Made by a program: the position numbers and the translations under genes
Source: Desulfovibrionales bacterium
GTDB lineage: Bacteria; Desulfobacterota; Desulfovibrionia; Desulfovibrionales; Desulfovibrionaceae
Assembly (NCBI GenBank): GCA_030156255.1
Contig: JASGMV010000019.1
Span: 1-59,588 of the forward strand
Direction of reading: 5' to 3'
Length of the DNA stretch: 59,588 nt
In this document: positions 1 to 59,588 of the stretch, piece after piece
How the letters are laid out: every line of letters starts with the position of its first letter
How positions within the stretch are numbered: the first letter of the stretch is position 1
The notes under the pieces: generated by a model
What the model was told of the DNA's origin: nothing
What the model saw: only the letters and a program-made list of their open reading frames with translations
The model's database searches: none

Positions 1-19
1 CTCAAGTTTGCTCAGGTAG

Positions 20-46
20 CTTTTTTCCAAAAAGGTTTTCCCCCGG
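20..46. repeat. Partial copy of dispersed hairpin element
   Basis: A C-run/T-run block just downstream of ureC closely matches the right half of the long hairpin at 16633-16691 (T6, A5, GG, T4, C5, GG in the same order). The left half has diverged, so no full hairpin can be drawn inside the window. It may be a decayed terminator for the urease operon or a truncated repeat. The first 52 bases hold no gene; whether ureE/F/G follow cannot be seen. Confidence 0.5.
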
Positions 47-52
47 CTCTTT

Positions 53-1756
53 CTAAAACAGCATATACCGCTGGGCCAGGGGCAGGACCTTGGCCGGTTC
101 GCAGGTGAGGAGTTCGCCGTCGGCGCGGACCTCGTAGGTTTGCGGATCGACTTCGATTTTCGGCGTGGCGCTGTTGTGGATCATGTCCGCCTTGCGCACG
201 CCGCGCACGTTTTGGCAGGCGACGAGTCGTCGGGAAAGCCCCAGGGAGCGGCCGACGTCCGCGGCCAGGGAGGCTTTGGACACGAAGCTTACGGACGTGG
301 CGGCCGCGGCGCGGCCGAATCCGCCGAACATGTAGCGGTAGTGGACCGGCTGCGGGGTGGGGATGGAGGCGTTGGGGTCGCCCATGGGCGCGGCCGCGAT
401 GAACCCGCCCTTGATGATGATGGCCGGCTTGACGCCGAAAAACGCCGGCTTCCAGAGCACGAGGTCGGCCAGCTTGCCGACCTCCACGGACCCGATTTCG
501 TGGGCCAGGCCGTGGGAGATCGCCGGGTTGATGGTGTACTTGGCGATGTAGCGCTTGACGCGGTTGTTGTCGCTGTTTTGCGAGTCGCCGGGCAGGGGCC
601 CGCGCTGGACTTTCATTTTGTGGGCGGTCTGCCAGGTGCGGCAGACGACCTCGCCCACGCGTCCCATGGCCTGGGAGTCCGAGGCGATCATGGAGAAGGC
701 GCCCAGGTCGTGCAGAATGTCCTCGGCCGCGATGGTCTCCTTGCGGATGCGCGAGTCGGCGAAGGCCACGTCCTCCGGGATGTTGGGGTCCAGGTGGTGG
801 CAGACCATGAGCATGTCCAGGTGCTCGTCCACGGTGTTGACCGTGTAGGGCCGGGTGGGGTTGGTGGACGAGGGCAGCACGTTGGGGAAGGCGCAGGCCT
901 TGATGATGTCCGGGGCGTGTCCGCCGCCCGCGCCTTCGGTGTGGTAGGTGTGGATGCAGCGGTCCTTGAAGGCCGCCACGGTGTCCTCCACGAACCCGGA
1001 CTCGTTGAGGGTGTCGGTGTGGATGGCGACCTGCACGTCGTAGCGTTCGGCCGCGTCCAGGCAGCAGTCGATGGCCGCGGGCGTGGTGCCCCAGTCCTCG
1101 TGGAGCTTGAGCCCGCAGGCGCCGGCCTCCAACTGTTCGTCCAGGCCTTGGGGCAGGCTGGCGTTGCCCTTGCCCAGAAAGCCGAAGTTCATGGGCAGGT
1201 CGTCCGTGGCCTGGAGCATCTTGCCGATGTTCCAGGCGCCCGGCGCGCAGGTGGTGGCGTTGGTTCCGGTGGTTGGCCCGGTTCCGCCGCCCAGCATGGT
1301 GGTGACGCCGGACATGAGGGCGTCCTCCGCCTGCTGCGGGCAGATGAAATGGATGTGCGCGTCCAGCCCTCCGGCGGTGAGGATTTGTCCTTCGCCGGCC
1401 AGGATTTCCGTGCCGGGTCCGATGACGATGTCCACGCCGTCCTGGATGTCCGGGTTGCCGGCCTTGCCGATGGCCGCGATGCGCCCGTTGCGGATTCCCA
1501 CGTCGGCCTTGACCACGCCCCAGTGGTCCACGATGAGGGCGTTGGTGATGACTAGGTCCATGACCTCGGGGCCGCAATGCTGGCTTTGGCCCATGCCGTC
1601 GCGGATGACCTTGCCTCCGCCGAATTTGACCTCGTCGCCGTACACGGTGAGGTCTTTCTCGACTTCGATCCACAGTTCCGTATCGCCCAGCCGCACGCGG
1701 TCTCCGGTGGTGGGGCCGAACATGTCCGCGTAGGCCTGCTTGCTGATTTTGCCCAT
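53..1756 (-). CDS. ureC: Urease subunit alpha
   Basis: Catalytic subunit of urease, hydrolysing urea to ammonia and carbamate in the cytoplasm. The 567-residue length matches the classical bacterial alpha subunit. Nickel-site residues are visible: the HxH pair at 134 and 136 (DAHIHF), the carbamylated lysine in GLKLHEDWG, the HTDTLNESG and [12 protein letters not shown] histidines, the flap histidines in MVCHHLD, and the metal aspartate in ASDSQAMGR. It is the last visible gene of the urt-ure operon, 30 nt behind ureB. With separate ureA and ureB it gives the usual three-subunit enzyme. Nickel loading would need ureD (present) and ureE/F/G (not seen here). Confidence 0.97.
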
Positions 1757-1786
1757 GGTGCTCTCCTGAAATATCGGACGAACGCC

Positions 1787-2092
1787 TTACAAGGCGCCCA
1801 TGATTTCGCCGCGGAAGCCGAAGATGCGGCGTTCTCCGCCGACGCGCACCAGGGTGACGGTGCGCTTGAGGCCCGGTTCGAAACGCACGGCCGTGCCGGC
1901 CGGGATGTCCAGCCGGAATCCCTTGGCCTTGTCGCGGTCAAAGGACAGTGCGGGGTTGGTCTCGTAGAAATGGTAGTGCGACCCCACCTGGATGGGCCGG
2001 TCGCCGGTGTTGGCCACCTCCAGGATCACGGATTCGCGTCCCGCGTTGTATTCGATCTCCCCGTCGGAAATGATGGTTTCTCCGGGAATCAT
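1787..2092 (-). CDS. ureB: Urease subunit beta
   Basis: Small structural subunit of urease, 101 residues, starting [14 protein letters not shown] as in typical UreB proteins and carrying the conserved [17 protein letters not shown] segment that packs against the alpha subunit. It follows ureA by 10 nt and precedes ureC by 30 nt, so the three subunits are co-translated from one message. It is not fused to UreA, unlike the Helicobacter arrangement. Confidence 0.97.
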
Positions 2093-2102
2093 GGCGCGCT
2101 CC

Positions 2103-2405
2103 TTAAATGATGGGATTGTGGACCGTGACCAGCTTGGTCCCGTCCGGGAAGGTCGCCTCGACCTGGACCTCGTGGACCATCTCGGGCACGCCTTCCATGA
2201 CGTCCTCGCGCGACAGGATGGTCCGGCCGTGGCTCATGAGTTCGGCCACGCTCATGCCGTCCCGGGCGCCCTCCATCACCGCGGCGCTGATCAAGGCCAC
2301 GGCTTCGGGATAGTTCAGCTTGAGCCCGCGCGCCTTGCGACGCTCCGCCACGAGCGCGGCGGTGAACAGCAACAGTTTGTCTTTTTCCCTTGGGGTCAAC
2401 TCCAT
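2103..2405 (-). CDS. ureA: Urease subunit gamma
   Basis: Smallest urease structural subunit, 100 residues, with the family start [14 protein letters not shown] and the conserved [15 protein letters not shown] and [10 protein letters not shown] segments. It forms the alpha-beta-gamma trimer unit with UreB and UreC. It sits directly behind ureD with a 15-nt gap containing a GAGGTAAG-like ribosome binding site. Nothing looks damaged. Confidence 0.97.
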
Positions 2406-2420
2406 GTGCTTACCTCGCTT

Positions 2421-3302
2421 TCAGGTCGTCCATATTCTCGGGGGACAGGCCTTGCGCCCCAGAAGGACGGGCCGGATTTCGGCCCAGGCCAGGGCGAACA
2501 ACCGTCGCGCCTCCTCGGCGTCGTTTCCCCGATAGCGCGTCAGCAAGACGCCGCGCCGGTGCGTGGACGCGCATACGGCGCCGGGCGCGGGGGCCAGGGC
2601 CTTTCGAACCATCGCCAGGGCCTCTTGCAACACGTCGTCCGGGCCGGCCGCGAACAGGGTTCCTGTGACCGAGGCGCCCGCCAGCCCGAAGTTGTCCGTC
2701 ATTACGCTTGCGCCGCCGGGAAAGGTCTGCCGTTCATGGAGCAGCGGCTTTTGGTCGCGGCGGATTTCCAAGGTCTGGACCACGTAACCCTTCTCGAAGG
2801 GGCGCCCTCCCGCGGGCCGGCCCAGGCACAAAATTTCCCAGCCGATGCACCGCGCGTCCCCGGCCAAGTCCACGGCCACCGAAAGATCGGCCTTGGCCCG
2901 GTCGAAGACGATGGTCTCCATGGGCGTCCACTCCACGGCAGCGTCCTCGGCGACGATGCGAACCGCCTGGCTCTGGACCGCGCCGGAGCCGTCGGCGCCG
3001 TAGGCCTTGCCCGCCGACGGGGTTGTCAACAGGGCGCGCGCGCCGGGGCGCGCCGCCGCCCGGATGGTCAGGGCGTCGCCGCTGACCAGCCCTCCCGGAG
3101 GATGCAGCAGGTAGGCGTGGCACGTCTCTCCCTCGGGATAGAAAGGCCGCTGGACCCGGAGAGGTCCCCGAAAGTCCATGCGCGCCAGGACGGTACGGCC
3201 GTTTCTTGGAGCGAACTCCAGGTCCAGGCTGGCCGGCCAGTTGCGATCCGGGCCGTATCCCCCGGCCGCGGAGTCGGCGGAGTCTTCCTGCAACGCCGTC
3301 AA
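2421..3302 (-). CDS. ureD: Urease accessory protein UreD, TTG start
   Basis: Scaffold protein that binds apo-urease and recruits UreF/UreG for nickel insertion. Conserved UreD blocks are readable: GPLRVQRPFYPEG, CHAYLLHPPGGLVSGD and the TTPSAGKAYG stretch. No ATG lies ahead of the conserved region, so I place the start at TTG 3302. That overlaps the TGA of urtE by 4 nt and has AAGGAG about 11 nt upstream; a second TTG at 3293 is possible. The predicted product is 293 residues. The overlap with urtE joins transporter and enzyme genes into one translationally coupled operon. Confidence 0.88.
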   Translation of the reverse strand: MTALQEDSADSAAGGYGPDRNWPASLDLEFAPRNGRTVLARMDFRGPLRVQRPFYPEGETCHAYLLHPPGGLVSGDALTIRAAARPGARALLTTPSAGKAYGADGSGAVQSQAVRIVAEDAAVEWTPMETIVFDRAKADLSVAVDLAGDARCIGWEILCLGRPAGGRPFEKGYVVQTLEIRRDQKPLLHERQTFPGGASVMTDNFGLAGASVTGTLFAAGPDDVLQEALAMVRKALAPAPGAVCASTHRRGVLLTRYRGNDAEEARRLFALAWAEIRPVLLGRKACPPRIWTT

Positions 3303-3994
3303 ACCGTGAGGTACTCCTTGATCAAATCGTCGGTCAATGCGCTCATGTCGTCCTCGGCCACCACACGGCCGCGGTCCATGATCGTGAACCGCTTGCCCAG
3401 CTTGCGGGCGAAGGGAAGCTTCTGCTCCACCAGCAGGACGGTCATGTCCATCTCCGTATTCAGTCGGTTGATGATCTCCGCGATGTCCTGGACCACGTTG
3501 GGCTGGATGCCTTCGGTGGGTTCGTCCAGAATCAACAGCTCCGGGCCGACCACCAGCGCCCGGCCGATGGCCAGCTGTTGCTGCTGCCCGCCGGAGAGGT
3601 CGCCGCCGCGCCGGCCCAGCATATCTTTGAGCACCGGGAAAAGCTCGAAAATAAACTCGGGGATTTGCTTTTTCTTGTCCCGCCGGGCGGGCAGGCCGAT
3701 GAGCAGGTTTTCCTCCACGGTCAGCAGGGGGAAGATCTGGCGGCCCTGGGGCACGTAGCCGACGCCCATGGGCGCGCGCCGTTCCGGCGGCGCCTTTTGG
3801 ATTTCCTCGCCGTTGTAGGTGATGGTCCCGGACTTGATGGGCAAAAGGCCCATGATGCACTTGAGCAGGGTCGTCTTGCCCGTGCCGTTGCGGCCCATGA
3901 GGCAGGCGCACTGCCCCTTGGGTACGTCCAGGCTCACGTCCCACAGGGTATGGCTCTCGCCGTAAAACTGGTTGACGTTTTCCGTTTTCAGCAT
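3299..3994 (-). CDS. urtE: Urea ABC transporter ATP-binding protein UrtE
   Basis: One of two ATPases driving the high-affinity urea importer. The 231-residue protein shows Walker A GRNGTGKTT, the ABC signature LSGGQQQQLAIGRAL and Walker B LLILDEPTEGIQPN. The IQPN wording is typical of UrtE compared with LivF. The start ATG at 3994 overlaps the end of urtD by 7 nt and the stop overlaps the ureD start, so translation is coupled on both sides. It is expected to be soluble on the inner face of the membrane, bound to the UrtB/UrtC permease. Confidence 0.95.
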   Translation of the reverse strand: MLKTENVNQFYGESHTLWDVSLDVPKGQCACLMGRNGTGKTTLLKCIMGLLPIKSGTITYNGEEIQKAPPERRAPMGVGYVPQGRQIFPLLTVEENLLIGLPARRDKKKQIPEFIFELFPVLKDMLGRRGGDLSGGQQQQLAIGRALVVGPELLILDEPTEGIQPNVVQDIAEIINRLNTEMDMTVLLVEQKLPFARKLGKRFTIMDRGRVVAEDDMSALTDDLIKEYLTV

Positions 3995-4818
3995 GCCGCC
4001 TCTCCAAGATAGACTTCCACGACCCGCGGATCGTGCTGGATTTGGTCCATGGTTCCCTCGGCCAGCACGCTCCCCTGGTGGAGCACCGTGACCTTGCGGG
4101 CGATGGAGCGCACGAAGTCCATGTCGTGCTCCACGACCACCACCGAATGCTTGCCGGCCAGGGACGTCACCAGCTCTCCTGTGCGGTTCATTTCCTGATG
4201 GGTCATGCCGGCCACGGGTTCGTCGATGAGCAGGAGCTTGGGTCGCTGCATCAGCAGCATGCCGATCTCCAGCCATTGTTTCTGGCCGTGGGACAGGGAG
4301 CCGGCGTCCCGCCAGCACTCCTCCTCCAACCCGATGATCTCCAGCACCTCGCTGATCCGGTCGCGGTCCTCGCCCTTGAGCTTGGCCTTGAGCGTGGGCA
4401 GCACTTTTTTCGATCCGGCCATGGCCAGCTCCAGATTGTGGAACACGGACTGCGTCTCGAACACGGACGGCTTCTGGAACTTGCGGCCGATGCCGGCCTG
4501 GGCGATCTCGGGTTCGCTCATCTTGAGCAAATCGAGCCGCTGGCCGTAGAACACGCTGCCTTTGTCCGGGCGGGTCTTGCCGGTGATGATGTCCATCATG
4601 GTGGACTTGCCCGCGCCGTTGGGGCCGATGACGCAGCGAAGTTCGCCGTCGTCCACGTAGAAGTTGAGCTTGTCGATGGCCTTGAAGCCGTCGAAGCTGA
4701 CGGTGACGTCCTCCATGTACAGAAGGGCGCCGCTGCGGGTCACCAGATCCGGATTGGGCACGGGACTGAGCCACTGGAGCCAGTCCTTGGGGCCGTAGGT
4801 GCGGCGTGGAAGAGCCAT
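3988..4818 (-). CDS. urtD: Urea ABC transporter ATP-binding protein UrtD
   Basis: Second ATPase of the urea importer, 276 residues. It has Walker A GPNGAGKST, signature LSHGQKQWLEIGMLL, Walker B LLLIDEPVAGMT and the switch histidine in VVVEHDMDFV. The roughly 30-residue N-terminal lead before LYMEDVTVSFDGFKAI is usual for UrtD. The start codon overlaps the urtC stop by 1 nt and the end overlaps urtE by 7 nt. Confidence 0.95.
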   Translation of the reverse strand: MALPRRTYGPKDWLQWLSPVPNPDLVTRSGALLYMEDVTVSFDGFKAIDKLNFYVDDGELRCVIGPNGAGKSTMMDIITGKTRPDKGSVFYGQRLDLLKMSEPEIAQAGIGRKFQKPSVFETQSVFHNLELAMAGSKKVLPTLKAKLKGEDRDRISEVLEIIGLEEECWRDAGSLSHGQKQWLEIGMLLMQRPKLLLIDEPVAGMTHQEMNRTGELVTSLAGKHSVVVVEHDMDFVRSIARKVTVLHQGSVLAEGTMDQIQHDPRVVEVYLGEAAC

Positions 4819-5906
4819 CAGGACGTCGCCTCCTTGCCGCGCTTGAACAGACCGATGACCCCGCGCGGCAGGAACATGGTCACGAGAACGAACAGCGCGC
4901 CCAGGGCGAACAGCCAGACCTCGGGCAGCACGGCCGTGAAATAGGTTTTACCGTAGTTGACCAGCAGGGCGCCCACCACGGCGCCCACCAGCGTTCCGCG
5001 TCCGCCGATGGCCACCCAGATGACCAGCTCGATGGAGTTCAGAGGGGAGAATTCTCCGGGGTTGATGATGCCCACCTGGGGCACGTAGAGCGCGCCGGCG
5101 ATCCCGGCCAGGACGGCCGAAACGGTGAACACGAAGACCTTGACCCGCTCCACCTTGTAGCCGAGGAACCGGGTGCGGTCCTCGGCGTCGCGTATGGCCG
5201 TGCAGACCCGGCCGAGTTTGGAGGTCACGATGCACCGGCACAGGAGGAATCCCCCGGCCAGGGCCAGGGCCGAGGCCGAGAACAGGATCACGCGCATACC
5301 GTCGCTTTGCAGGCTGAAGCCGAGCAAGTCCTTGAAGTCGGTCAGGCCGTTGTTGCCGCCGAAGCCCATTTCGTTGCGGAAAAAGGCCAGCATCAGGGCG
5401 TAGGTCAAGGCCTGGGTCACGATGGACAGGTACACGCCCTTGACCCGGGAGCTGAAGGCGAACCAGCCGAAGATAAAGGCCAGGAGGGCCGGGATCAGCA
5501 ACACCATGAGCATGGCGAAGGGGAAAGAGTCCATCCCGTGCCAGAACCAGGGCAGCTCCTTCCAGTTCAGAAAGACCATGAAGTCCGGCAGCACCGGGTT
5601 GCCGTAGACGCCGCGGGCGCCGATCTGGCGCATGAGGTACATGCCCATGGCGTAGCCGCCCAGGCCGAAAAAGGCCGCGTGCCCCAGGCTGAGGATGCCG
5701 AGGTAGCCCCAAATGAGGTCCACGGACACGGCCAGCAGGGCGTAGGTCAGATACTTGCCCAGCAAGGTCACGGTGTAGATGGACAGGTGCAGCGCGCTTC
5801 CCTCCGGGAACATCAGGTTGGACGCGGCCACGGCCGCGGAGCAGACGCACAGCACCCCGAGAAACAGGACCGTCGGTCGGTTGAAGACGGGTTCGCGTTC
5901 TTGCAT
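4818..5906 (-). CDS. urtC: Urea ABC transporter permease UrtC
   Basis: Inner-membrane permease subunit of the LivM type, 362 residues, with about ten hydrophobic segments. The conserved cores GYLGILSLGHAAFFGLGGYAMGMYL and IWVAIGGRGTLVGAVVGALLVN are intact (read as shorter blocks within those segments). It should pair with UrtB to form the channel. The ATG at 5906 lies one base after the urtB stop, with a GGAGGA ribosome binding site inside the end of urtB. Unlike urtB, the frame is unbroken. Confidence 0.95.
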   Translation of the reverse strand: MQEREPVFNRPTVLFLGVLCVCSAAVAASNLMFPEGSALHLSIYTVTLLGKYLTYALLAVSVDLIWGYLGILSLGHAAFFGLGGYAMGMYLMRQIGARGVYGNPVLPDFMVFLNWKELPWFWHGMDSFPFAMLMVLLIPALLAFIFGWFAFSSRVKGVYLSIVTQALTYALMLAFFRNEMGFGGNNGLTDFKDLLGFSLQSDGMRVILFSASALALAGGFLLCRCIVTSKLGRVCTAIRDAEDRTRFLGYKVERVKVFVFTVSAVLAGIAGALYVPQVGIINPGEFSPLNSIELVIWVAIGGRGTLVGAVVGALLVNYGKTYFTAVLPEVWLFALGALFVLVTMFLPRGVIGLFKRGKEATS

Positions 5907-5907
5907 G

Positions 5908-7460
5908 TTAATCCTCCACCGCCCGGCCCTTTTGCGGGAAGAGTCCCGTGGGGCGCTTCTGGATGAACAGAATGATGAAAACCAAAATCAGGATTTTCGC
6001 CAGCACGGCGCCGCTGACCGGTTCGAGCAGCTTGTTGATGACGCCCAGGGAAAGCCCGGCCACCAGGGTGCCCCAGAGGTTGCCGACCCCGCCGAAGACC
6101 ACCACCATGAACGAGTCGATGATGTAGGACTGGCCCAGGTTGGGACCCACGTTGGTGAGCTGGCTCAGGGCCACCCCGGCGATGCCGGCGATGCCCGAAC
6201 CGAGTCCGAAGGTCAGGGCGTCCACCATGGACGCCTTGGTCCCCATGGCCCGCGCCATCTCGCGATTTTGCGATACGGCCCGGACCTCGAGCCCTAGTCT
6301 TGTTTTTTTGAGCAACAGGAACAACGCGGCGAAGACGATCAGGCAGAACAGAATGATGTACAGCCGGTTCAGGGTCAGGGAGAAGATGGGGTTGATCTCA
6401 AGCGAACCGCTCATCCACTCCGGCGTGGACACCGAACGGTTCAGGGGAGAGAAAATGGAGCGCACCGCCTGCTGCAGGATCAGGCTCACGCCGAAGGTCG
6501 CCAGCAGCGTCTCCAGGGGCCGGCGACGAAGAGCGAAGCGCCGATGTGTTGCGGCATGAGCTGCTGGATGACGTAGGTGGTGTAGGCGCCGAGCATGATC
6601 AACTCGCCGTGGGCCATGTTGATGACGCCCATGACCCCGAAGGTGATGGCCAGCCCGATGGCGGCCAGGACCAGCACCGCGCCGAGGCCTGCGCCGAAAA
6701 ATATGGTCTCGAACACTCCGTAGATTTTGGCCTTGGCCTTGATGCCCTGGATCGCCACGTTGATGGCCTTCTTCAGTTGCGGGTCCTGGGCGCGCTCCTT
6801 CAGGTCGGTCAGGACCTGGAGCACTTCGGGGTTCATGTTGCCCTTCAGCAGCCTCACCGCCTTGAGCGCTTCGTCGCCCGAGGCCGTCTCCAGCGTGCTG
6901 ACCGCCAGGGCGACCTGGAGATGCTCCCGCACTTCGGAGTCCGTCTCCTTGGCCAGTCGGTCCTGCAGCACGGACGGATCGATTTGCCCCAGTTTGCTCA
7001 CCATGCCTGCGGCGGCCTTGCGGCGAATTTCCGCGTGCGGGCTGGAGAGCTCGCGCATGTCCAGAACGCCCCGGATTTTTTGCCGGATGGAGTTGTTGGT
7101 GCTGAGCTTGGCCACGGCGCGCTTGTTGACGTCGCCCAGGAGCTTCATGGATTCGGGGTCGAAAATGTTGTAGCGCTTGCCCTCCAGCTTGGCGATGACG
7201 ACTTTCTTCGTTTTTTTGACGTAGTAGAGATCGCCGTCCAAGAGGGCCCTCAGGAGGGCCGTGCTGAGATCCGAATCGTCCTGGGCCAGGGCGTCCACGG
7301 CCTGATCGCGGTCCGAAAGGCTCCGGCTGGTCAGGCGCTGCATGTCGGCGTCCGTGAGGGCCTGGGCCTGGGCGCTCGCCGCGAGCACGAAGAGCAGGGC
7401 CGTCAGCGCGCAGGCCGCAAGTCTGGCCGACGCCGATGGCGGGTTGCATGCAAAACTCAT
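5908..7460 (-). pseudogene. urtB: urtB urea permease gene, broken by internal deletion/frameshift
   Basis: LivH-type permease of the urea importer, disrupted. The first part (ATG 7460 to stop at 6486) encodes a signal peptide, the long periplasmic N-terminal region typical of UrtB, and the first membrane segments up to INMAHGELIMLGAYTT. The second part, in another frame from about 6525 to 5908, resumes at RPLETLLATFGVSLILQQ and runs to the normal C-terminus. From memory of UrtB homologues, 25-30 residues between these blocks are missing, so this looks like a deletion of some 80-90 nt that also shifts the frame. Without a full UrtB the importer should fail. An assembly error is the alternative. 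Confidence 0.85.
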
Positions 7461-7496
7461 GAGGGGCCTCGTTTTGTTCTCGCCGAGCCGAAAAGA

Positions 7497-7527
7497 AAAC
7501 GGGCCGCCGCCAAGCGACGGCCCGTTT
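7497..7527 (-). terminator. Intra-operon hairpin terminator/attenuator between urtA and urtB
   Basis: The arms 7497-7506 and 7518-7527 are a perfect 10-bp inverted repeat. They continue inside through one mismatch into CGC/GCG around a 3-nt loop. On the minus strand the stem is followed by TTTTC TTTTC, a terminator-like tail. It sits 13 nt after the urtA stop and before urtB, which would let the binding protein be made in excess over permease, ATPases and urease. Confidence 0.75.
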
Positions 7528-7539
7528 CCATTCATACGG

Positions 7540-8829
7540 TTATTTGTAGTTCTGGCCGGAGCACTTGTGGGTCTTGACGTTGTAGTTGCCGCAAGACAGC
7601 GGAGCGCGCCAGTCGGAGATGATGTCCTTGGAGCCGGGCAGGTAGTTGGACCATGCGTCGCCCACCACGGTGCCGGGCGTCTGCCAGACCACCTGGAATT
7701 GGCCGTCTTCCTGGATCTCGCCGATGAGCACGGGCTTGGTCAGGTGGTGGTTGGGCATCATGGTGGCGATGCCGCCGGTCAGGTTGGGCACGGCCACGCC
7801 GATGAGGGCGTCCGCCACTTTGGCGGGATCGGTGGAGCCGGCCTTTTCAACGGCCTTCACCCACATGTTGAAGCCGATGTAGTGGGCTTCCATGGGGTCG
7901 TTGGTCACGCGGTCCGCGTTTTTGATGTAGTCGTGCCATTTCTGGATGAACTCGTCGTTGACGGGCGTGTCCACGCTTTCGAAGTAGTTCCAGGCGGCCA
8001 GGTGTCCCACCAGGGGTTTGGTGTCGATGCCGGACAGCTCTTCTTCACCCACGGAGAAGGCCACGACGGGGATGTCCTCGGCGGAGATGCCCTGGTTGGC
8101 CAGCTCCTTGTAGAAGGGCACGTTGGCGTCGCCGTTGATGGTGGAAACCACGGCGGTTTTCTTGCCCGCGGAGCCGAACTTCTTGATGTTGGCCACGATG
8201 CTCTGCCAGTCGGAGTAGCCGAACGGCGTGTAGTTGATCATGATGTCGGCGTCTTTCACGCCTTTGGCCTTCAGGTAGGCTTCAAGAATCTTGTTGGTGG
8301 TGCGGGGGTAGACGTAGTCCGTGCCTTCCAGGACCCAGCGCTTCACCTTGAGATCGTTCATCAGGTAGTCCACGGCCGGGATGGCTTGCTGGTTCGGCGC
8401 GGCGCCGGTGTAGAAGACGTTCTTGGAGGATTCCTCGCCTTCGTACTGGACAGGGTAGAACAGGATGCTGTTCAGCTCTTCAAAGACGGGCAGCACGGAC
8501 TTGCGGGACACGGAGGTCCAGCAGCCGAACACCACGACGCATTTGTCCTTTTCGATCAGCTCGCGGGCTTTCTCGGCGAACAGGGGCCAGTTGGAGGCCG
8601 GGTCCACCACGACAGGCTCGAGTTTTTTGCCCAGCAGGCCGCCTTGTTTGTTCTGCTGATCGATAAGCATCAACATGGTGTCCTTCAGGGTGGTTTCGCT
8701 GATGGCCATGGTGCCGGACAGCGAGTGAAGGATGCCCACCTTGATGGTGTCCTCGGCGTGGGCGAAACCAGCGGACACGAGCAGCATCAAAGCCACCAGG
8801 GGCGCAACCAGGATTTTGCGAGTCGCCAT
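7540..8829 (-). CDS. urtA: Urea ABC transporter substrate-binding protein UrtA
   Basis: Periplasmic urea-binding protein, 429 residues. I chose ATG 8829 because it has AAGGAG 7 nt upstream and begins a clear signal peptide (MATRKILVAPLVALMLLVS, cleavage after HAE). The mature protein opens with DTIKVGILHSLSGTMAISE, and has FGCWTSVSRKSVLPVFEE, FYPVQYEGEE and NYFESVDTP blocks that separate UrtA from general LivK proteins. First gene of the operon, downstream of the sigma-54 promoter at 9078-9094 with a leader of about 235 nt. The longer frame reading upstream is basic and unlike a protein start. Confidence 0.95.
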   Translation of the reverse strand: MATRKILVAPLVALMLLVSAGFAHAEDTIKVGILHSLSGTMAISETTLKDTMLMLIDQQNKQGGLLGKKLEPVVVDPASNWPLFAEKARELIEKDKCVVVFGCWTSVSRKSVLPVFEELNSILFYPVQYEGEESSKNVFYTGAAPNQQAIPAVDYLMNDLKVKRWVLEGTDYVYPRTTNKILEAYLKAKGVKDADIMINYTPFGYSDWQSIVANIKKFGSAGKKTAVVSTINGDANVPFYKELANQGISAEDIPVVAFSVGEEELSGIDTKPLVGHLAAWNYFESVDTPVNDEFIQKWHDYIKNADRVTNDPMEAHYIGFNMWVKAVEKAGSTDPAKVADALIGVAVPNLTGGIATMMPNHHLTKPVLIGEIQEDGQFQVVWQTPGTVVGDAWSNYLPGSKDIISDWRAPLSCGNYNVKTHKCSGQNYK

Positions 8830-9077
8830 GCACACACTCCTTCTGATTGTGGGGTCGCCGACAGCGGCGAACCCTGTTAAATTGTGGAAAAAATTAAAGA
8901 GGCAACGCCTCCATCTCCCTCTGGTTCGGCCTGATCCGGCTCTGGGCGCAGGCTGGCGGCGCCTCGGCGCGGATGGTCGAGTCGTCATGTCGCCCACGTT
9001 GTGTTGCGCGCCGGAGCAAGGTTTTGTCGCCTGCCCAAATTTGTCGAGTCGGCCTTAGCCGCTTCGCCGACCCAAAA

Positions 9078-9094
9078 AGCAACCCGTGTGCCAA
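9078..9094 (-). promoter_or_regulatory. Sigma-54 promoter for the urt-ure operon
   Basis: On the minus strand the sequence reads TTGGCAC, 5 nt, TTGCT, matching the sigma-54 consensus TGGCAC-N5-TTGC(A/T) with correct -24/-12 spacing. Transcription would start near 9066. Sigma-54 with an NtrC-type activator commonly controls urea uptake and urease under nitrogen limitation, so this fits the operon it faces. Confidence 0.85.
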
Positions 9095-9151
9095 CTTTAT
9101 AATATATTGAAATTGCAGTGGTAATAAAACAAGAGGGCAGGTCTGAGGAAT

Positions 9152-9214
9152 TTTTTTGTTACTTTACTGACAAAAATATACACTTTTATATGGGTAAAAT
9201 AACTTTTTTGTTAT
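9152..9214 (-). promoter_or_regulatory. Candidate upstream activator sites (two repeats 52 bp apart)
   Basis: The motif TTTTTTGTTAY occurs at 9152-9162 and again at 9204-9214. The first lies in an imperfect dyad (7-bp arms, 9153-9176); the second forms a dyad ATAAC-N6-GTTAT (9199-9214). They are about 60 and 110 bp upstream of the sigma-54 -24 element and one helical face apart (52 bp is about five turns). This suggests activator binding, but the motif is not a recognisable NtrC site. Confidence 0.45.
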
Positions 9215-9524
9215 ACTATGTCTTTTGCTGCACTGCCGGCTTCTCGTACAGACGAGCGGATCGGGGTGACGGACGCTCCGGATGCGCAGGCCGTCGCAAC
9301 GCCTGGCCTGGCCGGATTGCGGGGCGCTGTTTTTCCTTCTTGACCTCCAAGCTGCGCCCGCATAGTGATAAAAACATGTAAATCGGCTCGACCCGCTTCC
9401 GTATCGGATGGGGTCTGGCCGGCGGCCTGAAGTCCGCGCGGCGGACGGGGCGGCGTCGAAATCGAACGGAAGCGGCGCGTGCCGAGCCCCATGGGCCATG
9501 GCTCCATTTCAGCCGGGAGGACAG
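9215..9524. other. Intergenic stretch, no gene seen
   Basis: Between the AT-rich control region of urtA and the lipoprotein gene at 9525. Short frames here have no ribosome binding site or protein-like composition. It should hold the promoter for the two lipoprotein genes, but no convincing -35/-10 pair was found. Base composition changes sharply from AT-rich (to about 9220) back to GC-rich. Confidence 0.5.
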
Positions 9525-9950
9525 ATGCGGTTGTACCCCCTTGCGGCGCCGGCGTGTTTCGCGCTTGTTGCGCTCCTGGCGCTCTCCGGATGCGCAAAAA
9601 AGCCGGTGCTTTATCCCAACGCAAAATTGGAGCGGACGGGCGAGGCCCAGGCCCAGGCGGATATCGACGCGTGCATGCAGATGGCCCGCGACCACGACGC
9701 GGAGTCGAGCAAGGCCGGCAAGGTCGCCAAGAGTTCGGCCGGCGGCGCCGCGCTTGGCGCGGCCGGCAGCGCGGTCTGGGGCGCCATCATGGGCCGCAAC
9801 GTCGGAACCTACGCTGCGGCCGGAGCGGCTACCGGGGCCGTCACCGGGGGCTTGGCCGGCGTGTTTTCCTCCTCGGACGATCCTATTTTTCAGAACTTCG
9901 TGGACCGCTGCCTGAAGGAAAAAGGCTACGAGCCCATGGGATGGCGCTGA
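9525..9950 (+). CDS. Glycine-zipper outer-membrane lipoprotein
   Basis: 141 residues; the start at 9525 is chosen for its GGGAGG ribosome binding site and for the signal peptide it begins (MRLYPLAAPACFALVALLAL, lipobox LSGC). After the acylated cysteine come a short acidic helix (ADIDACMQMARDHDAES) and a Gly/Ala-rich zipper (GGAALGAAGSAVWGAIMGRN through ATGAVTGGLAGVF). A conserved tail, FVDRCLKEKGYEPMGWR, follows. This is the layout of small glycine-zipper lipoproteins that insert in or line the outer membrane. The exact role is unknown. It is followed after 18 nt by another probable lipoprotein gene. Confidence 0.8.
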   Translation: MRLYPLAAPACFALVALLALSGCAKKPVLYPNAKLERTGEAQAQADIDACMQMARDHDAESSKAGKVAKSSAGGAALGAAGSAVWGAIMGRNVGTYAAAGAATGAVTGGLAGVFSSSDDPIFQNFVDRCLKEKGYEPMGWR

Positions 9951-9968
9951 CCGCCGCGCGAGGTGACC

Positions 9969-10526
9969 ATGATCCGTAAGAAGGCGTTTTGGATTTTTTG
10001 CGTTACGGCCTTGGCCCTGGCCTTTGGTTGCTCGACGATCGAGCCCACGACCCTCATGAACCGCGACGGCGGGAACGTCGTGCGTTTCTTCAATCCCGAA
10101 ACGGGACTCCGGGCCGAAATCCGGATAGCTCCGGCCTATGCTTTCTTGCGCGAGGCCAACACCACGGTGAACGGAGTTGCTCTGCAAGGCCCGGTTTACG
10201 CCAACGGAGACGATTACGTCCTTGTGACCGAACTCTCCCAAGACGGATTTTCCCGCCTGGGCGGCGAGGTGAAGCCTTCCGGTCGAGCCGTGCGCCCCTT
10301 GGACACGGAGCCGACGCTCCAGACGGAGTTCTGCCTGCTCAACTTCGCCAAGGCCGCGGCGATGGGAGATGACGTGGTGGGCGCCGTGTTCATGCGCGAC
10401 CTCTCCGCCGGCGCAACCAACGCAACGTGTCCCTGGCGCTCCCTTGAGGAACTGGAGCAAGACCGGCCGGGCATGCTGGAAGCCTACAAAGAAACCGCAG
10501 CCGAAGCCGTGACGACCAGTTGGTAG
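9969..10526 (+). CDS. Probable exported lipoprotein, unknown function
   Basis: 185 residues from ATG 9969 (GAGG 5 nt upstream; GTG 9963 in the same frame is a weaker choice). The N-terminus is MIRKKAFWIFCVTALALAFG followed by Cys, a signal peptide with a non-ideal lipobox because Phe is at -2. The mature part has no domain I recognise; it contains a FFNPETGLRAEI stretch, a FCLLNFAKAA segment and two further cysteines. It lies 18 nt behind the glycine-zipper lipoprotein, so the two are probably co-transcribed and may act in the same envelope process. Confidence 0.7.
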   Translation: MIRKKAFWIFCVTALALAFGCSTIEPTTLMNRDGGNVVRFFNPETGLRAEIRIAPAYAFLREANTTVNGVALQGPVYANGDDYVLVTELSQDGFSRLGGEVKPSGRAVRPLDTEPTLQTEFCLLNFAKAAAMGDDVVGAVFMRDLSAGATNATCPWRSLEELEQDRPGMLEAYKETAAEAVTTSW

Positions 10527-10629
10527 CGCCGACGGTCGGTTGTTCGACCCGAGCCGGAGTCGTCCATAAAGTTTAGAGAAAATTTTGAGCTTTTCGAGCG
10601 CGCCTGTCGCCGTGCATCTTCCGGTTTTG

Positions 10630-11829
10630 TCAAATGCTAATCTTTCCGGACCGCAGGGCGTAATAGGCCGCGGCGCCAAGTACGTATCCCAACGCCAAGT
10701 TGGAGGCCAGGGTCACGCCGACGATGGTCAGGCAGACGAACAGGTCCGAGCGCTCCCGCATGTCCTGGACGGCGAGGGCGAGTTGCGCGCCGCCGAAAAA
10801 GAGCAGCACGCCGAGTACGGACATGGGGATCAGCCGCGCCACGGCGGCTACGTTGGGGCCAAGGAGAACGGCCAGGACCACGAAGACGGCGCCGATGATC
10901 AGATTCGATCCGGCGCTGCGGGCGCCGAAGCGGTAGTGCGCGGCCAAGCCTCCGGCGCCGTGGCACATGGGCATGCCGCCCAACAGAAAGCCGCCGATGT
11001 TGGCCAGGCCCATGGATATGCACAAGTTCTTGTTGGTGGTCTTGACCGCGTCTTCGCCGAAGTATTCCTGGGCCAAATCCGCATTGGCCACCACGGCGTT
11101 GCCCAGGGTCATGGGGAGCTGGGGCAGAGCCAGCACGAACAGGGCGGTCGTGAAGGCGGAAGCGGAGGGAAATCCGGCGGGCAGCAGGCTGGGCAGGGAG
11201 GGGGCCAAAATCAGGTCCGTTTCCGGGCCGCCGAACAGCAAGCCGACCAGGACGCCCGAGCAGACCACCACCAAGGCGGCCGGGAGTTTTTTGTTGTTCA
11301 GGAAATAGAGCGTGGCCAACAGGGCCAGGACGCCCAAAACCCAGTGCAGGGGGAGGGGGCCCAGGGAATGGACGGCCATGAACGGCTCCGCGGCCCGGCA
11401 TTCCCGCTGGAAGGACGAGGTTCCCAGGACAAAACGTACGCCCTGGGCCATGAGCAGCAGCGCCGTGGAGAGTTGAACGCCGCGGACCACGGGTTTGGGG
11501 ATGAGCTTGGCCAGTCGGTTCATGGCGCCTGTCAGGCCGATGGCGAGCAGGATGATCCCCACGCAGAGCCCCGCGGCCAGGATTTGCTCCCGGGGCAGAG
11601 CCATGGCGATGGCCAGGGAGCCGATGACCTTCATGGGCTGCACCGGAATCGTGGTCCGGAAATACAAGCCGGCGGCGATGTAGAAGAGGCCGACGCCGGC
11701 GAACAGCCCCCTGGCGTACATGCCGTTGACCATGATCATGCCGGCCGCCATGGGCAGCAGCACGCCAAGATCGCCGAGGGAGCCGGCGAGTTCGCGCCGA
11801 TTGAGCGTGATGGGCATCATGGAGCGCAT
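10630..11829 (-). CDS. MOT1-like molybdate/sulfate permease
   Basis: 399-residue inner-membrane protein with about ten hydrophobic segments. The motifs GSLGDLGVLLPM, TTIPVQPMKVIGSLAIA, LPQLPMTLGNAVVA and GGMPMCHGAGGLAAHYRFGARS match the MOT1 branch of the sulfate-permease superfamily, known for molybdate (sometimes sulfate) uptake. There is no STAS domain, as expected for MOT1 types. Genes on both sides run the other way, so it is a single-gene unit. In an anaerobe with Mo/W enzymes, molybdate is the likelier substrate, but the sequence does not settle this. Confidence 0.85.
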   Translation of the reverse strand: MRSMMPITLNRRELAGSLGDLGVLLPMAAGMIMVNGMYARGLFAGVGLFYIAAGLYFRTTIPVQPMKVIGSLAIAMALPREQILAAGLCVGIILLAIGLTGAMNRLAKLIPKPVVRGVQLSTALLLMAQGVRFVLGTSSFQRECRAAEPFMAVHSLGPLPLHWVLGVLALLATLYFLNNKKLPAALVVVCSGVLVGLLFGGPETDLILAPSLPSLLPAGFPSASAFTTALFVLALPQLPMTLGNAVVANADLAQEYFGEDAVKTTNKNLCISMGLANIGGFLLGGMPMCHGAGGLAAHYRFGARSAGSNLIIGAVFVVLAVLLGPNVAAVARLIPMSVLGVLLFFGGAQLALAVQDMRERSDLFVCLTIVGVTLASNLALGYVLGAAAYYALRSGKISI

Positions 11830-12021
11830 CCTATGGCGTTTTACGCTTGCAATGCGGCAAATTTGCTCGCAAATCCTTGCAGCGCCGATGAACGGATTTC
11901 AACGTTCATCTGCTCTCAGGCGGTTTGCGCCTGAAGTGTTTGTTTTGCTTTTCCAGAGGAGAGACGTATACGCGTCGCCCGATGGAATATTCAAGTATTT
12001 TCGGACCGGGAGCTTCTGAAC

Positions 12022-12489
12022 ATGACGCCAGCGATCAACACGGCGAAGCGATCCAAGATATCTTTCCGTGTGCATGAATACGAACACGATCCCACCGCGA
12101 AGTCCTACGGTTTGGAGGCTGCGCAAAAGCTGAATCTCGATCCCGCAAGCGTGTTCAAGACGCTTGTGGCCGAAACCGACGGAAAGGAACTGGTTGTGGC
12201 GGTGGTTCCGGTTGCGCGACGGCTGGACCTGAAGCTGCTGGCCCGGGCCGTGGGCGCGAAAAAGGCGGCCATGGCCGAGGCCCGGCGGGTGGAGCGCGCG
12301 ACGGGATACGTTCTCGGCGGCGTCAGCCCGCTGGGACAGAAGAAACGTCTTCGGACCGTTATCGACCTGTCGGCCAAGGACCAGCAAACGATTTTCGTCA
12401 GCGCCGGCCGCAGAGGCCTGGACATGGAGCTGTCTCCCCTCGACCTCGCCGCGTTGGCAAGCGCTTCTTTCGAAGACGTCGCGCGTTGA
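12022..12489 (+). CDS. ybaK: YbaK/EbsC-type aminoacyl-tRNA deacylase
   Basis: 155 residues of the YbaK family, which hydrolyses mischarged Cys-tRNA(Pro) and related mis-acylated tRNAs. Family blocks are present: VHEYEHDPTAKSYGLEAA, ASVFKTLVAETDGKELVVAVVP (including the conserved Lys), RRVERATGYVLGGVSPLGQK and TIFVSAGRRGLDMELSP. The start ATG follows GGGAG by 10 nt. It is monocistronic here. Its usual role is quality control for prolyl-tRNA synthetase, which lies outside the window. Confidence 0.93.
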   Translation: MTPAINTAKRSKISFRVHEYEHDPTAKSYGLEAAQKLNLDPASVFKTLVAETDGKELVVAVVPVARRLDLKLLARAVGAKKAAMAEARRVERATGYVLGGVSPLGQKKRLRTVIDLSAKDQQTIFVSAGRRGLDMELSPLDLAALASASFEDVAR

Positions 12490-12522
12490 CGTCCCTCGCG
12501 CACGTAGATTTTCGCCTCCCGC

Positions 12523-12564
12523 CCGGCCGAAGGAGCGAGACCTGGCGGCCTTCGCTCCGGCCGG
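12523..12564. terminator. Hairpin between convergent ybaK and HD-protein genes
   Basis: CCGGCC (12523-12528) plus GGAGCGA (12532-12538) pair with TCGCTCC (12552-12558) plus GGCCGG (12559-12564), a GC-rich stem with a 3-nt bulge. There is no T-run on either side, so as an intrinsic terminator it is weak. Its place between two convergent stops suggests a stopping or mRNA-stability role. Confidence 0.4.
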
Positions 12565-12587
12565 ACGCGGGGCGGTCGATCCTCGGC

Positions 12588-13712
12588 TTAAACGGGTTTC
12601 ACAATTTCGAACACGGTCTTTTTGAGAGCCGCTTTACCCGACGTGCTGTACTCGTGGTAGAGCGCCATGATCGGGGCCTGGGAAAAGACATAGTTCCGCA
12701 GCGCGTTGAACTTGCGGCCTTTGAGGTCGGCTTCGCTCAGTCCGTAGGACTCCATGGCCGTCTCCCCCAGCACCGGGATCATCCACTTGGCGGCCGGTAC
12801 GGTCAGCACCCAGTCGTGGTCGCCCAGGTGGCAGACGAATCCCTCCATGCGCCGCGGCAGGGGCAGGGTTTCTCCGTCTTCCGCCAGCAGGCCGGCCTTG
12901 ACCGGGTCCTTGCCCGTCAAGACGCAGGCCGCCTTGATCCAGTTCACGGGGCCCTCTTCGTCCTTGGCGAATCCGGGATGATTGTGGGCGCAGGCCTGGG
13001 CCACGCAAACCTCGGCCGGCAGGCCTCGGCGGATGGACTCCGCGACGCTCAGGGGATGGTGTTGGCCTGTGCCGGCGAGGGGGTGTTCGGTGCGCGACTC
13101 GCCGCTTGCGTCCCATTGGAAAACCCAAGGTTTGTGCAGGTCGTGCAGCGCCTGGGAGGCGATGACCACGTCCCGATCCAGGTCGAACCCGTAGGTTTTT
13201 TGGTAGTCGTCGAAAAAGGCCAGGGAGAGCCTTACGTTGGCGGCCGTGTGGGTGACGACGCCGCCGGGATAGGCGTGGTGGCTCTGGTAGCCGCTGCCGG
13301 GGGCGGAAAGAAACGGTTGGGGAGATTTTTTGGGGCTGCCCGCGGGCAGGAATTCCTCCAGGCTGGTTTTTTTCACGAACCCCATGGACGACAGGGCGCC
13401 GTACGCCTCCTTGCGGTTGGACGGGCTCGACAAATCCGACAGAATGGTGGGCGCCGGATCTTCTATGACGCCTCGGACGCTTTTGCGAAGGGTCGGGTCT
13501 TGGATGGAGTCGACGACAGCCAAGAGATAGGCGTAGCTGTCCGTGACCATCTTGGATCTCTTGGCCATGTCCTCGGGCGCCATGTCCATGCAGTCGGACA
13601 GGGAGGCCTGGCGGACATCGGCCAGGCTGAAGGTCGGAAAACTGGCGACGGCCGCTGCGGCCGCCGCGCCTACGAGCAGAAAATTTCTCCGGGTCATGTC
13701 TTGTTCGCTCAT
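12588..13712 (-). CDS. Tat-exported HD-domain metal-dependent hydrolase-like protein
   Basis: 374 residues. The N-terminus has a twin-arginine signal (TRRNFL, Arg 8-9, then an Ala-rich core), so the folded protein should be exported. An HD-type metal site is readable: His155 (VVTHTAAN), His190-Asp191 (ALHDLHKP), His218/219 (TGQHHPLS) and His243 (CAHNHP). HD proteins are phosphohydrolases acting on nucleotides or phospho-compounds, and most are cytoplasmic, so a Tat-targeted one is unusual. Substrate unknown. The ribosome binding site GGAGG sits in the loop of a 7-bp inverted repeat (13713-13735). Confidence 0.75.
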   Translation of the reverse strand: MSEQDMTRRNFLLVGAAAAAAVASFPTFSLADVRQASLSDCMDMAPEDMAKRSKMVTDSYAYLLAVVDSIQDPTLRKSVRGVIEDPAPTILSDLSSPSNRKEAYGALSSMGFVKKTSLEEFLPAGSPKKSPQPFLSAPGSGYQSHHAYPGGVVTHTAANVRLSLAFFDDYQKTYGFDLDRDVVIASQALHDLHKPWVFQWDASGESRTEHPLAGTGQHHPLSVAESIRRGLPAEVCVAQACAHNHPGFAKDEEGPVNWIKAACVLTGKDPVKAGLLAEDGETLPLPRRMEGFVCHLGDHDWVLTVPAAKWMIPVLGETAMESYGLSEADLKGRKFNALRNYVFSQAPIMALYHEYSTSGKAALKKTVFEIVKPV

Positions 13713-13735
13713 TTTGAAACCTCCGTGATTTCAAA
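13713..13735 (-). promoter_or_regulatory. Inverted repeat enclosing the ribosome binding site of the HD gene
   Basis: On the minus strand TTTGAAA, 9 nt containing GGAGG, TTTCAAA, directly before the ATG. In mRNA this would present the binding site in a loop next to a weak AT stem. Possible translational control; it may be chance given the short arms. Confidence 0.35.
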
Positions 13736-14004
13736 TTGTTGTGAGATTGTAAGACACGAAACCGACATGCATGTTGCCTCAGGCGCGCGGCGTCTTTACG
13801 CCGTCTTTGCGTCTGTTCCGTGAAAATAGCGTGTCGAAAGAAGAGAGAGGCCGCGACGCAGCTTCCGGATTCAAACGGGCTTTCTTCGTCGCGTTGCTTG
13901 AATCGGGGGCATGGTCAGCCGCCATGGCCCACCGGCGCGGCGCAAGGCGGGAGCGGACGGTCAGCGGCGCGCGGGTGGCGCGGTCCGAGATGCTTTTGCC
14001 GAAA
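13736..14004. other. Intergenic stretch, no gene seen
   Basis: About 270 nt between the start of the HD gene and the terminator of marR. It should carry the minus-strand promoter of the HD gene. Frames reading through here are basic, lack a ribosome binding site and look non-coding. Confidence 0.5.
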
Positions 14005-14039
14005 AGACACCCCCGTCTCGGAGCGAGGCGGGGGTGTCT
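14005..14039 (-). terminator. Rho-independent terminator of the metal ATPase-marR operon
   Basis: 11-bp perfect arms (14005-14015 and 14029-14039), extended inside by CTCG/CGAG, followed on the minus strand by TTTTCGGC. It lies 34 nt past the marR stop. Confidence 0.85.
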
Positions 14040-14072
14040 GAGGGGGCTTGATTCAGGAGGGAGGCCGTCGGG

Positions 14073-14489
14073 TTAAAAGTGCTCGATGAGCTTTCCCAAC
14101 ATGGTCATGAATTGCGCGGCTTCCTCGTCGCTCAAGGCGCAAATGATTTCTTCGGTCAGGCGCCGGTGCAGCCGGTGGTGGGCCTCGAAATGGCTTTTCC
14201 CTGCCTCGGTCAGCACGACGCGAATGGAGCGGCGGTCCTGTGCGTCCGGGCGGCGCTCCACCAAACCCGCTTGCACGAGCCTGTCGACCAGAACGGTGAG
14301 GGCGCCGGTGGTCACGCCCATTTTCACGGCCAGTTCTTTCATACGCGGCTCCCCCAAAGAGCCGATCATCTCCAGGGTATGCATCCGCGGCAGCGTGAGG
14401 CCGGAGTCCTGAATCACCGCGTTCTCCCAGGAGGCGAAGCGTTCGTGAAACTCCACCAGCAACCTGGTCAATTGTTCGATCTGGTCCAT
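14073..14489 (-). CDS. MarR-family transcriptional regulator
   Basis: 138 residues with the MarR winged-helix layout: an N-terminal dimer helix, recognition region MKELAVKMGVTTGALTVLVDRL, and the wing VERRPDAQDRRSIRVVLTEAG with its DxRS motif. It is co-transcribed downstream of the P-type ATPase; its start codon overlaps the ATPase stop by 1 nt. The context suggests it controls this metal-export operon, possibly through the palindrome at 16491-16509. MarR proteins more often sense organic ligands or oxidants, though zinc-sensing members (AdcR/ZitR) exist. The effector cannot be read from sequence. Confidence 0.88.
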   Translation of the reverse strand: MDQIEQLTRLLVEFHERFASWENAVIQDSGLTLPRMHTLEMIGSLGEPRMKELAVKMGVTTGALTVLVDRLVQAGLVERRPDAQDRRSIRVVLTEAGKSHFEAHHRLHRRLTEEIICALSDEEAAQFMTMLGKLIEHF

Positions 14490-16402
14490 TACACACGCTC
14501 CTCGGCCTTGATCCTGCCCCGTCTTTCAAAGAACAGCAAGCTGGCCGAGGAGAGGATGACGAGGATGGCCCCAATGTTGTGGAGGAGCGAGGCGACGATG
14601 GGGCTCAAAACGCCTTCGGCGCCGCCGAACACGGCGATGGCGTTGACGCCCAACCCCAGTGCGATGTTCCACTTGATCAGCGCCAACATGCGCCGGGACA
14701 GGCGCAGCACGAAGGGCAGCTTCGCAATGTCGTCGTAGACCAGGGCGATATCCGCGGTCTCCAGGGCCACGTCCGTGCCCGCCGCGCCCATGGCCACGCC
14801 CACGTCGGCCTTGGCCAGGGCCGGGGCGTCGTTGACGCCGTCGCCTACGAACAGGATCCGGCGGCCTTGGGCCTGAAGCTTCTCTATGACTCGCAGCTTG
14901 CCTTCGGGCTTGAGTTCGGCCCACGTATCGTCCATGCCCAACTGGTCCGCCACGAGCCTGGCCGAGCGTTCATGGTCGCCCGACACCACGCCCACGCGCC
15001 GGACGCCGGTGGACTTCAACGCCTCGATCGCAGCCTTGGACTGCTCGCGCACCTTGTCCGAGACGCTCAACACGCCCACAGGCTTGCTGTCGCGCCAGAC
15101 CACGATGGGGGTGGCCCCGCGCTCCTTGGCGCCGTCCAGAAAGCGCTGCAGGTCCGCGGGCAGGGCGCCTGCGCCTTCGGCCAGGGCCGCGGCTCCGACT
15201 TCGATGCGCGAGCCGTCGAGCATGGCCCTCACGCCCAACCCGGCCTCGGAGATCATGTCTTCGGCCCGGCGCACGGTAATCTTCGCATAGTGCGCCGCCT
15301 TGAGCACCGCCTTGGCCAGGGGGTGGGTGGAATCGCGCTCCGCGCTGGCCGCCCAGGTCAAAATCTGCTCGTCGTCCAGGCCCTGGCCCGCATGGACTGC
15401 GTCCACCCGCGGCTCGCCCAGGGTCAGGGTTCCGGTCTTGTCGAACAACACGGTGTCCACCGTGGCCGCCTGCTCCAGACGGCGTCCGCCCTTGATCAGA
15501 ATGCCGGACTTGGCGGCTCGGGCCACGGCGGCCACGGCCGCGGTGGGGGCGGCCATGAGCAGCGAGCACGGGCAGCCCGCCACCAGCACGGCCACGGCGC
15601 GGTCCAACGTTCCGGTCCAGACCCAGGCCGCGGCCGCGATGAACAGGACGGTCGGCGTGAACCATGCCGCATACCGGTCCACAAGGCGCGCCGCTCCCGG
15701 GGACTCGTTTTCGGCTTCGGCCACCAGTTGGGCCACGCGGCCCATGGTGGTGTCCTCGCCCACGCGCACGGCCTCGATTTCCAACACGCCGGAGTGGTTC
15801 ATCGTCCCGGCGAGCAGGGGGTCGCCGGGGCCTTTTTCCTTGGGCAGGGATTCGCCGGTAATCGCGGATTCGTCCACGGCGCTTGCGCCGCGGAGGATCG
15901 TTCCGTCCACGGGCGCCCGTTCTCCGGGCTTGACCAGCAGGCGGTCGCCCGCCCGGACGTCGGCTGCGGGAACCACGCGCTGCGCATCGCCGTCCAGCAG
16001 CGTGGCCTGCTCCGGCGTCATGCTCGCCAAGGCCTGGATGGATTTGCGCGAGCTGTCGCTCAGGATTTCTTCGGCCAGTTCGCCGATGACCATGATGAAG
16101 CTGATGGTCGCGGCGCTCAGGAACTCGCCTTGGAGGATCGAGGCGATGAGGGCCAGCGCAACCAGTTCGTCCACGTTGATCCGGCGGGCCAGCACCCCTT
16201 TGACGGCGCCGCGGATGATGGGCAGCCCGTTGACGGCGACGGAGGCCAGGGCGATGATCGAGGCGACCACGGCCGGCGTGGAGCCGGTCCACTCCCAAAT
16301 GCCCGCGGCCAGGGCCAAAGCGCCTCCGGCCAGACACACGCCCAGCTCCCTGTTGCTCATGAGCTCTTTATAAACGCCAAGTTCCGAGAATCGACCGATC
16401 AT
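14489..16402 (-). CDS. P1B-type heavy-metal-transporting ATPase
   Basis: 637-residue membrane pump. Visible parts are the actuator motif TGES (182-185), the membrane metal site CPC (277-279), the phosphorylation motif DKTGTLT (Asp321), a STHP motif in the nucleotide domain and the hinge GDGVNDAP. There is no N-terminal CxxC metal-binding domain. The last membrane segments carry LLHNIGAILVILSSASLL, nearest to Zn/Cd-type pumps (HNxG), but with CPCSLLMAAPTA rather than the usual CPCALVISTP, so the metal remains uncertain. First gene of a two-gene operon with marR. Confidence 0.9.
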   Translation of the reverse strand: MIGRFSELGVYKELMSNRELGVCLAGGALALAAGIWEWTGSTPAVVASIIALASVAVNGLPIIRGAVKGVLARRINVDELVALALIASILQGEFLSAATISFIMVIGELAEEILSDSSRKSIQALASMTPEQATLLDGDAQRVVPAADVRAGDRLLVKPGERAPVDGTILRGASAVDESAITGESLPKEKGPGDPLLAGTMNHSGVLEIEAVRVGEDTTMGRVAQLVAEAENESPGAARLVDRYAAWFTPTVLFIAAAAWVWTGTLDRAVAVLVAGCPCSLLMAAPTAAVAAVARAAKSGILIKGGRRLEQAATVDTVLFDKTGTLTLGEPRVDAVHAGQGLDDEQILTWAASAERDSTHPLAKAVLKAAHYAKITVRRAEDMISEAGLGVRAMLDGSRIEVGAAALAEGAGALPADLQRFLDGAKERGATPIVVWRDSKPVGVLSVSDKVREQSKAAIEALKSTGVRRVGVVSGDHERSARLVADQLGMDDTWAELKPEGKLRVIEKLQAQGRRILFVGDGVNDAPALAKADVGVAMGAAGTDVALETADIALVYDDIAKLPFVLRLSRRMLALIKWNIALGLGVNAIAVFGGAEGVLSPIVASLLHNIGAILVILSSASLLFFERRGRIKAEERV

Positions 16403-16434
16403 GATGGTTGCTCCCGTCGTTTGTTGTTAAAGTA

Positions 16435-16463
16435 TTTTTAATTCAAAATAGTTTTGTTGTAAA
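16435..16463 (-). promoter_or_regulatory. Possible sigma-70 promoter for the metal ATPase operon
   Basis: Minus strand TTTACA, 17 nt, TAAAAA, about 30 nt ahead of the ATPase start, in AT-rich DNA. The -10 matches only 4 of 6 positions. Confidence 0.4.
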
Positions 16464-16490
16464 GATAAAATTTTGGGTGCTTGCTCCTGC

Positions 16491-16509
16491 TGATTGATTT
16501 CATCAATCA
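16491..16509. promoter_or_regulatory. Perfect 19-bp palindrome, candidate MarR operator
   Basis: TGATTGAT-TTC-ATCAATCA: 8-bp arms with a 3-bp centre, about 90 bp ahead of the metal ATPase start. The size suits a MarR dimer. It sits upstream of the best promoter guess, so either it acts at another promoter or it is not a simple repressor site. Confidence 0.5.
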
Positions 16510-16632
16510 TTTCGAGATAATATTCGCAGAAAAAATGGGGGAAACGCGCCAAGAGATCGCAACGTTTAGGCAGGTAAAGCGGGCGTGGAACGGAGAATCA
16601 GCCGACATCCGGCTGAACTGAGGAAAACTATG

Positions 16633-16691
16633 AGAAGTTTTTGGAAAGGGGGTCCGGGGGAAAACCTTTTTTCAAAAAGGTTTTCCCCCGG
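16633..16691. repeat. Long hairpin element, best copy of a dispersed family
   Basis: A lead GAAGTTTTTGGAAAGGGGG is followed by a near-perfect inverted repeat with 18-bp arms (16654-16671 and 16674-16691) of the form CCGGGGGAAAACC-T-run / A-run-GGTTTTCCCCCGG. It lies 21 nt beyond the stop of the minus-strand purH-like gene and may terminate it. Related elements occur at 20-46, 23237-23312 and 37634-37690. Confidence 0.7.
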
Positions 16692-16712
16692 AAAGGCGAT
16701 CAACGTAATTTC

Positions 16713-17987
16713 TTAGTGCTTGAACGACCGTTGTCCGGTGAAGACCATGGCGACCTGGGGCGAGGCTTCGTTCACGGCCTGGATGACTTCGTAGTCCCGG
16801 ATGGAGCCGCCGGGTTGGGCGACGGCCGCGATTCCCTGCTCGACGAGCAGGTCCACGCCGTCGCGGAAGGGGAAGAAGCCGTCGGACACGGCCACCGCGC
16901 CCTGGAGTCCGGCTTTTTCCTCCCTGGTCTGCAGGGCGTAGGCCGCGAGGCGGCGTTCGGCTTCGGGGTCCGAGGCCGCGGCGCTTTTGACCTCGTACAG
17001 GGTCTTGCCGAGGTCCTTGAAGGCCAGGGTGTCCATGTGTTTGGTGTAGGCCTTGGCGATGGCCAGCTCCACGCAGCCCACGCGGTCCTGCTCGCCCGTG
17101 CCCACGGAGATGGTGACGCCGTTTTTGGCGAAGAGCACGGAATTGGAGGTGACTTGGGACTCCACGGCCCAGGCGAAGAGCAGGTCGTCGGCCTCCTGGG
17201 CGGTCGGCTTGCGCGCCAGGAACCGGGCGCCGTCCTTTTCGGCCTCGGCCGGGAGGAAGTCGTCGGCCGTGCGGATACGGTTGCGGTAGGAGAACTGGAG
17301 GATCACGCCGCCGTCGATGAGGCTTTTGACGTCCAGGAAGGGCTGGGCCGCGAATTCGGCCAGATGCATGATTCCCGGAATTTTCAGGATGCGTAGGTTC
17401 TTTCTGTGGGCGAGGATTTCCACCACGCCGGGCTCGAAGTCCGGTGCGGCCACCACTTCGAAGTAGGAGGAATTGATAAGCTCGGCCGTGGCCTTGTCCA
17501 TGGGCCGGTTGACCACCACGGTTCCGCCGAAAGCGGCGATGCGATCCGCGAAGAACGCCCGCTCCAGGGCCGTGGCGAGCCCCTCGTCGGTCCAGGCCGC
17601 GCCGCTGGGGTTGTTGTGTTTGAGGATGACGGCCGCGGGCTTGGCTTCGAGATACTGGAGAATGTTGAGGCCGCCGTCCACGTCGGTGAGGTTGATCTTG
17701 CCGGGATGCTTGCCGGCCTGAATCATGTGCTCCTCGGTCAGGGAGGACACGAGACCCTGGCCGGGACCGCGGAAGGCGACGCCTCCCAGCTCGAGCCGGC
17801 CGTCGGCGAGTTCGTACAGGGCGGCCGGCTGGTCGGGATTTTCCCCATAGCGCAGGCCTTTCTGCTCGCCGGCGATGGACCAGTTCCGCTTGCGGAACGT
17901 GAGTTTCTGGTCGCCGAGGGTCAGGGTCGCTTCCTCGGGAAACGGGTCGTGCAGCACGGTCTTGTACATATCGGACAATTTGCTCAT
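16713..17987 (-). CDS. AICAR transformylase (PurH formyltransferase domain only)
   Basis: 424 residues homologous to the AICAR formyltransferase half of PurH, which formylates AICAR to FAICAR with 10-formyl-THF near the end of purine synthesis. Readable motifs are RYGENPDQPAALYE, LKHNNPSGAAW (catalytic Lys-His pair), TGEQDRVGCVELA and SDGFFPFRDGVDLL. The N-terminal methylglyoxal-synthase-like IMP cyclohydrolase domain of ordinary PurH is absent, so ring closure must come from another protein. ATG 17987 has GGGAG just upstream. Monocistronic. Confidence 0.85.
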   Translation of the reverse strand: MSKLSDMYKTVLHDPFPEEATLTLGDQKLTFRKRNWSIAGEQKGLRYGENPDQPAALYELADGRLELGGVAFRGPGQGLVSSLTEEHMIQAGKHPGKINLTDVDGGLNILQYLEAKPAAVILKHNNPSGAAWTDEGLATALERAFFADRIAAFGGTVVVNRPMDKATAELINSSYFEVVAAPDFEPGVVEILAHRKNLRILKIPGIMHLAEFAAQPFLDVKSLIDGGVILQFSYRNRIRTADDFLPAEAEKDGARFLARKPTAQEADDLLFAWAVESQVTSNSVLFAKNGVTISVGTGEQDRVGCVELAIAKAYTKHMDTLAFKDLGKTLYEVKSAAASDPEAERRLAAYALQTREEKAGLQGAVAVSDGFFPFRDGVDLLVEQGIAAVAQPGGSIRDYEVIQAVNEASPQVAMVFTGQRSFKH

Positions 17988-18122
17988 GGGTGGCTCCCGG
18001 GTTGATCTGTATGGAAAGTCAGAATCTATAGCACAGGGCGTTCTCGCGGGCAATTTCCGAGAGGCGGGGCGTCCGGGCGCGTTCGCGGCGCAAGTCCCGG
18101 GCGGGACGGAAAAAAACTCGGC

Positions 18123-18151
18123 TTGCCCCTTGGCGCAAGCAGTATTATAAT
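18123..18151 (+). promoter_or_regulatory. Sigma-70 promoter of the fmdB-type gene
   Basis: TTGCCC, 17 nt, TATAAT, about 30 nt ahead of the ATG at 18182. A perfect -10 with correct spacing. Confidence 0.75.
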
Positions 18152-18181
18152 AACCGATCGCCAAGACGAGAGGAGGCGGCT

Positions 18182-18421
18182 ATGCCGATGTACGAATTCG
18201 AATGCGCGCAGTGCGGCGCGCGGTTTGAGGAGCTCATGGACGCAAGCGCCGAAACCTCGCCGGTATGCCCCGGCTGCGGGGCGTCCAGCGCGAAGCGGCT
18301 GATGAGCGCCGGCAGCGTCCGGCCCCACGGGGTGCCCAAAGGCAAGGGCGGGTTCGAACCCCCTGCCTGCAGTTCGGGCGCCGGCGGCTGCAAGGGCTGC
18401 GGCGTGAGTTTCGGAAATTAG
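18182..18421 (+). CDS. FmdB-family zinc-ribbon protein
   Basis: 79 residues. MPMYEFECAQCGARFE with a second CPGCG forms a CxxC...CxxC zinc ribbon of the FmdB type, and the C-terminus has a further Cys-rich tail (CSSGAGGCKGCG). FmdB proteins are small putative regulators first linked to formamidase operons; their true role is unclear. GAGGAGG precedes the ATG and a good promoter lies at 18123-18151. The downstream gene is convergent, so this is a single-gene unit. Confidence 0.88.
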   Translation: MPMYEFECAQCGARFEELMDASAETSPVCPGCGASSAKRLMSAGSVRPHGVPKGKGGFEPPACSSGAGGCKGCGVSFGN

Positions 18422-18440
18422 GCTGGAAAAGACCGCCCGG

Positions 18441-18638
18441 TCAGGGCAGGTTGCGCTCCACGATGGAGGGAACGTCGCCAAGGAACTCGAAGCCGCACAA
18501 GGGGCAGGCCAACTCGGGGCAGTACGGCTCGTAGTTGTCGAACTCCTGGAATTTGATCGGCACGGTGACGCACGGCTGCTTGGCGCAGCCGACCGCAGCC
18601 AGGGCAAGAAGCGTCAGTAACGGTAAAAGTTTGCGCAT
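18441..18638 (-). CDS. Mini lipoprotein with a Cys pair
   Basis: 65 residues: signal peptide MRKLLPLLTLLALAA with lipobox AVGC, then a short mature part with YCPELACPLCGFEF. The CxxC-like cysteines resemble half of a zinc or heme-free metal site. AAGGAGG lies just ahead of the ATG and a sigma-70-like promoter at 18665-18693. Function unknown. Confidence 0.7.
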   Translation of the reverse strand: MRKLLPLLTLLALAAVGCAKQPCVTVPIKFQEFDNYEPYCPELACPLCGFEFLGDVPSIVERNLP

Positions 18639-18664
18639 GGCGGCCTCCTTGGCGAGTTCTGCAA

Positions 18665-18693
18665 ACTCTAGAAGAGGGCGAAAAGAAAGTCAA
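18665..18693 (-). promoter_or_regulatory. Sigma-70-like promoter of the mini lipoprotein gene
   Basis: Minus strand TTGACT, 17 nt, TAGAGT, followed by a short leader with AAGGAGG before ATG 18638. Confidence 0.6.
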
Positions 18694-18731
18694 TCCGGCC
18701 TCCGGATTTTTGAGAAAAGGCGAAAAACATC

Positions 18732-18761
18732 TTGACAGTTTGGAGGGGCGCAGGCTAAAAG
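18732..18761 (+). promoter_or_regulatory. Promoter of tRNA-Val (and possibly thrS)
   Basis: Perfect TTGACA -35 at 18732-18737, then a weak -10 (TAAAAG, 18-nt spacing). A GC-rich discriminator follows, as is common at stable-RNA promoters. The tRNA begins 22 nt later. Confidence 0.6.
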
Positions 18762-18783
18762 CGCTGTTCTGCCGTCTCGATGT

Positions 18784-18858
18784 AGGCGCGTAGCTCAGGG
18801 GGAGAGCACTTGCTTGACGCGCAAGGGGTCAGGAGTTCAAATCTCCTCGCGCCTACCA
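18784..18858 (+). tRNA. tRNA-Val (GAC)
   Basis: 75 nt including encoded CCA. The acceptor stem AGGCGCG/CGCGCCT, D stem GCTC/GAGC, anticodon stem CTTGC/GCAAG with loop TTGACGC, and T stem AGGAG/CTCCT all pair. The anticodon GAC reads valine codon GUC. It lies 62 nt ahead of thrS with no obvious terminator between, so both may be on one primary transcript. Confidence 0.95.
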
Positions 18859-18920
18859 CATTAACGGTACAGCGAAGGGAGGCGTCGGCCTCCCTTTCCT
18901 ATTCTCGTGAGGAGTGATCC

Positions 18921-20879
18921 GTGCAGGTGGACGTCGCAGGTGTCGAAAAGGAGGCGCAGCCGGGCGCAAGCTGTCAGGAAGTTCTTTTCGACGTCCTTTC
19001 AAAAAAGCAGCGCAAGAGTCTGGCCGCGTGCAAGGTGGACGGGGAGATCAAGGATCTCTCCGCGTCTTTGCCCGAGGGCGCCAAGCGTATCGAGCCCGTT
19101 TACGTCGAAAGCGAAGAAGGGACCGAGCTTCTTCGCCATTCCGCGGCCCACGTGATGGCCGAGGCGGTCCAGAAGTTGTTCCCGGACGCCAAGGTGACGA
19201 TCGGGCCGTCCATTGAAAACGGTTTCTATTACGATTTCGACTACAAGCGTCCCTTCACTCCGGAAGACCTGGAGGCCATTGAGGCCGAAATGCTGCGCAG
19301 CGTCGGGGCGGACGTCCCGTTTACGCGCGAAGAGGTCTCAAGCGACGAAGCCCGGCGGCTGTTCCAGTCCATGGGCGAAGATTACAAGGTCGAATTGATC
19401 GACGACCTGGGCGTGGACCGCGTGTCCTTGTATCGGCACGGGGGGTTCGTGGACTTGTGCCGCGGGCCGCATTTGCCGCGCACCGGGTTGATCAAGGCCT
19501 TCAAGCTGCTCAACGTGGCCGGCGCGTACTGGCGCGGCGACGAGCATAAGCCGCAGCTGCAGCGTATTTACGGGACGGCCTGGCCCAGCCCCAAGGAGCA
19601 GGCCGCCTATTTGCATCGCCTGGAGGAGGCCCGCCGCCGGGACCACCGCAAGCTCGGAACCCAGCTCGACCTGTTCAGCTTCCACGAAGAGGCCGGGGCC
19701 GGTATGGTCTTCTGGCATCCCAAGGGCGCGCTGGCCCGCGCCATCCTGGAAGACTTCGAGCGCAAGGAGCACCTCCGGCGGGGGTACGACATCGTCGTGG
19801 GGCCCCAACTGCTCAAGCGGGAGCTGTGGGAGCGTTCCGGCCATTACGACAACTACCGCGAAAATATGTACTTCACGGCCATCGACGAGACGGCCTACGG
19901 CGTGAAGCCCATGAACTGCCTGGCGCACATGCTCATCTACAAGTCCAGAGTGCGCAGCTACCGCGATTTGCCCATGCGCATGTTCGAGCTGGGCGTGGTG
20001 CACCGCCACGAAAAATCCGGAGTGCTGCACGGCTTGCTGAGGGTTCGGCAGTTCACCCAGGACGACGCGCATATCCTCTGCACGCCGGAGCAGCTGCAGG
20101 ACGAGATCATCGGCGTCGTTCGCTTCGTGGGCGACGTCATGGCCGTGTTCGGCTTCGAGTTCGAGGCCGAGGTGTCCACTCGGCCGGAAAAATCCATCGG
20201 CTCGGACGAGGATTGGGAGCGCGCCACCCAGGCGTTGACCAAGGCCCTGGAGGCCATGGGCCAGCCCTACGGCGTCAACGAGGGCGACGGCGCTTTCTAC
20301 GGCCCCAAGATCGACATCGTCATCAAGGACGCGCTGGACCGCCGCTGGCAATGCGCCACCGTGCAGTGCGACTTCACGCTGCCCGACCGGTTCGATCTGG
20401 AGTACGTGGGCGCGGACGGCGACCGCCATCGGCCGGTCATGCTGCACCGCGTGATTCTGGGATCTCTGGAGCGCTTTTTCGGCGTTCTGTTGGAGCACTG
20501 CGCCGGCGCCTTGCCGGTGTGGATGGCTCCGGTGCAGGCCCGGGTGCTCACCGTGACCGACGAGCATAATGAATATGCCGAAAAGGTCTTGCGTTTTCTT
20601 GAAGAAACAGGCATCCGAGCCGAAGCAGATACGCGGAATGAGAAGTTGGGATATAAGGTTAGGGAAGCCCAGCTTGAAAAAATTCCATATATGCTCGTGG
20701 TTGGCGACAAGGAAGTCCAGGCTGAAACGGTCAACGTCCGTTGGCGGGATGGAGCCGATCCGGGTGAGATGCAAGTTGCAGAGGCGTCCAATCTTATTTG
20801 GGACGCCTGCGAAGAACCATTTCAACGTGGAGGGATGAGCTATAGCTTTTCCACGAGGCGCGCGCCGCAGTCCTCCTAA
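18921..20879 (+). CDS. thrS: Threonyl-tRNA synthetase
   Basis: 652 residues, GTG start with GAGGAG 7 nt upstream. Domains in order: TGS (about 1-62), the editing domain with [12 protein letters not shown], the class II catalytic core with the zinc cysteine in KPMNCLAHM and motif 3 near [13 protein letters not shown], and the anticodon-binding domain to the end. The last 38 nt overlap infC, so the final residues ([12 protein letters not shown]) also serve as infC start-region DNA. First protein gene of the thrS-infC-rpmI-rplT-pheS-pheT cluster. Confidence 0.97.
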
Positions 20880-21399
20880 CAAAGACGAGGGAGGTCGGCG
20901 CAACGAGAGGATTCGTGTCCCGGAGGTCCGGGTCATTGACGAGGATGGCGCCCAGGCCGGCATCATGGCCACCCAGGACGCCCTGCGGATGGCGAAAGAA
21001 AAAGGGCTCGACCTGGTGGAGGTGGCGCCGAACGCCGATCCGCCTGTCTGCCGGATCATGGACTTTGGAAAGTTCAAGTACCAGCAGCAGAAGCGCCAAC
21101 AGGAAGCCAAAAAAAAGCAGACCGTCATCCAGGTCAAGGAGATCAAGGTCCGTCCCAAGACGGACGAACATGATTTCCAGACCAAGGTCCGGCACATTCG
21201 CCGGTTCCTGGAGGCGGGGGACCGCTGCAAGGTGACGGTGTTCTTCCGCGGGCGAGAGATTGTGCACAAGGACCGCGGGCTGAAGATGCTTCAGCGGGTG
21301 ATCGACGAGCTTCAAGAGATCGCCAAGGTGGAGCAGCAGCCCCAGTTCGAGGGCCGGACCATGAGCATGCTTTTGACTCCGGTTCCGAAGATTAAATAG
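20842..21399 (+). CDS. infC: Translation initiation factor IF-3, ATA start codon
   Basis: IF-3 checks start-codon pairing on the 30S subunit. Homology needs the N-terminal segment [20 protein letters not shown], which lies well upstream of the first ATG (20965). The frame opens after a TGA at 20836, and the only sensible start is ATA at 20842, with GGAGGG 7 nt upstream, giving a start reading [13 protein letters not shown] and a 185-residue protein. Non-AUG starts in infC are known (AUU in E. coli) and let IF-3 repress its own synthesis. The C-terminal domain ends PVPKIK. It overlaps thrS by 38 nt. Confidence 0.93.
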
Positions 21400-21415
21400 T
21401 TGAGGAGCTATCCTG

Positions 21416-21613
21416 ATGCCGAAGATGAAGACCAACCGGAGCGCGGCCAAGCGTTTCAGCAAGACCGGCGCCGGCAAATGGCGCCGTCGCCAGCAGGGCA
21501 TGCGCCACATTTTGACCAAAATGCAGCGTAAGCGCCAGCGCCGACTGAATAAGCTCGCCCTTGTGGACCAGGCCAACGCCAAGGCTCTGGACCGCTTGAT
21601 GCCGTACGCGTAG
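21416..21613 (+). CDS. rpmI: 50S ribosomal protein L35
   Basis: 65 residues, MPKMKTNRSAAKRFSKTGAG with RHILTKMQRKRQRRLN, the standard L35 sequence. GAGGAG is 8-9 nt ahead of the ATG. It follows infC by 16 nt in the usual infC-rpmI-rplT order. Confidence 0.97.
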   Translation: MPKMKTNRSAAKRFSKTGAGKWRRRQQGMRHILTKMQRKRQRRLNKLALVDQANAKALDRLMPYA

Positions 21614-21705
21614 CGTCGTTGGGGCCGGTTGAGGCTCCACGGCGTTTTCGTTGGCGCAGCATGTTCGAGGCGTGGCCGGAATTTGCAACGGCCAGGCCCA
21701 AATGA

Positions 21706-21746
21706 AAAGCCCCATAGGGGCTTTCGGCGACTCTGCGGGGTCGCCG
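21706..21746 (+). promoter_or_regulatory. Tandem hairpins in the rpmI-rplT spacer
   Basis: Hairpin one: AAAGCCCC (21706-21713), ATA loop, GGGGCTTT (21717-21724). Hairpin two: CGGCGAC (21725-21731), 8-nt loop, GTCGCCG (21740-21746), ending 4 nt ahead of the rplT GGAGGAG. L20 autoregulates its operon by binding mRNA in several bacteria, so this may be an L20 target. Neither hairpin has a good T-run. Confidence 0.45.
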
Positions 21747-21762
21747 TTTCGGAGGAGCAGTC

Positions 21763-22116
21763 ATGAGAGTCAAGAAAGGCGTCGCCGCCAAGCGGCGGCA
21801 CAAGAAATTTTTGAAGCTGGCCAAAGGCTACCGGGGCTCCGGGAGCAGGCTGTACCGCACCGCGCGGGAGCGGGTCGAAAAAGCCCTCAGCAACGCTTAC
21901 GACGACCGGAAACGGAAAAAGCGTGAGTTTCGCAAGCTTTGGATTCAGCGCATCAATGCGGCGGCCCGGGAAAACGGCCTGTCCTACAGCCGTTTCATGA
22001 ACGGACTTTCCGCCGCCGGCGTGGAGTTGAACCGCAAGGTTCTGGCCGATATGGCCGTCGCCGACAAAGAGGCCTTCGCCAAACTCGCCGAGACCGCCAA
22101 AGCCAGGGTGGCTTAG
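21763..22116 (+). CDS. rplT: 50S ribosomal protein L20
   Basis: 117 residues starting [23 protein letters not shown], the basic N-terminal extension of L20, with the globular part [22 protein letters not shown]20 is needed early in 50S assembly and represses its own operon in many species. The spacer ahead has two hairpins. The stop is 1 nt before pheS. Confidence 0.97.
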
Positions 22117-22117
22117 C

Positions 22118-23167
22118 ATGGCGGACCTGGCCACCCTTCTGGGCGAACTCGAACGCCTGGTTCAGGAGTGCGCAACGCAACTGGGCCAGGCGTCTTCTTC
22201 CGAAGAACTCGAGGCCGTACGGGTGGAGCATCTTGGGCGCAAAGGCCGAATGGCGGGCGCCATGTCCGCGCTGCCGTCTTTGGGACCCGAGGACAAGCCG
22301 GTCGCCGGCCGCAAGGCCAACGAGGTCAAGGCTCGCCTGACGGCGATGCTCGAAGCTCGCCAGACGGAGCTTGATCGCGCAGCCGAGGCCGAAAAGCTCG
22401 CCTCTTTCGACCCGACCCTGCCGGGCAGAACGCCGCCGGTCGGTTCGCTGCATCCCGTCACGCTGGTCACCCGGGAAATCTGCGACGTTTTTGCAGGCCT
22501 GGGCTTCGATGTGGTGGACGGACCCGAAGTCGAAAACGACTGGTATAATTTCGAAGCGTTGAACATGCCCCCCGACCACCCGGCCCGGGACATGCAAGAC
22601 ACCTTGTACGTCACGGACTCCATTGTCCTGCGCACCCACACGTCGCCGCTGCAGGTCCGCAGCATGCTGGCCCAGAAGCCTCCCGTGGCCGTGGTCGCTC
22701 CCGGCAAGGTCTACCGCCGGGACTCCGACCTCACCCACACGCCCATGTTTCACCAGATCGAAGGGCTGCTCGTGGACCGCAAGGTGTCCATGGCCGACCT
22801 GCGGGGGACCCTCACCGCCTTTGTGCGCCGCATCTTCGGGCCTGAGACGAACGTGCGGTTCCGCCCGAGCTTTTTCCCCTTTACCGAGCCCTCGGCCGAA
22901 GTGGACATCTCCTGCGTCATGTGCGGCGGAACCGGCCACATCCACGGGGAGACGTGCCGGGTGTGCAAGCAGACCGGCTGGGTGGAGATCCTCGGGTGCG
23001 GCATGGTCGATCCCAACGTGTACGGTTTCGTGGATTACGACCCCGAATTGTACACGGGATTCGCCTTCGGCCTGGGCGTGGAGCGCGTGGCCATGCTGAA
23101 GTACGGCATCGGCGACCTGCGGATGTTTTTCGAGAACGACGTCAGGTTCCTGAGCCAGTTTTCCTGA
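22118..23167 (+). CDS. pheS: Phenylalanyl-tRNA synthetase alpha subunit
   Basis: 349 residues: N-terminal coiled-coil (about 1-85), then the class II catalytic core with [49 protein letters not shown] and the motif 3 block [13 protein letters not shown]. It forms the alpha2-beta2 enzyme with PheT. The start is 1 nt after rplT, so translation is coupled to the ribosomal protein genes. Confidence 0.97.
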
Positions 23168-23236
23168 TTCCCGGGCTTCTCACGCTCGAGGATCGCCGCC
23201 ACCTCTTCCTGAAAACTACCTTATGCCCTGACCCAT

Positions 23237-23312
23237 AAAAGTTTTTGGGAAAAAGAGGGGGGCGCGAGGGGAGGAAAACTCTTTTTTCCGAAAAGGGATT
23301 TTCCTCTCCCCG
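23237..23312. repeat. Long hairpin element between pheS and pheT
   Basis: The lead AAAAGTTTTTGGGAAAAAG is followed by a G-rich run and a stem GGGGAGGAAAA / TTTTCCTCTCCCC with a 2-nt bulge around an inner T-run/A-run pair. Same design as 16633-16691. It occupies most of the 169-nt gap inside an otherwise tight operon, so it could cut pheT expression relative to pheS. Confidence 0.6.
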
Positions 23313-23336
23313 CCAAACATCTTCCCGGAGCGTTAC

Positions 23337-25745
23337 ATGCTGCTGAGTGTTGACTGGATGCGCGAGTTCGTTCCCTATGACGGGACCGTGGAGGCCTTGG
23401 CGGACAGGTTGACCATGATCGGCAACGAAGTGGAGGAGATCATCGATCCCTTCGCGCAGCTCACCGACGTGGTGATCGGCCGGGTCGTTTCCTGCGGGAA
23501 GCACCCCGAGGCGGACAAACTGTCCGTGTGCACGGTGGACGTGGGCGACGAGACGCTGAACATCGTCTGCGGCGCGCCCAACGTGGCCGCAGGGCAGACC
23601 GTGCCCGTGGCCAAGATCGGGGCGCGTTTGCCGGGCGGAGTGACGCTCAAGCCCGCCAAGCTGCGCGGGGTGCGCTCCGAGGGCATGATTTTGTCCGAGC
23701 GCGAGATGGAGCTGACCGACGACCACGCCGGTATCATGGTGCTGGACGGCGCTCTCACGCCCGGCGAGCGTTTCGTGGACGCCTTGAAGCTCGAACGCTG
23801 CGTGTTGGACGTGGGCGTCACGCCCAACCGCGCCGACTGCCTGAGCACGCTGGGCCTGGCTCGCGACGCGGCCGTGGCTTTCGGATTGCCGTTGACTTCT
23901 CCCACGGCCTGCGTGCAGGAGTCCGGCCCCGACTGCCGGGACATGGTGCGCATAGAGATTCCCGAGCCCGAGTACTGCCCGCTGTACATGCTGCGCGTGC
24001 TTCAGAACGTATCCATCGCCAAAAGCCCCGAGTGGATGCGCATGCGCCTGCTCGCCGTGGGCGTGCGCCCGATCAACAACATCGTCGACGTGACCAACTA
24101 TATTCTCATGGAGATGGGCCAACCGCTGCACTCCTTCGACAAGAACTTGCTGGAGGGCGGCGTCATCCGCGTGCAGCGCGCGCAAGACGGGCAGGAGTTC
24201 ACCACGCTGGACGGGCAGCGCCGCAAACTCGTCGACTCGGACCTGCTCATCTGGGACGGCGCCAAGGCCGTGGCCCTGGCCGGGGTCATGGGCGGGGAGA
24301 ACACCGAGATCAACGCCGACAGCACGGACGTGCTGTTGGAGTGCGCCGTGTTTCGTCCCGCCTCCATCCGCAAGACCGCCCGTCGGCTGGCGTTGCCCAG
24401 CGAGGCTTCCTACCGTTACGAGCGCGGCGTGGACCAGGTGGGTTCGCGCGTGGCGCTGGACCGGGCCGTGCAGCTCATGGCCGAGCTGTCCGGCGGCTTG
24501 GTGTGCAAGGGCGTTGCGGAAAACGAGCCCCGCCCCTGGGCGCAGCCGGTCATTCCGTTTCGCCGCGCCCGCTGCAACGATTTGCTCGGCCTGGATCTGG
24601 ACGCCGATTTCTGCAAGAAGACCTTCACACTCATGGGCTGCGAGGTGGACGACGCCGACGCCGACCGCTGGAGCGTCAGGGCGCCGTCGCACCGGCTGGA
24701 CCTGGAGCGGGAGGTGGACCTCATCGAGGAGGCCGGCCGCGTGTACGGGTTGGACCGCATCCCCGCGGACTTGCCCAGCATCAGCAAGTCCCTCGAAGCC
24801 GTGCATCACAAGGGCGAGTTCTTTTTCGCGAACAAGCTCAAAGACTGGGCGCGCGGCGTCGGTTTGAACGAGGCCGTGAACTACAGCTTCGTCGCCCCGG
24901 CCGATCTCGACCGGCTCGGCTTGCCCCAGGAGGAGCGCATCGCCATCGCCAACCCGTTGTCCGAAGACCAGGCGGTGCTGCGCACCAACGTTCTGGCCGG
25001 ACTGCTTGGAAGCTTGCGGCGCAATCGCGCTCAGGGCGCTGTTCGCTTGGGGCTTTTCGAGACGGCCCACGCCTATTTCTCGGACCCGGACTCCGAAACC
25101 AAGGCCCGGGAGGCGTTGCGGCTGGGGCTGCTGCTGCACGGCCCTCGTCACGCCCGCGGCTGGCCCTGGCCCACGGAGGATGCGGATTATCTCGACATCA
25201 AGGGGCTCGTTGAACATTTGTTGGACTATTTGAAGCTCGACGTTGCGGAATTCCGGCTCCTGGAAGCGCACAGCTTCATGTCTCCCGCCGTATCCGTCGT
25301 CCTCGGGGACGACGCCATTGGATGCATTGGCCGCATCAAGCCGGACATCGCGGATTTCTTCCTGGCGCAAAGGGAAGTCTGGGCCGCGGACCTGGACGGA
25401 GAGGCGCTGCGGCGGATGTTCAGCGCCTCCGCCATTACCTTCGAACCTCTGCCGACCTTGCCGCCCGTGCGCCGCGACGTGACCCTGGGCTGTCCGTCGG
25501 GCGTGCTGTCCTTCGAGGTGGCCGCCGCTTTGGAGAAATTCGGCCCGGCCATCTTGGAAAGCGTGGACCTTGTGGATGTGTATGCGCCGCAAGGCGAGTC
25601 CGGAGAGCGCAATCTGACCTTCCGGCTCACCTACCGCCACCAGACCAAGACGCTCAAGGACAAGGAAGTGGACAAGGAGCAAGGCAAGCTGCTGGATACG
25701 CTGACCAAGGCGCTGCCTGTTCGCTTTTTCCCTCCCGAGTCGTGA
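23337..25745 (+). CDS. pheT: Phenylalanyl-tRNA synthetase beta subunit
   Basis: 802 residues, normal length. It carries the N-terminal EMAP/OB tRNA-binding domain (DVVIGRVVSCGKHPEADKL), B3/B4 editing domain with NRADCLSTLGLARD, B5, the pseudo-catalytic domain, and the C-terminal ferredoxin-fold anticodon-binding domain (PVRRDVTLGCPSG to LTKALPVRFFP). The ATG follows CCCGGAGCGTTAC. It is separated from pheS by the hairpin element. Confidence 0.97.
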   Translation: MLLSVDWMREFVPYDGTVEALADRLTMIGNEVEEIIDPFAQLTDVVIGRVVSCGKHPEADKLSVCTVDVGDETLNIVCGAPNVAAGQTVPVAKIGARLPGGVTLKPAKLRGVRSEGMILSEREMELTDDHAGIMVLDGALTPGERFVDALKLERCVLDVGVTPNRADCLSTLGLARDAAVAFGLPLTSPTACVQESGPDCRDMVRIEIPEPEYCPLYMLRVLQNVSIAKSPEWMRMRLLAVGVRPINNIVDVTNYILMEMGQPLHSFDKNLLEGGVIRVQRAQDGQEFTTLDGQRRKLVDSDLLIWDGAKAVALAGVMGGENTEINADSTDVLLECAVFRPASIRKTARRLALPSEASYRYERGVDQVGSRVALDRAVQLMAELSGGLVCKGVAENEPRPWAQPVIPFRRARCNDLLGLDLDADFCKKTFTLMGCEVDDADADRWSVRAPSHRLDLEREVDLIEEAGRVYGLDRIPADLPSISKSLEAVHHKGEFFFANKLKDWARGVGLNEAVNYSFVAPADLDRLGLPQEERIAIANPLSEDQAVLRTNVLAGLLGSLRRNRAQGAVRLGLFETAHAYFSDPDSETKAREALRLGLLLHGPRHARGWPWPTEDADYLDIKGLVEHLLDYLKLDVAEFRLLEAHSFMSPAVSVVLGDDAIGCIGRIKPDIADFFLAQREVWAADLDGEALRRMFSASAITFEPLPTLPPVRRDVTLGCPSGVLSFEVAAALEKFGPAILESVDLVDVYAPQGESGERNLTFRLTYRHQTKTLKDKEVDKEQGKLLDTLTKALPVRFFPPES

Positions 25746-25823
25746 CCCCTGGCGGGCTCCTTTATTTTTTCCTATCTGAACGGGCCGTGCGGATGTTCGC
25801 GCGGCCCGAATCTTTTTCCAGCG

Positions 25824-25852
25824 TTTACAAAGCGTTTGGCCGAGGCTATAGT
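25824..25852 (+). promoter_or_regulatory. Sigma-70 promoter of the lipoprotein gene at 25934
   Basis: TTTACA, 17 nt, TATAGT; 5 of 6 matches in each hexamer. The leader is about 75 nt. Confidence 0.7.
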
Positions 25853-25933
25853 CCCATAAGACCGCCTACAAGCCCGGAGACCGTTTTTTTCAAATCGGGG
25901 AGACCTCTTCAGGCCAGGAGTCGGGAGCATTCG

Positions 25934-26527
25934 ATGCAGTCAGGGGTGATGCGTCAGGTCCGTTGCTGGGCGGAGGTCGCGGTATGCTTTGCAGTTTTGC
26001 TGGCGATGCCGGGATGCGCCAACGAACCCCGATCCCGGGCGACCAATGCAACAGCGCTTCAAGGCTCGGTGCGCGGATTGGCGATCGGCTACAGTCTGCT
26101 TTTCGATCTGGTGGACGACGAGCAGGGAGTGGACGAAATCCTGTCCATCAAGAGCGTGAGCAAACCCACCGAGGCGATCATTCGGCGTATCGCCAGAGTT
26201 TCCGCTCAGGCGGCGAGCGAGTTGAGCTCCTTGAAAAATTTAACGCCCTCGCTGCAATTGGATGATGTGGAGCTGCCGCTGGTGGAGAAGGCGACGCGCA
26301 AATCCATCGCCGTGAAAACGGCGATGGATTTGCTGGTGAGCCTGGACAGTTTTGAAGTCCGGCTGTTGCTGACCCAGGCCCAGGCGTTGCGATACGGGGC
26401 GTATCTGGCGTTGGAGTTGAAGTCTCTGGACTCCAACAGAAAACGCCGCCACTGGCTTGAATCGTTCTCCAAAACTTGCGGCGAGTTGTACGACCAGGTG
26501 GTCGCCAGACTCAGGGTGGCGAAATAG
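25934..26527 (+). CDS. Predicted lipoprotein, helical, unknown function
   Basis: 197 residues from ATG 25934 (GGGAG upstream; ATG 25949 is also possible). The signal peptide ends in lipobox AMPGC. The mature part is largely helical with heptad-like leucines and a repeated Leu-Leu-rich middle (LLVSLDSFEVRLLLTQAQALRYGAYLALEL read in parts). No known domain is recognised. It has its own promoter and is followed by a MerR gene 73 nt later. Confidence 0.7.
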   Translation: MQSGVMRQVRCWAEVAVCFAVLLAMPGCANEPRSRATNATALQGSVRGLAIGYSLLFDLVDDEQGVDEILSIKSVSKPTEAIIRRIARVSAQAASELSSLKNLTPSLQLDDVELPLVEKATRKSIAVKTAMDLLVSLDSFEVRLLLTQAQALRYGAYLALELKSLDSNRKRRHWLESFSKTCGELYDQVVARLRVAK

Positions 26528-26600
26528 ATATCCAGACAGACGCGCGGCGCTGCATCGGTCGGGCGGCGCAACGTACGATCTCGGACCCACGGGCGGCGCT

Positions 26601-26906
26601 ATGAAAGAGCTGCAAGCATACCAGACCTGGAAAATCGGGCAGGCCGCCAAACTGCTCGATTTGAAAACCTACGTGCTGCGTTTCTGGGAGTCCGAATTTC
26701 CGCAACTGGAGCCGGCGCGAACGGCTTCGGGCCAACGCCTCTACACCCGGGAGCACATCGATCTGCTCCAGCGCATCAAACGTTTGCTGTACGACGAAGG
26801 CCTGACCATCGAAGGCGCCCGGCGCCGTCTGGAGGAGGAAGGCCGCCATCGCCTGCGCGACGATGTCGTGAAAGAACTGAGCGAGATCAAGAAGCTTTTG
26901 GAGTAA
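26601..26906 (+). CDS. MerR-family regulator, short form
   Basis: 101 residues: winged helix with YQTWKIGQAAKLLDLKTYVLRFWESEFPQL and ARTASGQRLYTREHIDLLQRIKRLLYDEGLTIEGARRRLEEE (in parts), then a short helix without an effector domain. This is the small MerR type often found behind pheT (sometimes with ihfA) in sulfate reducers. The target is unknown. There is no strong ribosome binding site. Its 3' end overlaps the convergent membrane-protein gene by 20 nt. Confidence 0.85.
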   Translation: MKELQAYQTWKIGQAAKLLDLKTYVLRFWESEFPQLEPARTASGQRLYTREHIDLLQRIKRLLYDEGLTIEGARRRLEEEGRHRLRDDVVKELSEIKKLLE

Positions 26907-27720
26907 CGCCTTGCTCCGGGGGAAAACGTTTGCTGCTTTGGGTGGACAAGTACAGGCAAAAAGCCCAGAAAGAGATAAGGAAGGCCGCCAGCATGGGCCG
27001 CCAAGCCGTGGTGATCCATTCGCCTCTGGCGGGAAAACATAGGGCGAACGACGCCAGGATGACCGGGGGCAGGGCTATCATCGGCGTTCCGGCGATGAAC
27101 TCGCAGACGAAGATGGCCATGCCGAACCAGACGAGTTCGTCCGGAGGCGTCATTCCAAGGGGCAGGACTTCAAGCTTCTCGACGCAATAGAGTGTGGCCG
27201 AGCAGCCCGCGGCCGCCAAAAGGATTTTTCGCAGCCTGCCTTTGGACAGTCCCGCCAGGGCAGAGGGAAGTAAATAGAAGCCGTGCAGGAAGACGGCCAG
27301 GCCGAGGGCGGACAAGTAAAAGAGGTATTTCGTGAAGGGTTGGTATTGCCGAAACGCAACGATTCCCCACGCCAACCCGGAGTGGCGCACGGCCAGCCAG
27401 GCGACGGCCAGCGCCAGCGCCAATCCCACGGCGATCCGCACGGCGGAGGCTTTTTCCCCGCAGGGCCGCCCCATTCTCCAGGCTAGGACCAGTGGGACGA
27501 TGCATCCGAAGAGTCCGATGTGGACGACGGCGTAAACGAAGAGCTCGATGTCGTTCGGATTGCGACCGGCGAACCGTATGAGCAGGCTGTCGAAATATCC
27601 GCTGATGGGGTAATGGGAAATGTCCAGCTGCCCGAGCAGCGAGCTGGCCGCGAAAGCGGCGAATGCGAGAATCGCCAGCCCGGCTCTGATCCAGGGATGT
27701 TGCATGCCGTTGTTGTGCAT
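26887..27720 (-). CDS. Integral membrane protein, unknown function
   Basis: 277 residues with seven or eight hydrophobic segments (for example AGLAILAFAAFAASSLLG, VHIGLFGCIVPLVLAW, AVRIAVGLALALAVAWLA). No family motif is recognised. The start is uncertain: ATG 27720 or ATG 27705, neither with a clear ribosome binding site. It is divergent from the AsmA gene (53-nt gap) and convergent with the MerR gene, overlapping it by 20 nt. Confidence 0.65.
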   Translation of the reverse strand: MHNNGMQHPWIRAGLAILAFAAFAASSLLGQLDISHYPISGYFDSLLIRFAGRNPNDIELFVYAVVHIGLFGCIVPLVLAWRMGRPCGEKASAVRIAVGLALALAVAWLAVRHSGLAWGIVAFRQYQPFTKYLFYLSALGLAVFLHGFYLLPSALAGLSKGRLRKILLAAAGCSATLYCVEKLEVLPLGMTPPDELVWFGMAIFVCEFIAGTPMIALPPVILASFALCFPARGEWITTAWRPMLAAFLISFWAFCLYLSTQSSKRFPPEQGVTPKAS

Positions 27721-27773
27721 CAGGTTCGGAGTCTTGGCAAGGTGATTAGATTTTATAACGTGAGGAGGCCGGC

Positions 27774-29981
27774 ATGAACAAGGCTCTGAAATATACGTTG
27801 ATCGGTGCGGGCGGTTTGGTGGTGTTGCTCGCCGCGGCCATGGCGTTGATCCTGGCCTTGGTGAACCCCAACGACTACAGGGACGAAATCGCCCAGGTCG
27901 TACACGACAAGACGGGAAGGACGCTGACCTTCGACGGGGACCTGAGCCTGTCCGTGTTCCCATGGATCGGCCTGGAAACGGGCAAGCTCTCGCTGTCCAA
28001 CGCGGCGGGGTTCGGCGACGCTCCTTTTGCGGCCATCGACCGGGCCAAGATCAAAGTCCGGCTGCTGCCTCTTCTGAGTAAAAAGGTGGATGTGGGCATG
28101 TTGGAGCTGGACGGCCTGCTCCTGAATTTGGCCAGGAATAAGCAGGGAAAGACCAATTGGGACGACCTGACCTCCGCCGGCGCCGCGAAAAAAGCCGCTC
28201 CTGAAGAACCCGAGGCGACGGACGCGCGCGGCTCCGGCTCCGGCGCCGCCCTGGCCGGGCTGGCCGTAGGCGGCGTGGACGTCAAAGACGCCCAGGTCGG
28301 CTGGAGCGATGCGCAGTCCGGCAAGTCGTACAGGGTCCACGACCTGAACGCGGCCACGGGCGCCATCGCTTTCGGCAAGCCTTTCGACTTCAAACTGTCG
28401 GTCCAGCTGGAGAGCGCCGAACCCGCGGTGAACGCATCCGTCGACGTGTCCGGCGAGGCCACGGTCGGGCTTTCGGAGCAGCGTTACGAAGCGAAGGGGG
28501 TGAAGGTCGCGGTGCAGGCCAAAGGCGGCGCGATTCCCGGGGGCGAGATCTCGGCCGCGCTCACGGCCGACGTTTCCGCCGATCTCAAGGCCCAGACCGC
28601 GGCGGTGGAGCATTTGGTTCTCACCGCCTACAACGTGAAGGCGTCCGGGAGGTTGCGGGCGACGTCGATCCTGGGCAAGCCCGCGGCCAAGGTCGACCTC
28701 AAGGTGGACCCTTTTGACGCCAAAAAGCTCTTGAACTCCCTGGGCGCAGCCGTCGAGACCTCGGACCCCAAGGCCCTGGGCAAGGTGGCGCTGCAAACGA
28801 CGGTGGATTACGAGCCCGCCTCCGTTTCCGCCAAAAGCATCATCCTGACGCTTGACGACACGACGGCCACGGGGATGTTCAGCCTTTCCGATTTCAAGGC
28901 CCCTGCCTATCGAACCGAATGGAAGGTGGACGCCGTCAATGTGGACCGCTACCTGCCTCCGGCCAAGCCGGAGGGCGCCGGGTCGGCGGCCGCTGCGTCC
29001 AAAACCGGCGCGGCCCAGCCGAAGAAGGCCGTGGGGTTGCCTCTGGAGCCCTTGCGCAAACTGGATTGCGACGCCGTGTTGGAGATCGGAAAGTTGACGG
29101 TCAAAAAGCTCAACTGGTCCGACGTGCGCGTGGAGGTCCACGCCAAAAACGGGGTGGTCGCGGTCAAGCCGGTGAAGCTGTCGGGCTACGGCGCGGCCCT
29201 GGCGTCGGCCTTGACGCTGGACGCCCGCACCGATACGCCGGCCGCCGCCGTGGACGTATCCGTGGCCGGCTTGAATCTCGGTCCCATGCTCAAGGACATG
29301 ACGGGCCAGCAAAAGGCCGAGGGCGTGGTGACTCTGGGCGCGAATCTGCAGACCAGGGGGCAAAGCCAGCAGGCCATGGTGGAGCATCTGAACGGCAAGG
29401 CCGATTTCAAAATGCAGCGTGGCAAGATCATGAATTTCAACCCGGTCAGGGTGCTGCGCAACGCGGTGTCGCTGCTGAAAGGCGGAGGGACGAGCGGGAG
29501 CGTGGAGTCTGATTACGCAGACCTAACGGGATCGGCGACCATCCGGCAGGGCGTGGTCTACAACAATGACTTGAATGTGCGGTCCCCCCTGTTCCGGGCC
29601 ACGGGAGAAGGCGCCGTGAACCTGGCCGGGCAAACCGTGGATTACGTGTTGAACACGTCGCTGGTGGCCAGCACCGAGGGCCAGGGCGGCGCCGATGTGG
29701 ACGACCTCATCGACGTGACCATCCCCATCGGCATTCGCGGTTCTCTGGCCGATCCCAGCATCGGCGTGGACCCGGCGAAGTTGGCCAGGATCATCCTGAA
29801 GACCGGAGTGCGCGACGTGAAAGGCGTGGTGCAGGGAACCGGGGAGGCGCTTGGCGAAGGTTTGAAGGTCATCGGCAAGGAGCTCGAAGGGAGCCGAGGC
29901 TCCGGCTCCGAAAGCAAGGAAGGTTCCGGCGACAAGAAGAAAACTTTGCCCGCCGACCTGATCAGGGGGCTTTTCCAGTAG
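27774..29981 (+). CDS. AsmA-family protein
   Basis: 735 residues. A single N-terminal membrane anchor (about 7-29) is followed by the AsmA N-terminal domain (NPNDYRDEIAQVVHDKTGRTLTFDGDLSLS, read in parts) and a large periplasmic beta-rich region. The C-terminal AsmA_2 part has NGKADFKMQRGKI and GAVNLAGQTVDYVLNTSLV. AsmA-like proteins are linked to lipid transport between inner and outer membranes and envelope homeostasis. GAGGAGG precedes the ATG. The 3' end overlaps the convergent gene at 29962 by 20 nt. Confidence 0.88.
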   Translation: MNKALKYTLIGAGGLVVLLAAAMALILALVNPNDYRDEIAQVVHDKTGRTLTFDGDLSLSVFPWIGLETGKLSLSNAAGFGDAPFAAIDRAKIKVRLLPLLSKKVDVGMLELDGLLLNLARNKQGKTNWDDLTSAGAAKKAAPEEPEATDARGSGSGAALAGLAVGGVDVKDAQVGWSDAQSGKSYRVHDLNAATGAIAFGKPFDFKLSVQLESAEPAVNASVDVSGEATVGLSEQRYEAKGVKVAVQAKGGAIPGGEISAALTADVSADLKAQTAAVEHLVLTAYNVKASGRLRATSILGKPAAKVDLKVDPFDAKKLLNSLGAAVETSDPKALGKVALQTTVDYEPASVSAKSIILTLDDTTATGMFSLSDFKAPAYRTEWKVDAVNVDRYLPPAKPEGAGSAAAASKTGAAQPKKAVGLPLEPLRKLDCDAVLEIGKLTVKKLNWSDVRVEVHAKNGVVAVKPVKLSGYGAALASALTLDARTDTPAAAVDVSVAGLNLGPMLKDMTGQQKAEGVVTLGANLQTRGQSQQAMVEHLNGKADFKMQRGKIMNFNPVRVLRNAVSLLKGGGTSGSVESDYADLTGSATIRQGVVYNNDLNVRSPLFRATGEGAVNLAGQTVDYVLNTSLVASTEGQGGADVDDLIDVTIPIGIRGSLADPSIGVDPAKLARIILKTGVRDVKGVVQGTGEALGEGLKVIGKELEGSRGSGSESKEGSGDKKKTLPADLIRGLFQ

Positions 29982-30417
29982 CCGCGCGACCCGGGACGGG
30001 TCCCGGCCTCCAGCCGTCCGGCGTCCGGGTGAAAATCTCCATGGCGCGGCGGCTGGAGCTGATGCGGAATGGTCCTTGGAGCGCTGCGGTGCAGTTTTCG
30101 CCGCGGCTGGCGTAGCGGGTTTCGGTGTAGCGCAGAAAACCGATGGCCGGGGACCCTCGTTTGGCCGGGACCACGGAAGTTTTCACGCTGGCCGGATCGA
30201 CGGCCGTGTACTCGCCCAGCGCGTCGCCGCCCGTAAACTGAACGCATTGCGGCCGACCCGCGCCGCTCAGGTAATGCTCATTCAGCGCCTCGACCCATTG
30301 TCCTGCGTACCGGGCGAAATCCTCCGCCAAGCCCTGGTCTGGCTGGGAAAAGGCCGGCGCCGGAAAGCAGAGCGCGGTCAGGAGCGCAAGCAGGCCGAGA
30401 CGCCTCATGACGCGCAT
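29962..30417 (-). CDS. Small exported protein coupled to the vWA-OmpA gene
   Basis: 151 residues. ATG 30417 overlaps the stop of the upstream vWA-OmpA gene (TGATG), the strongest hint to the start. The N-terminus is a signal peptide (MRVMRRLGLLALLTALCFPAPAFS). The mature part has two cysteines, in GRPQCVQFTGG and GENCTAALQG, likely a disulfide. No domain is recognised. Translational coupling suggests it works with the vWA-OmpA protein. Confidence 0.65.
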   Translation of the reverse strand: MRVMRRLGLLALLTALCFPAPAFSQPDQGLAEDFARYAGQWVEALNEHYLSGAGRPQCVQFTGGDALGEYTAVDPASVKTSVVPAKRGSPAIGFLRYTETRYASRGENCTAALQGPFRISSSRRAMEIFTRTPDGWRPGPVPGRAATGKAP

Positions 30418-31634
30418 CACTGCGCGCCTCCGGGCAGCTTGGCCCTGAACAGGATGCGGCGATTGAGCCGCCGGCCCCACTCGTCGGCGTTGTCAAAGGC
30501 GGGGCGGGTTTCACCGAAAGGCTCGATGGACAGCCGCACGGCCTGGACGCCCCTTTGGGTCAGCCAATTGCGGATTACGCGGCCCCACCGCCGGCATATC
30601 TCCATATTGTCCAACTCGTCCCCCAGGCTGTCGGTGTGCGTTTCGATGGTCATTCCCAGTCCGGGGTATTTGTCCATGACCGCCAGAATGTAGACAAGTC
30701 CGGGCAGAAGCTCCGGGCCGGGCGATTGCGGCTCCGGCGTCTTGCTTTTGGGGCGCAGAATCACGACCTGCTCTTCTTGCCCGGCGGCGGGTCCGGCCGC
30801 CTGCGCGGCCAACCCCACGACCAGATTCAGCGCTTCCTCATGCTCGCCGGGTTTTGCTCCGGCGGGTCCAACGCCTGCGGCCGGACTCACCGGAGGCGCG
30901 AGGCCGGCCATCTCATCCGGGGACGCCGCGGGCAGGTCTTCGGGGGGCTCCTGGTCCGAGGGGAAATGGAGCAGGGCCGTCTGCACCAGTTGATCGTAGT
31001 CGCGTTGCCGCAACAGGAGGGTGTCCCCATAGCAGAACGCTCCCCGGGGATCGATGCGGCGCAGGCGGTTGAGTTCCCGGCGTCCCTGGTCCTGGCCTGC
31101 GTAGCTCACGAAATGGAGCGCGACGCGGTCGCCGAAGCGTTCATGGAGTTTTTTGAGACAGTCCAGGGGCGCGGGGCCGAAGTTGGAGTACCCGTCCGTG
31201 AGCATGAGCACGGAGACGGAGCCTTGGAGTTTTTCGATGTCCCGCGCCAGCCGCTCGATGTCCTTTCCGAGAGTGGTGCGGCGGTCGAGGACGTCGAAGT
31301 CCGTCCGGATCTTGTCCAGAGAGGCCAGCGCCTTGTCCTGGTCCAGCGGGGCGTCCGGCAGGATCGTCTCCCAGGGGGAGAACATGACGATGGAGACGTT
31401 GGATCGGCCGTCCGGAATTTCATGGATCAGATTGGCCAGCAGTTTTTTCGCCATAACGATTTTTGGCTCGTCGGACAGATAGTGCTGCAGATTCATGGAG
31501 CCGGAATAGTCCACGAAAAAGACGATGTGGGCCGGCGGTCCGGCGAAAACGGGAGGCCGGTCCGCCAGGGCCGGGCGGGGCGCGGCCAGCAGGCCGGCGA
31601 GTATGGCGAAAATCAGGAACAGGGTGGAGCGCAT
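30417..31634 (-). CDS. von Willebrand A domain protein with OmpA-like C-terminus
   Basis: 405 residues. A signal peptide (cleavage after ALA near 24) is followed by a vWA domain with MIDAS motif DYSGS (Asp42, Ser44, Ser46), then a Pro/Ala/Gly-rich linker and an OmpA-like peptidoglycan-binding fold (ETHTDSLGDELDNMEI, EPFGETRPAFDN, RRLNRRILF). A metal-dependent adhesion domain fixed to the cell wall suggests a periplasmic interaction platform. Its binding partner may be the small exported protein encoded directly behind it. Confidence 0.85.
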   Translation of the reverse strand: MRSTLFLIFAILAGLLAAPRPALADRPPVFAGPPAHIVFFVDYSGSMNLQHYLSDEPKIVMAKKLLANLIHEIPDGRSNVSIVMFSPWETILPDAPLDQDKALASLDKIRTDFDVLDRRTTLGKDIERLARDIEKLQGSVSVLMLTDGYSNFGPAPLDCLKKLHERFGDRVALHFVSYAGQDQGRRELNRLRRIDPRGAFCYGDTLLLRQRDYDQLVQTALLHFPSDQEPPEDLPAASPDEMAGLAPPVSPAAGVGPAGAKPGEHEEALNLVVGLAAQAAGPAAGQEEQVVILRPKSKTPEPQSPGPELLPGLVYILAVMDKYPGLGMTIETHTDSLGDELDNMEICRRWGRVIRNWLTQRGVQAVRLSIEPFGETRPAFDNADEWGRRLNRRILFRAKLPGGAQ

Positions 31635-31787
31635 CGGGACCGCCAATTTAGATAAGAAGAGGCGCGGACGCAAGCCGGTCCATGGAGGTTCGAGCGGGCC
31701 TGCGGGGCGCCGGCTTGCCAATCTTGCACATGCTCTGTAGGTAGCTTGCTTTCGGAGAAAGTCAATTTTCCAATGCAGGAGGATCGC

Positions 31788-32945
31788 GTGGAGAAGAAAG
31801 TCGTATATTTCATCGAAGGCGACGGAATCGGCGCCGAAGTGACGGCCGTCGCCTTGCCGGTGATCGAAGCCGCTGTCCGTAAAGCCTACGGCGAGGAGAA
31901 GCGCCTTGAGTGGAGGGAGCTTCTGGCCGGAGACAAGGCTTACAAAGAGACGGGCGAATATCTGCCGCAGGCCACTCTGGACGCCCTGAAGCAGGCCGAT
32001 CTGGCGATCAAGGGCCCTTTGACCACGCCCGTGGGCGCGGGGATTCGAAGCCTCAACGTGACGCTTCGGCAAACCTTCGATCTGTACGCGTGCATTCGGC
32101 CCATACGGTACTTCAAAGGCGTGGATTCCCCGGTCAAACGGCCGGAACTGACCGACATGGTCGTGTTCCGCGAGAATACCGAGGACGTCTACGCCGGCGT
32201 GGAGTGGTCCGCGAACTCCAAGGAGGCGGTGCGCCTTCTGGAGTTTTTGCGCGACGAGATGGGCGCCGATCTGGATTTGTCCTGCGGCGTCGGGATCAAG
32301 CCCATCAGTGAGAAGGGCTCCAAGCGGTTGGTGCGCCGGGCTCTGGCGTTCGCCGTGGCCGAGGGCCGCAAGAGCGTGACCCTTGTGCACAAGGGCAACA
32401 TCATGAAGTTTACGGAAGGCGCTTTCCGCTCCTGGGGTTACGACTTGGCCAAGGAAGAGTTTTCGGACGCCGTCATGACCGCGGACGAGGCCAAGGCCGG
32501 CGCGAAAAAGCCCGTGCTCATCAACGACGTCATCGCGGACGCCATGTTCCAGCAAGTGCTGCTGTATCCCGGCCGGTACGACGTTATCGCCACCACCAAT
32601 CTCAACGGGGACTACATCTCCGACGCCCTGGCCGCGCAGGTCGGGGGGCTTGGCATGGCGCCCGGCGTGAACATGGGCGACTCCCTGGCCATTTACGAAG
32701 CGACCCACGGCGCCGCGCCGGACATCGCCGGCCAGGACAAGGCCAACCCCTCCAGCCTGGTCTTGTCCGGGGCCATGATGCTGCGCCACATGGGATGGGG
32801 CGAGGCCGCGGATCTGATGGAGTCCGCCGTGGAGCAGGCCATTGCGGACAAGAAGGTCACCTGCGATCTGGCGCTCCAGATGGAGGGCGCATCCGAAGTC
32901 GGGTGCAAGGCCTTCGGGGAGTTGCTGGTCGCGAAGATGGGGTGA
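31788..32945 (+). CDS. icd: Isocitrate dehydrogenase (NADP-type)
   Basis: 385 residues of the isocitrate/isopropylmalate dehydrogenase family. I choose GTG 31788: AGGAGG is 5 nt upstream and the product opens directly with [18 protein letters not shown] 31773 is in frame but lacks a binding site. Isocitrate-specific features are [30 protein letters not shown] (with Ser/Asn substrate contacts), [16 protein letters not shown] and [14 protein letters not shown]. It supplies 2-oxoglutarate, which also links carbon to ammonia assimilation. Confidence 0.93.
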
Positions 32946-33008
32946 GGCCGCGTTCGGCCGAGATGCGCCTCCAGGGCGCTTTTCCCTGGAAAAAGAAAGG
33001 GAGCGGCC

Positions 33009-33311
33009 ATGCGGAACGTGGTGCACGTTTTGGCGTTGCTGGAGTTCTCTTCGCCCATCGGCGAGGAAGTGCGCGGCGAACTGGCGAAAGTCGTTGCGGC
33101 CACGCGGGCCGAAGACGGCTGCCTGAGCTACCGTGCTTACGTTCCGGAAGAGGGCGCCGTCCGGACGCGGATCATGTTCCAGGAGCAGTGGCGGGACCGC
33201 GGGGTGCTGGAGCGCCATCTCAACACGCCTCATCTTCTGGCCTTTCGGAACGCCATGGCGCCCTTGATGACGGGGCCTTCGGAGGTGACGCTTTGGGAGG
33301 AGCTGGCCTGA
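33009..33311 (+). CDS. ABM-domain (YgiN-like) monooxygenase family protein
   Basis: 100 residues with the dimeric alpha-beta barrel pattern of the antibiotic biosynthesis monooxygenase family: a strand-helix opening, EDGCLSYRAYVPEEG, RIMFQEQWRDRGVLERHLNTPHL and a final strand. Such proteins act on quinols, heme or unknown small molecules. A good ribosome binding site GGGAG lies 5-6 nt ahead. It is 63 nt behind icd on the same strand. The specific role is unknown. Confidence 0.83.
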   Translation: MRNVVHVLALLEFSSPIGEEVRGELAKVVAATRAEDGCLSYRAYVPEEGAVRTRIMFQEQWRDRGVLERHLNTPHLLAFRNAMAPLMTGPSEVTLWEELA

Positions 33312-33541
33312 CAGGCCGCCCCAAAATGGCGACCTGCTTCGTCAGCGAAAAATCCGGACCGCTTATGTATTGTGCAATACACTGCGCGCCCTGGATTTTT
33401 CACTTTCTCGCATCCCACCAGTTTTGAACGGCCTGCACCCAATGAGTTTTTCAACAGTCAGCCAGACGCGCCTTTTTCCGGCGTCCGTCGGCGCGGCGGT
33501 AACGGCCGGCGTGAAACACCGTAGCGACGTCTTTTGAAAAA

Positions 33542-33569
33542 CCCGGCTTCGGAGCGCTCCGAAGCCGGG
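33542..33569. terminator. Bidirectional terminator between the ABM gene and hypB
   Basis: A perfect 28-nt palindrome with a T5 tail on both strands (CTTTTTGATCC on plus, GGTTTTTCAAAAG on minus). It serves the plus-strand icd/ABM side and the minus-strand hypAB operon, whose last stop is 22 nt away. Confidence 0.9.
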
Positions 33570-33591
33570 CTTTTTGATCCTTGCGGCGTTG

Positions 33592-34245
33592 CTATTTTTT
33601 GTTTTTGCGCTCCTTGCGCAGCCAGTCGTACCACTGGCCCAGGCCTTCGCCGTCCCGGCAGGAGACGGGCATCACGATGATGTCCTTGTTCAGGGCCTTG
33701 GCGTGGCGGGCGGCCTTGTCCAGGTCGAAATCCACGTACGGCAGCAGGTCCACCTTGTTCAGCAGCGCCACGGAGGAGATGCTGAACATGAGCGGATATT
33801 TTTCGGGCTTGTCGTCGCCTTCCGTGACCGAAAGCAGCGTGACCTTGTGGTCCTCTCCCAGGCTGAACTCGGCCGGGCAGACCAGATTGCCCACGTTTTC
33901 GATGAACAGAATGTCGAGGCCGTCGAGATCGATGTGGGCCAGGGCCTTTTGGACCATGCCCGCATCCAGGTGGCAGCCGCCCTCGGTGTTGATCTGCACG
34001 GCCTGGGCGCCGGTGGCGGCCACCCGGCGGGCGTCGTTGTCCGTCTGAAGGTCCCCCTCCACCACGGCCATTTTGAATTCCCCGCCCAGGTCGGCCAGGG
34101 TGCGCTCCAGCAGGCTGGTCTTGCCCGCGCCGGGCGAACTCATGAGGTTCAGGCAAAGAATGCTTTTGGTGCGGAACAGGTCGGCGAGGTCCACGGCCAG
34201 CCGGTCGTTGGCCTCCAGGATGTTGCGTTCTATATTGATTTCCAC
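33592..34245 (-). CDS. hypB: Hydrogenase nickel incorporation protein HypB
   Basis: 217-residue SIMIBI GTPase that delivers nickel to [NiFe]-hydrogenase with HypA. The P-loop SSPGAGKTSLLE, the EGDLQTDNDARR block, TEGGCHLDAGMV (metal-binding Cys/His), LFIENVGNLVCPAEFSLGE and the NKVDLL guanine motif are all present. It lacks the His-rich N-terminal nickel store of some HypBs. It follows hypA by 18 nt and ends at a strong terminator. Confidence 0.96.
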   Translation of the reverse strand: MEINIERNILEANDRLAVDLADLFRTKSILCLNLMSSPGAGKTSLLERTLADLGGEFKMAVVEGDLQTDNDARRVAATGAQAVQINTEGGCHLDAGMVQKALAHIDLDGLDILFIENVGNLVCPAEFSLGEDHKVTLLSVTEGDDKPEKYPLMFSISSVALLNKVDLLPYVDFDLDKAARHAKALNKDIIVMPVSCRDGEGLGQWYDWLRKERKNKK

Positions 34246-34263
34246 GGCGTCTCCGGAGCGGGG

Positions 34264-34611
34264 TTATTCCGCTTCGACTTTTTCGATGTACATTTCTCTG
34301 CCGGACAGGATGGCGTGCCCCAACTCCTCTCCGCAACGGGGGCAAGGGAAGAGCATGTTGGTCTCGGACGTGAATTCCTCGCCGCAGCTTCCGCATCGGA
34401 GGACCAGGGGGATTTCCTCGATGACGAGCTTGGAGCCGTCGAACTCGTCGTCCTTGGTCAAGACCTCCCAGGCGAACAAGAGCGCGTCCGGAACAATCCC
34501 GGCCAAACGGCCGGCTTTGACCACCACCGTGTCCAGGCGGCTGAGCCCATGCTTACCCAACTCTTGGCGAATGATTTCCAGAATGCTCTGGGCGACGGAC
34601 ATTTCGTGCAT
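34264..34611 (-). CDS. hypA: Hydrogenase maturation nickel chaperone HypA
   Basis: 115 residues. The N-terminal MHEMSVAQSILE contains the nickel-binding MHE motif and the C-terminal zinc site is CGSCGEEF...CPRCGEE. It works with HypB to load nickel. In some bacteria HypAB also help urease, relevant here because a urease operon lies 32 kb away. There is no ribosome binding site ahead of the ATG and a promoter-like pair sits directly upstream, so the message could be leaderless. Confidence 0.95.
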   Translation of the reverse strand: MHEMSVAQSILEIIRQELGKHGLSRLDTVVVKAGRLAGIVPDALLFAWEVLTKDDEFDGSKLVIEEIPLVLRCGSCGEEFTSETNMLFPCPRCGEELGHAILSGREMYIEKVEAE

Positions 34612-34617
34612 GAGAAA

Positions 34618-34646
34618 AAGTTAGCCCAAAAAACGGCGCCGGACAA
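34618..34646 (-). promoter_or_regulatory. Possible hypAB promoter next to the start codon
   Basis: Minus strand TTGTCC, 17 nt, TAACTT. The -10 ends 6 nt ahead of the hypA ATG, placing the start of transcription at or near the ATG. Confidence 0.4.
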
Positions 34647-34911
34647 GGCCGGGGCGCCATCGACCGCTGCTGTTTTTTCGTCTTACGGTTCTGCGGCAAG
34701 GGGCCTTGCGCCGTCGCGGCCTTTTTGCACGCTTGTCGCCGCGGCCCGGCGTGCGCGCTTGCCGGAAGGCCTCCGCCGATGCTAGTCTCGACCGGTATGC
34801 GTGGGATTTCTTCCCGCATGGTCCGTTGCGCGCTGGCCATGATTTCCTTTCATTTGAAGCGGCGCCTGTGCATTGGTTGCATATCCTTCAACCGGGACTG
34901 CGGTGATTGGC

Positions 34912-37539
34912 ATGCGAATTCGTCTCGGCCTGGCCCTGGCCCTGGTCTTGCTGTTATCGCTCCTGGCCGCTTCCGCCAACGCCGAGGAAAAGATCTGGGG
35001 CTCCCTCATTGAAGGCGTTGAGCAGAGCATCCAAAATCAGCAGCAGGCGCTCGAAGCCTTCTACGGCGACATCGAGGAGGCGGAGGCGGAACTGCATCGC
35101 GGGCTGGCCGAGGCCGACGACCGTCTGAGCCAAATCCTGCTGCTTCGCAGCGTGGCCGGGGATACGCCGTGGGCCTACAGGACGCTGTTCAACCAATTTT
35201 GGGCGCTGCAGGTTTACGTCGAGTTGCAGAAAAAACCGTTGGAGCAGCGCAAGCGCTCGCTGATGCAGGTCCGCAACGATTACGAGAGCCTTTCGGAGAT
35301 CGAGGCCAAGAGCAAGGACCGCGATCCTCGCTCCAGAACCACCCGGGCGCTGGCCGCGCCGGTTCGGGAGCTGCACAAGCTGAAGCAGGAAGTGTCGGAG
35401 GCCAAAGAGAGCATCAACGCGGCCCTGGCGCCGTCCGACAATCTGCTCCAGCAGATCGCGGCGGCTCGCGCCGCCACCCTGGAGGCGTATTACGACTCGT
35501 TGACTTCTTATTATCTGGAGCCTTCCGCTCCATTATGGAGTTTCGAAGGCTTATTTCGGCTGCAACAGGATGTGGCCGACTGGGCGCTCAACACGCCGCG
35601 TTTCTGGGCGCCGCTCATCGTTTGGATTCATTGGTGGGCGTTCCTGGGGGCTTTGGTCCTGTACTGGGCGCTGTTCTTCTCTTCAGGTTGGCTGCTGCTG
35701 CGACGATTGTCCGCGCGCAAGGGCTCGCGGTGGAGCCCCCGCCCTTTGAGCTTCGGACTGGCCATGGCGACCCTGTCCCTGGCGAATCTGGCCGCGCTGT
35801 GCAACGCCCTGTTCACTCCGAACCAGTTGACCATGCTGAGCATTCCGGTCTTTGCGACCCTTGGCGTTCAGCAGCTGTGCAGAAAACTGCTGCACCCGGA
35901 CCGGTTTTGGGAGGAAGGAGCGTTGGCCGCGGCTTGCGCGAACGGCTCTGCGGCCTTGGCGCCGGAGGACGAAGACGCCGGCGGGACATCCGAAGCCGAT
36001 CCGGAAGCGCTTGCCTCCGTCGAAGCCCAAAGCGCCGCAGAGGATGCGGCCGGGCGATCCACGGCGACCGGTGCGCCGGTCGGCGAGGTCCGCCAGACGT
36101 CGCTGGGCCCTCTTTTCCCCCTCTGGCTGCTCACGGCCGCAGGGGTCTTTTTGCAGGTGCTGAACGCTCCTGCCTCGGTGCTGCAACTGGTTTGGCTGGC
36201 TGCTCTCGTTGCGGGCGGATTGTGGGTCCGCCGTCGCGCCCGAAGCGTTGACGACCCGGTGGAGAAGTCCATGCTCCGGGTGAGCCTGTGGTTGATGGCG
36301 GGCTTGGCTGTCGGCGCGGTTTTTGGCTTCGCCGCGCTGGCGTTGGCGCTCTTTCAGGCATGGTTCATGTTGTTGCTCACGGTCCAGGTCCTGAGGCTTG
36401 CGCACCGGGGCTTGGATCGCCTGGCCATGCGCCGCGGGGAGCGGGGCGGGGCCGGCGTCGGGGGCAGGGCGTTGCGCGAGCTGGTGTATCCTCTGGCCGT
36501 CTTGGTGGCCTTATACGTTTACTCCGTCTGGGCCTTGTTCTACATGGGCGGCCCCGATTTCGCCAAACGGGTGATGCGCCTGGATTGGACCGTCGGCACG
36601 GTCCATCTCACCTTCCGCGGCCTGGCCTGGATTCTGATAGGATTTTTCGCCGTCCGCCTGGGCCTGTTCCTGCTCGGCGCCGGGCTCGAATCCGCCGGCT
36701 TCAGGGGCCGGCGCCTGGACCAGGCCAAGGCCCACACCGTCTCCACCGTGACGGCCTACGTCGTGTGGGTGTTGTACATGCTCTTCTGCCTGAACGCGCT
36801 GGACGTCTCCCTCAAGGCGCTCACCTGGATCGCTTCGGGCCTGTCCGTGGGCATAGGCTTCGGGCTCAAGGACCTCGTCAACAACTTCATTAGCGGGCTC
36901 ATCGTGCTCTTCGGCGGCAATATCAAGAAGGGCGACATCATCCAGACCGACGCCAAGACCATGGGCGAGGTGGTCAGCGTCTCCGTGCGCAACACCATCG
37001 TGCGCACCCTGGACAATCGGACCATCATCGTGCCCAACCAGAAGTTTTTGTCCGGAGAGATCACCAACTGGAGCTACAAGAGCAAGAATCTGCGCCTGAG
37101 CCTGCCGATCAGTGTCATTCCCGGGACGAAGATCAAGAAGATGGAGAAGGTGCTGCTCAAGGCCGCGCAGAAGCATCCGGACGTCTTGAACGATCCGGCG
37201 CCGCAAGTGGTCTCCGTGGGATTCGGGCAGTTCGGGTTGGATTTCCAACTGCAATTCTGGGTTGACGACTTCCACAAGAAATACAAGGTGGAGACGGAGC
37301 TCATTGCCGCCATTGACCAGGGATTCCAAGAGAAAAAGGTCATTCCGGCCTTCCGCACGGTGCGCAAGAAGTACAAGCCCAAAGGCAGCGAAGAGATGCA
37401 GCTTGAGGCCCAGCGCGAGGCGCTGAAGGAGAAGCGCAAGTCCGTGTACAATCTCTTCCGGGCCGGGGCGCGTCGGCACATCCGCCAATGGCGGGGGCTT
37501 TCCGACTCCCCCATCCCCCGCAACCGTCCGCCGGAGTAG
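34912..37539 (+). CDS. Large MscS-family mechanosensitive channel
   Basis: 875 residues from ATG 34912, which begins a signal peptide (MRIRLGLALALVLLLSLLAA, cleavage after ANA); a GTG at 34903 and a TTG at 34873 lie in frame upstream. A periplasmic coiled-coil (about 25-200) precedes about ten membrane segments, interrupted by an acidic Ala-rich loop. The MscS pore and beta domain follow: LTWIASGLSVGIGFGLKDL, then NNFISGLIVLF, then VRNTIVRTLDNRTIIVPNQKFLSGEITNWS (in parts). A basic tail ends the protein. This is the MscK/KefA-like layout; it should release solutes under osmotic downshift. Confidence 0.88.
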   Translation: MRIRLGLALALVLLLSLLAASANAEEKIWGSLIEGVEQSIQNQQQALEAFYGDIEEAEAELHRGLAEADDRLSQILLLRSVAGDTPWAYRTLFNQFWALQVYVELQKKPLEQRKRSLMQVRNDYESLSEIEAKSKDRDPRSRTTRALAAPVRELHKLKQEVSEAKESINAALAPSDNLLQQIAAARAATLEAYYDSLTSYYLEPSAPLWSFEGLFRLQQDVADWALNTPRFWAPLIVWIHWWAFLGALVLYWALFFSSGWLLLRRLSARKGSRWSPRPLSFGLAMATLSLANLAALCNALFTPNQLTMLSIPVFATLGVQQLCRKLLHPDRFWEEGALAAACANGSAALAPEDEDAGGTSEADPEALASVEAQSAAEDAAGRSTATGAPVGEVRQTSLGPLFPLWLLTAAGVFLQVLNAPASVLQLVWLAALVAGGLWVRRRARSVDDPVEKSMLRVSLWLMAGLAVGAVFGFAALALALFQAWFMLLLTVQVLRLAHRGLDRLAMRRGERGGAGVGGRALRELVYPLAVLVALYVYSVWALFYMGGPDFAKRVMRLDWTVGTVHLTFRGLAWILIGFFAVRLGLFLLGAGLESAGFRGRRLDQAKAHTVSTVTAYVVWVLYMLFCLNALDVSLKALTWIASGLSVGIGFGLKDLVNNFISGLIVLFGGNIKKGDIIQTDAKTMGEVVSVSVRNTIVRTLDNRTIIVPNQKFLSGEITNWSYKSKNLRLSLPISVIPGTKIKKMEKVLLKAAQKHPDVLNDPAPQVVSVGFGQFGLDFQLQFWVDDFHKKYKVETELIAAIDQGFQEKKVIPAFRTVRKKYKPKGSEEMQLEAQREALKEKRKSVYNLFRAGARRHIRQWRGLSDSPIPRNRPPE

Positions 37540-37633
37540 GCCGGGAGAGTGTTTTTATGCGCACGCCCCGCCAGGGGCGCCCCCGGCCCCGTATCGGTAA
37601 GGACTGTCTTTTCGTTGCGAAGAAAGTTCGCCA

Positions 37634-37690
37634 GTAAAAGTTTCGAAGATTCTTAAGAACCCTTTGCAAAGGGTTCTTAAGCCGCCGGAG
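37634..37690. repeat. Palindromic hairpin element overlapping the rnr stop
   Basis: The lead GTAAAAGTTTCGAAGA is followed by a perfect 28-nt palindrome at 37653-37680 (TTAAGAACCCTTT/AAAGGGTTCTTAA type). Its right arm contains the rnr stop codon. It lies between the convergent ends of the MscS gene and rnr and may terminate both. The AAGTTT...GAA lead resembles the other copies of the hairpin family. Confidence 0.65.
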
Positions 37691-39854
37691 GCTTCCCCGG
37701 CCTCTCCTGCGCCGGAGCCAAGTCGATCTCCAGCCGGCTCAGGTTGACGTCCTCCAGCACCACTTGCACTTTTTGCCCCAGTTTGAGGACCCGGCCGGTG
37801 TGGCTGCCGAGCAGAATCTGCTCCTTGGGCAGGAAGGCGTAGTAGTCGTCGTGCATGCGGGACAGCCGGACGAGTCCGTCGGCCATGACTTCGGCCAGCT
37901 CCACGAAGAAGCCGAAGTCGCTCAAGGAGGAGATGACGCCGGTGAACGTCTGCCCCACCCGCTCCCGCAGCAGCAGGCAGGTGAGCCTTTTGAGGATTTC
38001 CCGCTCCGCCTCCATGGCCGTGCGTTCGGTGCGGCTCAGATGCCCGGCCGCTTCCTCCATGCGTTTGGGGCGGGGCAATGCGTAGCGGCCGTCGCCCAGG
38101 TCGCGTTTCAGGATGCGGTGGACCATCAGGTCCGCGTAGCGCCGGATGGGCGAGGTGAAGTGGCAGTAGCTCTCCGAGGCCAGCCCGAAGTGGCCTTCGT
38201 TCACGGGGTGGTACTGGGCCTGCTTCATGGACCGCAGCAGCAGGCGGCTGACCAAAAATTCCATGTCCGTGTCTTCGGAGGCGCGGATGAGCTCCTGCAA
38301 GGCCTTGGGCGAGGGCTCCTTGGGGACTTTGGGTCCGAGTTCGGTGTGCGACAGCAGCTCGAACAGGCTTTCCAGCTTCTCGATGTCCGGGGCGGGGTGG
38401 ATGCGATACATGCACGGCAGCCCCAGGTTCTCCAGGTGCTCGGCCACGGCTTCGTTGGCCGCGATCATGAATTCCTCGATGATCTGGTGTGCGAAGTTGC
38501 GCGCCTTGGGCCGGATGTCCACGGTTTCTCCCACGATGTTGAACATGATTTCCGGTTCGGGCAGGTCGAAATCGATGGAGCCGCGGTCTTTGCGCCGCCG
38601 GTTGAGCGCGCGGGCCAGTTCCTCGGCGATTTCCAGCATGGGCAGCACGGGCTTCAGCTTGAGCCGCTCGTCCTGGTCGTTGAGGTGCAGCGCCCTATGG
38701 ACCTGGGAGTAGGTCAGCCGGGCGTTGCTCTTGATGACCGCCTTGGCGAACGAGGAGGCCCGCATTTCTCCGGAGGCGGAGAAGTCCATGGACGCGGCCA
38801 CGGCCAGGCGGTTCACCTGCGGATTGAGGCTGCACAGGCCGTTGGACAGCCGAGGCGGAAACATGGGCTCCACGGACTGGGGGAAATAATAGGAGTTGGC
38901 GCGGGTGAATGCCTCCACGTCCAGCGGCGAGCCTTCGGGGACGTAATGGGACACGTCCGCGATGGCCACGTGCAGCCGGTAGCCGTCGCCGGTTCGCTCC
39001 ACGCACACGGCGTCGTCGAAATCGCGGGCCTTTGCGCCGTCGATGGTCACGAAGCCCACGCCGCGCAGGTCGGCTCGGCCTTCGAAATCCTGCTCCGTCG
39101 GCTCCTGCGGCAGATTCTCCGCCTGGGCCAGGGCCTCGGCGGGAAATTCCGTGGGAATCTGGTGGTTGAGTTTGACGAGCCGTTCTTGGACGGAAACGTC
39201 CTCCTCCTGGCCGAGCACGTCCAGCAGACTCGCCTCCCAGAGCCGCTCCTCCAGGCGTTCTCCCGGAGCCGCGAGGGCGATCTGGCCGACGGCGGGCAGG
39301 GATTGGCCCTTTTCCGCCTTGAGCATGAGGTTGAAGTCGAGTTTGGGGTCGGCTGGCCGGGCCAGAACCATGCCGCCGCCGAGCTTTCGCTGCACCACGG
39401 CGGGCAGCGCGGCGAGTCCGCGCTCCAGAATGCGCACGACCCGTCCTTCCGGATTCTTTCCGCGGCGTTCGCGGGTCACCGCCGCCATGACTTTGTCGCC
39501 GTGCCATGCGTCGCCCTGATGGCTGCTCCGGACAAAGATATCCTTGCGCCGTTTGTCTTCGGGGATCACGAAGGCGATGCCCGAGCGATGGACCTCCAGC
39601 ACGCCTTTGACCAGACTCATGCGTTCGGTCAGGCCGTAGGCCCGGCCGGTCTTGATGAGTTTTCCCTGGTCCATGAGCTCGTACAGGGCTTGCTTGACGG
39701 GCTTTTTCGCTTTCTTGCCTTTGGATAGGCCCAAAGCATTCAGGATTTCCGTGATGGTCAGCGGTTTGTCGTTTTGGCTGAAGACGCGCAACAGCCGTTT
39801 GGAAGAGATGGAGTCGCCGGATTCTTTCGCGGCGTTTTTTCTTTTTTTGGTCAT
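37677..39854 (-). CDS. rnr: Ribonuclease R
   Basis: 725-residue 3'-5' exoribonuclease. Order: a basic N-terminal helix-turn-helix (SKRLLRVFSQNDKPLTITEIL), two cold-shock domains, the RNB catalytic domain with TIDGAKARDFDDAVCVER (metal aspartates) and ASESYCHFTSPIRRYADLMVHR, and a C-terminal S1 domain (GQTFTGVISSLSDFGFFVEL). AAGGA precedes ATG 39854. It degrades structured RNA and joins rRNA quality control. It is the distal gene of a minus-strand series after the DUF1848 gene, 52 nt apart, with a TTGACA in between but no convincing -10. Confidence 0.96.
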   Translation of the reverse strand: MTKKRKNAAKESGDSISSKRLLRVFSQNDKPLTITEILNALGLSKGKKAKKPVKQALYELMDQGKLIKTGRAYGLTERMSLVKGVLEVHRSGIAFVIPEDKRRKDIFVRSSHQGDAWHGDKVMAAVTRERRGKNPEGRVVRILERGLAALPAVVQRKLGGGMVLARPADPKLDFNLMLKAEKGQSLPAVGQIALAAPGERLEERLWEASLLDVLGQEEDVSVQERLVKLNHQIPTEFPAEALAQAENLPQEPTEQDFEGRADLRGVGFVTIDGAKARDFDDAVCVERTGDGYRLHVAIADVSHYVPEGSPLDVEAFTRANSYYFPQSVEPMFPPRLSNGLCSLNPQVNRLAVAASMDFSASGEMRASSFAKAVIKSNARLTYSQVHRALHLNDQDERLKLKPVLPMLEIAEELARALNRRRKDRGSIDFDLPEPEIMFNIVGETVDIRPKARNFAHQIIEEFMIAANEAVAEHLENLGLPCMYRIHPAPDIEKLESLFELLSHTELGPKVPKEPSPKALQELIRASEDTDMEFLVSRLLLRSMKQAQYHPVNEGHFGLASESYCHFTSPIRRYADLMVHRILKRDLGDGRYALPRPKRMEEAAGHLSRTERTAMEAEREILKRLTCLLLRERVGQTFTGVISSLSDFGFFVELAEVMADGLVRLSRMHDDYYAFLPKEQILLGSHTGRVLKLGQKVQVVLEDVNLSRLEIDLAPAQERPGKPPAA

Positions 39855-39906
39855 GGAGTCCTTGATTGTCCTTGTTGTCGTTGGGGTAAGGCCCCGGGGA
39901 TAAATG

Positions 39907-40812
39907 TCAAGTTGCGGATGCGGGCAACATGGGGCTTTGCGGATCGAGCGCTGCGTGGTTGGCCCGGGCCCGCTGCGGGTTGTTGGTCGCGTAGCAGTAG
40001 GCGCACCCGGCCGGGCAGGTGTCGTAGGCCCCGATGTCGATGCTCTCGCGGCAGGCGCAGCCTTTGCGGGAGGGGCGCTTGGCCAAGCCTCCCAGATCGG
40101 GCGAGCGCCAGGCCGGGGCGAGGAGCTCCGGACCGATGCAGGCGCCCGGAGGAAACAGGTCCGCCGGAACGTCCGGGTCGCAACACACGCGCAGGACGAG
40201 GCCGTGCGTCCGGGCGATGTCGTCCATGGCGCGGAAGGTTGCGATTCTTTGTCCGGGGTCGGGCCGGAGTATGGGGGGCGTCCTTCCCTGGTCCATGCCT
40301 CTGCGGAGTTTGTTGTAGATGGTCGCAAAGCTGGTGATGCAGGTCGCGGCGAGTCCCCGAACCCTTTCGGCGAGCTTGGCGAACCGCTCCAGAAGGGCCT
40401 CCGGCGGGTCGTCCGGAATCGGGCAGATGGGGTCGAAGCGCCAGGCGAGATGCGCCGGGGAATATCTTTTGCTGATGAAAGCCATGTCCTTCAGGACGTC
40501 CTGCGCGGGAGGGACGCGGGGCTCCAGGCCCCGGCCCGCGCCGGTGAGCGTGAGATGGAAAAAGAGATTCGGGACGAACCGCTCCACCACGTCCAGCCGG
40601 GAGAGCAGGGGGGCGGGATTCTTGGTCCAAAACACCGCGCCGAGGACGTCCTGCGGCTTGAGGCTGACCCTGCGGGGCGTTGGAGCGTGCGGATGCGGGG
40701 CCAGAACGTATCCCTCGCGCAGCCTGTTGACGAGCCAGTCGGCGTAGAAGGCCGGGATGTCCGTGCGGCGACTGGCCGAGACGATCCGGCGCATGGTGGG
40801 GCATTCGAGCAT
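39907..40812 (-). CDS. DUF1848-family protein (Fe-S, radical-SAM-like)
   Basis: 301 residues. The opening RRIVSASRRTDIPAFYADWLVNRLREGYV and the VFWTKNPAPLL block are the DUF1848 signature. The C-terminus carries CACRESIDIGAYDTCPAGCAYCYA (in parts), a CxxxCxYC cluster that could hold a 4Fe-4S centre, here at the end rather than the start of the chain. Function is unknown for the family; DNA repair-like or modifying activity has been guessed only from the fold. ATG 40812 lies 2 nt behind the sensor kinase stop, so it belongs to that operon; ATG 40794 is an alternative start. Confidence 0.8.
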   Translation of the reverse strand: MLECPTMRRIVSASRRTDIPAFYADWLVNRLREGYVLAPHPHAPTPRRVSLKPQDVLGAVFWTKNPAPLLSRLDVVERFVPNLFFHLTLTGAGRGLEPRVPPAQDVLKDMAFISKRYSPAHLAWRFDPICPIPDDPPEALLERFAKLAERVRGLAATCITSFATIYNKLRRGMDQGRTPPILRPDPGQRIATFRAMDDIARTHGLVLRVCCDPDVPADLFPPGACIGPELLAPAWRSPDLGGLAKRPSRKGCACRESIDIGAYDTCPAGCAYCYATNNPQRARANHAALDPQSPMLPASAT

Positions 40813-40814
40813 GG

Positions 40815-43619
40815 TCAGGCGTGGTCCGCCGCGTCGCCGGGCAAAATGACGACCTGGACGCCGGACAGGGACGACAGCCGCCCCAAACCGAGCTCCCGGG
40901 CCGCCGCGAGGTCCGGCAGGATGATGACGCCCTGGAACCCTTCCTGGACGAACCGCCAAAACTCCTGCTGGTTGCAATGTCGTATGCTTTCCGGGCAGAG
41001 GGGGGAAAGGGCGCCCAGGTCCGCTTCGTTGTCCTTTTTCAAGGCCAGAAACGACTGGTCCGCGCATCGTTTGTTCAGCAGGCAGTCCACGGCGTCCATG
41101 AGGCGTTTTTCGTCCACGGTTTTGGCCGGCGCCGCGTCTTCGCCCGCCTCTTCGCCATCCTGAAGGGCCGGCGCCGCGAGAATGGGGATGGACGCCGTCT
41201 TCGGCGTCGCTCGCAGTTGGGCGACGGCGTCCTCGCCGTCCATCGCCGGCATCATGATGTCCATGAAGATGAGGTCCGGCGTGCAGGCCTTGGCCAGCCG
41301 CAGGGCGCTTTCGCCGTCGAAGGCGCGAAGGATGCTGTAGCCCTCGCTTTTCAGAAGCCGGGAAAGGTAGGCGCTGGCCGCCGGGTCCTCGTCCACCACT
41401 AAAATGGAGGGGCCGGCGCCGGGGACGCGCGTTTGGCTGTCCGGGGCGGGATCTTCGCCTGTGGCGTTTTTTTCGCCGGGAAGGTCCACGAATATCCGGG
41501 CGCCTCGGCCGAGTTCGGATTCGGCCCAGATGCGGCCATGGTAATGCTCCACGATCTGGCGGCAGATGGAGAGCCCCAGGCCCGTTCCCTGAGGCTTTTC
41601 CACGAGCGTGTCGTGCTGCGTGACCTGGTGGAACTTATCGAAAATTCTCGTGAGGTCCGACTTTGGAATTCCGACGCCCGTGTCCGAAACCTCCAGCAGG
41701 ACGCCCGCCTGCTCGTTGGGAGTCGCGCTGATGCGTATCGTCCCGCTGTCGGTGAACTTGATGGCGTTGGACAAGAGATTGATGAGCACCTGCAGCATTC
41801 TGTCCTGGTCCGCACGGATTACCGGCAACCCGCCCTTGATCGTCGCCTGGAGTTCAACGCCGCTCTTTTGCTTGATCAGATACCCCACCGACCGGGTCGC
41901 CTGGCGGATCAAAGCCTCCACCCGCAGCTCCTTGTCCCGCCATTCCATGCGGCCGGACTCGATCTTGTTCAGGTCGAGCACGTCGTTGATGAGCCGGGTG
42001 AGGCGCTCGCCTTCATTTTCGATGATGTCCAGGTTGTTCAGAATGCGTACGGCTTTGGTTTGCAGTTTTTCCTCTCCGGCCAGCGGCTGGAAGGATCGCT
42101 CGAATTCTTTGTGGATCAGTTTGGCGAAACCCAGCACCGAAGTGAGGGGCGTGCGCAACTCGTGGGACACCGAGGATAAAAAGGCGGATTTCATGCGGTC
42201 CAGCCCGGTCAGCCGGATGTTGGCCTCTTCGAGCTTGGCCGCCTTGCTCTCCAGGTCTCCCGTACGCTGCTCCACGATGATTTCAAGGTCGCGGTTCAGG
42301 ATGGTCAACTCCCGGCTGCGCTCCCGCTCGGCGGCCCGGGCCTCCTCCAACCTTTGGATCATGTCGTTGAAGTGCTCGCACAGGTCGCCGACTTCGCCGG
42401 GCGCATCGTCTTCGGCCCGGACGGTCATGTCCCCGGCGCTCACCTGCTGGCACACCCGGGCGAGCCTTTCCACGGGTTTGAGCCTGCGCCGCAGCAGCAG
42501 AGCCACGGCGCCGCCGAACAAAAGAATGGCTCCCAGGGCCGGCAGAAAGATGGACCAGACGAATCGAGGGAGCATGCCCTGCAGTTCGTCTATGTAGACC
42601 GTGGCGCCCACGTACCAGCCCGTTGTGGGCTCTCTGGTGAACCATGCGATTTTTCTGTGCGAGAAGCTCCCCTTGTCGTCGGGCCGATCCCAGCGGTAGG
42701 TCAGCTTGTTTGCTCCCCAAGGCTTGATGGCCGCCTTTTTGCTGGCCTCACACATGGTTTGGTTGGAGCCGGGCAACTGCAACTCCAGGAAATCTTTTTC
42801 GCTCAAGCTCGGGTGGGCGATCATCGTGCAGTCTTCCGAGAAAAGGAACAGATAGCCGGTCTTGGCGATAAGAAATTCGTTGATGCGCGCGCGCAGTTCA
42901 TCGAGCTGGGCCAGGTAGACGTCGGACAGGGCGTTGTCCATGTCCCCTAGGAACAGGTCTGCGCAGATGGTCATGCCCCACGGCTTGTAGTACAGCGCCG
43001 CGGCCAGCTTGGGCTCGATCCTGCTCTGGTACGGGTTAAGGCGTTGATGCAGTCGGAAAGCCAACGTGCGGTCGTTGTTGCGTTTTGCATGGCGGACCAG
43101 TTCCTGGAGCGCGTCGCCGTCGTGGGGCGAATCGAGCCCGGCGAGCGGCTGGTTCACCATGTCGGAGTTCTGATGCACCATGAGCCGGTTCTTCCGGTCG
43201 AGGATGAACAAAGAGATGTAGAAATCGCGGGTCATGGACTGAAGGTGGCGGAAGGCGGCGCGGCGGGCTTCTTCTTCACCGAGGACGCCTTGCTCCGCTT
43301 GATTTCGAAAGGAGTCCAGGAGGGAGACGGTGAATTCGATCAACGAGCGCAGGGCGTCCTTGCGCTTGTCCACGTACTCTTTGCGGGAGTTGGCCCTGGT
43401 GATGCTGGTCCGTCCTATCAACTCCACCGCGCTGCGCAGGACCGTATAGCCGTTTTCCTCCTGGATGTCGTAGACCATGTTCCGCCCTATCATGGACGCC
43501 ACGATCATCACGGCGGCGAGCGTGAGGCAGCCCAGGGCGATGGTCGCCAGCATGACGCGCCAGAACGTCGTTCTCGGCAGCCAGGCGAAGCTGCGGCGCT
43601 TGTCAGCGGTCGTCTTCAT
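40815..43619 (-). CDS. Membrane-bound hybrid histidine kinase with Cache-like sensor and receiver
   Basis: 934 residues. TM1 about 18-44; a large periplasmic sensor of the double-Cache type about 45-350 (contains YYKPWGMTICADLFLGD and TTGWYVGATVYIDE); TM2 about 354-378; HAMP to about 430; a coiled-coil; HisKA with SVSHELRTPLTS (His486); HATPase with NLLSNAIKFTDSGTI and QGTGLGLSICRQIV; and a receiver domain (ILVVDEDP, acceptor Asp in LIFMDIMMPAMDG). A roughly 100-residue C-terminal tail is unassigned. No separate response regulator lies nearby, so the output partner is unknown. The start overlaps the binding-protein gene by 17 nt. Confidence 0.93.
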   Translation of the reverse strand: MKTTADKRRSFAWLPRTTFWRVMLATIALGCLTLAAVMIVASMIGRNMVYDIQEENGYTVLRSAVELIGRTSITRANSRKEYVDKRKDALRSLIEFTVSLLDSFRNQAEQGVLGEEEARRAAFRHLQSMTRDFYISLFILDRKNRLMVHQNSDMVNQPLAGLDSPHDGDALQELVRHAKRNNDRTLAFRLHQRLNPYQSRIEPKLAAALYYKPWGMTICADLFLGDMDNALSDVYLAQLDELRARINEFLIAKTGYLFLFSEDCTMIAHPSLSEKDFLELQLPGSNQTMCEASKKAAIKPWGANKLTYRWDRPDDKGSFSHRKIAWFTREPTTGWYVGATVYIDELQGMLPRFVWSIFLPALGAILLFGGAVALLLRRRLKPVERLARVCQQVSAGDMTVRAEDDAPGEVGDLCEHFNDMIQRLEEARAAERERSRELTILNRDLEIIVEQRTGDLESKAAKLEEANIRLTGLDRMKSAFLSSVSHELRTPLTSVLGFAKLIHKEFERSFQPLAGEEKLQTKAVRILNNLDIIENEGERLTRLINDVLDLNKIESGRMEWRDKELRVEALIRQATRSVGYLIKQKSGVELQATIKGGLPVIRADQDRMLQVLINLLSNAIKFTDSGTIRISATPNEQAGVLLEVSDTGVGIPKSDLTRIFDKFHQVTQHDTLVEKPQGTGLGLSICRQIVEHYHGRIWAESELGRGARIFVDLPGEKNATGEDPAPDSQTRVPGAGPSILVVDEDPAASAYLSRLLKSEGYSILRAFDGESALRLAKACTPDLIFMDIMMPAMDGEDAVAQLRATPKTASIPILAAPALQDGEEAGEDAAPAKTVDEKRLMDAVDCLLNKRCADQSFLALKKDNEADLGALSPLCPESIRHCNQQEFWRFVQEGFQGVIILPDLAAARELGLGRLSSLSGVQVVILPGDAADHA

Positions 43620-44925
43620 GGTTTGCGTCTTCCGCCAAAGGCTCCAAATGGTCGGGGAGCCCCCGCTCCCTGCGGAGGCGGCGCCATTCGCCGGGCGAAC
43701 GAACCGCCTCCTCTCCGGGAAAACTGCCCAGGATTTCAAAATAATCCAACCGCAACGGGTCGGCGAGGACTTTCCCCCTGGAGTTGACCCGGACCAGATA
43801 CACGTCCTGGACGTTCTGGTGGTCCAAAGCCCGCCACGTCTGTCGTCCTTTGAGAAGGGAGTATGAATGTCCTTCCAGCGCTCTCGCCGCCTTGTCATTC
43901 TCGAAGGAGCCGGCCCGCTCCACGGCGTTTTTGTAGATGAAGGGAATAGAGTAGGCGCTGGCGCCGGACGTGCTGGGATATCGGCGATACCGGCGCACGA
44001 ATTCATCGACGAAGGCTTTGCCCCGCTCGTTGTCGAGAAGGAAAGGAACCTTCCACGTCCACGGCAGGACGCCGACCACTCCTTCGATGTTCGAAGGCCC
44101 GGAGCGTTCGGCCATGCCCAGCGTCAGGTTCGGAACCACGAGTTGGCAGTCGAAATCGACGCCCATGGCTTTCGCTTGGCGCAAGGCGTTGGCGAGGTCC
44201 TTGCCGAAGAGCGAAAGCACCAGCACGTTGGGTTTGTAAAGCCTGGCCTTGTTCAGGGCGTATCGATAGTCGGAGGCTCCCAAAGACGTCAGAACGCGGG
44301 GATGTCGGCTGATGTCCGTGGTGTTGGTCACCTCCCGCATACTCGCTTCCGTGGTCCATCCCCAGGTGTAGTCCGCGGTGATGTAGAAATACTTTTTTCC
44401 CTTGAATTCGGTGTTGAGCCAGCCGGCCAGCGCTCGGGCCGCCATCCAGGAATTGCAGCTCTCCCGAAAATTCAAACGGTGCGCGTTCTCCAAGGTGGTG
44501 GCGGTGGAGTAGGTCAGGGTTCCGAAAAAAAGGGCGCCTCGCCGCTGGCATATCTCGCCGGCCGCGATGGCCACGTCGCTGGAGGCGCCGCCGAAGACCA
44601 TGCTGCAGCCGGCCTGAATCAACTCGTTTATGTTGATGGTGGTGAGCAGGACGCTGGAGCCGGAATCCCGGGCGATCAACTCGACGGGCCTGCCGAGGAT
44701 GCCCCCGGCTTCGTTGATTTGGTCAACGGCCAGACGGGCGGCGCGGATTTGGTCGAGGCCTTCCACGGAGTACGGTCCCGTCAACGGATAGTTGATTCCT
44801 ATGCGAACCGGCTCCTGGGCGTCGCATTCGGCTCCGAACAAAGGCAACAGGACGATACAGGCGAAAAAAAATCGGCGCAGGGCGCTTGGGAGGAGGATCA
44901 TGGGGGCCGAGCGGCGTTTGGTCAC
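43603..44925 (-). CDS. Periplasmic urea/amide/amino-acid-type binding protein paired with sensor kinase
   Basis: 440 residues of the type I periplasmic binding family (VRIGINYPLTGPYSVEGLDQIRAARLAVDQINEAGGILGR, read in parts), related to UrtA and LivK. GTG 44925 is chosen because GGAGG sits 4 nt upstream; it begins a signal peptide cleaved near GAECDAQE. No transporter genes accompany it. Instead it overlaps the sensor kinase gene by 17 nt, so it probably serves as an extracytoplasmic ligand receptor for that kinase. The ligand is unknown; family members bind urea, short amides or branched-chain amino acids. Confidence 0.85.
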   Translation of the reverse strand: MTKRRSAPMILLPSALRRFFFACIVLLPLFGAECDAQEPVRIGINYPLTGPYSVEGLDQIRAARLAVDQINEAGGILGRPVELIARDSGSSVLLTTININELIQAGCSMVFGGASSDVAIAAGEICQRRGALFFGTLTYSTATTLENAHRLNFRESCNSWMAARALAGWLNTEFKGKKYFYITADYTWGWTTEASMREVTNTTDISRHPRVLTSLGASDYRYALNKARLYKPNVLVLSLFGKDLANALRQAKAMGVDFDCQLVVPNLTLGMAERSGPSNIEGVVGVLPWTWKVPFLLDNERGKAFVDEFVRRYRRYPSTSGASAYSIPFIYKNAVERAGSFENDKAARALEGHSYSLLKGRQTWRALDHQNVQDVYLVRVNSRGKVLADPLRLDYFEILGSFPGEEAVRSPGEWRRLRRERGLPDHLEPLAEDANHEDDR

Positions 44926-45141
44926 GTTTCCTCCACTTTCAATGGGGAAGAAGCAGCTTGTGAAATTCGCGCCGAAGCGTGAAGGCGTAGATAACAAAAG
45001 GAATTCGTTTTGGAAAGGCGGGCAATGAGAGGGAAAAAGCGACCGCTGGGTAACGAAACCACAGACTGATAGCGCATATGAGCCAGGGAAAGGCGCTCTC
45101 CTCCAAGAATACGCCGCAAAGCGGACGCAAAACACAAAAAA
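44926..45141. other. Intergenic stretch, no gene seen
   Basis: Between the binding-protein start and the rpsI terminator. It must contain the minus-strand promoter of the binding-protein/kinase operon. Only weak hexamer pairs are visible and no sigma-54 site. Confidence 0.5.
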
Positions 45142-45173
45142 CCTGGAAGCGTTGCAGTTGCAACGCTTCCAGG
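45142..45173 (-). terminator. Rho-independent terminator of rplM-rpsI
   Basis: Perfect 15-bp arms (45142-45156, 45159-45173) followed on the minus strand by TTTTTTGTGTTTTG. It starts 25 nt past the rpsI stop. Confidence 0.93.
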
Positions 45174-45197
45174 CAAACAGAGCGATCGAAAAGCGGC

Positions 45198-45593
45198 TTA
45201 ACGCTTGGAGTACTGGAACCGGGCGCGGGCGCTGCGAAGACCGTACTTCTTCCGTTCCTTCTTACGGGCGTCCCGGGTGAGGAAGCCGGCCCGCTTGAGC
45301 ACGCCGCGGAACTCGTCGGAAAGATCGCACAGGGCGCGGGCGATGCCGTGGCGAACGGCCTGGGCCTGTCCTGCGACGCCTCCGCCGCACACCGTGACCT
45401 TGACGTCCATGCGGCCAAGGGTCTTGGTCAGCTTCAGAGGCTGTTGGACGATCATTTGCAGGGTCTTGCGGGGGAAGTACTCTTCAAAGGGCCGCTCGTT
45501 CACGTAAATGCCGCCCTGGCCGTTCTCGAACAGCCGGGTGCGGGCGATGGCGTTCTTCCGTTTGCCGGTTCCGTAATTGAAATCTTGGCTCAT
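45198..45593 (-). CDS. rpsI: 30S ribosomal protein S9
   Basis: 131 residues: [21 protein letters not shown] at the start and the basic C-terminal tail ending RARFQYSKR, which contacts P-site tRNA. Co-transcribed behind rplM (24-nt gap), as in most bacteria, and closed by a strong terminator. Confidence 0.97.
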
Positions 45594-45617
45594 GCGATGC
45601 TCCGTTTCCGGACTCTG

Positions 45618-46046
45618 TTAAAGGGAAAGCTCTTTGGGGTCCTGCGCCGCATGGGGATGCTCCGATCCGACGTAAACCTTGAGCTTTTTGATGAGCTGGC
45701 GGGCCAGACGATTTTTGGGCAGCATGCCGCGGACAGCCTGGCGCACCACTTCTTCGGGCTTGGAGGCCATCATTTCGCGCAACGAGCGCTCCTTCAGGCC
45801 GCCCGGGTATCCCGAGTGGTGGTAATACATTTTTTGATCCAGCTTGCGGCCCGTGACGCGGATCTTGTCCGCGTTGACCACCACGACGAAATCGCCGTTG
45901 TCCATGTGGGGGGCGAACTCGGGCTTGTGTTTGCCGCGCAGACGTAAGGCCACCTCGGTAGCCAAACGGCCGAGAACCATGTTCTCGGCGTCCACCACCA
46001 ACCACTCGCGTTTCAGCTCCGAGGCTTTGGGCGAATATGTCTTCAT
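45618..46046 (-). CDS. rplM: 50S ribosomal protein L13
   Basis: 142 residues with the L13 blocks [38 protein letters not shown] and [19 protein letters not shown]. First gene of the rplM-rpsI operon; a promoter with a perfect -35 lies at 46082-46110 and AAGGAG about 9 nt ahead of the ATG. Confidence 0.97.
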
Positions 46047-46081
46047 CGTGCGATGCTCCTTGCTCGAAAGTGGAAACAGGG

Positions 46082-46110
46082 GACATACTGGCTGGCGGCG
46101 CGTTTGTCAA
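46082..46110 (-). promoter_or_regulatory. Sigma-70 promoter of rplM-rpsI
   Basis: Minus strand TTGACA, 17 nt, TATGTC, with a leader of about 30 nt carrying AAGGAG. Confidence 0.75.
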
Positions 46111-46134
46111 GCTTCCGCGTCCGCCTTTTTCGCA

Positions 46135-48783
46135 TCAGGCTGCAGCCTGGGCGGCCAGTTCTTTCAACTTGGCGAAAGCCTTGTCGATTCCGGAAGGGTT
46201 CGAACCGCCGGCCTGGGCCATGTCCGGCCGGCCTCCGCCCCCCCCGCCGACCTCGGCCGCCACCGGCTTGATCAACGCCGGCGCGGTGATGCGGCCGTGC
46301 AGGTCCTTGCTCACCGAAATGACCACCTGCACCTTGCCGTCGTCGGTCGCGGCGGCCAGGCAGATGATCCCGGAGGAAAGCTTGGAGCGCAGAGCGTCCA
46401 TCTGGTCGCGCAGGGATTTGGCCGACCCGGCCTCCACCTTGGCGGCCAGCACCTTGATGCCGGCGATTTCCTCCACCTGGTCCATGGCGTCCGCGCCGGC
46501 GCCCGAAGCCAGCTTGGCCTCCAGGCGTTCGATCTGCTTCTGCTGTTCCTTGATCTGGCCCTGCAGGTGTTTGATCTTTTCCGGAATTTCGCCGAGCCGG
46601 CCCTTGAGCAGACCGGCCGCGTGCTCCAACTCGTCGAACCGCTCGTGGGCGGCCTTGAGGGCGCCGAAGCCCGTGGTCGCTTCGATGCGCCGGATGCCGG
46701 CGGCCACGCCGGTCTCGGACAGGATCATGAACATGCCGGCCTGGCCCGTGGCCCGCAGGTGCGTCCCGCCGCACAGTTCCGCGGAGTATCCCGGAACGCG
46801 AACCACCCGGACTTCGCCGCCGTATTTTTCGTCGAACAGGGCCATGGCGCCGGAAGCGGCCGCCTCTTCGAATGGCATGACCTCGGTGTTCAGCGCAAGG
46901 TCGTCCAGAATGGCCCGGTTGACGTCCTCCTCCACCAAACGCAGCTCCGTGGGCGAGAGCGGGGCGATGTGCGTGAAGTCGAAGCGCAGCCGATCCGGCG
47001 TCACCAGGGAGCCCGACTGCTTGACGTGCTCGCCCAGGATTTTCCGGAGCGCCGCATGCAGCAGGTGGGTGCAGGTGTGGTTGCGGGCCGTGGCCGTGCG
47101 CAGGGCTTCGTCCACGCGCAGGTCGGCCTCTTCGTCCTGGCGCAAGGCGCCGCGGGTTACTTCCACGCGGTGCACGGTCAGCTCCTTGGACGGCTTGAGC
47201 GTCTCGACGATCTTGCCCTCTCCCGAAGCCGTGGACACAACGCCTGCATCGCCTCCCTGTCCGCCGGACTCCCCGTAGAACGGGGTGGCCTCCGCGGCGA
47301 AAAATCCCGTCTCGCCCTGGCGCAGTTCGTCGCGCAGTTCGCCGGACTTGTCCAGCATTCTCGTGATGGGGCTGTGGGCGCAAAGCGTGTCGTATCCGAC
47401 GAAATTGGACTCGAGGCCCTGGGCCAGCAGTTGCTGAAAAGCGCTGGCCACGTCTTTTTCGCCCGAGCCCTTCCAGGCCTTCTTGGCGCGCTGGCGTTGT
47501 TCGGCCATGGCGTTGTTGAAACCTTCGGCGTCCACGGCCAATCCCGTCCGTTCGGCCACGTCGTTCACGATGTCCAGGGGGAACCCGTAGGTGTCGTACA
47601 GCCGGAACGCCATGTCTCCGGGGATGGTGTCCCGGTGCGCGGCCTTGAGTTCGGCCATGGTTTCTTCGAGCAGGGCCAGCCCCTTGTCCAGGGTCGTGCT
47701 GAAGCGCTCCTCTTCTTCGCGGACCATGCGGACCATGAATCTCCGGTTGTCCAGCAGCTCCGGGAAGGCCTCGCCCATTTCGGCGACCACCATGCCCACG
47801 GTTTCGAACAGGAACGGATCGGTGAGGCCGAGGAACCGCCCGAAGCGGAAGGCCCGGCGAATGAGACGTCGCAGAATGTATCCGCGCCCCTCGTTGGAGG
47901 GCAGGATGCGGTCGGTGATCAAAAAGGCGATGGCCCGGCTGTGGTCCGCGATGACCTGGAGAGCGGTGTCGATTTCGCGCTTTTCCTTGTAGCGGACGCC
48001 GGCCTTGCGGGCCACGGCCTGGATGATGGGCTGGAACAGGTCGGACTCGTAGTTGGAGCGCACCCCCTGGCACACGGCCGCGATGCGCTCCAGGCCCATG
48101 CCGGTGTCGATGGACGGCTTGGGCAGGTCCAGGCGGGTATTTTCGTCCACCTGGTCGTACTGCATGAACACCAGATTCCAGATTTCCAGAAAACGGTCGC
48201 AGTCGCAGACGCCGAGGGCGCAGTCCGGCCCGCAGGCCATGTCTTCACCCTGGTCGATGTGGATTTCGGAGCACGGACCGCAGGGGCCTGTGTCGCCCAT
48301 GGACCAGAAATTGTCTTTTTCGCCCAGGCGGTGGATGCGCTCGGGCGGAATGTCGGTGAGCTCCACCCAGAGATTGTACGCTTCGTCGTCGTCGAGGTAG
48401 ACGGAGGCGTGCAGCTTGTCGGCCGGCAGCTTGAGCTCTTTGGTGAGGAAGTCCCAGGCGAAGGTGATGGCCTCGCGCTTGAAGTAGTCGCCGAAGGAGA
48501 AGTTGCCGAGCATCTCGAAGAAGGTGTGGTGCCGGGCGGTGCGGCCGACGTTTTCCAGGTCGTTGTGCTTGCCGCCTACGCGGAGGCACTTTTGCGAGGA
48601 TGTGGCGCGGTTGTACGATTCCTGCCTCTGTCCGAGGAATATCCGCTTGAATTGGACCATTCCTGCATTGGTGAACATGAGGCTCGGGTCTTCGCGTGGA
48701 ATCAGCGGCGCCGAGGGAACGACGGTGTGGCCTTTCTTCTCGAAGTATTCGAGAAAGCGTTTTCGGATTTCGGAGGCTTTCAT
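46135..48783 (-). CDS. alaS: Alanyl-tRNA synthetase
   Basis: 882 residues, full length. Class II catalytic core ([38 protein letters not shown]), tRNA-recognition domain, editing domain with [12 protein letters not shown] and [11 protein letters not shown] zinc/editing residues, then a coiled-coil and C-terminal oligomerisation part with a [15 protein letters not shown] stretch. It lies 41 nt behind recA, a common pairing. Confidence 0.97.
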
Positions 48784-48824
48784 GGTTGTCTCTGATAGAG
48801 GTTATCGCGGGGCGCGAGCCCGAT

Positions 48825-49886
48825 TTATGACGTTTGGTCCGATTCTTCGTCCGCTCCCGCTGTCGCAACCGGGGCGGCGACGCCCAGGCGCTCCATGAGG
48901 GCGGCCTCGATACGGGCGGCGATGTCCTTGTTCTCCAGGAGATAGGCCCGGACGTTTTCCTTGCCCTGGCCCAGGCGCTCCTGGTTGAAGGCGTACCAGG
49001 CGCCGCTTTTGTCCACGACGCCCAGGTCCACGCCCAGGTCGAGCAATTCGCCTTCCCGGGAAACGCCCAAGCCGTAGAGGATGTCGAATTGGGCCTCCCG
49101 GAACGGCGGGGCGACCTTGTTCTTGATGACCTTGACCCGTACGCGGGAGCCGTAGGTTTCTTCCTTGTCTTTGAGCGTTTGAATCTTGCGGATGTCCAGC
49201 CGCATGGTGGCGTAAAATTTGAGGGCGTTGCCGCCGGAGGTGGTCTCGGGGCTGCCGTAGCCCATGGTGCCGATCTTCATGCGGATCTGGTTGATGAAAA
49301 TGACCACGGTGTTGGACTTGTGCACGGCGCCGGTCAGTTTGCGCAGGGCGTGGGACATGAGCCGGGCCTGCCCGCCCACTTGGGTGTCGCCCATGGCCCC
49401 TTCCAGCTCGGCCTGGGGAATCAGGGCCGCCACCGAGTCGATGACCACCACGTCTATGGCGCCGGATCGCACCAACAGGTCCGTGATTTCAAGGGCCTGC
49501 TCTCCATAGTCGGGTTGGGAGATGAGCAACTCGTCGGTTTTGACGCCGAGGCGCTTGGCGTACTTGATGTCCAGGGCGTGTTCGGCGTCCACAAAGGCCG
49601 CGTTGCCGCCCAGTTTCTGAGATTCGGCGATGACGTGCAGGGCCAGGGTGGTCTTGCCCGACGATTCCGGCCCGTAGATTTCGATGACCCGCCCTTTGGG
49701 AACGCCGCCCACACCGAGGGCCAGGTCCAGGCCGATGGAGCCGGTGGGAATGGTCGGCAGGCTTTGATGCGCCGCATCATCCATGCGCATGATGGAGCCT
49801 TTGCCGAATTTGCGCTCGATGGTGGTCAGGGCTGTGCGCAGGGCCTCCTGGCGCAAGTCCTCGCTGCTGGTCTGCTGTTTGGCCAT
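48825..49886 (-). CDS. recA: Recombinase RecA
   Basis: 353 residues: Walker [39 protein letters not shown] (L1 region, in parts), the L2 loop [23 protein letters not shown] (in parts) and an acidic C-terminus. It drives strand exchange and LexA/repressor self-cleavage. Preceded by a structured 5' region (49914-49985) and an inverted repeat at 50051-50063; followed by alaS. No recX is seen. Confidence 0.97.
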
Positions 49887-49913
49887 ATCAACCTCCGATT
49901 AATCCTGGCGGCC

Positions 49914-49985
49914 GGGTCCAGGCGTGAAAACACGCCCCGGGCGCGACGGAGCCGGACCCTTTTAGGAGCTGGGGATGAACCCCAG
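49914..49985 (-). ncRNA. Structured 5' leader of recA (candidate)
   Basis: On the minus strand, a hairpin CTGGGG/CCCCAG (49969-49985) is followed by a closing stem GGGTCC/GGACCC (49954-49959 with 49914-49919). That stem holds an inner hairpin GGCGTG-TTTT-CACGCC (49921-49936). The whole folds about 30-100 nt ahead of the recA start. No known riboswitch class was recognised; it could be a leader regulating recA or just stable GC-rich spacer. Confidence 0.35.
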
Positions 49986-50050
49986 GGCGCCATAGCCCGC
50001 AGAGAAACGCCCAACCGAGGCGTCCCTGTGGGGTCACGGGAACAGAATCA

Positions 50051-50063
50051 GGTATCAAATACC
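50051..50063. promoter_or_regulatory. Inverted repeat in the recA promoter region
   Basis: GGTAT-TTG-ATACC (minus-strand reading), a perfect 5-3-5 palindrome between a TTGCCG and a TACCTG hexamer that could serve as recA -35/-10. Candidate SOS or other repressor site; it does not match the E. coli or Geobacter LexA boxes I know. Confidence 0.35.
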
Positions 50064-50106
50064 GGGGCGGCCGGCAAGCGGAGGAGCCGGGCCCCTGGCC
50101 GGCGGG

Positions 50107-50778
50107 CTAGCGGACTTCGCGGAAAACCCAGACGATTTGGCCGAGAATTCGGATTTCTCCCCATTTGTCCGGATCGATGTCCAAAGGCTCGTGCCGGGCG
50201 TCGTCGCTGGCCAGCACGTAGCGGTCGGGGCGAATGTCGAGGCGGCGGATGATCATGCCGGCGCTCAGCCAGAAGGCGAAGATTTTTCCCGGCAAAGGCT
50301 CCAGCTTGGAGCGGTCGATCATGACCAGGTCGCCGTTGACCAGCGACGGGTACATGTTGTGTCCGGACATTTCCACAACCACCATGTCGCCCGGACGGCC
50401 TTTTCTGGCGATCCAGCGCTGGTCGATGAGGATGTTGGCCAGGGTGTCGCTTTCCTGGGGCGCGCGGTCGTGCGCGAAAAAGGATTGCCGGACCTGCGGA
50501 ATGCAGACGTGGCGGTTCGCGGCGTCCTGCTCTCCGGTCCCGGCCGCGCCGGCGCCGGTGATGAGCCAGTCCAGGGTGACGCCGCCTTCCTTGGCGATGG
50601 CCGCCAGCGGATTGATGGTGGGCAGGCTCTGCTCCGCAATATAACGGTAGAGCTGCGACGGAGAGATGCCGGTGCTGTCGGCCAGGGCGCGCTTTCCCCC
50701 AGCCTTTTTGGCCACTTGCGCGATGCGCTGGCCGAAGCCCGCCGCGAGGCTGCTCGTGCTCTCTTTGGCTTTTTGCAT
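50107..50778 (-). CDS. S24-fold (CI/LexA-like) transcriptional repressor with altered catalytic site
   Basis: 223 residues. N-terminal helix-turn-helix (GGKRALADSTGISPSQLYRYI) and the phage-CI-like block EGGVTLDWLITG, then an S24/LexA-type C-terminal domain. The canonical serine in G-S-M-x-P is Asn141 here (SGHNMYPSLVNGD) and the catalytic lysine position in the last strand is Arg178 (GMIIRRL). The fold is kept but self-cleavage seems impossible, so it would be a stable dimerising repressor. AAGGAGG precedes the ATG. Its targets are unknown; it lies directly upstream of recA on the same strand. Confidence 0.85.
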   Translation of the reverse strand: MQKAKESTSSLAAGFGQRIAQVAKKAGGKRALADSTGISPSQLYRYIAEQSLPTINPLAAIAKEGGVTLDWLITGAGAAGTGEQDAANRHVCIPQVRQSFFAHDRAPQESDTLANILIDQRWIARKGRPGDMVVVEMSGHNMYPSLVNGDLVMIDRSKLEPLPGKIFAFWLSAGMIIRRLDIRPDRYVLASDDARHEPLDIDPDKWGEIRILGQIVWVFREVR

Positions 50779-50813
50779 GTTTTCTCCTCCTTATTTCCAA
50801 ATATATTTTCTTA

Positions 50814-50823
50814 TATGCGCATA
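50814..50823. promoter_or_regulatory. Small palindrome upstream of the S24 repressor gene
   Basis: TATGCGCATA, a perfect 10-bp palindrome in AT-rich DNA 36 nt ahead of the repressor start. Possible autoregulatory half of an operator; short enough to be chance. Confidence 0.3.
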
Positions 50824-51003
50824 GACAGCTGGCTGAACGGAGCCTCCCCGTTGGGCGTGCTGCATTCTGAACGCTTCTTTGCAAAAAGGCAATAGCTTGG
50901 AGGAAAGAAAATCTTAGATAAGCGTCAATTGTCCCATTCCTGCGTCCAGGGAATAAATGTCGGCCTTGCCCTCCGGCGATCCCTCACGTATCAACTCCAA
51001 CCC

Positions 51004-52074
51004 ATGAACGAACAATACGACGCGCTGGCGCTGTTTTCAGGAGGTCTGGACAGCATTCTCGCCGCCAAACTCGCGGCGGGGCAGGGCCTCTCCGTGCTCG
51101 GAGCGCACTTTGTCAGTCCTTTTTTCGGCAGCGCCCGAAGCCTGGACAGGTGGTGGAAGCTGTACGGAATCCAGGTGCAAACCCTGGACGTCTCCGAGGA
51201 GTTCGCCGACCTGCTCGCCCGGCGTCCGGACCATGGGTTCGGCAAGTTGCTCAATCCGTGCATCGACTGCAAGATTCTCATGATGCGCAAGGCCCGGATT
51301 CTCATGGAGGCGTACGGCGCCAAGTGCATCATTTCGGGCGAAGTCCTTGGCCAGAGGCCCATGTCCCAGCGCCGCGACGCGCTGGACATCATCAGCCGGG
51401 ACGCCGGGGTGCGCGACGTGCTGGTCCGTCCCTTGTGCGCCAAGAAATTTCAGCCCACCGCCGCGGAGCAGGCCGGGGTGCTGGACCATGGAGCCCTGCT
51501 GAACATCGGCGGCAGGGGGCGTAAGGACCAACTCGCCCTGGCCGCCGAAATGGGGCTGCAGGAGATCCCTCCCGCGGCCGGAGGCTGCAAGCTTACGGAG
51601 CCCGAGACCGCCAAACGGTACTTGCCGTTCATCTCCCAGTTGGAGAGGCCTTCGCCCGAAGATTATCAAATGTGCGATTTCGGCCGGCACTATTGGGCGG
51701 GGCCGAGGCTGGCGGCCATCGGCCGGCGCAAGGACGACAACGAGCAATTGGGCGGGTTCGTTCGTTTCGATGACGCCGGCCTGAAACTTGTCCGCCACCC
51801 CGGTCCGCTGGGCCTGCTGCGCCGGCTGGACGGACCGGTGGAGGATCAGGACGTGCTGGAGGCCGCGGCCCTGGCGGCGTCCTTTTCTCCCAAGGCCTGT
51901 CGGGAGGGGGGAAAAGTCGGCGTCAGCGTGCGCCTGCGCGGGACGCAGACCGAGGTCGAGGTTGTTCCGGACCGGGAGCCGCCTTTGGGGTGGAGCGAGC
52001 CGAAAGTCGAGGACGTCAAGGCGTGGAAGGAGAAAACTCTTGCCTCGGAGGCGGAGAAGCCTCAAACTCCGTAA
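51004..52074 (+). CDS. PP-loop tRNA thiouridylase-like protein (MnmA/ThiI-related)
   Basis: 356 residues. The PP-loop ATP-pyrophosphatase motif FSGGLDSILAA (11-21) is followed by NPCIDCKILMMRKA, GEVLGQRPMSQRRDAL, LRPLCAKK-like (VRPLCAKKFQPT) and PAGGCKLTEPETAKRYLP. The cysteines in NPCIDC and PAGGC correspond in position to the two sulfur-transfer cysteines of tRNA 2-thiouridylases. It is the short divergent family common in delta- and epsilon-type anaerobes, annotated as tRNA-U34 thiolation proteins; the exact modification is not proven. The start at ATG 51004 lacks a clear ribosome binding site. Confidence 0.8.
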   Translation: MNEQYDALALFSGGLDSILAAKLAAGQGLSVLGAHFVSPFFGSARSLDRWWKLYGIQVQTLDVSEEFADLLARRPDHGFGKLLNPCIDCKILMMRKARILMEAYGAKCIISGEVLGQRPMSQRRDALDIISRDAGVRDVLVRPLCAKKFQPTAAEQAGVLDHGALLNIGGRGRKDQLALAAEMGLQEIPPAAGGCKLTEPETAKRYLPFISQLERPSPEDYQMCDFGRHYWAGPRLAAIGRRKDDNEQLGGFVRFDDAGLKLVRHPGPLGLLRRLDGPVEDQDVLEAAALAASFSPKACREGGKVGVSVRLRGTQTEVEVVPDREPPLGWSEPKVEDVKAWKEKTLASEAEKPQTP

Positions 52075-52096
52075 AACATCGCCAAAAGGCTCTCCC

Positions 52097-53026
52097 ATGC
52101 TGCTGCACGCCGTCTATTTCATCCTCAGTATCTTTCTTCTCTGGTTCGGTTCGGACTGGATCGTGGACGCGGCGTCCGCCGTGGCCCGACGCTTCAATGT
52201 TTCGGAGCTGGTCATCGGCCTGACCATCGTGGCCATGGGGACCTCCGCGCCCGAGTTTCTGGTGACGGCCACGGCGGCCTTTCGGGGGATGTCCGACATC
52301 TCGTTGTCCAACGTCGTGGGCTCCAACATCTTCAATCTGGGCTTCATCCTCGGGATCATGGCCCTGATCAAGCCGTTGCCCACGTCGAAGACCCTGGTGT
52401 TCCGGGACGGGCTGTTGCTGCTTTGCGTCACGGCGCTCATTCTCGGGCTCACCGCCGCGGGGGAGCTGGGCCGCATCGCGGGAACGGCGTTGCTGCTGAT
52501 CTTGGTGAGCTATGTCGCCTACTTGCTGGTTTACGGCAGCCGCAACCTGGTGTTCGCCGAAGCGCAGGAGCAGGCGCGAGTCGCCGGATGGAAAGATTAT
52601 CCCAAGCTGCTGGCCGGGTTCGCGGCCATCGCTTTGGGCGGGGATTTGATGGTGGATTCGGCCCGCTTTTTCGCCCTGAGCTTCGGCGTGAGCCCATGGG
52701 TGGTGGGCGTGACCGTCGTGGCGGCGGGGACGTCGCTGCCGGAGCTGGTCACCTGCCTGGCCGCCAGCATCAAGGGCCGCAACGAGATGCTGTTGGGCAA
52801 TCTGGTGGGTAGCGACCTTTTCAATTTCGCCGGGGTGTTGGGCTTGACCTGCCTGCTTCGGCCGCTGCACGTGGCGCCCGGCGCCGTGGAGAGCCTGGTC
52901 ATGCTGGTGTCCATGATCGGCCTGGTCCTCGTGCTCATGCGCACCGGCTGGCGCGTCGGCAGGGCCGAGGGCGCTTTGCTGATTTTGCTGACCGCGCTGC
53001 GCTGGGCTAGAGACTTCATGTCCTGA
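52097..53026 (+). CDS. Calcium/sodium antiporter (YrbG/CaxA type)
   Basis: 309 residues, about ten membrane segments in two inverted halves. The alpha repeats are clear: GLTIVAMGTSAPEFLVTATAAF with NVVGSNIFNLGF, and GVTVVAAGTSLPELVTCLAASI with NLVGSDLFNFAG. These form the ion-binding sites of cation/Ca2+ exchangers. ATG 52097 is 22 nt behind the thiouridylase-like gene. It probably exports Ca2+ in exchange for Na+ (or K+). Confidence 0.92.
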   Translation: MLLHAVYFILSIFLLWFGSDWIVDAASAVARRFNVSELVIGLTIVAMGTSAPEFLVTATAAFRGMSDISLSNVVGSNIFNLGFILGIMALIKPLPTSKTLVFRDGLLLLCVTALILGLTAAGELGRIAGTALLLILVSYVAYLLVYGSRNLVFAEAQEQARVAGWKDYPKLLAGFAAIALGGDLMVDSARFFALSFGVSPWVVGVTVVAAGTSLPELVTCLAASIKGRNEMLLGNLVGSDLFNFAGVLGLTCLLRPLHVAPGAVESLVMLVSMIGLVLVLMRTGWRVGRAEGALLILLTALRWARDFMS

Positions 53027-53031
53027 TTTTC

Positions 53032-53060
53032 TTGTCAAGAGGCGAAGGGCGCCTTATACT
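53032..53060 (+). promoter_or_regulatory. Sigma-70 promoter of the BI-1 family gene
   Basis: TTGTCA, 17 nt, TATACT; strong in both hexamers, leader about 90 nt. Confidence 0.75.
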
Positions 53061-53155
53061 GTCCTGAATGATCCGATTTTATTGGCGGCGATGTATGCGC
53101 CGCACCGGCCTTTGCATGCAAACAAGCTACTTTGACCTCAAGAGGAGAGAACGCG

Positions 53156-53890
53156 ATGACCCCTTATAACTCTTATCCCTCGCAGAGCGCGAGAACTGAA
53201 GTCCTCAGCTCCTTCATGCGCGGGGTGTACGGCTGGATGACTCTGGGCTTGGCGCTGACTGCGGCGCTGGCCTTGTTCACGTCGTCGAGCCCGGCCATGA
53301 TGCGGCTTCTGTTCCAGTTCAATCCGGCCGGCCAGGCAGTGGGCCTGTCCATGGCCTTCTGGGTGCTGCTCATCGGCGAAGTGGGCCTTGTGTTCTACCT
53401 TTCGGCCCGTATCCGGCATCTGTCGGCCGGCGCGGCCACCGCACTGTTTTTGATGTACAGCGCCCTCAACGGCGTCACCCTGTCCATGATTTTCCTCGCC
53501 TACGCCGCGGCCGCCATATTCAAGGCGTTCATCACCGCGGCGGGCATGTTCGGGGCCATGAGCCTGTATGGAACGCTGACCAAAAAGGATCTCACCTCCT
53601 GGGGCAGCTTCCTGATGATGGGCCTGATCGGACTGATCATCGCCATGGTGGTCAACATGTTCCTGCGCAGCCCGGCGATGGACTTCGTCGTCTCCGGGAT
53701 CGGCGTGGTGCTGTTCATGGGCCTGACCGCCTATGACACCCAGAAGCTCAAGACCATGGGCGAGATGGCCCCCTTGGACGACGCCACGGCCCTTCGTCGC
53801 GGAACCATCATGGGCGCTTTGACGCTCTACCTCGATTTCGTCAACCTGTTCCTCATGCTCCTGCGCTTCTTCGGCGGCGGGAGAGACTAG
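53156..53890 (+). CDS. Bax inhibitor-1 / YccA family membrane protein
   Basis: 244 residues with seven hydrophobic segments. Family marks are RGVYGWMTLGLALTAALALF, LFLMYSALNGVTLSMIFLAY, DLTSWGSFLMMGLIGLIIAM, FMGLTAYDTQKLK and LTLYLDFVNLFLMLLRFFGG. Members act as Ca2+ leak channels or modulators of FtsH. ATG 53156 has AGGAGAG upstream. Own promoter at 53032-53060 and hairpin at 53898-53923. Confidence 0.93.
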   Translation: MTPYNSYPSQSARTEVLSSFMRGVYGWMTLGLALTAALALFTSSSPAMMRLLFQFNPAGQAVGLSMAFWVLLIGEVGLVFYLSARIRHLSAGAATALFLMYSALNGVTLSMIFLAYAAAAIFKAFITAAGMFGAMSLYGTLTKKDLTSWGSFLMMGLIGLIIAMVVNMFLRSPAMDFVVSGIGVVLFMGLTAYDTQKLKTMGEMAPLDDATALRRGTIMGALTLYLDFVNLFLMLLRFFGGGRD

Positions 53891-53897
53891 TCTGTAA

Positions 53898-53923
53898 CGG
53901 GGGCTTCCGGCGGGAAGCCCCCG
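53898..53923 (+). terminator. Hairpin after the BI-1 gene, just ahead of lpxK
   Basis: CGGGGGCTTCC (53898-53908), 4-nt loop, GGAAGCCCCCG (53913-53923), then TCTCATTTTATC. It is a terminator with a mediocre tail, ending only 12 nt before the lpxK ATG, so it also shapes lpxK translation initiation. Confidence 0.7.
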
Positions 53924-53935
53924 TCTCATTTTATC

Positions 53936-55018
53936 ATGGACCTGGATGCGTGGCGGCGCCGGCTGGGACCGCTGTTGGCGCCCTTGGGGCTGGCCTACGG
54001 CGGCGCGATGCGGGCGCGCGAGTCCTTGTACCTTCGCGGAGCCTTCAAACGCTATCGGCCCGAGGTCCCGTGCGTGTCCGTCGGTAACGTGAACATGGGC
54101 GGGTCCGGCAAGACGCCCGTGGCGTCCTGGATTTTGGCCTGGGCCGCGGAAAAGGGCCTCATTCCGCTTTTGCTCACGCGGGGCTACAAGTCCCTGCCGC
54201 CGTCCTATCCTTATGTCGTCACTCCGGAGAGCCCGGTGCGGGCGGCCGGAGACGAACCGCTGTTGCTCGCGAGGCTTCATCCCGGCGCCCGGGTGCTGGT
54301 GGACCCCAAGCGGGTGCGCTCCGGCCCGGCCGGCATGGCCCGCTACCGTCCTGATCTGGTGGTGCTGGACGACGGATGCCAACATCTGGCCGTGGAGCGG
54401 GACGTCGATCTGATCTTGTTGCGGCCGGACGACCTGGGCCGCGGCTGGGGCAAGGTGTTCCCCGCCGGGCGCTGGCGCGAGGGAACCTTCGCCTTGCGCA
54501 GAGCTCATGCGTATCTGGTCAAGGTTCCGCCGGGGCCGTTGGATGCGGCCCTGTCCCGGTCCATCCATGAACGCCTGGCCGGGTTCGGCCGGCCCGTGTA
54601 TCCGTTCACCCTGGAGGCTACGGGACTGCTTCGCACGGACGGTTCGGCCGAGGCGTCCGATTTCGGCGGCGCGCCGTATTTTCTGGCGACGGCCATCGCC
54701 GAGCCGGGTCAGGTGGAGGCCACCATGACGGCGTTGCTGGGGTATCCGCCTGCGGGACGCCTCGATTTTCCGGATCACCACGCCTTCACGCCCGAGGACG
54801 TCCGGCGCATCCGCAAGGCGGCCCGGGCGGCCGGAGCTGAGCGCATCGCCTCGACCTCCAAGGATGCGGCCAAACTTGCGGCCGCGGGCGCCGGCGACGT
54901 GTGGAGCATGAATTTGAGCGTGCGTTTTCTCGATCCCGCGCTCGGTGAAGCGTCCTTCCAGGACTGGTGGGAGGCGCGTTGGGCCGAGGCAAACCGCAAC
55001 ATGAAGTCCAAAAGATGA
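53936..55018 (+). CDS. lpxK: Tetraacyldisaccharide 4'-kinase LpxK
   Basis: 360 residues. Phosphorylates the lipid A precursor at the 4' position, on the inner membrane. P-loop GNVNMGGSGKTPVASW, ARVLVDPKRVRSGPAG, LDDGCQHLAVERDVDLIL, VFPAGRWREG and DHHAFTPEDVRRI blocks are all typical. The ATG lies 12 nt after the hairpin and has no clear ribosome binding site outside it. The stop overlaps the radical SAM start (ATGA). Shows the organism makes lipid A. Confidence 0.96.
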   Translation: MDLDAWRRRLGPLLAPLGLAYGGAMRARESLYLRGAFKRYRPEVPCVSVGNVNMGGSGKTPVASWILAWAAEKGLIPLLLTRGYKSLPPSYPYVVTPESPVRAAGDEPLLLARLHPGARVLVDPKRVRSGPAGMARYRPDLVVLDDGCQHLAVERDVDLILLRPDDLGRGWGKVFPAGRWREGTFALRRAHAYLVKVPPGPLDAALSRSIHERLAGFGRPVYPFTLEATGLLRTDGSAEASDFGGAPYFLATAIAEPGQVEATMTALLGYPPAGRLDFPDHHAFTPEDVRRIRKAARAAGAERIASTSKDAAKLAAAGAGDVWSMNLSVRFLDPALGEASFQDWWEARWAEANRNMKSKR

Positions 55019-56283
55019 GCAAACGGAAAAAACCCCGCCCGCGCATGGTGGCGGCCAACGCCCAGGGCGAGATCATGGACCATCCCGAGCTGTTGATGCT
55101 CTGCCGTCGCGGCCGCGATCTGGTGGAGCCTCGGCCGGACGAGATCATGAGCTTGCCCGAGGAGAGCGAATTGTTCTTGCTGCCCGGCCGCCGGGCGCTG
55201 GGGTTGGACCCCGACACGGGCGAGGTGGCCGTGATGGAGGAGACGGCCGTGGCCGCGTTCGTGAGCCCCGGCCACACCCTGAGCGGCCAGGCCTGCTTTG
55301 AGCGTGATGGGAACGCGCCGGTGCTGCCTATGTTCGCCTATGGGGCCGTGGGCTTTGAGAACGATCGTTTCTGGGTGACGGCCCGCAAAGTGGACGAGGA
55401 TCCCCGGCAGCAGTTTGCGAACATTCCTCAGCAGCGCATTCGGCAGGGCGCTCTGCGCCTGCAGAAGATGCACCCGGAAAACCGGCTGGTCCGCCACTTG
55501 ACCACCTGCGCTTTGACCTATTCCTGCCCGGCCGCGCGCAATTTCGCTCTTGGCCGGTACGAATGCCCGTTGCCCACTTCCCGGGCCTGCAACGCCCGCT
55601 GTGTGGGGTGCCTGTCGCTGCAGCCGGAGGATTCGGGGTTCCCGGCTACCCAGAACCGCATCGCCTTCACGCCTACGGCGGAGGAGATCGTGGAGGTCAT
55701 GCAGGCCCACGGAGAACGGGTCAAGGAACCGGTGTTCTCCTTCGGCCAGGGATGCGAGGGCGAGCCGCTCACCGAGGCCGACCTTATCGTCGAGGCGGTG
55801 CGGGAGTTTCGGGCCCGAGGCGGCCGTGGGACCGTGAACATCAACACCAACGCCAGCCGGCCGGAGACCATGGCGCCGCTGGCCGCCGCCGGGTTGACCT
55901 CCATCCGTGCGAGCCTGTGCAGCGCGCGCGAGGAGCTGTACACGGCCTACCATCGACCCCAGGGCTACGGTTTCGCCGACGTGCGCCGGACCATCGCCGA
56001 AGCCAAGGCCAACGGTCTGTTCGTGTCTCTGAATTTGTTGTTTTTCGCTGGCGTAACCGATGCCGAAGCCGAGGCGGAGGCGCTGATCGATCTGGTCAGC
56101 GAACACAAGGTGGACTTCATCCAGCTTCGCAATCTGAATATCGATCCCGATCTGTACCTGGCGTTGTCCGAGAATATGGACCTGGGCCCCAGCGCGGGCT
56201 TGGCCAATTTCCGCAAGAGGCTGGCCAAGGCCTGTCCCTGGGTGCGCACGGGGTACTTCAATCCATACGTAGGAGATCGATAA
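55015..56283 (+). CDS. Radical SAM protein, unknown function, coupled to lpxK
   Basis: 422 residues. The 4Fe-4S motif CNARCVGC (Cys192, 196, 199) follows a roughly 185-residue N-terminal region with its own cysteines (CALTYSCPAA, YECP). After the motif come FSFGQGCEGEPLTEADLI (SAM-binding glycines), NINTNASRPETMAPL and SLNLLFFAGVTDAEAEAEAL. Substrate unknown. It starts inside the lpxK stop (ATGA overlap), so it is translationally coupled to lipid A synthesis. The TAA stop lies in the A-run of the purM terminator. Confidence 0.88.
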   Translation: MSKRKKPRPRMVAANAQGEIMDHPELLMLCRRGRDLVEPRPDEIMSLPEESELFLLPGRRALGLDPDTGEVAVMEETAVAAFVSPGHTLSGQACFERDGNAPVLPMFAYGAVGFENDRFWVTARKVDEDPRQQFANIPQQRIRQGALRLQKMHPENRLVRHLTTCALTYSCPAARNFALGRYECPLPTSRACNARCVGCLSLQPEDSGFPATQNRIAFTPTAEEIVEVMQAHGERVKEPVFSFGQGCEGEPLTEADLIVEAVREFRARGGRGTVNINTNASRPETMAPLAAAGLTSIRASLCSAREELYTAYHRPQGYGFADVRRTIAEAKANGLFVSLNLLFFAGVTDAEAEAEALIDLVSEHKVDFIQLRNLNIDPDLYLALSENMDLGPSAGLANFRKRLAKACPWVRTGYFNPYVGDR

Positions 56284-56288
56284 AAAAA

Positions 56289-56310
56289 GAGGAGCCTTGC
56301 GAGGCTCCTC
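56289..56310 (-). terminator. Rho-independent terminator of purM
   Basis: 9-bp arms GAGGAGCCT/AGGCTCCTC around TGCG, followed on the minus strand by T7. It starts 28 nt past the purM stop. Confidence 0.9.
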
Positions 56311-56337
56311 CTGTCTGTCGGCGATGCGCCCGCGGCG

Positions 56338-57393
56338 CTATGCGTCGGAAAGGTCGATCGTGATGTGTTCCTGGTTGTCCGGCCGTTTGACGATTTCCCC
56401 GATGGTCCAGGCCTCCACGCCCATGCCTGTGAGGCGGTTGACGACGTCCTCGGAGGACTTTTTGTCCGTGACCACCATGTAGCCCACCCCGCAGTTGAAC
56501 ACGGCGAGCATTTCCTCCCAGTCCAGGCCTCCCTGGTTTTTGAGCCATTCGAAAACCACGGGAATGGACCAGGTCCCGAACTTCAGATGGGCGGATACGC
56601 CGTCGGGCAGTACGCGGGGGAGATTTTCGTAGAAGCCGCCGCCGGTGATGTGCGCCATGCCCTTGATGGGCAGGTCCCGGAGCAGGCTTCTGACGCACGG
56701 GGCGTAGATGCGCGTGGGTTCGAGCAGGACCTCGGCCACGGTTTTGTCCGCGCCGGGGAAGATGTCCGTAGGGGCGAGCCCGGACTTGTCCAGGATGTCC
56801 CGGACAAGAGAGAAGCCGTTGGAGTGCAGGCCGGTGGAGGCCAACCCGATGACCTGGTCGCCGATGGTGATGGACGAGCCGTCCACGATGGCCGCGTTGT
56901 CCACCACGCCGACGCAGAAACCGGACAGGTCGTATTCCCCGTCCGCGTAGAATCCGGGCATTTCCGCGGTTTCGCCGCCGAGCAGGGCGCATTTGGCCTG
57001 CCGGCAGCCTTCGGCCACACCCGCCACGACCTGTTCGGCCCGCGGCACGTCCAGTTTGCCCATGGCCAAATAGTCCAGGAAAAAGAGCGGATGCGCGCCT
57101 TGGACGAGAATGTCGTTGACACTCATGGCCACAAGATCGATACCTATGGTGTCATGCTGGTCAAAGGCGAAGGCGAGTTTGAGCTTGGTGCCCACGCCGT
57201 CGGCTCCGGCCACCAGCACGGGCTCCTGGATGTTTGTCATGTCCATCTTGAACAGCCCGCCGAATCCTCCGATATCGGTGATGACGCCCTTGGTGAAGGT
57301 CGTCTTGACCATCTTTTTGATGTTCTGGATGAACTGGCCGGCCGCCTCGATGTCGACCCCGGCTTGCTTGTAATGCTCGGCGCGCCTGGACAT
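56338..57393 (-). CDS. purM: Phosphoribosylformylglycinamidine cyclo-ligase (AIR synthetase)
   Basis: 351 residues; closes FGAM to AIR with ATP in purine synthesis. Motifs include GGFGGLFKMD, VAGADGVGTKLKLAF, GIDLVAMSVNDILVQGAHPLFFLDY (in parts), GGETAEMPGFY, STGLHSNGFSLVR and AHITGGGFYENLPRVLP. ATG 57393 has AAGGAG 7 nt upstream. Single-gene unit with its own promoter and terminator. Confidence 0.96.
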   Translation of the reverse strand: MSRRAEHYKQAGVDIEAAGQFIQNIKKMVKTTFTKGVITDIGGFGGLFKMDMTNIQEPVLVAGADGVGTKLKLAFAFDQHDTIGIDLVAMSVNDILVQGAHPLFFLDYLAMGKLDVPRAEQVVAGVAEGCRQAKCALLGGETAEMPGFYADGEYDLSGFCVGVVDNAAIVDGSSITIGDQVIGLASTGLHSNGFSLVRDILDKSGLAPTDIFPGADKTVAEVLLEPTRIYAPCVRSLLRDLPIKGMAHITGGGFYENLPRVLPDGVSAHLKFGTWSIPVVFEWLKNQGGLDWEEMLAVFNCGVGYMVVTDKKSSEDVVNRLTGMGVEAWTIGEIVKRPDNQEHITIDLSDA

Positions 57394-57430
57394 GAAAACT
57401 CTCCTTGTGGAACCTGTTTTGCAAGCAAGA

Positions 57431-57459
57431 TGTATAGGCTTATGGCGGCCGAAGTTCAA
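57431..57459 (-). promoter_or_regulatory. Sigma-70 promoter of purM
   Basis: Minus strand TTGAAC, 17 nt, TATACA, with a leader of about 30 nt. Confidence 0.7.
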
Positions 57460-57508
57460 GGAGATTGTTTTTTAAGGATGCAAGCTCGTAACGAGCGAGG
57501 GAGCGACC

Positions 57509-57775
57509 ATGAAAAAGTGGTTCATGATCTTGTTCGCCGCATTTTTGACACTGTCGGCGGTTTCGCCGGCCTCGGCCGAAAAGTTCAAGAACAAGGACAC
57601 GGCCGTGGACCGGCGGGACAATTCCTTCGGCACGAGGTCGAATAGTGCGCAGATCGACAACCAGGGCGGTCCGGGCAACGATACGGTCATCAGCGTGCAG
57701 CCCAAGGAAAAGGACTCCCAGGATCAAAACTACGAGATCGGGCCGGTGCTCGTTCAGCCGAAGGTGTACGAATGA
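57509..57775 (+). CDS. Small periplasmic protein, unknown function
   Basis: 88 residues. Signal peptide MKKWFMILFAAFLTLSAVS with cleavage after ASA, then a hydrophilic, Asp/Asn/Gln-rich mature part of about 65 residues without cysteines or a known motif, probably unstructured. GAGGGAGCGACC precedes the ATG. The stop overlaps the region where the methyltransferase remnant begins. Confidence 0.65.
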   Translation: MKKWFMILFAAFLTLSAVSPASAEKFKNKDTAVDRRDNSFGTRSNSAQIDNQGGPGNDTVISVQPKEKDSQDQNYEIGPVLVQPKVYE

Positions 57776-58136
57776 CGGAGAAGAATGTTGACTCTCTGCA
57801 GGAGCGGAAACGGCTGGCCGGAGCTGCGGACATCGAAGCCGCGGCCAGGGTCTGCCAGCGCTCCGGCGTTTTGTTGCGGATTTTCGCAAGGACGACCTGG
57901 GCGAAGGGTTCGACCTGATTCTGCTTTCGGCCGTTGCGCACAGGAGCAGCCCGGCGCAAAACCGCGAGTTGCTCGCCAAACGCCGAAACGCGCTCAACCC
58001 CGGCGGCGTTGTTGCGATCAAGGATTTCATCATGGACGAGGCCGGGATCACCGGTTGGCTGTTCAAGGAAGGATTGATCCTCGTGAATCGATTTGCCGGG
58101 CCTCGTCGACCATCCACCGTCCGGTTCAAGGAGTGA
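57772..58136 (+). pseudogene. Remnant of a SAM-dependent O-methyltransferase gene
   Basis: From about 57876 to the stop at 58134 one frame reads VADFRKDDLGEGFDLILLSAVAH, then NRELLAKRRNALNPGGVVAIKDFIMDE (in parts), the C-terminal SAM-binding half of an acetylserotonin/hydroxyindole-type O-methyltransferase. The frame is closed upstream at 57789. The other frame from ATG 57772 gives DIEAAARVCQRSG, which would fit just ahead, so a frameshift near 57865 is likely. The N-terminal two thirds and the last helices are missing. A decayed gene, not expected to be active. Confidence 0.6.
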
Positions 58137-58140
58137 GCAT

Positions 58141-59154
58141 ATGAACGAAGCGCGTCTTTGGAAGCGCCAGAAAGGCGATACCGTCCAATGCAGGCTGTGC
58201 AGCCATTACTGCGTGATACCGGCCGGAGAGCGAGGTCGGTGCGGGGTGCGGGAGAATCAGGCCGGAGCCCTCATGACGCTGGTCTACGACCGCGTGGCCG
58301 CCATCAATCTCGACCCTGTGGAGAAGAAGCCGCTCTACCATTTCATGCCCGGGAGCGCCACGCTTTCGCTGGGAACGAACGGGTGCAACCTGAACTGCTC
58401 GTTTTGCCAAAATTCGGACCTGTCCCAGACGCCGCGCCAATTCGGCCGGGTGGAGGGCCAGGCCGTCTCGCCCCAAAGGCTGGTGGATGCGGCCCTTGCT
58501 CGCGGAGCGGCGTCCGTTTCCTACACCTACTCCGAGCCTACGGTCTTTTTCGAACTCATGGCCGACACGGCAAGCCTTGCCCATGAACAAGGACTCAGGA
58601 ACATCATGGTCAGCAACGGGTTCATGAGCCGGGAATGCCTCGACGAACTGGCCGGGCTCATCGACGCGGCCAACATCGATCTCAAGGCCTTCTCCGAGGC
58701 GTTCTACAAGGAGCAGTGCGGGGGGGCGCTCAAGCCGGTGCTGGAGAACCTCAAGACGATTCGCTCGCTTGGCTGGTGGCTGGAGGTCACCACTCTGGTC
58801 ATTCCCGGCCTCAACGACTCCGAGCCCGAGTTGCGGGACCTCGCCCGATTCATTCACGACGAGTTGGGGAGCGAGACGCCGTGGCACGTCTCCCGGTTCC
58901 ACCCGACCTTCCGACTGTCGGACTGCGCATCGACGCCGACTTCGACCCTGGAGCGGGCCTGGGAGATCGGCCGCGATGCCGGGCTTTCCTTCGTCTACGT
59001 CGGCAACGTTCCGGGGGCGCAGGCCAATTCCACGTTTTGTCCGGACTGTGGGAGCATGCTGCTGGATCGCCAAGGTTGTTGGTTCCGCTCGACGTCCATG
59101 TCCGACGGACGATGCGGCGAGTGCGGCCGAGAAATCGCCGGAGAATGGTCCTGA
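58141..59154 (+). CDS. amrS: AmmeMemoRadiSam-type radical SAM enzyme AmrS
   Basis: 337 residues. N-terminal Cys cluster (CRLCSHYC, RGRCGVREN), radical SAM motif CNLNCSFCQN (Cys82, 86, 89), TYSEPTVFFELM, NIDLKAFSEAFYKEQC and PWHVSRFHPTFRL, with C-terminal cysteine pairs CPDCG and CGECG. AmrS belongs to a three-part system (AMMECR1, MEMO1-like, radical SAM) of unsettled chemistry; the other two genes are not in the window. AAGGAG lies 8 nt ahead of ATG 58141. Confidence 0.92.
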   Translation: MNEARLWKRQKGDTVQCRLCSHYCVIPAGERGRCGVRENQAGALMTLVYDRVAAINLDPVEKKPLYHFMPGSATLSLGTNGCNLNCSFCQNSDLSQTPRQFGRVEGQAVSPQRLVDAALARGAASVSYTYSEPTVFFELMADTASLAHEQGLRNIMVSNGFMSRECLDELAGLIDAANIDLKAFSEAFYKEQCGGALKPVLENLKTIRSLGWWLEVTTLVIPGLNDSEPELRDLARFIHDELGSETPWHVSRFHPTFRLSDCASTPTSTLERAWEIGRDAGLSFVYVGNVPGAQANSTFCPDCGSMLLDRQGCWFRSTSMSDGRCGECGREIAGEWS

Positions 59155-59162
59155 GGCGCTTC

Positions 59163-59191
59163 TTGCCTTGCCCGGGGAATTGGGCTAGACA
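59163..59191 (+). promoter_or_regulatory. Possible promoter of tRNA-Pro
   Basis: TTGCCT, 17 nt, TAGACA, about 50 nt ahead of the tRNA. Moderate matches only. Confidence 0.4.
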
Positions 59192-59242
59192 TGTCGCTTT
59201 CCGCAGTCATCCAACCTGTGGAACTTTCTCCAGATATGATGT

Positions 59243-59319
59243 CGGGGCGTAGCGCAGCCTGGCAGCGCACCTGCCTTGGGCGCAGGGGGCCGCGTGTTCA
59301 AATCACGCCGCCCCGACCA
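59243..59319 (+). tRNA. tRNA-Pro (TGG)
   Basis: 77 nt with encoded CCA. Acceptor CGGGGCG/CGCCCCG, D stem GCGC/GCGC, anticodon stem CCTGC/GCAGG with loop CTTGGGC (anticodon TGG), T stem GCGTG/CACGC. It is followed by a non-coding junction and a phage-like gene end, so its 3' end is a possible integration site. Confidence 0.96.
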
Positions 59320-59370
59320 TTTAAAACAATAGGTTAGGGCGACTTTACGGGGGGGGGGATAAGGCTGGTA

Positions 59371-59391
59371 GGTACAAAGGTGGGTACAAAG
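59371..59391. repeat. Tandem 9-bp direct repeat near tRNA-Pro
   Basis: GGTACAAAG at 59371-59379 and 59383-59391, split by GTG. It lies 52 nt past the tRNA, after a run of ten Gs (59349-59358). It could be an integrase arm-type site. Confidence 0.4.
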
Positions 59392-59413
59392 CCTTTGGCA
59401 TGCCCCTTGCTTC

Positions 59414-59588
59414 CTACTCCGGCCGCGAGGCCGACCAGGCCAGCAGTTCGTCGTAATCGGCGATGGCCGCGAGCGCCGCCTCGTTCGCGTCCGAGGCCGC
59501 GCGGATGGCGGATCGGGCCGTTGTAACATCGTCGGGCACGGCTTCTTCGGTTTCCGTCAGCCTTACAATGTACCAGTCCGTGGCCGCC
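59414..59588 (-). CDS. C-terminal part of a phage-like protein (runs off the window)
   Basis: The last 58 codons of a minus-strand gene: TDWYIVRLTETEEAVPDDV, then an Ala-rich helix (ARSAIRAASDANEAALAAIADYDELLAW) and a TAG stop at 59414. The D-W-Y-I-x-R...E-x-G/E-x-A-V-P style and helical tail resemble small phage tail-fibre-assembly or chaperone proteins, recognised only by feel. Its place behind a tRNA supports an integrated element. Confidence 0.5.
   Translation of the reverse strand, partial: AATDWYIVRLTETEEAVPDDVTTARSAIRAASDANEAALAAIADYDELLAWSASRPE

Follow-up and report, generated by a model that had tools for sequence, protein, structure and literature searches.

Introduction

UrtB (TIGR03409, PF02653) belongs to the urea ABC importer UrtABCDE. 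In a cyanobacterial study (PMC6737895), inactivation of urtA, urtB and/or urtE in Anabaena and Synechocystis lowered urea uptake by 97–98%, and the survey in that study counted 23 strains with urease genes and without urtABCDE. The locus described here resembles those strains and mutants in combining urease genes with an importer that would not work; it differs from the cyanobacterial strains without urtABCDE in that four of the five importer genes are intact and only the fifth is broken, by a small deletion. Set against known UrtB, the broken gene belongs to the same family by both of its pieces and keeps the same neighbours (urtA, urtC, urtD and urtE, together with ureD, ureA, ureB and ureC), but it is 76 nt short, its frame is broken and it does not encode a complete UrtB. 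We consider it probable that this urtB carries a recent, ordinary inactivating 76-nt deletion within the gene and is a pseudogene, with importer function lost.

Results

The window analyzed is one whole contig of 59,588 bases from a draft genome of 3.84 Mb (106 contigs, 99.28% complete). Its urea genes, clustered on the minus strand, are ordered urtA, urtB, urtC, urtD, urtE, ureD, ureA, ureB, ureC, which places urtB between urtA and urtC and near the urease genes, as expected of a UrtB gene. Reading frames are open and family models are matched for urtA (urea-binding protein, 7540..8829; TIGR03407, with an invariant-column comparison), urtC (second permease, 4818..5906; TIGR03408), urtD (ATPase, 3988..4818; TIGR03411), ureD (urease accessory protein, 2421..3302; PF01774 positions 1–201), ureA (urease gamma subunit, 2103..2405; TIGR00193), ureB (beta subunit, 1787..2092; TIGR00192) and ureC (alpha subunit, 53..1756; TIGR01792 positions 1–568); urtE (ATPase, 231 aa, 3299..3994) is intact by full-length alignment to relatives. 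An earlier note on this DNA, made from the letters alone, had described an otherwise intact urea operon, which holds for these eight genes and is less sure for the urease as a whole. The contig begins 52 bases past the ureC stop, leaving ureE, ureF and ureG outside the window; ureF and ureG are found at the end of another contig, C50, beside an insertion-sequence-like end, and searches of the assembly with two Pfam models gave no ureE, a gene that would be expected close to ureC and ureF. It may fall in an assembly gap or be absent from the strain; retention of urease in the strain is likely. With up to one mismatch allowed, the genome contains 24 occurrences of the tandem insertion-sequence-like end 'GACCGGGGACATNGGTAACA', in many cases less than 100 bases from a contig end, and one pair lies ~70–110 bases upstream of ureF (~5054–5098 of locus L118, at the end of C50).

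On the minus strand, urtB runs in the correct frame from an ATG at 7460 to ~6523, where the frame jumps. Fragment A (6486..7460; 324 aa) comprises a signal peptide assigned by eye, a HEAT-like domain at the N terminus and permease helices one and two (TIGR03409 positions 2–66, PF02653 positions 2–62, and a relative's model). It tracks UrtB up to '...GASLFVA' and then ends in 11 foreign, out-of-frame residues ('...GASLFVAGPWRRCWRPSA') before a stop at 6486–6488. Fragment B (5908..6522) holds the rest of the permease, picking up in another frame at RPLETLLATFGV and continuing through to 5908 (TIGR03409 positions 91–291, PF02653 positions 88–268). The fragments are thus consecutive portions of both models, with about 24–25 TIGR03409 positions uncovered between them in the profile match. 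Against the TIGR03409 cut-off of 250.3, fragment A scores 82.5, below it, and fragment B 295, above it as a partial match; no single protein spans the whole model, and a full-length UrtB is not found. Motif spacing, the relative's model and the breakpoint comparison together place the junction at ~6522/6523 (6520..6526), to within a few bases.

The size of the gap follows from the distance between the conserved GAYTT and RPLET motifs. In the window 68 nt separate them; the usual spacing in relatives is 144 nt (76 of the 79 measured), the others having 138 nt (two) or 156 nt (one). This count leaves out L044 (variant motif; 144 nt when counted by eye), L109 (masked there) and L007 (exact motifs absent). 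The window's urtB therefore lacks 76 nt, that is 25 codons plus one base, which is not a multiple of three. These results bear out the earlier note's reading of a deletion plus frameshift, with a first frame ending 'GASLFVA', foreign residues, a stop at 6486 and resumption in the next frame; its estimate of 80–90 nt was right in not being a multiple of three and slightly too large by the motif spacing in relatives. The genome assembly yielded neither another urtB nor a duplicate of either half, and the other own-genome matches to urtB, among the matches listed, are paralogues at 24–35% identity. The gene thus has the marks of a pseudogene: homology to intact genes and a broken frame, in a genome where no intact copy was found.

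What the deletion removes was located on an AlphaFold2 model of UrtB from Marinobacterium nitratireducens (28-sequence alignment, mean pLDDT 81.7). Residues 313–337 of the model have no counterpart in the window's urtB; they make up almost all of helix 305–335, which is the third in the permease domain, so that the gene does not encode the full set of permease helices. The 30 residues upstream of RPLET contain a 15-residue stretch with a mean Kyte–Doolittle hydropathy of at least 1.91 in 78/78 relatives measured. Judged from the model, a normal UrtB protein is impossible by frame-shifting or restart, because the lost residues are almost all of helix 305–335 and the helix would still be left out. 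Translational bypassing and programmed frameshifting were considered for urtB and rejected, since the gene has lost bases, not gained them, and neither piece contains the helix.

The two fragments could instead be made as separate polypeptides that form a working or altered importer with UrtC. Fragment B is still open and conserved, and its nearest downstream start codon, a GTG at 6489–6487, overlaps the stop of fragment A in a GTGA stop–start arrangement (6486–6489). Even so, by the model a whole transmembrane helix would be in neither product; a GTG-started fragment B would lack RPLETLLATFG, invariant in 28/28 aligned relatives; the missing segment is carried in frame by 79/79 relatives measured; and no ribosome-binding site was seen by eye just upstream of the GTG. 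We regard this arrangement as very improbable.

A relative's UrtB gave no match at E ≤ 0.001 to solved structures by sequence search, nor at E ≤ 0.001 by fold search; the top fold-search rows, all above that threshold, were importer permeases (e.g., 2nq2 and 7kyp) and alpha-helical repeat proteins. In relatives, UrtB carries an N-terminal domain that looks secreted and is modelled as HEAT-like repeats, equivalent to ~6720–7380 in fragment A of the window. This domain makes up most of fragment A, which is much less conserved than fragment B, with a best identity of 45% vs 85%.

To gauge the age of the break, alignment columns that do not vary among relatives were compared. Deviations number 0/25 in fragment A and 0/84 in fragment B; the same test on the intact neighbours gave 0/160 for urtA, 1/120 for urtC, 1/77 for urtD and 0/36 for urtE. 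Because both halves match every tested invariant column, the comparison suggests a break that is either very recent on the substitution scale or absent from the organism. The second branch of this alternative corresponds to a fault in the assembly or its consensus, or to the assembler's choice of a deletion variant carried by a minority of the culture, the strain's own urtB being intact. Perfect agreement at all tested columns is what would be seen if purifying selection had never lifted, and a false deletion would equally show no further decay in either half; the 106 contigs, with many insertion-sequence-like ends close to contig ends, and a further frame-broken permease on contig C83 point the same way. 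Against it, the flanks of the break are colinear, and the earlier note's suggestion to look for short repeats at the breakpoints, followed up through relatives, yielded only 0–5 nt of homology at the equivalent positions in 78 of them (L109, masked, left out), a figure that describes the relatives' equivalent positions rather than this strain's own lost bases. Such homology would appear insufficient to cause repeat collapse of the usual kind in a short-read assembly. A loss of 76 nt is, moreover, not a typical base-calling error.

The general rate of frame breaks bears on the same question. A codon-based frame-break detector found 108/120 simulated breaks, a figure made optimistic by training and testing on overlapping sets of window genes, and raised 0 flags in 23 unaltered window genes. 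Within the window it flagged urtB and the urtD/urtE overlap. Applied to 60 stretches chosen by contig number rather than at random (909 predicted coding segments in 1,112,126 bases), it gave 40 flags, 13 in 364,796 bases and 27 in 747,330 bases; all 13 of the first set and 6 of the 27 in the second were inspected in full, and the other 21 were judged from segment ends only. One flag is a likely within-gene break (in L177) and one is undecided (L169, at 13380). The remainder resemble overlaps of neighbouring genes or spurious calls; two flagged pairs (L156 and L159), the only ones with a clear family answer, belong to different families by Pfam. This low rate in the sampled assembly indicates that frame breaks are rare and favours a real urtB lesion. 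Taken together, the evidence, which comes from one draft genome of a single strain, leans toward a real deletion over an assembly fault, and we judge the latter, including the minority variant, unlikely, if still to be reckoned with. The earlier note had left the choice between a strain that recently gave up high-affinity urea import but retained urease and a faulty assembly; the lesion is upheld, as are its approximate size and recency, and the choice now tilts to the former.

The likely break in the sample (L177 ~13884–13995, contig C3) lies in a beta-propeller (PQQ-like) repeat protein apparently split into two frames; the assignment was made by eye from repeat motifs common to both pieces, of which the second is a beta-propeller by Pfam and the first is without a Pfam hit.

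A second permease gene is also split. The livH-type gene on contig C83 (~9,850–10,750; L151:1852–2753, minus strand) is divided by a one-base frame break into pieces covering PF02653 positions 3–168 and, in the next frame, 171–269, and its neighbours, a binding protein and a second permease, are open with family matches. This gene and urtB are the two split members among the genome's 10 PF02653 permease genes, as compared with one likely and one undecided break among the 909 sampled coding segments; urtB was chosen because it is broken, and the fair comparison is one further break among nine PF02653 genes, which is suggestive and not strong. The strain might be shedding small-solute ABC permeases serially, urtB by deletion and the LivH-type gene by a one-base break, a reading we hold to be doubtful. 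If true, it would imply that importers are being selected against, in a rich or ammonium-replete culture for instance, and are not decaying at random.

Discussion

We favour the account in which urtB lost 76 nt, most likely through replication slippage or short-homology end joining, between ends that share no more than a few homologous bases. The deletion would take out the third permease-domain helix and shift the frame. Fragment A would then yield two helices followed by eleven foreign residues, and fragment B, if restarted at the overlapping GTG, a product without the helix and without the RPLETLLATFG motif. UrtC would be left without a partner, and for that reason the UrtABCDE importer would not work. 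By analogy with the published mutants, the strain is probably without a functional UrtABCDE importer, and urea would enter only by diffusion or other routes, with urease still able to act on internal or diffusing urea. Among other possible routes, a profile search for the UT family (PF03253) gave no hit in a run whose control was silent too, and one for AmiS/UreI (PF02293) gave no hit in a run whose control matched one genome only, below the cut-off.

For annotation, a genome with urtABCDE and urease would be scored as urea-scavenging, though the importer here is probably dead. If reads confirm the deletion, the strain would offer a natural loss of urtB with urease kept, useful for asking whether urease serves internal urea. 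A literature search on urtB frameshift and urea found no published account of this strain's urtB, a weak negative.

Among the relatives searched, no same-genus genome was listed, and a close UrtB occurs in only 1/22 same-family genomes (59%) and 1/16 same-order genomes (61%). A plasmid collection returned 23 matching records, 0 of which covered 80% of the query, the best listed reaching 19%. Among the best 80 loci, those closest to fragment B are UrtB of Gammaproteobacteria (up to 84–85%) and Desulfobulbaceae (83%). The urt genes (3299–8829) are nearer to gammaproteobacterial and Desulfobulbaceae genes than to their own family's UrtB, and by these similarities they were likely acquired horizontally.
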